Of a stretch of DNA of 34,894 nucleotides, positions 1 through 34,894 are shown piece by piece. The notes under the pieces were generated by a model. The model was not told the origin of the DNA. It saw nothing but the letters and a program-made list of their open reading frames with translations, and did not search any database. This DNA is from Bacteroidaceae bacterium (GTDB taxonomy: Bacteria; Bacteroidota; Bacteroidia; Bacteroidales; Bacteroidaceae): the NCBI GenBank assembly GCA_017464815.1, contig JAFTYI010000050.1, positions 1 through 34,894 of the forward strand. The letters run 5' to 3'. The translations under genes and the position numbers were made by a program. Within the stretch, counting starts at the first letter, position 1; each line of letters begins with the position of its first letter.

Positions 1-56
1 GAAAAATCTGATAACGTGTGCTTTAGAAATGCATTGCTTATGTTTACAGATTTTTC
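1..56. repeat. Perfect 10-bp inverted repeat at the window edge
   Basis: The first ten bases (GAAAAATCTG) are matched exactly in reverse complement at 47-56, with 36 bases between. The arms could pair in RNA, but the loop is long and no T-run follows, so a terminator is not clear. The left context is cut by the window edge. No gene is visible in 1-437. Confidence 0.4.
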
Positions 57-78
57 GGACAGAGTCCTCAACAACTCG

Positions 79-104
79 TCTTCACTGCGTTCAGAATGAC
101 AGAG
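79..104. repeat. Possible dispersed intergenic repeat fragment
   Basis: A short stretch of the type TTCACTGCGTTCAGAATGAC lies in the gene-free spacer. From general knowledge, sequences of this kind recur between genes in many bacterial genomes. Only one copy is seen in this window, so the assignment rests on recall rather than on repetition seen here. Confidence 0.3.
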
Positions 105-179
105 ACGGCATAATTTACAAATGGGTTTTAGGACTGACCCATAAAAAGCCTATGCAACCCTCCGTTTTGCTAGAAATCT

Positions 180-368
180 CTTAAGAGTTGTTCGGTAACT
201 CTTAAGCGTAGGCAAATTAACTCTTAAGCGTCGGCAAATTAACTCTTAAGCGTTAGTAAATTAACTCTTAAGCGTCGGCAAATTAACTCTTAAGTGTTAG
301 CAAATTAACTCTTAAGCGTTATTTTATTACGGTTAAGCGTTATTCAGCCGGGCTTAAGAGTGGTTCGG
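180..368. repeat. 22-bp tandem repeat array with CTTAAG cores
   Basis: Five full 22-bp units start at 197, 219, 241, 263 and 285, and a partial sixth starts at 307. Each begins AACTCTTAAG and ends CAAATT (TAAATT in the third unit); the middle varies (CGTAGG, CGTCGG, CGTTAG, TGTTAG). Every unit carries the palindrome CTTAAG. The array is bracketed by a 16-bp direct repeat that matches at 15 positions, at 180-195 and 353-368 (CTTAAGAGT, T or G, GTTCGG). The 22-bp period is close to two helical turns, so equivalent bases face the same side of the DNA. No coding potential is evident. It may be a protein-binding array or a simple dispersed repeat. Confidence 0.75.
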
Positions 369-408
369 TTGGACCTGTTTCTGAGTCTGTGTAAATTCGT
401 TTACTTCA

Positions 409-452
409 GTGATTAGTGCAGAATTTTTTTGTGATTATTAGTGCAGAATTTT
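409..452. repeat. Short direct repeat at the 3' end of holA
   Basis: GTGATTAGTGCAGAATTTT at 409-427 is repeated at 431-452 with a three-base insertion (GTGATTATTAGTGCAG...). The second copy contains the last codons and stop of holA. It looks like a small local duplication. No function is evident. Confidence 0.5.
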
Positions 453-1493
453 ATAGATGAGTTCCTTCAGCAAATCGCCGTTGCTGGTCGACGGGTTCCC
501 TACTCCCTTTGAACGGGCGTCGCACTCGCGGATGTCGCTGATGATGTACATCACCTTCACGGCTGAGTATCGGCGCATGGCCGACATGTAGTCGCGGGCT
601 TGCCAGGGGGTGCGAAGTCCCAGTTGGGCTGCTATCCCCTGCTCGCTTTTTTCGGGTGCATAGTAGGCAAGCATCAGGTTGGAGAAAAAGTTGAAGAGTG
701 TTGCAAGGGTCACCTGCAAGGGATTACTCTTGGGATTTTCTTCAAAATATTTTATTATCTGATTGGCTTTGAAAATGTTCTTTTCGATGAGCGCGTTGCG
801 CAATTCAAAGTTGTTGAAGTCCTTGCTGATGCCAATATGGCGCTCTACGAGTTCGGGAGTGACGCGAGTTTGTTGAGGCGAAAGACTTAGAAAAAGTTTG
901 TCAAGTTCACTGCTAATCCGATTCAAGTCCGAGCCGATGGATTCGGCTATCAATTGGCTGGCTTGTGGTTCGATGTCGATTCCTTTCTTCTTCAGATAGG
1001 TGGCGATGAATCCTGGGAGTTGGGTTTCCTTCATTCGCTTCGACTCGAAAAGTACACCTGTTTTTTCTATCTCAAGTGTTATCTTTTTTCGTTTGTCAAG
1101 TGTGCCGTTTTTGTGGCAGAATACAAGGATGGTTGATGGTTGTGGCCGTTGCAGGTAGAAGGAAAGTTCGTCCAGACTCTTCAAGTTCTGTGCCTCCTTC
1201 ACGATGATGACCTGATGTTCGGCCATCATCGGATAGCGCTTGGCGGTATTGATAATTGTTGACATTTCTGTGGTTGGAGTCGCATAGATAATCATTTGGT
1301 TGAACTCCCTTTCCTCTTCGGTCAGAATGGTGTTGGCCATATAGTCGGCTATGCGGTCGATGTAGTATGACTCCTCTCCCATCAGGTAGTAGATGGGTTT
1401 GTAGTTCTTGGCTTGCAAATCCTTTACAATGTCAACATGGGTGATTTCCTTTTTTTCCTGCTTTGCCATTTTCTTATCCTTTGTTTCAGACAT
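438..1493 (-). CDS. holA: DNA polymerase III delta subunit (clamp loader)
   Basis: A 351-residue protein matching the HolA family, the clamp-loader subunit that opens the beta sliding clamp on DNA. The N-terminal part shows the family feature of a degenerate nucleotide-binding fold (YKPIYYLMGEESYYIDRI near residues 32-49) without a usable Walker motif. A central helical part and a C-terminal oligomerisation part (NFELRNALIEKNIFKAN near 226-242) follow. Length is normal. A second Met at residue 9 (MAKQEKKE) could be the true start, since the first eight residues are low-complexity. It lies 80 bp downstream of amn on the same strand and may be co-transcribed with it; the gap holds only a TTCTGTTC-type simple repeat. 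Confidence 0.93.
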   Translation of the reverse strand: MSETKDKKMAKQEKKEITHVDIVKDLQAKNYKPIYYLMGEESYYIDRIADYMANTILTEEEREFNQMIIYATPTTEMSTIINTAKRYPMMAEHQVIIVKEAQNLKSLDELSFYLQRPQPSTILVFCHKNGTLDKRKKITLEIEKTGVLFESKRMKETQLPGFIATYLKKKGIDIEPQASQLIAESIGSDLNRISSELDKLFLSLSPQQTRVTPELVERHIGISKDFNNFELRNALIEKNIFKANQIIKYFEENPKSNPLQVTLATLFNFFSNLMLAYYAPEKSEQGIAAQLGLRTPWQARDYMSAMRRYSAVKVMYIISDIRECDARSKGVGNPSTSNGDLLKELIYKILH

Positions 1494-1573
1494 AAGAACA
1501 TAAGTACATAAGTTTTATCTTCTGTTCTTCTGTTCTTCTGTCAAAAATATAATTTTCTTCTGTCTTTAGAACT

Positions 1574-2350
1574 TTACCACTCGAACTTCAGATGTTTCAC
1601 CGTTTTCTTCTCATCGCGAATCATCTGCACGGCATCAATGCCGATTTTCACATGGTCGAATACATACTTCTGTGTCACGTAGTTATCCAGCTTTTCCGTC
1701 TTCACTCCCTCGGGTATCATCGGTTGGTCGGACACCAAGAGGAGTGCCCCCGTGGGGATGCGGTTGGCAAAGCCGGTGCAGAAGAGTGTGGCTGTCTCCA
1801 TGTCCACCGCCATGGCTCGTGTTTCGCGTAGCAGTTGTTTGAAGTTTTCGTCGTGTTCCCAGATGCGTCGGTTGGTGGTGTAGACGGTGCCTGTCCAGTA
1901 ATCGTTGCCATGGTCGCGGATGGCCGACGACACTGCGCGCTGGAGCATGAACGAGGGCAATGCCGGCACCTCGGCAGGCAGGTAGTCGTTCGATGTTCCT
2001 TCGCCACGGATGGCTGCGATGGGCAGGATGAGGTCGCCGATGAGCGTGTGTTTGCTGATGCCTCCGCACTTGCCGAGGAACAGGCAGGCCTTGGGCGAGA
2101 TGGCTCCCAGCAGGTCCATGATGATGGCCGCGTTGGGGCTTCCCATGCCGAAGTTGACGATGGTGATGTTGTCCGCCGTGGCCGAGGTCATGTTAGCGTC
2201 ACGTCCTAAGACCGGGACGTCCATGATTTCGGCAAATATCTCCACGTATTTGTTGAAGTTGGTCAGCAGGATATACTCGCCAAACTCCTCCAACGGCCTT
2301 TTTGTGTATCGGGGCAACCAATTGGTGACGATTTCTTTTTTTGTTTTCAT
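1574..2350 (-). CDS. amn: AMP nucleosidase
   Basis: A 258-residue nucleoside phosphorylase-fold enzyme that hydrolyses AMP to adenine and ribose 5-phosphate. Family features are visible: the glycine-rich FGMGSPNAA segment, the FLGKCGG segment, the VDMETATLF segment that normally binds the ribose, and the SDQP loop with the catalytic Asp. It is the short, catalytic-domain-only form, common in Bacteroidetes, and lacks the N-terminal regulatory domain of the longer E. coli enzyme. The start ATG at 2350 is followed closely by a Lys-rich N-terminus. A TATTTTTG -7-like element lies on the minus strand at 2404-2411, but no good -33 is seen. The gene is divergent from the nuclease-domain gene at 2416 and precedes holA. 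Confidence 0.9.
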   Translation of the reverse strand: MKTKKEIVTNWLPRYTKRPLEEFGEYILLTNFNKYVEIFAEIMDVPVLGRDANMTSATADNITIVNFGMGSPNAAIIMDLLGAISPKACLFLGKCGGISKHTLIGDLILPIAAIRGEGTSNDYLPAEVPALPSFMLQRAVSSAIRDHGNDYWTGTVYTTNRRIWEHDENFKQLLRETRAMAVDMETATLFCTGFANRIPTGALLLVSDQPMIPEGVKTEKLDNYVTQKYVFDHVKIGIDAVQMIRDEKKTVKHLKFEW

Positions 2351-2368
2351 AAAAAACTGCTACTTTTG
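2341..2368 (+). promoter_or_regulatory. Candidate Bacteroidetes promoter for the nuclease-domain gene
   Basis: TACTTTTG at 2361-2368 fits the TAnnTTTG -7 element, with TTG at 2341-2343. The 17-base spacing is shorter than the usual 19-21, so the -33 match is weak. The start codon follows about 47 bases downstream. The element overlaps the start of amn on the other strand. Confidence 0.35.
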
Positions 2369-2415
2369 TACGCCGAAAGGTTTCGACGTCAAATTTGTAT
2401 CTGCAAAAATAATAA

Positions 2416-2883
2416 ATGTTATCATTAAATCTGCCACCTTACGCCACAAAAATAGCGGTTCGCGATGGAAAAAATGCCATTTGGGACATTATCCGCCGAA
2501 AATACGTGGCTTTGACGCCCGAGGAGTGGGTGCGTCAGCACTTCGTGCACTTCCTTGTCGAGCACAAGGGTTACCCCGCCTCTCTGCTTGCCAACGAGGT
2601 GGCACTGACGCTGAACGGCACTTCCCGCCGGTGTGACACCGTGCTCTACGACCGCGCCCTCTCCCCCCGCATGATTATCGAGTACAAGGCGCCCCACATC
2701 CCCATCACTCAGAAGGTGTTCGACCAGATTTGTCGCTACAACCTCGTCTTCCATGTCGATTATCTCATCGTCAGCAACGGCCTCTCCCACTATTGTTGCC
2801 GCATGGATTATGAGCACCAGTCGTATGAGTTCCTGACCGAGGTGCCGGAGTATGAATCGGTTGTTTCGCCCGAGGGTGAATAA
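2416..2883 (+). CDS. Stand-alone HsdR N-terminal-type nuclease-domain protein
   Basis: A 155-residue protein resembling the N-terminal PD-(D/E)XK domain of type I restriction R subunits, with no helicase part. The core is visible: Glu61 in the first motif, Asp74 in RRCDTVLYD, Glu89 and Lys91 in MIIEYKAP, and Gln104 in VFDQICRYN. The active-site residues therefore look intact. From memory, Bacteroidales genomes often carry this small protein beside holA/amn, outside any restriction operon, which argues for a housekeeping or DNA-processing role; its substrate is unknown. It is not part of the hsd operon 2.3 kb further on. It converges with the zinc-ribbon gene, with a large inverted repeat between them. 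Confidence 0.82.
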   Translation: MLSLNLPPYATKIAVRDGKNAIWDIIRRKYVALTPEEWVRQHFVHFLVEHKGYPASLLANEVALTLNGTSRRCDTVLYDRALSPRMIIEYKAPHIPITQKVFDQICRYNLVFHVDYLIVSNGLSHYCCRMDYEHQSYEFLTEVPEYESVVSPEGE

Positions 2884-2920
2884 AAGATTTAAAGGTAAAA
2901 AAGGGCACAGATTATATTTT

Positions 2921-3010
2921 TTAGGCACGGATTACACGGATTAACACGGATTTTTTTTATACCAAAAACGGTTATAATCCTTCCGTGTAATCCGTGAAAT
3001 CCGTGCCTAA
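2921..3010. repeat. Large inverted repeat between convergent genes
   Basis: The left arm (2921-2950) begins TTAGGCACGGATT, and the right arm (2981-3010) is its near-perfect reverse complement. Within each arm the motif CACGGATTA recurs in tandem. The arms are separated by 30 bases that include a T-run. Placed between two convergent genes, it could act as a two-way terminator. A similar half-copy (TTAGGCACGGATTTACGCAG) occurs at 29993-30012, so the sequence is dispersed. A hairpin-forming repeat or MITE-like element is a reasonable reading; no transposase is present. Confidence 0.7.
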
Positions 3011-3050
3011 TTCTATTTTTGACACGCCCTCAAGGTGTCGTGCATCAAAA

Positions 3051-3872
3051 TTACTCTGCTGACGAAGCGCTCTTGCGGCTACGGCGCTTGGGTGCAGCTT
3101 TCTCCTCAACGGGCTTCTCCACGCCGGCCAGTTCGGGGTCGATCATGATGCGTCCGCAGTATTCACACACGATGATTTTCTTGCGCATGCGCACGTCCAG
3201 TTGGCGCTGGGGCGGAATCTTGTTGAAGCAACCACCGCAGGCGTCGCGTTGTACGTAGACGATGCCGAGACCGTTGCGCGAGTTCTTGCGGATGCGCTTG
3301 AAAGCCAAGAGCAGGCGCGGCTCGATGGTCATTTCAAGGTTCTTGGCCTTCTCTCTCAGCTTCTCTTCCTCCTGCTTGGTTTCCGACACGATTTCCTCCA
3401 GCTCGGCCTTCTTCAGTTCCAGGTCCTTAGAGCGTTCTTCCAGCTGCTCTTCGCTGCGCACGCAATCGTCGTTCTTGCTCTTTTCGGCAGCCGAGAATTC
3501 GCGGATGCGCTTTTCGCAAAGCTCGATTTCCAGTGATTGGAATTCGATTTCCTTGCTCAGCATGTCGTATTCGCGGTTGTTGCGCACGTTGTCCTGCTGC
3601 TCCTGATATTTCTTCATCAAAGCCTTGGCATCTTCAATCTCGTTGCGCTTGGCTGCGATGGCTTGGCGCAACTCGGCCATTTCGCGACGGATTTTGTCGA
3701 TGCGTGTGTTGAGACCAGCCACCTCGTCCTCCAAGTCCTGCACCTCCAAGGGAAGTTCGCCGCGGAGGGTCTTGATTTTGTCAATCTCTGACAGCATTGT
3801 CTGCAACTGGTAGAGGGCTTTCAGCTTCTGCTCTACGCTCAAGTCTGTTAGGTCTTTCTTTTCTCTTGCCAT
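3051..3872 (-). CDS. Coiled-coil protein with C-terminal C4 zinc ribbon
   Basis: A 273-residue protein of the zf-RING_7 / CT398-like family. Residues about 10-190 form a long charged coiled coil, rich in Glu, Lys and Leu heptads. A zinc ribbon follows with Cys212 and Cys215 (CGGC) and Cys236 and Cys239 (CEYC), then a basic, Ala/Lys-rich tail. The fold is known from Chlamydia CT398 and related proteins, and the biochemical role is not settled. It lies 39 bp downstream of the NIF3-family gene on the same strand, an arrangement that I recall as common in Bacteroidales and that suggests co-transcription. Confidence 0.88.
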   Translation of the reverse strand: MAREKKDLTDLSVEQKLKALYQLQTMLSEIDKIKTLRGELPLEVQDLEDEVAGLNTRIDKIRREMAELRQAIAAKRNEIEDAKALMKKYQEQQDNVRNNREYDMLSKEIEFQSLEIELCEKRIREFSAAEKSKNDDCVRSEEQLEERSKDLELKKAELEEIVSETKQEEEKLREKAKNLEMTIEPRLLLAFKRIRKNSRNGLGIVYVQRDACGGCFNKIPPQRQLDVRMRKKIIVCEYCGRIMIDPELAGVEKPVEEKAAPKRRSRKSASSAE

Positions 3873-3911
3873 AATTTTATATTATTGGATTTTAAGTTTG
3901 TCTTCTTTATG

Positions 3912-5006
3912 TTAGCAATATTTTATCGGATTCGTGTGCACCGACGTCATCTTCACCGGCAATGTGGGACACGCCTCCTTGATGACCGACTGGAAAATCT
4001 CCGTTGTGTACTGCTCGCTTTCGTAGTGGCCAATCTCCACCATCAGCAGCTCCTCCTCGTGTCCGAAGTAGTCGTGATACTTGAACTCCCCCGTAAGGAA
4101 GGCATCAGCCCCCTGGCCGATGGCTTGTGGGAGCAGGAAGGCGCCGCCTCCGCCACACAGGGCAATGGTGCGCACCGTCTTTCCCGTGTAGTTGTTGAAC
4201 TTCACACATTCCGCCCGGAAAGTCTCCTTCACCAGTTGCAGGAATTCAGGCACGGCCATCTCATCCGGCAACTTGCCGACAAGTCCCGAACCTGCCTGCA
4301 TCCACTTGTTTTTCAGCGGATAGAGGTCGTAAGCCGGCTCCTCGTAGGGATGAGCTTTCAGCAAAGCGCTCACGGCCTTTCCCTTCAGATGGGTGGGCAA
4401 CACCGTCTCGATGCGGACCTCCGCTTCGCGGTGCAGTTCGCCGATGTTTCCACAGAAAGGGTTGCTCCCCTCTCCTGCCCTGAATGTGCCCTCTCCCGCC
4501 AGGTTATAGCTGCACGAGTCGTAGCCGCCGATGCATCCACATCCCGCGTTGAACAGCGCCTGACGCACCTCGTCGGCTTGCGCCGTAGGCACGAAGGTCA
4601 CCAGTTTCAGCAAGCTCTCCTCCTTGGGGGAAAGGAAACGCAAGTTGTTGAGTCCCAGTTTTTCAGCAATCCGATAGTTCACCCCACCCGTGGCATTGTC
4701 CATGTTGGTGTGGTGTGAACAGATGGTGATTCCGTGGCGGATAGCCTTCATCACGCAACGCTCCACATAGGTGCGTCCCGTAATCGATTTCAATCCACCA
4801 AAGATGAGCGGGTGATGCGACACGATGAGGTTGAATCCGAGCGCAACCGCCTCGTCCACAACGGCTTCGGTCACGTCCAGACACAATAAAGCCCCTGTAA
4901 CTTCCGCCTCTGTCAGTCCTACTTGCAAGCCGGCATTGTCCCATCCGTCTTGCAAGGGCAGTGGCGCGAATCGTTCAAGGGCACTCACAATCTCCTTAAC
5001 TTTCAT
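3912..5006 (-). CDS. NIF3 / YbgI-family dinuclear metal-centre protein
   Basis: About 364 residues, the long form of the NIF3 family with a PII-like insert between the two halves of the metal-binding fold. Metal-ligand motifs are visible: SHHPLIFGG near residue 62, the HTNMDNATGG segment, and the C-terminal GHYESEQYTTEI segment with His and Glu. Members form hexameric rings. They are often annotated as 'GTP cyclohydrolase 1 type 2', but the true reaction is not established. An in-frame ATG lies upstream at 5042, but that extension would overlap a perfect -7 element at 5032-5039, so the ATG at 5006 (MKVKEIVSAL) is preferred. It is followed by the zinc-ribbon gene. Confidence 0.88.
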   Translation of the reverse strand: MKVKEIVSALERFAPLPLQDGWDNAGLQVGLTEAEVTGALLCLDVTEAVVDEAVALGFNLIVSHHPLIFGGLKSITGRTYVERCVMKAIRHGITICSHHTNMDNATGGVNYRIAEKLGLNNLRFLSPKEESLLKLVTFVPTAQADEVRQALFNAGCGCIGGYDSCSYNLAGEGTFRAGEGSNPFCGNIGELHREAEVRIETVLPTHLKGKAVSALLKAHPYEEPAYDLYPLKNKWMQAGSGLVGKLPDEMAVPEFLQLVKETFRAECVKFNNYTGKTVRTIALCGGGGAFLLPQAIGQGADAFLTGEFKYHDYFGHEEELLMVEIGHYESEQYTTEIFQSVIKEACPTLPVKMTSVHTNPIKYC

Positions 5007-5031
5007 TCGCCTGAAAATGAGAATTTGGGTG

Positions 5032-5039
5032 CAAAGATA
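5032..5039 (-). promoter_or_regulatory. -7 element upstream of the NIF3-family gene
   Basis: The minus strand reads TATCTTTG, an exact TAnnTTTG element, about 26 bases before the ATG at 5006. No TTG is seen at the expected -33 distance. It helps decide the start codon of the gene. Confidence 0.5.
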
Positions 5040-5105
5040 CATATTTTCCTCCGTATTCCCTCTTGTTTATGGAGAAAAATAATCTGTTTTATCCGAATCG
5101 GATGA

Positions 5106-5158
5106 CAAAAACATGCAAATCGGCTCAGAATGGACAATCCGTATAAGCCGATTTGCAT
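5106..5158 (-). terminator. Terminator of the hsd operon
   Basis: A perfect 13-bp stem joins ATGCAAATCGGCT at 5113-5125 with its reverse complement at 5146-5158, leaving a 20-base loop. On the minus strand the hairpin is followed by GTTTTTG. It sits directly after the hsdR stop and before the NIF3 promoter, as expected for an intrinsic terminator. Confidence 0.75.
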
Positions 5159-5179
5159 ATTAGTCTGTGGGATGAGTTG

Positions 5180-8100
5180 TTATGCCGTTGCAAATTCCGG
5201 GTCGATGACATGGTGCAGCGTGTCGATGTATTTGGCCAGCGGTTGCAGGTAGGTGCTGAACACCGACAGTTTCTCGTCAAACGGAGCTTCGTTTACCACA
5301 ATCTCTTTGGTGATGTCTCCGTTTTCACAGACGTATGAGATGATTGTCATCAAAAATTCCTCCTGCTCGGCGTTCAGTTGCGAGCCTGAGATGAACGTGC
5401 TGAATCTTTCGACAGCCTCCCTCCTGTTCACTCCGATGATGGAGCGGATGAAGATGGCCACGTTTGCTCCGCATGGCATTCCCGTGGTGTACTTGTCATA
5501 ATCCTTTTTGTCGCCCAGTTCTTGCCACAGGATTCGTTCAAGCTCGCGCACATCGTCGCCGGTCAGTTGCTCCATGGAGTAAATTTTGTTCAACACGGGC
5601 AGATTCCTGTTTTCGGCCAGAAAGTCCATAATCTTCTGTTTGTACGAAACCTTGGTGACGATGCCCGTGCTCTCGCCTTCGTAGGAGATGACGTCCTCAA
5701 TGTCAACCACAAACCACTGGTTCTTTCCGCCAATGAGGAACTTGGTCAACTCTCTCAACTCCTCGCGCACCTTCTCCAGCCATGGCAGCGATGCATTCTC
5801 CCAGTACATGGGGGTGAGCACCTCGCGGATGGTCTCCATCTTTGCCTGAATCTGTGGAATGCTGGCTTTTCCTTGCAACTTCTCCGCCACAGTCTGCACA
5901 TTCTGTATGGTTTTGCCCGCACTCGCCTCTTTGTCCAATGCCGAGAGTTCAATGGCCAGCATCAGCACGTCGAACTTCTTGGCATTCTCGTCTTGTGTGT
6001 TCTTTGCCAACAGGGGAGCCACATCGTTCTTCAATGTCAGTGTATCCAGTTCCGACAGATAGACCCACGCCGCATCTTCCTTGAAGTGGCTCACTTGTTC
6101 CCATTTCGCTCTCACGGAGATATGGCTGTCGGACAACATGGCCACTTGTCCCTTCAGCAGTGCCTTGATGTCGTCGTGAAGTCTTTTTGTAAACTCATCT
6201 TCCTGATATTGCTGATGTTGCAAGTGGAAGGCTATCTCCGCACGTAGGCCGAACAACCGCTCAGTCAGCGATTTCACGTTGGCCACCTTCTGTCCTTTGG
6301 GATGCTTTCCGAAGAAGTCATAGTTGCAACACCAGTCGAAGACATAGAACTGAGTCTTGTCCCCATCGCCAAAGATACCTGGCGACAAGCGTGTGCCGCG
6401 CCCTATCATCTGCAGGAACTTAATCAGCGATTTGACAGGTTTGAAGAAGACCAGGTTCAACACGTCGGGCACGTCGATGCCTGTGTCGAGCATATCCACC
6501 GAAACGGCTATCTGTGGCTCGGCATCGCGCACCTCGAACTTGTCTATCAGGTCCTGTGCATAGGTCACGTAGTTGTCTATCAGCACACAGAATCCCGCGC
6601 CATATTCGGGGTACAGTGCGCCAAACCGCTCCACAATAAGTTCGGCATGTTGGTGGTTGTAGGCAAACACAATGCTCTTGCCTATGCGTTCGCCGCTCTG
6701 CACCTTCAGGCCGTTCTCCATCAGGTCCTGCAACACGGCATCAATGGTGTCAATGTTGTAGATGTAGTTGAATATCTCATGGTTATCAATGTCGCGCACA
6801 TATTTGGCCTTGATATATGGCACGGGGTCATCAGATGCCATCATTGGAAATTCGGTGAAGGCTTTAAAGGCCCTAAAGTCTTTAGGGTCTTTAGAGTCTT
6901 TAGAGTCTTTAAGGTCTTTAAGGTCTTTCGAGACCTTGAATTCTTTAAGTTCCTTACCCTCCTCATACTCCCATATTTTCTCCATCTGCTCCTTCTCCTC
7001 TTCGCTGAGGTTGTTGTATTTGATGCCCTCTTTCAGAATCATCGAGCCGCGTTTCAACACAGTCTCTCCCACCAGGTAGCCATCCGCAACGGCATCTTCC
7101 TTTTCGTATTCATAGTTAGGTTCGCCCTGCTCCATTTCAAAGATGTCGTAGGTTGACTTGTCCACCTGGTCGCGTGGTGTGGCGGTCAGTCCCACGAGCA
7201 TGGCGTCGAAGTAGTTGAAGATGGCTCCGTATTTGCCAAAAATGCTTCGGTGTGCCTCGTCGATGATTACCAGGTCAAACCGTCCCACCGAGAAGGGTTT
7301 GTCTTCCGTGTCGATGAAGTTTATCATCGTCTGGTAGGTCGAGAAGGTGATGCGTGCATTCAGGTCGCGTTCGCTTCCATCGTTCAGCACACAGGTGGTT
7401 TCGTTGGGCAACAGCTTCACAAAGTTCTTGTGTGCCTGCTTCACCAGCGAAGTGCGGTCGGCCAGGAAGAGCACGTTCTTCACCCATCCGTTGCGCTTCA
7501 GCACATCCACCAGTGAGATGGCCACACGTGTCTTGCCCGTGCCCGTTGCCATCACCAGCAGTCCTTTGCGGTGCTTCGTGTTGTAGTGTTCACACACCGC
7601 CTTGATGGCCATCTTCTGGTAGTACCGGTCAGTAATCTGGTCGTTCACGGTGAAGTCCGTGATGTCCTTGCGTCCACGCTTCTGAATCATCCGCTCCAAG
7701 TCCTCCTCGGTGTGGAAACTGTAGAGCTTTCGTGGCGGATAGCCCAGTCCGTCGATGACGAGTGTTTCGAAACCGTTGGTGTAGTATATCACCGGGCGCA
7801 CTCCGTAGCGGGCCTCCAGGCAGTCGGCATACAGCTCTGCCTGATGCTTGCCCTTGGTGGGCGATGCGGATGTCCGCTTGGCCTCAATCACCGCCAGCGG
7901 TTTTCCGTTGCTGCCGAACAACACGTAGTCGGCATATCCCACCCCGTGTGCATTGGGCATCCCTTGCAGCTCCACCTCGATGCAGGCTTTCGAGGGTTGC
8001 ACCAGTCCGTCGGTGTCCAGTATCTCCCACCCTGCTTCGCGCAGCATCAGGTCGATGTACATGCGGCGTGTCTCTGCCTCCGAGATGTCGGTCGGAGGTG

Positions 8101-8626
8101 CCTCTACCGGTGCTTTCGACTCAACAGCCGCTTTGTCGGCTGCTTCTATGATTTCGTCTGATGGTGCATAGGTTGCCCGTGCCGTGGGCACAACGGCCAT
8201 TTGCGCACTCGTCGGTATCAGTGCGCGGTCAAACGGCCGGATGTTTTCGATTACCTTCAGCTTGAGCAGGATGGCTGCTACTACATTATATATATTGAGC
8301 AGGCAGAAGAACGACTCCTTCCGGCTCACCGTGTCGGCATGGGCACCTCGATTACCCACCTTGCGCACATAGTGGACGGCCATCATCACCTTGTCGTCAC
8401 CGATAAACTCCTTGAACGGTTCGCCGTCCACCAGCTGAAACAGCGATGTCCTTTCCGACACCGTCAGGTTCTTCATCTGGTAGAGCGAACGCACCACGTA
8501 CTCCAATGCCCGACGGGCATTGACGGCGCTGATGTCGGGGTTGCACACCTGATTCTCTTCAGCTGTTGCGCAGAAGCGGTGCAGGTCAATCAGCTCCAGC
8601 TCTTTCAGGTAATCGAAGTTTCTCAT
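5180..8626 (-). CDS. hsdR: Type I restriction enzyme, R (nuclease/translocase) subunit
   Basis: A 1148-residue motor and nuclease subunit. In order: a DUF4145-like helical N-terminus (1-130), a PD-(D/E)XK nuclease domain with Asp233, Glu248 and Lys250 (YADYVL, AVIEAKR), then a superfamily 2 helicase. The helicase shows Walker A ATGTGKT at 360-366, DEAH at 456-459, TAT at 481-483, the DTGID motif near 715, and QMIGRGTR near 740. An EcoEI-type C-terminal helical domain closes the protein. All catalytic motifs are intact. Between the two helicase lobes, residues about 566-590 are a low-complexity run of Lys-Asp-x triplets encoded by a 9-bp DNA repeat that also occurs in the operon spacers. It is the last gene of the operon. 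Confidence 0.95.
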   Translation of the reverse strand: MRNFDYLKELELIDLHRFCATAEENQVCNPDISAVNARRALEYVVRSLYQMKNLTVSERTSLFQLVDGEPFKEFIGDDKVMMAVHYVRKVGNRGAHADTVSRKESFFCLLNIYNVVAAILLKLKVIENIRPFDRALIPTSAQMAVVPTARATYAPSDEIIEAADKAAVESKAPVEAPPTDISEAETRRMYIDLMLREAGWEILDTDGLVQPSKACIEVELQGMPNAHGVGYADYVLFGSNGKPLAVIEAKRTSASPTKGKHQAELYADCLEARYGVRPVIYYTNGFETLVIDGLGYPPRKLYSFHTEEDLERMIQKRGRKDITDFTVNDQITDRYYQKMAIKAVCEHYNTKHRKGLLVMATGTGKTRVAISLVDVLKRNGWVKNVLFLADRTSLVKQAHKNFVKLLPNETTCVLNDGSERDLNARITFSTYQTMINFIDTEDKPFSVGRFDLVIIDEAHRSIFGKYGAIFNYFDAMLVGLTATPRDQVDKSTYDIFEMEQGEPNYEYEKEDAVADGYLVGETVLKRGSMILKEGIKYNNLSEEEKEQMEKIWEYEEGKELKEFKVSKDLKDLKDSKDSKDPKDFRAFKAFTEFPMMASDDPVPYIKAKYVRDIDNHEIFNYIYNIDTIDAVLQDLMENGLKVQSGERIGKSIVFAYNHQHAELIVERFGALYPEYGAGFCVLIDNYVTYAQDLIDKFEVRDAEPQIAVSVDMLDTGIDVPDVLNLVFFKPVKSLIKFLQMIGRGTRLSPGIFGDGDKTQFYVFDWCCNYDFFGKHPKGQKVANVKSLTERLFGLRAEIAFHLQHQQYQEDEFTKRLHDDIKALLKGQVAMLSDSHISVRAKWEQVSHFKEDAAWVYLSELDTLTLKNDVAPLLAKNTQDENAKKFDVLMLAIELSALDKEASAGKTIQNVQTVAEKLQGKASIPQIQAKMETIREVLTPMYWENASLPWLEKVREELRELTKFLIGGKNQWFVVDIEDVISYEGESTGIVTKVSYKQKIMDFLAENRNLPVLNKIYSMEQLTGDDVRELERILWQELGDKKDYDKYTTGMPCGANVAIFIRSIIGVNRREAVERFSTFISGSQLNAEQEEFLMTIISYVCENGDITKEIVVNEAPFDEKLSVFSTYLQPLAKYIDTLHHVIDPEFATA
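6858..6929. repeat. 9-bp repeat array A, in frame inside hsdR
   Basis: Eight 9-bp units of the form nnGTCTTTA (plus strand) run through the coding region. The first two (6858-6875) and the last are degenerate. On the coding strand each unit gives Lys-Asp-x (Leu, Ser, Pro or Phe), so gain or loss of a unit changes length by three residues without a frameshift. The same unit forms arrays B and C in the two operon spacers. Confidence 0.88.
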
Positions 8627-8641
8627 ATTTTGTTTTTTTGA

Positions 8642-8731
8642 GGGTCTTTAGGGTCTTTAGGGTCTTTAAGGTCTTTAAGGTCTTTAGGGTCTTTAGGGTC
8701 TTTAAGGTCTTTAGAGTCTTTAAAGACCTTA
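8642..8731. repeat. 9-bp repeat array B, upstream of hsdR
   Basis: Nine units: GGGTCTTTA three times, AGGTCTTTA twice, GGGTCTTTA twice, AGGTCTTTA and GAGTCTTTA. An inverted unit follows (8723-8731), so the right end is a small palindrome GTCTTTAAAGAC. The array fills the spacer between the four-helix gene and hsdR. In the hsdR frame it reads TAA, so it cannot extend the protein. Confidence 0.88.
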
Positions 8732-8738
8732 TTTGACC

Positions 8739-9302
8739 TTACTTTCCATTGTTTCCATTATTCCTGTAATCTTTTCTCATTCTCATCATGCGTTCGCTGA
8801 AGCCGCCCTCTTTGATGAAGTCCTCCGACAGGCGTTGTATCTGCTTGTGCAGCAGATAGTCGGCTTGTTTCAGCAGTACAATGGCCATGTTGGCTATTGT
8901 TTCGGGCGGACGTGTGCGGGCCAGTTGCATGAAGTATTCACCATCGTTGTGCTCTTTGCCGATTCGGCGCATGGCTGCAAGCTCCACCGAGTCTTCTTCC
9001 CATTGGCGGTGGCTGTGGGTCTTCAGGTAGTCCTCATAGTCTTCGCGCAGTTCGTGCAAGCTGGCTTTTGCCACGTTGAGCAGCTTGAGTTCCGTCTTGG
9101 TCGATGTGGCCGAGGCCATACATCCCTCTACAATGTTTTGCTTCCCCGACCGTGCTGCCTGAATCATCTGATCCATCGTGCGGTCGCCCCGTTGCAGATA
9201 GGTGTGGCAAAAGTAGTAGGTCAGCTGAAATATCACATCGGTCTTCTGATAGCTCAGCAGCTTTTTGTAGTTGCCTCGTTGGGGAATCAACTCTTCGCTC
9301 AT
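8739..9302 (-). CDS. Four-helix-bundle protein with 'suffix' domain
   Basis: A 187-residue, all-helical protein. The region around residues 15-100 resembles the S23-type four-helix-bundle family. The C-terminal part (near residues 118-180) fits the 'four helix bundle suffix' extension (TIGR04258, recalled). No catalytic motif or membrane segment is seen. It is embedded between hsdS and hsdR in the same operon and flanked on both sides by arrays of the same 9-bp repeat. S23-family proteins are classically linked to 23S rRNA intervening sequences, but no rRNA lies here. The function is unknown; an accessory to the restriction complex is possible but unproven. Confidence 0.8.
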   Translation of the reverse strand: MSEELIPQRGNYKKLLSYQKTDVIFQLTYYFCHTYLQRGDRTMDQMIQAARSGKQNIVEGCMASATSTKTELKLLNVAKASLHELREDYEDYLKTHSHRQWEEDSVELAAMRRIGKEHNDGEYFMQLARTRPPETIANMAIVLLKQADYLLHKQIQRLSEDFIKEGGFSERMMRMRKDYRNNGNNGK

Positions 9303-9366
9303 GGTGTTTTCTTTTTTATGTTATTGTTTATAATTTCTTTTTCTTTTCTCTTTCTTAGTGTCTCTA

Positions 9367-9456
9367 AAGTCTTTAAAGTCTTTAAGGTCTTTAGGGTCTT
9401 TAGGGTCTTTAAGGTCTTTAAGGTCTTTAGGGGCCTTAGAGACCTTAGAGCCCTTA
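9367..9456. repeat. 9-bp repeat array C, between hsdS and the four-helix gene
   Basis: Seven good units (AAGTCTTTA twice, AGGTCTTTA, GGGTCTTTA twice, AGGTCTTTA twice) and three degenerate ones (GGGGCCTTA, GAGACCTTA, GAGCCCTTA) run in the same orientation as arrays A and B. It ends 16 bp from the hsdS stop. No start codon or stem clearly belongs to it. Confidence 0.85.
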
Positions 9457-9472
9457 GATGCTTTGCTCAATT

Positions 9473-10585
9473 TCAATCGAAGTAGTATTGCATTCTGCTG
9501 TTGAACAGCGTCTCCACCTCGGCAATCGATTGCTTTATCAGAGCCTTTTGCTTCTCAATGGCTTCGACCTTGGAGGCGAAGAGTTGTTGGAGGGGAAGAG
9601 GGGGAAGGATTGGTCTCCTCGCTCCCAATTCTTTGGCAGTAATAGCCATTTGTACACAATTACCACTTGTATTCTCATTTTTAATAACACTTGATAATAA
9701 TCGTACAAAAAATATAGGTTCGTATTTTTCTTCCTTAATTCTTATTTTCATTAAAGATGGATGTATGATACCAATAGGAGCATTTTTAGGAAGTCTATAT
9801 ATTTCTCCAATTGTACCTCTACAACTCATTATAAAATCTCCAGAATGTACTTCAAAACGTTTTAAGGCTTCAAATTTCTCTTTATTTATATAATGAGTTT
9901 CTACATTCAAGGTTTTCCTAATGGCGTGCTTTTGTTCATAAACCATGCAGAATGAATCGTTCTTATTTACATAACATTCGGTTTTGAGAGCACTACCGAA
10001 TGGACCAAGGAACATTTCAATAACAGATTCTTTCAATGGTGCAACCTCCCACCCTTTCTCATTTTCCACAGGGTCACCGAACATCTCATAGAAGATAGAT
10101 TGAGCAAGTGCATCGAGTTCCTTCAACTGCTGTTTCTTTTTCTCTATGATGCCGGAGAGGCTATCTAATTCGGAAACAATCTTTTTTTGTTCGGGGAGAG
10201 GGGCTGCTGGTATTTCGGATTCTCCATAATTTTTAAAATATATATGTGGAATTGTAGCTCCTGATGCAAATGATGCAAGATTTAGACTCTTTAATGCATA
10301 ACCCACATATTCAAGTAAATAGTCTTTTCTAGGCAATATATACTGCAAAGTTCCTAGTAAAGATGAATATGCTGGATATATGTTAACACGCCCAACTCCT
10401 GCACCATCTTTAACAATACCAATATAAGGACTATCTCTATGGTAGAAATTTACATTTTGAATATGTCCACTTGCACCATATACGGGATAATCACCATCGA
10501 TATTCGTAATCTTATTCTGTACAATGTTAGATGACGCTTTATCGCAAATATCCTTTATCTTCTTCACTTCCCAACCTTCTTTCAT
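9473..10585 (-). CDS. hsdS: Type I restriction enzyme, S (specificity) subunit
   Basis: A 370-residue DNA-recognition subunit. Two target-recognition domains are visible, roughly residues 1-130 and 185-330. Each is followed by a conserved helical spacer: PLPEQKKIVSELDSL near 134-148 and PLPLQQLFASKVEAIEKQK near 331-349. The repeated GWEVKKIKDI and GWEVAPLKES openings mark the internal duplication. The recognised site cannot be read from sequence. The recognition parts are clearly more AT-rich than hsdM and hsdR, typical of exchanged specificity domains. No second or inverted hsdS copy is in the window, so shuffling by inversion is not supported here. It starts 51 bp after hsdM. Confidence 0.93.
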   Translation of the reverse strand: MKEGWEVKKIKDICDKASSNIVQNKITNIDGDYPVYGASGHIQNVNFYHRDSPYIGIVKDGAGVGRVNIYPAYSSLLGTLQYILPRKDYLLEYVGYALKSLNLASFASGATIPHIYFKNYGESEIPAAPLPEQKKIVSELDSLSGIIEKKKQQLKELDALAQSIFYEMFGDPVENEKGWEVAPLKESVIEMFLGPFGSALKTECYVNKNDSFCMVYEQKHAIRKTLNVETHYINKEKFEALKRFEVHSGDFIMSCRGTIGEIYRLPKNAPIGIIHPSLMKIRIKEEKYEPIFFVRLLSSVIKNENTSGNCVQMAITAKELGARRPILPPLPLQQLFASKVEAIEKQKALIKQSIAEVETLFNSRMQYYFD

Positions 10586-10636
10586 ATCTTCTTTATTTCA
10601 AATGGGTTGATTACTTATACCGAACTCTGTATTCCT

Positions 10637-12133
10637 TTAACTGCGAATAATTGACTTCAAGCTCTCCATTGCCTCGGTAATCTGCTTTTCCAGCTCTCCG
10701 ATGCGGGCGAGGATGACGTCGGAGGCTTCGTACTCCACCCGTTCGCGCTCAATCTCCTTGTACTTGTTGATGGAGAGGTCGTAGCCCTTTTCGCGAATCT
10801 CTTCTACGGGGACAAGGAACGAGGGGTCTTTGCGTGTACGCTCCGTCTCGGCCTCGAGGTTGTGGAAGCGGGAGATGATGTCGGGGATGTCGTTGTCGGC
10901 CACGGGGTTGCGCTTGTCGTCGAGTGAGAATCCGTCGGCCTTCATGTCGTAGAACCACACCTTGTCGGTGCCGCCCGCGTTCGTCTTGGTGAAGATGAGG
11001 ATGGCGGTGGAGACTCCGGCATAAGGTTTGAACACGCCCGAGGGCATGGAGATGACCGCTTGCAGGCGTTGGTTGTCCACTATCTGCTTGCGGATGGCCA
11101 AGTGGCCCGTGCTGGTGCCGAAGAGTACACCGTCGGGCACGATGGAGGCACAGCGTCCGCCCATCTGAAGCATCCTGACGAACAGGGCCATGAAGAGCAA
11201 CTCGGTCTTCTTCGTCTTGGTGATGGAGAGCAGCGACTTGCTCACCGCATCGTAGTCGAGGCTTCCCGCAAAGGGCGGGTTGGCCAGACAGAGGGTGTAG
11301 CGGTTCTCGTCGGTGTTGTCGGTGGAGAGGCTGTCCTTGTACTCCACATCGGGGTTATCCACCCCGTGGAGCATCAGGTTCATGGCACCGATGCGCAGCA
11401 TGGTGGCATCGGTGTCGAAGCCATGCAGCAGGCCGCTCTTGTAGTGTTCGGCATTGCCGCGCTTCAGCATCTCCGACTTGTAGTGCTCCTGCACATACTT
11501 GGCACTCTCCACAATGAAGCCGGCCGAGCCCATGGCGGGGTCGCAGATGATGTCGTGCAAAGTGGGTTGCATCAGCTCCACCATCATGCGGATGATGTGG
11601 CGCGGGGTGCGGAACTGTCCGTTGTTGCCCGAGGCGGCCATCTTGCCCAGCACGTATTCATAGACATCGCCCATGGCATCGCGGTTGTTCATGTCGAGTC
11701 CGTCGATGCCGTCCACAATCTTGGTCAACGTGCGCGGATTCTGAATCATAAAGGTGGCATTGGCCATGAAACGGCTGTAGGCCGACTCCTTCCCGTCGCT
11801 GAGGTTCTTGATGAAGGCAAAGGCATCGCGGCTGATGATGCGGTACATCTCTTCGGCATCCTTGTGCTTGAACACGCTCCAGCGCAACGCCTCGTAGGGC
11901 ACTTCGCAGTCGGTTTCGGGATTGTGCCACGTGCCCTCCTTGAAGGTGGGGTCCTTCACCGCCACGCCCATGATGCTGGCGTTGGCCTCTTTGGTCTTCT
12001 GGGCATCGTCGAGCATCTTCATGAAGAAGAGGTAGGTCATCTGCTCCAGTATGGTGATGGAGTTGGTGATGCCGCCCGTCCAGAAGGCATCCCAAATGTT
12101 GTCTATGCGGTTTTTGATTTCTCCAGTAATCAT
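10637..12133 (-). CDS. hsdM: Type I restriction enzyme, M (DNA adenine methyltransferase) subunit
   Basis: A 498-residue N6-adenine methyltransferase subunit using S-adenosylmethionine. An N-terminal helical HsdM domain (1-130) precedes the catalytic domain. That domain has the QFRTPRHI segment (173-180), the cofactor-binding motif DPAMGSAGF (198-206) and the catalytic NPPF (285-288). A C-terminal coiled segment for assembly with HsdS follows (about 455-498). Size and motifs are normal, so the enzyme looks active. It is the first gene of the operon, about 68 bases downstream of a clear -7 element. Reading order is hsdM, hsdS, four-helix protein, hsdR. Confidence 0.96.
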   Translation of the reverse strand: MITGEIKNRIDNIWDAFWTGGITNSITILEQMTYLFFMKMLDDAQKTKEANASIMGVAVKDPTFKEGTWHNPETDCEVPYEALRWSVFKHKDAEEMYRIISRDAFAFIKNLSDGKESAYSRFMANATFMIQNPRTLTKIVDGIDGLDMNNRDAMGDVYEYVLGKMAASGNNGQFRTPRHIIRMMVELMQPTLHDIICDPAMGSAGFIVESAKYVQEHYKSEMLKRGNAEHYKSGLLHGFDTDATMLRIGAMNLMLHGVDNPDVEYKDSLSTDNTDENRYTLCLANPPFAGSLDYDAVSKSLLSITKTKKTELLFMALFVRMLQMGGRCASIVPDGVLFGTSTGHLAIRKQIVDNQRLQAVISMPSGVFKPYAGVSTAILIFTKTNAGGTDKVWFYDMKADGFSLDDKRNPVADNDIPDIISRFHNLEAETERTRKDPSFLVPVEEIREKGYDLSINKYKEIERERVEYEASDVILARIGELEKQITEAMESLKSIIRS

Positions 12134-12200
12134 AGTTCCTTTTTTTTTGCTTTTAATGATGTTCTCCGCTTCAATAGATTATTCCACGGGTACGATGTAG

Positions 12201-12208
12201 CAAAGATA
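12201..12208 (-). promoter_or_regulatory. Promoter -7 element of the hsd operon
   Basis: The minus strand reads TATCTTTG, an exact TAnnTTTG element, with an extremely AT-rich stretch just upstream (12209-12255). No TTG is present at the -33 position. It lies about 68 bases before the hsdM start. Confidence 0.5.
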
Positions 12209-12240
12209 CATTATAATTATGAATTATAAATTAATAATTC

Positions 12241-12594
12241 TGAATTATTTTACAGAATATGTTGGAGAACATGCTTTTGGAAACTATGGCGATAGCTATG
12301 GAGTCTGGAAGTCAAGAGCTACAGTATGGAAGTGTAGCGATGGAATATGGAAGTGTATGTTGAAGCCCTCTACCACTCGGCCATAGTTTTTAGGCGATGG
12401 CTATGGCTGTTGGCTATGGCTGTTCAACATACGGTTGACAAGGCCGAAAGATACGGATGTTAAGCCCGAAAGATTTAAATCTTCCGGGCGTTTCGAACCT
12501 TTCTACATTTCAGCGTTGTCTTTTCCTGATTTTAGTAGACGTTTTTCTGTTTCATTAGCTAATTTAATAGACACCCATTAAAAACAAGGAAAGG
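12241..12594. other. Gene-free spacer with inverted repeats
   Basis: No ORF with support is seen here. The left part holds degenerate repeats of TATGGAAGTGTA and GGCTATGGC. GTATGTTGAA at 12355-12364 is matched in reverse complement at 12423-12432. A 26-base palindrome with a single mismatched pair lies at 12464-12489 (GCCCGAAAGATTT and its complement). No clear T-run follows on the minus strand, so it is at best a weak terminator for the transport operon that ends at 12595. Confidence 0.5.
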
Positions 12595-13299
12595 TCAGAT
12601 GAACTTCTCGCGCTTCTGCAGATTGAGCAGGGCCAAGAGGGTGAACACTAGGGCACCGATGCTGAGGAAGAGGCGGTTCTTCATGACGGTGTTTTCCCAA
12701 ATGACGGGGTGGATGTTCTCGGGCAGGCGGTAGGGATTGAGCGAGATGTCCCACATGGTGTCGCGGAAGAAGGAGTCGCGCAGGAAGATGATGGCTATGC
12801 CCAGAATGATGATGATCAGGGCGGTGGCGTTTCCGTTGCGGGTGACGGTGGAGAGGTAGAAGGCCAATCCACCCATGAACAGCACGGGGAACATCAGGCG
12901 ACAGGCCATGCCAAGGGGATTGATGGGATAGACCAGAATGTAGGCTACCAGCGAATAGACGATGAGCATGACGAACACCAGCGCGTAGATGAGCACCAGG
13001 CGGGAGAGCCACACCTTATACATGTATCCGGGAATGCCGAAGAGTATCTCCAGAATGCGGTTGTCGGCGTCGTTCTGTATGCCGAACGTGGCCGGATAGA
13101 ACACCAGCAGAAGGGAGGGGAAAAACAGGTGGGAATACATCATTTCGTCGGTGGGCAATTCGCCAAGCCACAGGCTGTTGCATACGAAGTAGGCAAACAG
13201 CAGGAAGCTGGTGAGAAGGAACCACAGGAAGCGGCCACCGAAGATAATCTTCAGATTGAATGATGAGATGGTGAATAGCGGGTTCATTATTGTAATCAT
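12595..13299 (-). CDS. ABC-2-type transporter permease (last gene of transport operon)
   Basis: A 234-residue membrane protein with about six predicted helices (near residues 22-42, 57-75, 97-122, 128-150, 160-180 and 205-228). The pattern fits the ABC-2 permease fold. It has no ATPase motif. A second Met at residue 5 is an alternative start. It follows the RND-ABC fusion gene by 91 bp, and the spacer carries a TTTTAAC-type simple repeat. Because the fusion's ABC domain has no other unpaired permease nearby, this protein is its most likely membrane partner, mirroring the ATPase/permease pair that opens the operon. That pairing is inferred from order only. Confidence 0.78.
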   Translation of the reverse strand: MITIMNPLFTISSFNLKIIFGGRFLWFLLTSFLLFAYFVCNSLWLGELPTDEMMYSHLFFPSLLLVFYPATFGIQNDADNRILEILFGIPGYMYKVWLSRLVLIYALVFVMLIVYSLVAYILVYPINPLGMACRLMFPVLFMGGLAFYLSTVTRNGNATALIIIILGIAIIFLRDSFFRDTMWDISLNPYRLPENIHPVIWENTVMKNRLFLSIGALVFTLLALLNLQKREKFI

Positions 13300-13322
13300 T
13301 AATTTAAAGCCGAATGTCTTTC

Positions 13323-13382
13323 AACTTTTAATTCTTAACTTTTAACTTTTAATTTTTAATTCTTAACTTTTAACTTTTAATT
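13323..13382. repeat. AACTTTT simple-repeat tract
   Basis: Repeated AACTTTT and AATTCTT units fill the spacer between the RND-ABC fusion gene and the last permease gene. A very similar tract lies at 33276-33338. Such tracts are common between genes in Bacteroidales as I recall them. No function is evident. Confidence 0.65.
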
Positions 13383-13390
13383 CTCCACAA

Positions 13391-16300
13391 TTATATTTCC
13401 TTGAGCAGACAGAGGTAGGCGTCTTCGAGGTTGGCCTCGACACGGACGGCGTCGGCGTAGGGCGGTTTCTCTATTGAGATGTAGCGCACGCGCACGCGGT
13501 CGGCCTCCATCATGTTGTTCACCACCATGCGGCTGTCGAGTTGGGAGAGTTCGGCGGTGCTGACGGTGAATGTCCACACTTTGTTCTCGGCCATGCGAAT
13601 CATGTCCATCGGTTCGCCGAAGTACTTCAGGGTACCACGGTTGATGACTACCACCTGGTTGCACGAACTGGCGATGTCTTCGATAATGTGGGTCGAGAAG
13701 ATGACGATGCGCTCGCGGCTGAGCTCTACCAACAGGTTGCGGAAGCGGATGCGCTCGCGGGGGTCGAGACCTGCCGTCGGCTCGTCGACCACCAGAATGC
13801 GGGGCAGGTGAAGCAGGATGAGGGCAATGCCCACACGCTGTTTCATACCGCCTGAGAAGGAACCTATCTTGTGGTTGCGGCGCTCGTACATGTGTACGGA
13901 CTTGAGCACGTACTCCAAGCGTTCGCGGCGGACCTGGTTGTCGGTGATGCCTTTCAGAATGGCCTGATAGTCGAGGAAGTCCCAGGCGCTCATGCCTTCG
14001 TACATGCCGAACTCCTGTGGCAGGAAGCCGATGAGGCTCTGCAGCTCCTCGCGGTATTCAAGGGTGTTCATGCCGTTGATGCGGATGGTGCCGTAGCTCT
14101 GGTCAAGAATGCCGGTGATGATGCGCATCATGGTGGACTTGCCGGCTCCGTTGGGACCCAACAGGCCGAACATACCTGTCTTGATTTCGAACGATACACC
14201 TCGCAGGGCCTTGAAGGGGGTGCGACGGCGGCCGATGATGGGGATGCTCTTGACAAGGATGAACCAGGTGCGGCGCCACTCGGCGAAGCGGCCGGTGAGG
14301 CGCTCGACATTGATGTGGTTGTCGTAGAGGTAGGCCGAGGTGAGGCTGATGGCAATGCCGAGTGCCCACAGGCACGACATGACGATGAGCCCCGAAGTGC
14401 CTATGCCACGATAGTGGAGGAACCACAGCGTGAGTACTGGGATGCCGAAGTAGACGATGCGATGGATGATGCGCAACACGCTCTTCCGGGTAGGGATGCG
14501 GTAGCCGATGTAGCTGCGCACCATGCCCCAGATGTGATAGACGCCTGCACTGACCGAGAGGGTCATGACAAGAATCCAGAACATGCTGTCGAGATAGAAG
14601 GCTGCCATGTAGGCAAAGAAGGCAAACACGGCCACTTGCCACAGGATGGGCAGGAAGTCGCCCAACTGATGGAACTGGCGGTCGAGCCCCAGGCGGCGAC
14701 GAATCTTGAGGCCGCTTATCCATTGGCGTTGGAACAGTGGGGCGCGGTCGTAGATTTTCACCAGATTGCGCACCTCGATGGTGATGGGTTCGTCCTTCCG
14801 GATGACATGGATGTTGGCCAACCGGATGGATGACATGATGAAATAGGTGCATCCGGGAATGAGGCACACGAGCACCATCAGATAGAGCAGCTGGATGAAG
14901 ATGCCGTCAACCTTGATGTAGATATAGAACAAGCCCAATGCGAAGATGATGGCATGAAGCGCGTGCAACGGGCGGCTGAGCGAGCGGTACCAGCGCAGGA
15001 TGTTCTCCAGCGAAAGGTATACGGTGGGAATCATCACCAGGGTGAGCACTGCCGAGAAGGAGAGACCGCCGATGACGGTGACGGCGAACGGGGCGCCTAT
15101 GGCACCGGCATAGTCGGTGTCGCCCATGGCCATGGGGAGCATGGCTATGACGGTGGTGACGGTGGTGATGAGGATGGGGCGCAAGCGTGAGAAGCCACTG
15201 GTGATGAGGGCACGGTGGCGGCCATATCCGCGTTGGCGGAGGATGCTTGCATAGTCGATGAGGATGATGCCGTTGTTGACAACGACTCCCAACAGGATGA
15301 GGAAGCCGGTGAGGGTGTTGGCATTCTGGAGGGGGTTGCCGGTGATGAGCAGGCCCAACAACGAACCGATGGCGGCCAACGGAATGGTGAAGAGCAGCAC
15401 AAAGGGGGTGCTCACCGACTGGAACACCGAGGCCAGTATCATGTAGATGAGGATGAGCGAGGCTATGATGAGGAACTTGAATTCGCCCATCGACTCGTTG
15501 GTGCGGTCGACTTGGATGGCAATGCCGCTGGGCAGATTATAGCCGGCAATCAGTTGGTCAATCTCGTCGTGATAGCCCTCAAGCACGTCCTTGGGCAGAT
15601 TCTCACTCTGGTCAATGGTGTAGGTGATGGTGATTTCGCGGTCGCGGTTCACGCGGTTGATGCGCGAAATGTCGCGTGTGTATTTGATGTTGGCCAGCGA
15701 AGAGAGTTCATGCAATCCGCCGTTGGCATCCTCGATCATCACCTTGCGCAAGTCGTCCACCGTCTTCGGGGTGTTCTGCAGCTTCTCTTCCTGTTCCTCA
15801 GTAAGGTCTTCCTTGATGACGATTTCATATTCGTCGGTTCCCAGTTTCAGGTTGGTGCCTGTGCTGAGTTCGCGTCCAAGGGAGCCAAGGGCGGAGGTGA
15901 TGTTCTGTCGGGAGATGTCGTACGAAGCCAATGTGATGGGGTCGAACGTGAGGTGTATCTCGCGACGGCGGCCCGGGTTGGTGGCCCATGTGGAGGCAAT
16001 GAAGTCCATCTCGCCAAGGTAGTAGCGGATGTCGTCGGCAATGACGTCCATCATGTCGAAGTCGGAACCTTTGATGATGATGCGTTCACTGCCGTCGCCT
16101 ACGCCCAAGAGGTCCATGAAGCCCGACATGGCTGATGCGGCCCCACTCTGTGCAGGCGCCGAAGCACCAGCGGTCACACGGGTGTAGATGTTGGGCAGAC
16201 GCACACGATGGTTCAGGTCGGAGATGATTTCCGAAATGTCGCGTCCGCCATTCTCGTGGTAATCCTCCTTCAACGTGAGGGTGATGGAGGCCTCGTCCTC

Positions 16301-18085
16301 GGCAATGCGGCTGATGATGTCCTCCTTTTCGGGGAAGCTGTCGAGCTTGGATTCGAGCAGGGTGACAATCTTCTCGGAGTACTCCAGGGTGCTGTTGGGG
16401 GGCATGGTGACGGTCATGGTCACACGGTCGCTGTTCACCATGCGGCCGGCATCGGGATTTTGAGAGAGGGCTATCATCAGTGTGCCAACGAGCACGACAA
16501 CGCATCCGACAATGGCGGCTGCCGGGTTGCGCAGGCAGGTCTTCAGCAAGACGGCATAAATCTGTATGGGGCGTTCGTTGATGGAGAACTTCTCGTGGAA
16601 GACACTCCTGCCCTGCCCTTTCTTCAGCATCACATAGGTGCTCATGGGGATGAAGAGAATGGCTACCAGCAACGAGAACAACAGGGTGGAAATGATGGAC
16701 ACACCGATGTGTTCGCCAATGAGCTTGATGTATACCTCGTCGGAGAAGAGGAAGGGCAAGAAGACGGTGATGGTCGTCAACGTGGCGGCAAAGATGGATT
16801 TCCACACTTCGCGTGTGCCTTGGATGACGGCCTCTTCGGGACTTTTACCCAAGGCGGATAGTCGGTAGATGTTCTCCAACACAACAATGCTGTTGTCCAA
16901 CAACATGCCCACGGCAAGCGCCAGACCTATGAGGGTGAGGCTGTTGATGGAAATGTCGAAGGTGTAGAACAGGTTGAATGCTGCCAGAATGGAGACGGGG
17001 ATGGAGAGTGCGATGAACACAACCAACCGGATGTTGTGAAGGAAGAACCACAGGATGATGATGGCCAGCAATCCACCGCTGACACCCAACTCAACCACTT
17101 GATTGATGTTATCCTCAATCTGGTCGGCTGAATTGGATTGGATGACCAGTTCGATGTCTTGTGGCATGAACTCCTGATTCAATTGGTCGATGCGCTGCTT
17201 GGCCCGGTTGGAGAGTTCCAACAAGTTTGTCTGGGCATCGTTGACCAGGGTGACAGAGATGGCCTCTTTGCCATTGACACGGCTCAATGTGGTCTCGTCC
17301 TTCAAGTCAAAGAAGATGGTGGCGATGTCCTTCAGATATACGGGGCCGGGGGCTACTATCACATTCTCGATTTCAGCAATGTGGTCATAGTTGGCGTCCA
17401 GGTGGACGAAGTAGCGCAGGTCGGGTTCGTTTACGTATCCCAAGAATGTGCGCTCCTGATTGTATTGCGAAAGCATCTGGCTGATGCGCGAGGGGGTGAT
17501 GTTCAGGGCGGTCAGTGCCGCTTCATTCACCCGTATCTCGATGGCCTTCTCACGTCCGCCATACACGTTGACGGCGGCTACGCCATCGATATTCTCCAAC
17601 TTGGGCTTCAACTCTTTGTCCACCAAACTACGCAGACGGTCGACACCGCCCGTGCCTCGCACCTGCAGGGTCATGAAGTTGTTGTTCACTCCCGTCACAT
17701 TGGCCTTTTCCACCGACACGGTGAATCCTTCGGGTAGCGAGGGAAGCAGATTGTTGACCCTTTCTTGTAACCTCAAAATGGTGTACTTCAAGTTCATTCC
17801 CTTGTTGAAGTCGATTTGCAAACGACCACTGCGGTTGCCGGCTTCTGACTCGATGCGTTCAACGCCTTCAAGCGTGCTCACCACTCCCTCCAAGGGAATG
17901 ATGACTTGCGACTCCATGTAGGCGGGATTTACATCCTGGCGGGAAGAGACTTGGATGTATAGCATGGGCAATTCTGCATTGGGAAGCATCTCCACCTTCA
18001 GGTATTTATAGGACACATATCCAAGCATGGACAAGGCTATAAATAGCATGCAGATTGTAATCTTTCTCGTTATGACGAATCTCAT
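13391..18085 (-). CDS. RND efflux pump fused to an interrupted ABC ATPase domain
   Basis: A 1564-residue inner-membrane protein. Residues 1 to about 1028 are a complete RND pump of the HAE1/AcrB type, including a TM4-like LLDNSIVVLENI with Asp397. The second carboxylate seen in AcrB is Asn398. Two more helices follow (about 1035-1085). A first ABC strand IEVRNLVKIYD then ends at residue 1113. The next 177 residues hold about four membrane helices, after which the domain resumes with FKALRGVSFEI at 1291. All ATPase motifs are present: Walker A 1310-1318, FSGGM 1410-1414, Asp1434-Glu1435, His1466. The tail after about 1480 resembles the tail of the operon's first ATPase. The reading frame is continuous, so this is unlikely to be two genes joined by a sequencing slip. 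Confidence 0.9.
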   Translation of the reverse strand: MRFVITRKITICMLFIALSMLGYVSYKYLKVEMLPNAELPMLYIQVSSRQDVNPAYMESQVIIPLEGVVSTLEGVERIESEAGNRSGRLQIDFNKGMNLKYTILRLQERVNNLLPSLPEGFTVSVEKANVTGVNNNFMTLQVRGTGGVDRLRSLVDKELKPKLENIDGVAAVNVYGGREKAIEIRVNEAALTALNITPSRISQMLSQYNQERTFLGYVNEPDLRYFVHLDANYDHIAEIENVIVAPGPVYLKDIATIFFDLKDETTLSRVNGKEAISVTLVNDAQTNLLELSNRAKQRIDQLNQEFMPQDIELVIQSNSADQIEDNINQVVELGVSGGLLAIIILWFFLHNIRLVVFIALSIPVSILAAFNLFYTFDISINSLTLIGLALAVGMLLDNSIVVLENIYRLSALGKSPEEAVIQGTREVWKSIFAATLTTITVFLPFLFSDEVYIKLIGEHIGVSIISTLLFSLLVAILFIPMSTYVMLKKGQGRSVFHEKFSINERPIQIYAVLLKTCLRNPAAAIVGCVVVLVGTLMIALSQNPDAGRMVNSDRVTMTVTMPPNSTLEYSEKIVTLLESKLDSFPEKEDIISRIAEDEASITLTLKEDYHENGGRDISEIISDLNHRVRLPNIYTRVTAGASAPAQSGAASAMSGFMDLLGVGDGSERIIIKGSDFDMMDVIADDIRYYLGEMDFIASTWATNPGRRREIHLTFDPITLASYDISRQNITSALGSLGRELSTGTNLKLGTDEYEIVIKEDLTEEQEEKLQNTPKTVDDLRKVMIEDANGGLHELSSLANIKYTRDISRINRVNRDREITITYTIDQSENLPKDVLEGYHDEIDQLIAGYNLPSGIAIQVDRTNESMGEFKFLIIASLILIYMILASVFQSVSTPFVLLFTIPLAAIGSLLGLLITGNPLQNANTLTGFLILLGVVVNNGIILIDYASILRQRGYGRHRALITSGFSRLRPILITTVTTVIAMLPMAMGDTDYAGAIGAPFAVTVIGGLSFSAVLTLVMIPTVYLSLENILRWYRSLSRPLHALHAIIFALGLFYIYIKVDGIFIQLLYLMVLVCLIPGCTYFIMSSIRLANIHVIRKDEPITIEVRNLVKIYDRAPLFQRQWISGLKIRRRLGLDRQFHQLGDFLPILWQVAVFAFFAYMAAFYLDSMFWILVMTLSVSAGVYHIWGMVRSYIGYRIPTRKSVLRIIHRIVYFGIPVLTLWFLHYRGIGTSGLIVMSCLWALGIAISLTSAYLYDNHINVERLTGRFAEWRRTWFILVKSIPIIGRRRTPFKALRGVSFEIKTGMFGLLGPNGAGKSTMMRIITGILDQSYGTIRINGMNTLEYREELQSLIGFLPQEFGMYEGMSAWDFLDYQAILKGITDNQVRRERLEYVLKSVHMYERRNHKIGSFSGGMKQRVGIALILLHLPRILVVDEPTAGLDPRERIRFRNLLVELSRERIVIFSTHIIEDIASSCNQVVVINRGTLKYFGEPMDMIRMAENKVWTFTVSTAELSQLDSRMVVNNMMEADRVRVRYISIEKPPYADAVRVEANLEDAYLCLLKEI

Positions 18086-18134
18086 ATGTAATTCAAGATT
18101 AAAGAGTTGATGTGATTAAAGAACTAAAAGGAGA

Positions 18135-21100
18135 CTACCGTCTGTTAATTCTTTCATTGACTTTACTCTTCATTTGTTCCATCAAGTAATAGACGCAGGG
18201 GATGACTACCAGACTGAGCACCGTGGAGGTGGTGAGTCCGCCAATGACGGCTATGGCCATGGGGGCACGCAGGGAGGCACCGTCGCCAAAGGCTATGGCC
18301 ATGGGGAGCAACGACAGAATGGTGGTGAGACTGGTCATAAGGATGGGACGTATACGTTGACCTGCGGCTTCGATAATGGCATCGGTGAGGTTGTCGTATC
18401 TCTCCTTAATCTGGTTGATGCGGTCGACCAAAATGATGGAGCTGTTTACGGCAATACCACTGAGCATGATGATGCCGATGAAACCCATGATGTTGATGGT
18501 GGTGCCTGTGATGAAGAATAGCCAGATGGCACCTACCAATGCCAAAGGAATGGTCAGCAGGATGGTGAACGGATGCAGCAATGACTCGAATTGGGAGGCC
18601 ATCACCATGTACACCAAGATGATGGAAAGAACCAGTGCCAACACCAATCCGCCCATAGACTCCTGACGCTTCTCCTCTTCACCGGTGACGTTGATTGAAT
18701 AGTTGACGGGGAGGTCAAAGTCCTTCAACTCTTCGCGGATGACGGTTGCCACTTCGCTCAGCGAATAGCCATCTTCGAGGTTGGCCGTCACCTTGGCTAT
18801 GCGGCTCTGGTTACGACGATAGATTTCCTTGGGGGCTACGTCCTGACGGATGTCAACCAATTCCGAGAGGCGGAACTTCTGTTCGCCACTGGTGATGACC
18901 ATGTTGTCCAGTTGGGCCAACGTGATTTCGGGAACCTGTATCATGATGCTTCTCATCTCACCCTTGTAATCCATCTGTCCGGCACTGATGCCTGAGAGTT
19001 GTTGCTGGATTTGTGAAATGATGGTGCTGACATTCAGATTATTCATGCTCGCGATGGAGCGGTTCACCGTCAAAATCATTTCCGGTGCGCCGTCTTCAAT
19101 GGCATTGGCAACGTTGAACAACCCCTTGATGTGTGACACACGTTCCTCCACCTCGCTTGCTATTCGGCTGATTTCATCCAGTTCTTCTCCCTTTATCTCG
19201 ATGACTACAGGCGCTCCTTCGGTGCCCATCAGAGCCCCCAGGGAGTTGTCCTCTTGCAGGAATGAGAGTTCCAGTCCGTCGATGCCTTGCGTGTGGGCAT
19301 ACAATTGCTCAATCAATGTTTCGGGCGAATGTTTTGACTCGGGTGAGAGGATAACCTTCATGTGGGCAGTGTTGTCACCATCGAAGATGCTTCCTCCTGC
19401 ATTTCCTCCAGGGCCGATGTGGCTATAGATGGTACACAAGGAGTCTTGTGTGAGGTCATAAATTAACTCTTCGATACCGGCCACGGTGGCAGATGTGCGT
19501 TCGAGACGGGTCCCCTCGTTCATCTTCACGCTGATGTTGAACGAGTGACCCTCTGCCTTTGGCATAAACTCGGCTCCGATGAAGGGAATCAACATGTAGG
19601 AACCGATTACCAGCAGGACGGATATGATTATCACCATCCAACGCTTTTCGAGTATCTTTTCAAGTATACCTGCATACACGGTAATCAATTTCTCCTTTTG
19701 GGCAGGTTGAACTTGCATGCTTTCTTCGGGATTGATTGCTTGATTCTGCATCTCCTTCTTTCGGAATACCCGTTCGTACAACGTGGGGATGACCAGGATG
19801 GCCACGAATAATGAGGAGAGCAATGAGAAGGTTACCGTCCATGCCTGATCCTTGAACAGTTCGCCTGATGCTCCCTGCAGATACACGATAGGAAGGAACA
19901 CGACAATGGTGGTGAGTGTGGAGGCAATGATTGCACTACCCACTTCGTCGGTACCCTGTATGACGGAATCTTTCAACGAAAGCCCGTTTTCTTGGTTTCG
20001 GAAGATGCTCTCTATCACCACAATGGCATTGTCGACAAGCATACCGGCTCCTAAGGCCAATCCGCCCAACGTCATGATGTTCAACGTCAGTCCGCCAAAG
20101 TACATCAAGTTGAATGTGGCAATGATGGAGATGGGGATGGCCAGTGAGATAATCAATGTCACCTTGACACGGCGAAGGAACAGATAGAGCACGATGACGG
20201 CGAGGAAAATACCCAATACGGCACTGTCCTTCACTTCACCGATAGACTCGTTGATGAAGGTTCCCTGATTGCTCACCACATCGAACTGATAGCCGGGCAA
20301 TGCTTTCTTTATGACTTCCAACCGGTCGGACACACCGGATACGGCGTGTACGGTGTTGAAGCGCATCTCCTTGTAGATGGCCAGGCCGATGCAACGGCGT
20401 CCGTTGATGCGTACGATGTTTTCGGGTGTCTTGTTCTCGAAGTAGATGTCGGCCACATCCTTCATGTAGATGGGGGCCTTGCTGATGGCGGCAAACTCGG
20501 GGTTCATCGTCACAGTTCCGCCATTGGCCTCTGTCTCTTTATACCCCACGATGATGTTTCCGAAATCCTCTTCTGAATTGAGCATATTCACACCACTGAC
20601 GATGTATTGTGTGCCCATTTCGGTGACACGTCCTCCACTGATGCGTTGGTTCTCTTCCTGTATTTTTGAGGAGAGGGTATTTACGCTCAATCCGTAGGCA
20701 TCCAGCTTGTAGGGGTCGGTCTTGATGACGAGGTTGCTCACTTCGTCTCCGGAAAGCACCACGTCGGCAATGCCTTCAATGCGCACCAGTTCGTTGCGCA
20801 CGTACGAGTCAGCCACCTTGCGCAGGTCGGCCATGTTGGTGATGGTTGCATGGCTCATGCCCACCAGCATGATGGGGTCGGTGTTCGGATTGTTTTGGGT
20901 GATTTGCAGTTCGCTGATGGCATCGTCCTGCACAAAGCTGTTCATGGCTTTTTGCAAATCCAGGAATGCTTCGTCCATGTCCTTATTCCAAGTGTATTCA
21001 ACCGTCATCTGGGCACTACCGGCTCTGATGACTGATGACACTCCCACTACATCTTGCTGACGGATGGCCATGGCCTCCATTCTTTCCACAAATTGTTTTT

Positions 21101-21281
21101 CAATCTCTTCGGGCGGTCTTTCACCGGCATTGATTTCTACGAACAACTTGGGGTTGTTAAGGTCGGGCAACAAGTCTACGCTCAACTTGTCGTATGAAAT
21201 TTTGCCCAACAACCCGATTGCCAGCACCATCATGAGGATGGTAACCGGATTGTTGACAGCTAATTTTATCAATTGTTTCAT
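18135..21281 (-). CDS. RND efflux pump, inner-membrane permease
   Basis: A 1048-residue RND protein of normal length with the duplicated layout of six helices and a large periplasmic loop in each half. The N-terminus (NNPVTILMMVLAIGLLG) is TM1, followed by the periplasmic porter domain. The TM4-like segment MLVDNAIVVIESIF carries Asp417, with Asn418 at the second position. This matches the next pump in the operon and many HAE1-type members. It lies 14 bp after the membrane-fusion gene and 50 bp before the RND-ABC fusion. Two different RND genes in tandem suggest a heteromeric pump, as in MdtBC, though they could act separately. The substrate is unknown. Confidence 0.93.
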   Translation of the reverse strand: MKQLIKLAVNNPVTILMMVLAIGLLGKISYDKLSVDLLPDLNNPKLFVEINAGERPPEEIEKQFVERMEAMAIRQQDVVGVSSVIRAGSAQMTVEYTWNKDMDEAFLDLQKAMNSFVQDDAISELQITQNNPNTDPIMLVGMSHATITNMADLRKVADSYVRNELVRIEGIADVVLSGDEVSNLVIKTDPYKLDAYGLSVNTLSSKIQEENQRISGGRVTEMGTQYIVSGVNMLNSEEDFGNIIVGYKETEANGGTVTMNPEFAAISKAPIYMKDVADIYFENKTPENIVRINGRRCIGLAIYKEMRFNTVHAVSGVSDRLEVIKKALPGYQFDVVSNQGTFINESIGEVKDSAVLGIFLAVIVLYLFLRRVKVTLIISLAIPISIIATFNLMYFGGLTLNIMTLGGLALGAGMLVDNAIVVIESIFRNQENGLSLKDSVIQGTDEVGSAIIASTLTTIVVFLPIVYLQGASGELFKDQAWTVTFSLLSSLFVAILVIPTLYERVFRKKEMQNQAINPEESMQVQPAQKEKLITVYAGILEKILEKRWMVIIISVLLVIGSYMLIPFIGAEFMPKAEGHSFNISVKMNEGTRLERTSATVAGIEELIYDLTQDSLCTIYSHIGPGGNAGGSIFDGDNTAHMKVILSPESKHSPETLIEQLYAHTQGIDGLELSFLQEDNSLGALMGTEGAPVVIEIKGEELDEISRIASEVEERVSHIKGLFNVANAIEDGAPEMILTVNRSIASMNNLNVSTIISQIQQQLSGISAGQMDYKGEMRSIMIQVPEITLAQLDNMVITSGEQKFRLSELVDIRQDVAPKEIYRRNQSRIAKVTANLEDGYSLSEVATVIREELKDFDLPVNYSINVTGEEEKRQESMGGLVLALVLSIILVYMVMASQFESLLHPFTILLTIPLALVGAIWLFFITGTTINIMGFIGIIMLSGIAVNSSIILVDRINQIKERYDNLTDAIIEAAGQRIRPILMTSLTTILSLLPMAIAFGDGASLRAPMAIAVIGGLTTSTVLSLVVIPCVYYLMEQMKSKVNERINRR

Positions 21282-21294
21282 ATCCGTATATGCG

Positions 21295-22353
21295 TTATTT
21301 CTGAATCTTTACCTTGCTTCCGTCGCGGAGAGTTTCGTAGCCTCGTGTCACAAGCATGTCATGCAGATTCAATCCTTCCAGCACTTCGATGTTGTCCTGA
21401 TCTTCCAACCCTGTGCGGATGTTTCTTGAACGTGCCACACCGCGCTCTACGATGAACACCGACTTGCGTCCACGGTTGTTCATCACAATTTCCTTGGGGA
21501 TGACGATGGTGTTTTCCGCCTCGTCCACCACGATGTCGGCTTTTACGAACATACCCGGACGCAGTTTCAAGTCCTTGTTGTCGATGAGCAGTTTGCCCTT
21601 GAAGGTGCGTGTCTCGGGGCTGATGGCCGGTGACAATTCGCTGATGGTTCCCTCGATGGTGTCTTGGGGCAATGTGTAGTGTGTGATGGCCACCTCTTGA
21701 CCGGTCTTCACCTCACCGATAGCACTTTCAGGAAGGTTGATTTCCATAATCATCTTTTCGTAGCTCATGATGGATACGATGCTTGAGCCCGATGCCAGTT
21801 GCACGTCTCTCGTGTAGTGAGGCAGGTTGACGATGATGCCGGTGAAGGGTGCTTTGATGCTCATCTTGCTGAGGTTGATTTGGGCATTTTCGTAGCTGTA
21901 TTTGGCATTGGTGATGGCCACTTCGGCATTGCGCACTTCGCTTTGTGTCACTCCTCCCTTTTCGTAGAGTGCCCGTTTCTTCACTTCATCCTGTTCAGCA
22001 ATCTCCAGCGAGAGTTTCTTTGAGTCGATGGCGATGTCGTTTTCGTATGACTTGTTGGTCAGCTTCACGATGGTTTCACCGGCCATCACCTTGTCGCCCA
22101 ACTTATAGGGTTTGTTGGTGCGCGGGTTAATCATCAGGTGATATTCGCCTGCCATTTCCGATGTCAACTCCACCTCGGCATTGGCCATGGCCGTGCCACT
22201 GGTGCTATTGTATTTCTTGATGTGGCTTTCTTCGATTTCGGTTACCGACACGGGTGATGCCAACTCTACGGTGCTGCCGGCTTGTTCGTTTCCACATGCT
22301 GCCATCAGTGTGGAAGCAAGGATTATTGCGGGAAGTATGTTATTCTGTTTCAT
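21295..22353 (-). CDS. RND periplasmic adaptor (membrane-fusion) lipoprotein
   Basis: A 352-residue adaptor linking the inner-membrane pump to the outer-membrane channel. The signal peptide ends in LMAAC, so Cys20 is probably lipidated. A lipoyl-like half-motif, an alpha-helical hairpin (about residues 95-160), the second lipoyl half (IKAPFTGIIVNL near 167-178), a beta-barrel part and a membrane-proximal part (IVIPKEIVMNNRGRKSVFIV near 285-305) follow in normal order. The hairpin is short, as in CzcB/HAE1-type adaptors. It lies 70 bp after the TolC-like gene and 14 bp before the first RND gene. Confidence 0.92.
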   Translation of the reverse strand: MKQNNILPAIILASTLMAACGNEQAGSTVELASPVSVTEIEESHIKKYNSTSGTAMANAEVELTSEMAGEYHLMINPRTNKPYKLGDKVMAGETIVKLTNKSYENDIAIDSKKLSLEIAEQDEVKKRALYEKGGVTQSEVRNAEVAITNAKYSYENAQINLSKMSIKAPFTGIIVNLPHYTRDVQLASGSSIVSIMSYEKMIMEINLPESAIGEVKTGQEVAITHYTLPQDTIEGTISELSPAISPETRTFKGKLLIDNKDLKLRPGMFVKADIVVDEAENTIVIPKEIVMNNRGRKSVFIVERGVARSRNIRTGLEDQDNIEVLEGLNLHDMLVTRGYETLRDGSKVKIQK

Positions 22354-22423
22354 TGTGGTTTATGATTTTAAAATATGTTTTTTGCTATTCAGTGACTTTT
22401 TCTCTTTCTCTCTCTTGTTGTGC

Positions 22424-23935
22424 TTACTTTTTCTCTTCTTCAGGAATCACGCTCATGGGCACGACGGGGGTGTTGCTTTCAAAGTCGTACAGAGATATGA
22501 TTTTCAGGTTGAGCAACTCCAGTTTGTAGTTGATGACCGTTGAGACGTACGACATCTTCTGGTTTGAGAGCTGGGTTTGGAATTGGTTCATCTCCATACC
22601 CGTCAATTCTCCGTTGCGATACCGTTCGGCATTCAGGTCGTAGGTAAGCTGTGCATTTTTCACGCTCTGTTCGGCGATGGTCATTTGTGTTTCCAAGTTT
22701 TTCAGGCTTCGGCAACTCCGTCTCACGGCGATTTCGATGCTTTTTCGTTCTTCATCGGTTTGCAGGTCAAATATCTTGGTTGCCAACTCTTGCGCCTTGA
22801 TGCGAGCCCGTCTTTCTCCCCAGTCGAAGATGGGCACGCTCAATGTCAGTGCCACTCGCGGATTGTTTGTCGGGTGGTCATAGATTTTTTGGAATTGTTC
22901 GTTGTCACCCATGATACCCAGTGACAATGACAGGTTACCGTCCAAGCTGTTCATCTCCTTGATTTGCTTCATCTGTATGTCCAGTTCGGTGCGTGATATC
23001 TCGCGTTGTCTCAGCTCAAGTCTCGACCCCAAGGCACTGTGTATGGCCGTCAGCATATCCACCTTCACAGGTTGGGCACTGATTTCCGCGGAGATGTCCA
23101 CATCCTGGTCGATGTCGATTCCCAAGATTTGTTTCAAGTCGTCTTTTGCATTCTCCAGCGACACCTTGCGGTTGTCCACCGTTGAGGCAGCCGTGGCCAG
23201 GTTCAGCTCTGCCTGATACAGTTCGTCGCGGGCTGAGAGGTCGGCCTCCACCTTGTTCTTTATGATTTCAAAGTTTTGTTGTGCATCCTTCAACTCCGCC
23301 TCGCTGATGCTGAGGTTGTTTTTAGCGGTGTAGACGTTGTAGAAGGAGGAGGTGATGGTGCTCTCGAGGCTCAGTCGTCGGAGGGCGTAATTGATGAGGG
23401 CATTTTCGTAGTCGAGCTCAATGCTTCTCAGGTCAGTCTTTGTCCGGTTGTAGGTGAACAACGGCTGGTTGATGCTCAAGTAGAGGTCGTTGCTGAATGC
23501 CTTGTTTTCATTGGAGGTTTCGCTGGTGCTGATGTTGCTTTGCCAACCAAACTTGTTGTTCAACGAAACGGTTGCATCCGTCCAGATGATGGGTTGGGTG
23601 ATGCTGAATGTTCCGTTGGATGAGAAGGACTCGTTGGTGTACCATTGCGAGAAGCGGTTGTCAAACGAGCGGCTATTGCTGTATGTGAAGGGGTTCAAGG
23701 TCAGTGCAAACTTTGACTTCAATGAGGCGCGTTGAGCCTCCAGGCTCAGTTTGTAGCGCTCGAGATTAATCAGAGCTTCCTGCAGTTCAGGGCTGTTATC
23801 CACGCTGTACTCCAAGGCCTGTTCCAATGTCAGTGTCATACAGACTGGCGAATCGTTAGATTGTGCATAGGCTCCTCCGGCACAACCCCATAGGATGGCC
23901 ATTGCACACGTCACTTGTTTGATTGGTCGTAGCAT
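22424..23935 (-). CDS. TolC-like outer-membrane efflux channel
   Basis: About 503 residues. A signal peptide (MLRPIKQVTC to AYAQ) is followed by two repeats of the outer-membrane efflux protein domain, rich in long helices (for example LEQALEYSVDNSPELQEAL near the start and a later helix ending NAERYRNGELTGMEMNQ). The ORF is open up to 23965, but the ATG at 23935 gives a standard signal peptide without ten extra hydrophilic residues, so it is preferred. With the longer start, the gene would begin only 4 bp from the stop of the upstream permease gene. Its position before the adaptor and the pumps fits the outer-membrane exit of a tripartite system. Confidence 0.92.
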   Translation of the reverse strand: MLRPIKQVTCAMAILWGCAGGAYAQSNDSPVCMTLTLEQALEYSVDNSPELQEALINLERYKLSLEAQRASLKSKFALTLNPFTYSNSRSFDNRFSQWYTNESFSSNGTFSITQPIIWTDATVSLNNKFGWQSNISTSETSNENKAFSNDLYLSINQPLFTYNRTKTDLRSIELDYENALINYALRRLSLESTITSSFYNVYTAKNNLSISEAELKDAQQNFEIIKNKVEADLSARDELYQAELNLATAASTVDNRKVSLENAKDDLKQILGIDIDQDVDISAEISAQPVKVDMLTAIHSALGSRLELRQREISRTELDIQMKQIKEMNSLDGNLSLSLGIMGDNEQFQKIYDHPTNNPRVALTLSVPIFDWGERRARIKAQELATKIFDLQTDEERKSIEIAVRRSCRSLKNLETQMTIAEQSVKNAQLTYDLNAERYRNGELTGMEMNQFQTQLSNQKMSYVSTVINYKLELLNLKIISLYDFESNTPVVPMSVIPEEEKK

Positions 23936-23969
23936 ATATTCTTTATTTTTTGTTAGTTCGTTCATGTTT

Positions 23970-26900
23970 TCAGTTCTTCTTTACCAGTTTCACCGCGTCG
24001 GCGGTAATCATTCTCAGTTCGCTTTCATCCGTCAGGCGCACAATCAGGGTGTCTCCCGTCAATCCGTAGGTGCCTACCAGGTTCCATCCGTCATCGGCTC
24101 TGCGCATGTTCAACTCGGCTTTCTCCTCATATTCGTCGGCTTCAGAGCTGACGATGAAGTTGTAGTAATACTTCTTTCGTCCCCACCGGTTTTCGCGTCT
24201 CAGTTGCTCGGGGCGACGCACGTGGTAGTAGAGTTCGTATCGTCCGGCATGTGGCACGGGTATTTTCCATTGGGCATATTGGTCGCCCTTTCCCGAGCGG
24301 ATGAAGACGGCCGAGCGGATGGATTGTCCGTAGTGGTTCTGGTCGGTGGACGATGTCCATCTGGCCGGTGCGCGCCATTCGTTCACGCCTACGTACTTGA
24401 ACTCCTCTTCTTCGCTATTGCTGTTTATCCATTCACCCAGGTAGCCTGATGGCGGAGGGGTCGACAGGCTGAAGAGATGGGCATCCTCGTTGTCCACCAC
24501 CACCTCTTCTTTGTTCTTCATATACTCCTCCGACAGGCTGTATTCTCCCTCTTCCGTGAGGATATACACCTCCTCCACCCGTTGGTTGCGTGCGTTCACA
24601 AGCACGGGCAGGTTTTTCGAGAAGAGGGTGTTGATGATGAATGTGCCCGGATTCTCTTCCCAGTGTGTCACGATGCGTTTTGTCTCGTGGGGTTTGAAGT
24701 CGACAATCCATTCGACGGGTTTTTCCTCTCCGTTGAATATCTGGTAGTCGGTGTTTCCGTCTTGCGACCAGAATTGCAGTCTCATGTTGATGCTTCCCGC
24801 TTGGTCAGAGAGGTTTGAGATGATGATTTCCGCCTGATAGATTTCCATCGTTTCGGTCTGCATTTTGGTGACGCTGGGTGTGCCAATCATGAACTCGGTC
24901 AGCTCCGTCGGGCGATTCCAATCCTCCAGTTGGTTTCTCAAGTTGGTGTGGCTGATAACTTCCAGTGTGTCCAGCAGTGATTCGAACGACAAATTGCGGA
25001 AAGCATTCCTCTTGACGTGGGCAAACAAGGTGTCTTGGAAGGCCTGCACACCCATGTTGCGTTCAGCGTCCAGGAAGAGTTTCTTGCCCTGTAGTTTGAT
25101 GAGGTTGTTCAGCAGGTCGCGATGCTCTGTCAGGTTCTGTATCTCTTTGAAGGAGTATCTTTGCATCAGCATCAGCGACTTTTCATCGTTGCTGAGGCCA
25201 TTTATGTTTCTCATCCAGTTGTTTCTCTGTTCATTGCCTTGCAACATCAGTTCGACCATGCGGTTGGCCACCGGCCATTCGGTAGAGTAGATGTTGTACC
25301 TGAAGTTGTACATTTGTGGGAAGATGTAGTAAGGGCTCTCCTTTACCGTCACGGTGCTACGTCCCATTTGTCCCGATTGCCAGTCGACGCTGGCATTGGT
25401 GTCCCACATGAAGTAGAGGATGTCGCGGAAGATTTGCATTTCAATCTCGAGGTCGGTCATCGTTTGTCCGCCTCGTCGTCCGCGTCCTCCGCCTCTTCGT
25501 CCGCCTCGTTCACGATCAGCTTTTCGGCGTTCTTTGTGTCCCTTGATGTCGAATCTCCAGTTGTTGTACATCCGCTCGGGCACCAACACCATTTCGGGTT
25601 GCATCTTCTCCTGTGCTCCCGTCCATGCACGCGAGTAGCTGGCAAAGTGTGCCGGAGTCTCCACGATGGAGAATCGGTTGAAGGGGAACTCCATGCCCAC
25701 CAGCTCTTCGTAGTTGAATCTCACGTCGCGGATGATGGAGGGGATGGTGTCGTTGATGAGGGTCAGTTCTTGGGTGAAGAAGTCGTGTCCGTCCAGGTAC
25801 CATGCCGAGTATTGGGTGTTGTCCACCACGGTGGAAATCTCTTTGTAGTTGCCGATAATCAGCGTGAGCGATTGCAACGGATATTCGGGCTTGAAGGATA
25901 CCGTCACTGAGTCGTTGCCCATGCTCCTCTCCCCTTGTGAGAGGACGGTCAGCCCTTCGTTAGGCTTCACGTTCAACCGGAAGCTGGTGAAGTAGCTCTG
26001 TTGCCAGTCGGGATTTTCGTTGCTATAGCACACGCCCGGGCGCGGATACCAATATGACTCGGGCGTCAGCAGGGTGTACTCTTCCGACTGGTAGACGTAG
26101 CGTTTTCCCACGTTGAACGTGCCCATGAATTTCTCCTGTTCGATGAGCAGCTCCTCGGGGATGTCGAGGTAGCAGATGCGCTCGTCGGCCACGCCCTCAT
26201 ATTCGAGGGTGAAGCGCACCGTCTCCTTCTCGGCAATCTCCTGTGGGAAGTCAATCCACAACAGGTGTTTTTTGCGTCTGTAGTCGAGGATTGTTCCATC
26301 CATAGTGGCCGACTTTATTTCGAATCCGGGGTTCAGTGTGAAGGTGAATTGTTTGGCGCTCGTTTTGGCGGGTGTGGCCACTATCTGAGCTTTGATGTGA
26401 AGCACGTCGCCCCTTTGCTCCACCTCCATCAGACACGAGTCCATCTCCATCTTCGGTTCGCTTGCATGGCGGTTGTTCAGGGTCACCATCTCTTGTTGGA
26501 AGTTCTCCTTTTCCAGGTATTTGCCCACGTGGTAGGTGGCACATGCGAGTGCGCCCACCAAGAACACCACCGAGGCTGCCCGCCATGGATAGAGGGCGCG
26601 TGGCGAGTTGGGCAAGCGTCGGAAGAGCGAGATGCTGCACAGGATGAACCCTATTCCTAATAATAAGTAGAGCAGGCGGTGCACTATCAGCGAGGGCAGG
26701 TCGGCAAATCCCGTGATGGTCGACTCCAGCAAGGGGATGTTGAAGCCGATGTAGTCAAACAGGTAGTAGCACTTGTCGCCCACGTAGAAGAGGGTGAGGC
26801 CGATGTATCCGAGCAGGATGACGAATGTCAGCGCCTGGTTCTTCACAATCAGCATCATCAGTGTGCTGAGGCCGATGATGTAGATGAGCGTGGGCACGTT

Positions 26901-27350
26901 CAGTATGAGGAAGTAGACGATGAAGCTCACGGGCGACACGTATTCGGGGATGTTGATGTAGCAGATGGTCAGTGCCACGGCCATCACCACCAGATTCAGC
27001 AACAGAAACACCTGTATGGTGCCCCACATCTTCCCCAGCAGATACTCGGCATTGCTCAAGGGGCGCACGTAGAAGACCTCCGAGGTGTCGAGTTGCTTGT
27101 CGCGTTTCAGGTACTCCGAAGCCAGGAAGATGGAGACGATGGCTTGTGCCACGTTGAAGTAGAGCATCAGGTTGTAAGCAGCCAGCGAGGGGATGCAGCT
27201 CAGTGCATACTTGTGCATTTGGAGGATACCCACCGAGGCACCGCCTATCAGCAGGACTGACAACGTGCTGAACACCTTGAAGAACCAGCTGCGCTTCAAC
27301 AGCTTCGATTCATACTTGGCTACCGATAATATGTTGTTCAAAAAAGTCAT
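23970..27350 (-). CDS. ABC-2 permease with periplasmic M1-like pseudo-peptidase and golvesin-like C-terminus
   Basis: A 1126-residue protein. About seven or eight membrane helices fill residues 1-285. A large periplasmic region then begins with a beta-rich M1-aminopeptidase-like part. Where M1 enzymes carry the HExxH zinc site, this protein has TGAQEKMQPEMVLVPERM and then an Arg/Gly-rich linker (about 609-631); no HExxH occurs anywhere, so peptidase activity is unlikely. Helical repeats follow, and the last 140 residues resemble the golvesin/Xly binding domain (AGRYELYYHVRRP, GTYGLTGDTLIVRLTD, ADAVKLV). It starts 23 bp after the ATPase gene and ends next to the TolC-like gene. It probably forms an ABC exporter with that ATPase and reaches far into the periplasm. 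Confidence 0.82.
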   Translation of the reverse strand: MTFLNNILSVAKYESKLLKRSWFFKVFSTLSVLLIGGASVGILQMHKYALSCIPSLAAYNLMLYFNVAQAIVSIFLASEYLKRDKQLDTSEVFYVRPLSNAEYLLGKMWGTIQVFLLLNLVVMAVALTICYINIPEYVSPVSFIVYFLILNVPTLIYIIGLSTLMMLIVKNQALTFVILLGYIGLTLFYVGDKCYYLFDYIGFNIPLLESTITGFADLPSLIVHRLLYLLLGIGFILCSISLFRRLPNSPRALYPWRAASVVFLVGALACATYHVGKYLEKENFQQEMVTLNNRHASEPKMEMDSCLMEVEQRGDVLHIKAQIVATPAKTSAKQFTFTLNPGFEIKSATMDGTILDYRRKKHLLWIDFPQEIAEKETVRFTLEYEGVADERICYLDIPEELLIEQEKFMGTFNVGKRYVYQSEEYTLLTPESYWYPRPGVCYSNENPDWQQSYFTSFRLNVKPNEGLTVLSQGERSMGNDSVTVSFKPEYPLQSLTLIIGNYKEISTVVDNTQYSAWYLDGHDFFTQELTLINDTIPSIIRDVRFNYEELVGMEFPFNRFSIVETPAHFASYSRAWTGAQEKMQPEMVLVPERMYNNWRFDIKGHKERRKADRERGGRRGGGRGRRGGQTMTDLEIEMQIFRDILYFMWDTNASVDWQSGQMGRSTVTVKESPYYIFPQMYNFRYNIYSTEWPVANRMVELMLQGNEQRNNWMRNINGLSNDEKSLMLMQRYSFKEIQNLTEHRDLLNNLIKLQGKKLFLDAERNMGVQAFQDTLFAHVKRNAFRNLSFESLLDTLEVISHTNLRNQLEDWNRPTELTEFMIGTPSVTKMQTETMEIYQAEIIISNLSDQAGSINMRLQFWSQDGNTDYQIFNGEEKPVEWIVDFKPHETKRIVTHWEENPGTFIINTLFSKNLPVLVNARNQRVEEVYILTEEGEYSLSEEYMKNKEEVVVDNEDAHLFSLSTPPPSGYLGEWINSNSEEEEFKYVGVNEWRAPARWTSSTDQNHYGQSIRSAVFIRSGKGDQYAQWKIPVPHAGRYELYYHVRRPEQLRRENRWGRKKYYYNFIVSSEADEYEEKAELNMRRADDGWNLVGTYGLTGDTLIVRLTDESELRMITADAVKLVKKN

Positions 27351-27373
27351 TTGCTATAATTCTGAATTCTTTT

Positions 27374-28267
27374 TTAGTCGTTCATCCACAGGTCGAGCTT
27401 GCTCTCCATGAAGTACACGTAGGCATGCTCCAGGTTGGGCGGGAAGGCCTCGGCTTCGTAGCCCTTCAGTTCGTCGGCCACCACCTGTATTTCCCAGTTT
27501 CTTCCGCGTGGTATGGTCGAGATGACCGGGTATTCGCGGCTTATCTGCTTGTAGTCGTTGTTGCTCACCGTCAGTCGCCACACCTTTCCTTCGGCCCGTT
27601 TCAGCATCTCTTCGGGCGACCCTCGGAAGGAGACCTCTCCCCTATTGAGCAGCGCCATGTTCACGCATGAGCTGCTGATGTCGCCCACGATGTGTGTCGA
27701 CAGGATGATGGTGATGTCCTTTCCGCTCACCTGTGTCAGCAGGTTGCGGAATCGGATGCGCTCCTCGGGGTCGAGTCCGGTCGTCGGCTCGTCCACGATG
27801 ATTACCTTCGGCTCGTGAATCAGTGCCTGAGCAATGCCCAGTCGGCGTTTCATACCGCCTGACAGCTTCGATGCATACCGTTCGCGCACCTCGTACAATC
27901 CCACCTGCTCCAGCATGTCGGCCACGGCCTGTTTGCGTTTGCGGTTGTCATCCATGCCCGAGAGGCGGGCGGCATAGTCGAGATACTCAATCACCTTGTA
28001 TTTGGCAAAAAATCGGAAGTCCTGTGGCAGGTATCCCAACAGGCGCCTTACCTCGCGGCGCTCTTTCAGCAGGTTGCAACCATACATCTCCACCTCGCCA
28101 CTCGTCGGCTCCATCAGGGCCACCAGGATGCGCATCAGCGTGCTTTTGCCCGCTCCATTGGGGCCAAGCAAGCCAAACATGCCCGAGGGAATCTCCAGAT
28201 TGATGTCCTTCAGTGCATGGTGTCCGTTGGGGTACACCTTATTCAGGTTTTTTATGACAATTGACAT
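27374..28267 (-). CDS. ABC transporter ATP-binding protein (first gene of transport operon)
   Basis: A 297-residue ATPase. Walker A GPNGAGKST at 35-43, Q-loop region GYLPQDF near 78-84, LSGGM at 135-139, Asp159-Glu160 and His192 are all present, so it should hydrolyse ATP. The C-terminal 80 residues form an extra domain ending EHAYVYFMESKL. It matches in kind the tail of the ABC domain fused to the second RND pump (EDAYLCLLKEI), so the two ATPases appear to be paralogues. Here the first strand runs straight into the core (NLNKVYPNGHHALKDINLEI) without an insert. It is the first gene of the seven-gene operon. Confidence 0.93.
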   Translation of the reverse strand: MSIVIKNLNKVYPNGHHALKDINLEIPSGMFGLLGPNGAGKSTLMRILVALMEPTSGEVEMYGCNLLKERREVRRLLGYLPQDFRFFAKYKVIEYLDYAARLSGMDDNRKRKQAVADMLEQVGLYEVRERYASKLSGGMKRRLGIAQALIHEPKVIIVDEPTTGLDPEERIRFRNLLTQVSGKDITIILSTHIVGDISSSCVNMALLNRGEVSFRGSPEEMLKRAEGKVWRLTVSNNDYKQISREYPVISTIPRGRNWEIQVVADELKGYEAEAFPPNLEHAYVYFMESKLDLWMND

Positions 28268-28298
28268 TTTTCAGATATCAGTTTTATCGTTGTGAATT

Positions 28299-28331
28299 GA
28301 AAGATAGGTTCCGTATCACTCGGTTGGGCAA
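28299..28331 (-). promoter_or_regulatory. Candidate promoter of the ABC-RND operon
   Basis: On the minus strand TTG (28329-28331) is followed after 22 bases by TATCTTTC (28299-28306), one base off TAnnTTTG. It lies about 31 bases before the ATG of the first ATPase. A small hairpin (GCGTG-CATA-CACGC, 28334-28347) lies just upstream. The 158-bp gap from fetB shows no strong terminator. Confidence 0.4.
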
Positions 28332-28425
28332 GCGCGTGCATACACGCCTACCTCCCTTGGATGGGAAACCATGATAAAGGTTTATTCCCTTGTGACACTT
28401 TTTTTGTTAAAAATGCTTTAGAGGC

Positions 28426-29214
28426 TCATTCCTTGAACACCTGGCGGATGCATCCGTAGGCGTCGAATGTCTTGCGGGTGCCCAGCCACAGGGTTATCAT
28501 CAGCGAGAGGATGGAGGCCGCCACGGTGATGACGATAATCATCATTTGGTACTTGATGGCCACGTTGGGCGACGAGCCTCCGAGGATTTGCCCGATCATC
28601 GTGCCCGGCAAGGCCACAAGGCCCATCACCGCCATGTTGGCAATGGCGGGGCTGAAGGCTTTGATGATGGCTTCGCGCACAAAGGGGGCGATGGCTTCGA
28701 AGCGCGATGCTCCGTTGCCAAGGAGGTAGTAGTAGAGCTGTCTGTCGCGCATCAGATTGGTGTAGAAGGTGTTCAGGGCAATGACGTTGCTCGAGAGCAT
28801 GTTGCCCATGAGGATGCCGAAAATGGGTATCATGTATTGGGCACCGAAGATGTTGTCGAGTTGCAACACCACCCCCAAGAAGTAGAGCCCCACGAGGATG
28901 GCCGAAGCCAGAAACCCCACGATGAGGGGCAACATGAGGATGCTGCGCTTGAGGCGCGTGCGCGAAAGGGCCGTCTCGGTGGCCACATACACCATGATGA
29001 ACACCCACAGGAAGTTGATCCACGGATTGTCCCACAGGAAAAGGTACTTCAGGTAAATGCCTATAAGAAAAAGTTGCACCACCATGCGGACGGCTCCCAC
29101 GACGGTGGCCTTCACCAGCCCCGTCTTGAACCGGTGAAAGAAGCAGATAGGCACGAGCAGGAGCAACATGCCGATGCCCAATCCCCAATAGCTGATGTCA
29201 ATCGTTGTACCCAT
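28426..29214 (-). CDS. fetB: FetB-like ABC permease (UPF0014 family)
   Basis: A 262-residue membrane protein with about seven helices. Family segments are visible: GAVRMVVQLFLIG near 40-52, PIFGILMGNMLSSNVIALNTF near 130-150, GASRFEAIAPFVREAI near 175-190, and VMGLVALPGTMIGQILGGSSP near 200-220. FetAB in E. coli exports iron and helps resist oxidative stress; the substrate here is not shown. It follows its ATPase partner by 25 bp. Confidence in the family is high, in iron as substrate moderate. Confidence 0.88.
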   Translation of the reverse strand: MGTTIDISYWGLGIGMLLLLVPICFFHRFKTGLVKATVVGAVRMVVQLFLIGIYLKYLFLWDNPWINFLWVFIMVYVATETALSRTRLKRSILMLPLIVGFLASAILVGLYFLGVVLQLDNIFGAQYMIPIFGILMGNMLSSNVIALNTFYTNLMRDRQLYYYLLGNGASRFEAIAPFVREAIIKAFSPAIANMAVMGLVALPGTMIGQILGGSSPNVAIKYQMMIIVITVAASILSLMITLWLGTRKTFDAYGCIRQVFKE

Positions 29215-29239
29215 TTCAAGTGTGTGTGTTTCTTAAATA

Positions 29240-29884
29240 TTATCCCATCACCACCCTTCTGTCGCACCCCTCCATGAAGGCCGTGTCGTGGCTTACGGTC
29301 AAAATGGCTCTGCCTCCATTGCTGAAAGGCAATCGTTGGATGAATTGCAGCACCTTCTGCGTCGAAGCAGGGTCGAGAGCCGAGGTCGGCTCGTCGAGGA
29401 GGATGAGCGGTTTCTCCTGCATGGCGGTGATGGCTAGCAGGATGCGCTGGCGTTGTCCGCCCGAAATCTCGTGCAGGCGCTTGTCCAGCAATCCCTTGTC
29501 CAACCCCAGTGCGTCGAAGTGCTGGAGCAGGGTCTCCTCCGAAAAGCCCGCCCCCCTGTTCACCCTCAGGTCGAAGGGCAGGCCCACCATCTCCCTCACC
29601 CACTCGCAAGGCAGCGAGAGGCCCTGAGGCATCCACGCCACCCGGTGGCGGATGAAGGTGGCCGTGTGGGGAGTCAGCTGGAAGCCATCCACGCTGATGC
29701 TCCCTTGGCAAGGGGTGGCAAACCCCATGACGGCCTTCAGCAACGTGGTTTTCCCACATCCCGAAGAGCCGGTGAGGCAGACGACCTCTCCCCTCTTCAC
29801 ATGCAGGTTCATATCCGTGAAAAGGGTCGTCTGTCCGAATCGTATGCTCAAGTTTTCAATCCGCAGCATGGCCTCTGTTTTCAA
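29240..29884 (-). CDS. fetA: FetA-like ABC ATPase
   Basis: A short, 214-residue ABC ATPase. Walker A GSSGCGKTT is at 39-47, the signature ISGGQ at 140-144, Walker B ends in Asp164-Glu165 (LILLDEPTSALDP), and the switch is His199. The compact size and the adjoining UPF0014-family permease identify the FetAB pair. An internal Met at residue 6 (MLRIENL) is a possible start. It is divergent from the xylanase gene, with a 281-bp intergenic region. Confidence 0.87.
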   Translation of the reverse strand: MKTEAMLRIENLSIRFGQTTLFTDMNLHVKRGEVVCLTGSSGCGKTTLLKAVMGFATPCQGSISVDGFQLTPHTATFIRHRVAWMPQGLSLPCEWVREMVGLPFDLRVNRGAGFSEETLLQHFDALGLDKGLLDKRLHEISGGQRQRILLAITAMQEKPLILLDEPTSALDPASTQKVLQFIQRLPFSNGGRAILTVSHDTAFMEGCDRRVVMG

Positions 29885-30091
29885 AAGTCCGTGCGAAGGT
29901 ACGAATATTTATCCGTATTTCTCCCCTACGAGGAAAAAATTTCTTCCCCACAAGGAAAAAAATCATTTCAGGTAGGGAAACAAAAAATCAATTTAGGCAC
30001 GGATTTACGCAGATTCCCCCTCTCACCCTTCTTTTTTTGTTTCAACTTGTTGCGTTTCTGTTTCTCCACGGAGGAAATGCAGGCAGTGTTG
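29885..30091. other. Divergent spacer between fetA and the xylanase gene
   Basis: The spacer holds two imperfect copies of a C-rich then A-rich block (CCCCTACGAGGAAAAAA at about 29925-29940 and CCCCACAAGGAAAAAAA at about 29953-29969). It also holds a half-copy of the 2921-3010 repeat at 29993-30012. No ORF is supported, and no convincing fetA promoter was found. Confidence 0.45.
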
Positions 30092-30123
30092 TTGGGTAAT
30101 TCGCCTATTCCTTATTATATTTG
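30092..30123 (+). promoter_or_regulatory. Promoter of the xylanase gene
   Basis: TTG at 30092-30094, a 21-base spacer and TATATTTG at 30116-30123 form an exact match to the Bacteroidetes promoter. The start codon follows 43 bases later, after the A-rich stretch usual for these leaders. Confidence 0.65.
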
Positions 30124-30165
30124 CACGCAAATTATACGTAAATCTATAAAAAAACCGTTGAAAAT

Positions 30166-32853
30166 ATGACAAACCTAACACCCAACATCACCCGCTGGCA
30201 GAAGGCCCTTTCGGCCTGCCTGCTCTCGTGTGCCGCCCTGCTCCCAGCCATGGAGGCCAGTGCCCAGTTGTCGACAAACCCCGACAAGTTCTTGGGAAAC
30301 ATCACCACCCGTGGCAGCGTAGAGTCAGGGGGCGAGAAGTACCACACCCTGTGGAATCAGATTACCCCCGAAAACGAGTCGAAGTGGTCCTCCATCGAAG
30401 GCTCGCGCGACCGTTTCAATTGGGGAGGATGCGACAATGCCTACAACTACTCCGTGCAACACGGTTTCCCCTTCAAGTTCCACACCCTCGTGTGGGGCTC
30501 GCAGTACCCCTCGTGGATGGACAACCTCTCGGCCACCGAGCAATACAAGGAGATTGTCGAGTGGATGGACGCCGTCAAGCAGCGCTACCCCGACCTGCCC
30601 ATGATTGACGTGGTGAACGAGGCCGTGCCCGGACATGCACCCGCCCCCTACAAAGCCGCCCTCGGTGGCGACGGAAAGACCGGCTACGACTGGATCATCA
30701 AAGCCTTCGAGATGGCCTACGAACGTTGGCCGGATGCCATCCTTATCTATAACGACTACAACACCTTCCAGTGGCAGAAGAGCCAGTTCATCGACCTGGT
30801 GAAAATCCTGCGCGACGCCGGTGCCCCCGTCGACGCCTACGGATGCCAGTCACACGACCTCACCGACATGAACGTCACCAGCTTCAAATCCGCAATGACC
30901 GAGATTCAGAATGCCCTGAAGATGCCCATGTACAGCACCGAGTACGACATCGGCACCACCGACGACGCCCTCCAGCTCCAGCGCTACAAGGAGCAGATAC
31001 CCTACATGTGGGAGGCCGACTATTGCGCCGGCATCACCCTGTGGGGCTACATCTACGGCGCCACATGGACAACCGACGGCAACTCAGGCATCATCCGAAA
31101 CGGCGCCGACCGACCCGCCATGACCTGGTTGCGCGAATACATGCAGACCGATAAGGCCAAGAATGCCAAGAGCCCCTATCCCGGCATGGTGAAAGAGGCC
31201 TCGGTCTACATCAAGCCCGCCTCAATAGCCGCATCGAAGGACGAGGCCATGCCCATCACCGTGCGTGCAAAGCTGAAGACCAAGACCATCGACCACATCG
31301 ACCTCTACGTGAAGAACAAGTACTATTGCACCCTCACCGAGGCCCCCTATGAGACCACCTACACGCCCACCGTCCTCGGGCGCCACGACCTGAAGGCCAT
31401 CGTCGTTGCCACCGACAGCAGCAAGTACGAGCGCATGGGCGGATTCACCGCCTACAAGCCCCGCACCCCCTACAAGGGCACCATGACCACCCTGCCGGGC
31501 ACCCTCCAAGCCGAGAACTTCGACGATGGAGCTGAAGGAATCGCCTTCCACGACTCCGACACCAAGAACGAGGGAACCACCTCCTACCGCACAGGCACAG
31601 GCGGCGTCGACATCGTCAATGGCAATGGAGGCTACGCCATCGGCTACACCGCCGCAGGCGAATGGCTCGAGTACACCGTCAACGTCACCAAGGCCGGCTA
31701 CTACACCTACGACGCCGTTGTCTCATCCGGGGCCACCAACTCATCCATCAGCCTCTCGTTGCGCAAGGGCGACGACCTCACCCCGCTCACCGAAGTCCTC
31801 CCCGTGCCCTGCGTCACATCCGGCAATTGGGACAACTACCGCACACTCAACGGACGCCTGCTCGTGAAGCTGGAGGCCGGCGAACAAGTCATCCGACTCA
31901 ACATCACCGGCAGCAGTTGCAACGTCGACAAGGTCATCTTCAAGCACCTGATGCTCGACGACGCCATCCAGGTCAACATCACCTCCGACCCCGCGCCCGC
32001 CATCATCAATGAAGTCACCACCCTGCGCGTCGACGCCACCTCGCCCACCAGCACCATCGCCAGCGTGAAGCTCTACGTCGACGACATCCTCCTGAAGACC
32101 CTCACCGAGGCACCCTTCGAAGCCGACTTCAAGCCCACGGCCAAGCGCCTCTACCAGGTGACCGCCGTAGCCACCGATGCCGAGGGATATGAGTCACTCG
32201 TAGCCACCTACGCCCTGCGCGCCAACAACAAGCGCTCGACCTTCAACGGCGTCATCGCCCTGCCGGGCACCATCGAAGCCGAAAACTTCGACAAGGGCGG
32301 CGAAGAGTCCACCTTCCACGACAAGGACGACCTCGACCAAGGCGCCACCGGCTATCGCTCCGATAACGAAGGCCTCGACATCATCACCACCCCCTCGGGC
32401 GGATACGCCGTAGGCAACACCGTGCCCAAGGAGTGGATGGAGTACACCGTCAACGTCACCGACCCGGGACAGTACGCCTACGAGGCCACCGTCTCGTCCA
32501 CCGTGGCAGGTTCAACCTTCAACATCGGACTGGTGAACGCCGACGGCACCATCACCAACCTCTGCAAGGTCACCATCCCCAACACCGGCAGCAAGAACAC
32601 CTACAAGGTAGTCACCGGCAACCTCGGCGCCCACCTCCAGGCAGGCGAGCAAGTCCTCCGCTTCACCATCAACACCGCCTTGGGCAACATCGACAAGGTG
32701 ACGTTGAAGTGCACCCAGAGCACGGGCATCCACGCCCCCACCCTCGGTGGCACATCCGCTGAAGCCCCCCTCTATACCCCCGCCGGTGTACAGGTCGACT
32801 ACAGCTACAAGGGAGTCGTCATCCGTGGAGGCAAAAAGTTCTATCAGAAGTAA
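30166..32853 (+). CDS. Secreted GH10 endo-1,4-beta-xylanase with two CBM6 modules
   Basis: An 895-residue secreted enzyme. A signal peptide ends near residue 34 (ASA-Q). The GH10 barrel spans about 36-335, with acid/base Glu152 in DVVNEA and nucleophile Glu259 in STEYDIG; it cleaves internal bonds of xylan. An Ig-like segment (about 345-435), a first CBM6 (about 440-605, starting at LPGTLQAENFDDG), a second Ig-like segment (about 606-690) and a second CBM6 (about 700-850, LPGTIEAENFDKG) follow. The last 40 residues (YTPAGVQVDYSYKGVVIRGGKK) look like the short C-terminal tail seen on secreted Prevotella/Bacteroides proteins. The acid/base and nucleophile are intact. No SusC/SusD genes are nearby, so it is not in a visible polysaccharide locus. 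Codon use is strongly C-ending. Confidence 0.94.
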   Translation: MTNLTPNITRWQKALSACLLSCAALLPAMEASAQLSTNPDKFLGNITTRGSVESGGEKYHTLWNQITPENESKWSSIEGSRDRFNWGGCDNAYNYSVQHGFPFKFHTLVWGSQYPSWMDNLSATEQYKEIVEWMDAVKQRYPDLPMIDVVNEAVPGHAPAPYKAALGGDGKTGYDWIIKAFEMAYERWPDAILIYNDYNTFQWQKSQFIDLVKILRDAGAPVDAYGCQSHDLTDMNVTSFKSAMTEIQNALKMPMYSTEYDIGTTDDALQLQRYKEQIPYMWEADYCAGITLWGYIYGATWTTDGNSGIIRNGADRPAMTWLREYMQTDKAKNAKSPYPGMVKEASVYIKPASIAASKDEAMPITVRAKLKTKTIDHIDLYVKNKYYCTLTEAPYETTYTPTVLGRHDLKAIVVATDSSKYERMGGFTAYKPRTPYKGTMTTLPGTLQAENFDDGAEGIAFHDSDTKNEGTTSYRTGTGGVDIVNGNGGYAIGYTAAGEWLEYTVNVTKAGYYTYDAVVSSGATNSSISLSLRKGDDLTPLTEVLPVPCVTSGNWDNYRTLNGRLLVKLEAGEQVIRLNITGSSCNVDKVIFKHLMLDDAIQVNITSDPAPAIINEVTTLRVDATSPTSTIASVKLYVDDILLKTLTEAPFEADFKPTAKRLYQVTAVATDAEGYESLVATYALRANNKRSTFNGVIALPGTIEAENFDKGGEESTFHDKDDLDQGATGYRSDNEGLDIITTPSGGYAVGNTVPKEWMEYTVNVTDPGQYAYEATVSSTVAGSTFNIGLVNADGTITNLCKVTIPNTGSKNTYKVVTGNLGAHLQAGEQVLRFTINTALGNIDKVTLKCTQSTGIHAPTLGGTSAEAPLYTPAGVQVDYSYKGVVIRGGKKFYQK

Positions 32854-32898
32854 AAAAAGTCCTCTTCCGATAAGTAACTTACGTTAAATAGATAGAGA

Positions 32899-32940
32899 GA
32901 AAGGAGCAAAGCGAAATCACTCGCTTCGCTCCTTTTCTTT
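32899..32940 (+). terminator. Terminator of the xylanase gene
   Basis: A 14-bp stem with one mismatch (AAGGAGCAAAGCGA at 32901-32914 and its partner at 32921-32934) encloses a 6-base loop and is followed by TTCTTT. It lies about 45 bases after the stop codon. Confidence 0.8.
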
Positions 32941-33403
32941 AATTCCTAAATTACCCTTCACACCCTTCACACCCTCATACCATCCTCAGTATCAGCTCGA
33001 AACTGTGAAGGCAGCAGCGGATTTCATCCTTCACTGCCTTCACAAAATGGTAAGCGTCTCCGGGATTACGCTTATCACACAGGCCCGTTCTTCACCAACC
33101 CTCGCTCCTTCCCTCCGAATTGTGATTCCTGTAAAAATCAAATTGTATAACCTGGGGGAATTATAAATTATGACTGTTCTTTATTATATAAATCAAAAGA
33201 GGTTTTGATGAGCGGTAGCGAATAATTATGACTGCGTAGCTGATGAGAGCTTTTGCTCGAACTAATTAAGGCTATCAACTTTTAATTTTAACTTTTAACT
33301 TTTAACTTTTAACTTTTAATTCTTAATTCTTAATTTTCAACCCCTAACCTTTCACCCCGCAAATATAAACCTTTCGCTTCATGAACAAACAAAATGCAGC
33401 GGT
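32941..33403. other. Gene-free, repeat-rich spacer
   Basis: No ORF with support. It holds repeated TTCACACCC units near 32957-32972 and a perfect 10-bp inverted repeat GTGAAGGCAG at 33005-33014 with its complement at 33034-33043. An AT-rich stretch lies near 33150-33190, and an AACTTTT simple-repeat tract at 33276-33338. Confidence 0.5.
33276..33338. repeat. AACTTTT simple-repeat tract (second copy)
   Basis: Repeated AACTTTT and AATTCTT units, like the tract at 13323-13382 and in the same orientation. It lies in a long spacer between the xylanase terminator and the DUF3874 promoter. No coding or stem signal is seen. Confidence 0.65.
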
Positions 33404-33473
33404 TCACACTTGTGAGTCGCTCGATTCACACTAGTTACCCACCCGCTCCACAAAAGTGAATCGTCCGACTCAC
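33404..33473. promoter_or_regulatory. Pair of imperfect palindromes, possible operator
   Basis: Two 18-base imperfect palindromes, GTGAGTCG-CT-CGATTCAC (33412-33429) and GTGAATCG-TC-CGACTCAC (33456-33473), lie 44 bp apart centre to centre, about four helical turns. A third dyad TCACA-CT-TGTGA (33404-33415) overlaps the first. They lie about 100 bp upstream of the DUF3874 promoter. A dimeric regulator could bind here; the regulator is not identified. Confidence 0.45.
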
Positions 33474-33577
33474 TCCAGTAACTCGCTGTGGACATCCTGT
33501 TTCGAAGCTGTAAAGATTTGGATGAAAAGCTGTACTCAACAGCTCCTTCAAATTAGTTGCGATTTCTTGCAAAATAC

Positions 33578-33609
33578 TTGCAAACAGTCACTTACATGTT
33601 GTATCTTTG
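33578..33609 (+). promoter_or_regulatory. Promoter of the DUF3874 gene
   Basis: TTG at 33578-33580, a 21-base spacer and TATCTTTG at 33602-33609 match the Bacteroidetes promoter exactly. It lies inside the longest reading frame of the gene, which rules out the upstream start at 33557. Confidence 0.7.
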
Positions 33610-33640
33610 CAGAAAAATAAACCATAAAACCATTAAAGAC

Positions 33641-34057
33641 ATGATGAAAAAACTGATTCAGCTCGTACGGAAAATGCTCCGCAACTATTTCAATGAAGTC
33701 CCCCACCTCACGACACCCAAGCACCCGGTGCCTCAGGGCCGTTCACCCCTCACGGCCAAGGAAATCCCCCTGATGCGTCAGATTGGGGAGTACCTCACAA
33801 CCCACTACGACCTCCGCTTCAACCAACTCACCGAGCAGCCCGAGCACGACATCTTCTTCCGCTGCTTCCGCCTTCCACTCGAGGGAGAAGAGGCCCACAG
33901 CCTCTCCGCAGCCGACATCTTCCTCCACTTCAAGAAGCATTTCCCCTCCGCTATGCGTGGCCGCACCATCAGCCAGTTTGGCAAAACCCTCACCCTCCTC
34001 GGCCTCGAACGCATCCACACCCGCACCGGCAATGTCTATCGGGTGGTGAAGGTGTGA
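33641..34057 (+). CDS. Stand-alone DUF3874-type protein
   Basis: A 138-residue protein starting MMKKLIQLVRK. The frame is open back to 33557, but that start would precede the promoter, so 33641 (or the adjacent ATG at 33644) is chosen. The body (LTAKEIPLMRQIGEYLTTHYDLRF through ERIHTRTGNVYRVVK) resembles DUF3874, which in Bacteroidales usually forms the C-terminal part of VirE-like mobile-element proteins. Here the VirE ATPase-like part is absent, so this is either a trimmed remnant or a small independent gene; its own good promoter favours the latter. The RTGNVYRV ending suggests a winged-helix-like DNA-binding fold. Family assignment is from memory. Confidence 0.65.
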   Translation: MMKKLIQLVRKMLRNYFNEVPHLTTPKHPVPQGRSPLTAKEIPLMRQIGEYLTTHYDLRFNQLTEQPEHDIFFRCFRLPLEGEEAHSLSAADIFLHFKKHFPSAMRGRTISQFGKTLTLLGLERIHTRTGNVYRVVKV

Positions 34058-34077
34058 TCATCCCCCTTGATGAACTA

Positions 34078-34092
34078 CCGAGAATTTCTCGG
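34078..34092. repeat. 15-bp palindrome CCGAGAA-T-TTCTCGG
   Basis: A perfect 7-bp inverted repeat around one central base, 21 bp after the DUF3874 stop. Almost the same core (CCGAGAAATTTCTCGG) recurs at 34602-34617 after the DUF5053 gene, so the gene is bracketed by matching palindromes. It has no T-run and is probably a binding site or the end of a small element rather than a terminator. Confidence 0.55.
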
Positions 34093-34136
34093 AAGCATGA
34101 AAATATGCACTGATAATTGTTTTTCACATCACGAAC

Positions 34137-34167
34137 TTGCATAGTACGAAAAAACGTATTACCTTTG
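34137..34167 (+). promoter_or_regulatory. Promoter of the DUF5053 gene
   Basis: TTG at 34137-34139, a 20-base spacer and TACCTTTG at 34160-34167 match the Bacteroidetes promoter. The start codon is 43 bases downstream, after an A-rich leader. Confidence 0.65.
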
Positions 34168-34210
34168 AGTCCAACTGTAAAAGGAAGGGAAACATTAAAA
34201 AGATAAAAGT

Positions 34211-34471
34211 ATGGGAACAGAATTCACAATTGCTAAATCAGTAGAGCAACAGACGATGAAGCAGAAGATGGCCGACCTGCTGATTGCCATTTCGTGGGCA
34301 GACCTGTCGCGCACCTATTTCGGTAAGTCCAACTCGTGGCTCTACCACAAAATGAATGGAATTGACGGAAACGGCAAACCGACGGAATTCACATTTGAAG
34401 AACAAGTCCAGTTGAAAGGCACACTCTTTGACCTTTCTGACCGCATCCGCCGTGCCGCAGAACAAATTTGA
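34211..34471 (+). CDS. Small DUF5053-type protein
   Basis: An 86-residue protein. The segment FGKSNSWLYHKMNGIDGNGK, then FTFEEQVQLKGTLFDLSDRIRRAAEQI, fits the DUF5053 family of small Bacteroidales proteins as I recall it. A helix-turn-helix-like segment is possible around residues 28-48. The function is unknown; relatives often sit in accessory regions. It has its own promoter, a strong terminator after it, and matching palindromes on both sides. The CRISPR array begins 170 bp downstream. Confidence 0.72.
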   Translation: MGTEFTIAKSVEQQTMKQKMADLLIAISWADLSRTYFGKSNSWLYHKMNGIDGNGKPTEFTFEEQVQLKGTLFDLSDRIRRAAEQI

Positions 34472-34534
34472 TCAGAGCTGGGATTCACTGTCCCTATTAA
34501 GACACAAGCCGCCCATTGTCTCATGGGAGCACGA

Positions 34535-34567
34535 AGGGCGTGCCAAAAATCGGCACGCCCTCTTTTA
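34535..34567 (+). terminator. Terminator of the DUF5053 gene
   Basis: A perfect 10-bp GC-rich stem (AGGGCGTGCC at 34535-34544 and its complement at 34552-34561) with a 7-base loop is followed by CTTTTAT. It lies about 65 bases after the stop. Confidence 0.85.
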
Positions 34568-34593
34568 TGATTGGGGAAATAGGAGTTAAGTGA

Positions 34594-34894
<301 letters not shown>

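Follow-up and report, generated by a model that had tools for sequence, protein, structure and literature searches.

A conserved RND-ABC fusion protein, with a membrane insert in its ATPase domain, in a seven-gene cluster of some Bacteroidota

The window analyzed here is a stretch of 34,894 nucleotides from a Bacteroidaceae genome, represented by a draft assembly of 58 contigs that is about 79% complete. Its minus strand carries a conserved cluster of seven genes, encoding an ABC ATPase (P0002), an ABC-2 permease (P0004), a TolC-like factor, an adaptor, an RND permease (P0003), a chain in which an RND permease is fused to an ABC ATPase, and a six-helix protein (Table 1). This cluster is missing from the preliminary description of the same DNA.

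Table 1. Genes of the cluster and parts of the fusion gene, with fusion genes from two other loci
Feature	Length or residues	Coordinates	Strand	Remarks
Separate ABC ATPase, P0002	297 aa	27374..28267	minus	
ABC-2-type membrane protein, P0004	1126 aa	23970..27350	minus	Large C-terminal part ending in Golvesin_C
TolC-like outer membrane factor	513 aa	22424..23965	minus	Pfam OEP
Periplasmic adaptor	352 aa	21295..22353	minus	RND_mfp, over cut-off
Second RND permease, P0003	1048 aa	18135..21281	minus	
RND-ABC fusion gene	1564 aa	13391..18085	minus	
RND permease part	1-1026	15008..18085	minus	Pfam ACR_tran
Linker	1027-1100	14786..15007	minus	Two predicted helices
First ABC strand	1103-1113	14747..14779	minus	Contains invariant Tyr1112
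Membrane insert	1114-1290	14216..14746	minus	Four hydrophobic helices, basic flanks
Remaining ABC nucleotide-binding domain and C-terminal tail	1291-1564	13394..14215	minus	
Seventh gene	234 aa	12595..13299	minus	Six hydrophobic segments; directly downstream of fusion
RND-ABC gene of L131		6917-11605		Lacks usual upstream genes
RND-ABC gene of L137		6536-11263		Lacks usual upstream genes

The preliminary description had claimed that an RND pump and an ABC nucleotide-binding domain share one unbroken frame of 1564 residues, and this frame is indeed free of stop codons in the window. Pfam assigns residues 2-1026 to ACR_tran (532.7 bits against a cut-off of 28; profile positions 3-1020 of 1021) and residues 1294-1438 to ABC_tran (91.1 bits against a cut-off of 25). 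The RND part falls below the curated cut-off of every NCBIfam RND model shown, as does the ordinary RND permease P0003. Membrane acidic residues of the fused RND part are kept among relatives, D397 in 70 of 71 sequences and D944 in all 71, and the counterpart residue in P0003, D417, is present in 67/67. We take D397, located in helix 4, to be the likely equivalent of Asp407 in the proton relay of AcrB. The structure model also has two extra helices, at approximately residues 1038-1058 and 1062-1086, that follow the RND part and precede the first ABC strand; these were absent from the preliminary description. That account had correctly placed the split in the ABC domain, however, with IEVRNLVKIYD ending at residue 1113 and FKALRGVSFEI starting at residue 1291. 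The contrast it drew with the paralogous ATPase also stands, in that P0002 has the same strand and no insert after it. A regular expression search in which 77 of 80 loci were visible, 71 of them with the strand motif, gave a spacing of 181-188 residues between this motif and KALRG.

The roughly four membrane helices that had been claimed for the 177-residue insert are matched by hydrophobic segments at residues 1147-1165, 1171-1189, 1202-1220 and 1233-1251, and the structure model has helices at 1141-1164, 1168-1196, 1198-1225 and 1230-1255. The share of relatives whose inserts have four segments depends on the hydropathy threshold, with 45/80 at 1.35 and 67/80 at 1.0. Among 71 sequences, the inside loops after the linker helices carry a mean of 11.9, 4.7 and 11.7 Lys plus Arg residues, compared with 0.1, 0.8 and 0.3 in the outside loops, although the inside loops are much longer and the comparison therefore describes a pattern rather than a test. 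This charge pattern places the ATPase on the cytoplasmic side, and not outside. In two variants from a single genus (L197 and L198), the insert is shortened to 112 residues and has about two hydrophobic segments (at a threshold of 0.8, 2 and 2; at stricter thresholds, 1 and 2). These variants fit a cytoplasmic ATPase because a change from four segments to two would leave the side on which the ATPase lies unchanged. Loci L195 and L196 have a longer insert, in which mostly hydrophilic residues are added to the first cytoplasmic stretch.

The interrupted domain has the features expected from the claim that its catalytic motifs are intact. Walker A (residues 1310-1317 in the window), the Q-loop (1356-1360), the signature (1410-1417), Walker B (1433-1442) and the switch His (within 1464-1467) are present in all 71 full-length sequences, the window included. 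In searches with the AlphaFold model of the ATPase (mean pLDDT 78.3, pTM 0.51), all 50 listed structural matches, which are ABC proteins, begin at or before the pre-insert strand. Because every one of these matches includes residues 1103-1113, the strand appears to be part of the ATPase fold, and the model suggests that the two split pieces come together as one ABC fold. The structural matches include TM_1403 and chains of NosDFY, the best PDB sequence matches are ABCA proteins, and the GldA and DrrA models match below their cut-offs. Mean identity is 82% around the first strand versus 46-49% in the insert and linker (46% for the insert). Tyr1112 is presumably the A-loop aromatic residue, and because it sits just before the insert, the membrane helices would be tied to the nucleotide site.

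The fusion is conserved across several families of the order, and is also found in another order and another class. A search with the full protein recovered full-length copies from four other genomes of the same genus (86-92% identity) and from other families (G059, 68%; G043, 48%), with partial copies in G047, G050, G058 and G018. With a profile of the linker plus insert, matches were obtained in 52 of the order's 393 genomes and in 6 of 395 genomes sampled from the whole phylum, four of these 6 being outside the order. For two orders examined further, the counts were 5/164 genomes with this profile and 2/198 with a C-terminal profile. No unfused orthologue was among the matches listed in the full-protein search, where the next RND matches had about 22-30% identity, and no match was found in the plasmid collection searched.

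For named genomes, a relative was encoded in 253 of 382 candidate stretches, and locus counts lean towards close relatives because the best 80 of these 253 were kept. Redundancy filtering left 54 of the 76 usable loci in sets A3 and A4, to which the window was added. The fused frame exceeds 1500 codons in 70 of the best 80 relatives; nine of the remaining frames start at a contig end (L066 included), and that of L124 is broken into pieces. L066, also at a contig end, and L124 hold broken-frame copies of the fusion gene that reflect decay or assembly error. Relatives with a C-terminal part 56-92% identical keep the architecture. Among the 52 genomes that match the linker-plus-insert profile, the frames below 1500 codons that were traced (G047, G058, G123, G172, G296, G312 and G316) correspond to contig ends. 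An assembly or frame artefact that joined two adjacent genes might be entertained given the 58-contig draft and the broken frames of L066 and L124. We give this reading almost no weight and regard it as refuted, because 70 of the best 80 relatives, named isolates such as Bacteroides faecis and Parabacteroides gordonii among them, have the same frame, as do members of another order and another class. It is this continuity in the sequences of relatives that bears out the preliminary description on the integrity of the frame.

The neighboring genes are also conserved. The order permease (P0004 type)-TolC-adaptor-RND-RND-ABC is present in 62 of 80 loci, and 15 of the other 18 have too little sequence to display it (9 begin in the fusion gene, 4 in the RND gene and 2 in the TolC gene). 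Three loci with enough sequence are exceptions: L096, which is without a permease match, and L131 and L137, which are without any upstream cluster neighbor. Outside the order, the complete six-gene order is found in all three genomes that could be read far enough (L199, L200 and L201). An orthologue of P0002 was present in all 21 genomes searched, at 70-94% identity, and in 19 of these it lies on the same contig at a distance of 13.7-14.2 kb. In the draft genome with L131 (G1141), P0002 is on another contig and there is no close P0003 (best match 32%). In the draft with L137 (G1142), a P0003 orthologue is on another contig (62%) and P0002 was not found; P0002 was likewise not found in the draft with L096 (G1144). 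Upstream of P0002, no other family was common to more than 3 of 15 stretches (the window plus 14 others, two of them short). In the window, the cluster is adjoined, outside its limits, by genes for a FetB-like permease (UPF0014; 28426-29214, minus strand) and a small ABC ATPase frame (approximately 29240-29884, minus strand). Type I restriction-modification genes (HsdR, specificity subunit and methylase) occupy 5180-12133 on the minus strand, and among them is a gene at 8739-9302 for a small protein like those of 23S rRNA intervening sequences, with a match below the Pfam cut-off.

In their N-terminal part, relatives of P0004 match the Pfam model ABC2_membrane_2 in 8/8 cases at an E value of 1 or better (best 2.9e-08), and the window member matches at E 0.0051, with 16.5 bits and below the cut-off of 27.2. 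A PDB sequence search with the C-terminal part of P0004 gave nothing better than E 0.61. Proteins resembling P0004 are annotated with an M1 peptidase part. An active peptidase was rejected, as the window protein and the complete proteins of L199, L200 and L201 have no HExxH motif. This motif occurs in one of 63 partial P0004 frames, a count that says little because these frames cover the protein end only.

The seventh gene belongs to a family of approximately 237 residues that adjoins the fusion in 76 of 78 cases, which comprise the window and 77 of the 80 loci (three have fewer than 600 bases downstream). No copy was found beside the fusion in L108 or L131. Searches of eight genomes, including those with both short-insert variants and two from outside the order, gave a single match at E 0.01 in each genome, always beside the fusion, and L137 keeps the gene despite its missing upstream neighbors. 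In set A5, which comprises the window copy and 36 of the 75 seventh genes from other loci, weak ABC-2 matches in Pfam were restricted to ABC2_membrane_3 in 2/37 (best E 0.0042) and ABC2_membrane_2 in 1/37 (E 0.065), and unrelated models match as many of the 37 members or more (Peptidase_M50, 5; Acyl_transf_3, 3, best E 7.1e-06; PspC, 11). The window member matches an acyltransferase model below the cut-off. NCBIfam matches are weak and mixed, with no ABC-2 model among them. The profile of the family did not match the membrane part of P0004 (0.1% by hhalign), the insert profile compared with the seventh gene gave 0.4%, and a PDB sequence search with the seventh gene gave a best E value of 0.68. 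Given its six hydrophobic segments, which give it the outline of a small ABC-2 permease, and its position, we propose the seventh gene product as a candidate ABC-2-type membrane partner for the fused ATPase.

Within the window genome, the nearest paralogue of the fused ATPase is P0002, whose matches are headed by the fused ATPase (42% identity, 237.7 bits; the next match has 119.6 bits). A tree of 66 rows places the fused ATPases in a clade (100/99) inside the starred group (99/96) that they share with the P0002 family, although one row on the P0002 side is very long-branched and the program warned that long-branch joins may be false. A block at residues 1444-1450, just after the D-loop, is common to both families, being at least 90% conserved in each, and is present in 0-14% of 21 other ABC rows from the window genome. 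The simplest account of these sequence relationships would be a duplication within the operon before the lineages split, and a wider sampling of ABC proteins could change the sister group.

Gene context suggests that the client of the fused ATPase is something other than the RND half of its own chain. Because the fused ATPase is the best genome match of P0002 and has a six-helix neighbor in 76/78 cases, it may power an ABC-2-type exporter that is held against the RND pump. We favor, at a little under an even chance, a conserved seven-gene envelope machine that probably draws on two energy sources. Here the fused ATPase would form a pair with P0002 and energize an ABC-2-type exporter that is tethered to the RND pump. 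The two RND permeases, one of them bearing the ATPase, would form with the adaptor and the TolC channel a proton-driven tripartite pump. The likeliest partner for the ATPase on the RND chain would be the operon paralogue P0002, and the paired ATPases would power an exporter formed by P0004 and the seventh gene product, the latter as a putative permease. The exported substrate would be passed to the RND pump at the pump's periplasmic entrance, and transport would be directed outward through a single supercomplex. The fusion, the linker helices and the insert might keep the ATPase flat on the membrane beside the RND domain and so make the two transporters inseparable. Evidence against this reading comes from the breaks in gene order at L096, L131 and L137, from the drafts G1142 and G1144 in which P0002 was not found, from the draft G1141 in which there is no close P0003, and from L108 and L131, where the seventh gene is missing beside the fusion. 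The weak and mixed model matches of the seventh gene, the long-branched row in the tree and the scores of the ATPase model also count against it.

The partner of the fused ATPase could be different. Because both ATPases have complete motifs, each could homodimerize, which argues against the pairing with P0002. If the fused ATPase did so between two RND-ABC chains, it would drive an exporter of its own together with a pair of seventh gene products, and P0002 and P0004 would form a separate exporter encoded by the same operon. The fused ATPase does carry the motifs of both active-site halves. Moreover, the seventh gene, whose single matches always lie beside the fusion in the eight genomes, may be more closely linked to the fusion than the upstream genes are, as L137 keeps this gene without them in a genome where P0002 was not found. 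However, the fused ATPase is a close paralogue of P0002, with which it occurs in 21/21 genomes and has the post-D-loop block in common, and in L131 the fusion stands without the seventh gene. We consider homodimerization rather doubtful.

The preliminary description had instead raised a coupling of ATP hydrolysis to the proton-driven pump. In a reading of this kind, which includes a purely regulatory version, ATP binding or hydrolysis would directly drive or gate the RND cycle, through the linker and the insert helices beside RND helix 12. Covalent linkage, motifs kept in 71/71 sequences and the invariant Tyr1112 just ahead of the insert are all consistent with such coupling, and SecA and SecDF offer a precedent for ATP-driven and proton-driven steps in one pathway (PMC8277102). 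Yet direct action would leave the seventh gene and the co-conserved P0002 and P0004 unexplained, and an insert that can be shortened (L197 and L198) and has a mean identity of 46% is unlike a finely tuned coupling domain. We judge it unlikely. Tethering alone would also explain a conserved fusion, with an ATPase domain that serves only to localize or assemble the machine and whose hydrolysis is dispensable. This scaffold role seems very improbable to us, as the retention of five motifs in 71/71 sequences is unexpected without hydrolysis.

It is possible, although somewhat short of an even chance, that the cluster encodes a two-energy trans-envelope exporter. In such a machine, an RND pump and an ABC-2-type exporter would be permanently joined via the RND-fused ATPase, which would be threaded through the membrane after its first strand and before its second, and a single complex would apply both ATP hydrolysis and proton flux to one substrate.

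The component families are known, and the chain as a whole fits no single one of them. Like RND tripartite pumps, the cluster combines two RND permeases, an RND_mfp adaptor and a TolC-like factor in one operon, with conserved membrane acidic residues; unlike those pumps, one RND chain here bears two extra helices and an ABC ATPase. ABC-2-type exporters (GldA/DrrA-like, NosDFY, TM_1403 and ABCA) resemble the system in the model, structure and sequence matches of the ATPase and in the ABC2_membrane_2 matches of P0004 relatives, but here the ATPase forms part of an RND chain and has a membrane insert between its first strand and the rest of the domain. SecA is another kind of ATPase, and SecA and SecDF differ from the fusion in being separate proteins that act in protein export. 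Their ATP-driven and RND-type, proton-driven steps are described as serving one pathway (PMC8277102). MacAB-TolC is described as an ABC motor that works with an adaptor and TolC (PMC5985334), and MacB as having its ATPase fused to its own permease domain (PMC8277102). The MacB ATPase, unlike the fused ATPase here, is not joined to an RND pump.

Among the titles and opening lines of abstracts listed by searches of open-access literature, we found no description of an RND-ABC fusion or of an ABC domain split by membrane segments. Proteins with this fusion are very likely already present in databases, labeled with RND names, so the sequence itself need not be new. As a rule, RND and ABC exporters are regarded as distinct classes with different energy sources, and here a conserved chain, with gut commensals among its hosts, unites both. 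The fusion would allow a direct test of whether an ABC exporter hands its substrate over to an RND pump. If the proposed fold is true, then two pieces that flank a membrane segment can together make up an ABC nucleotide-binding domain.
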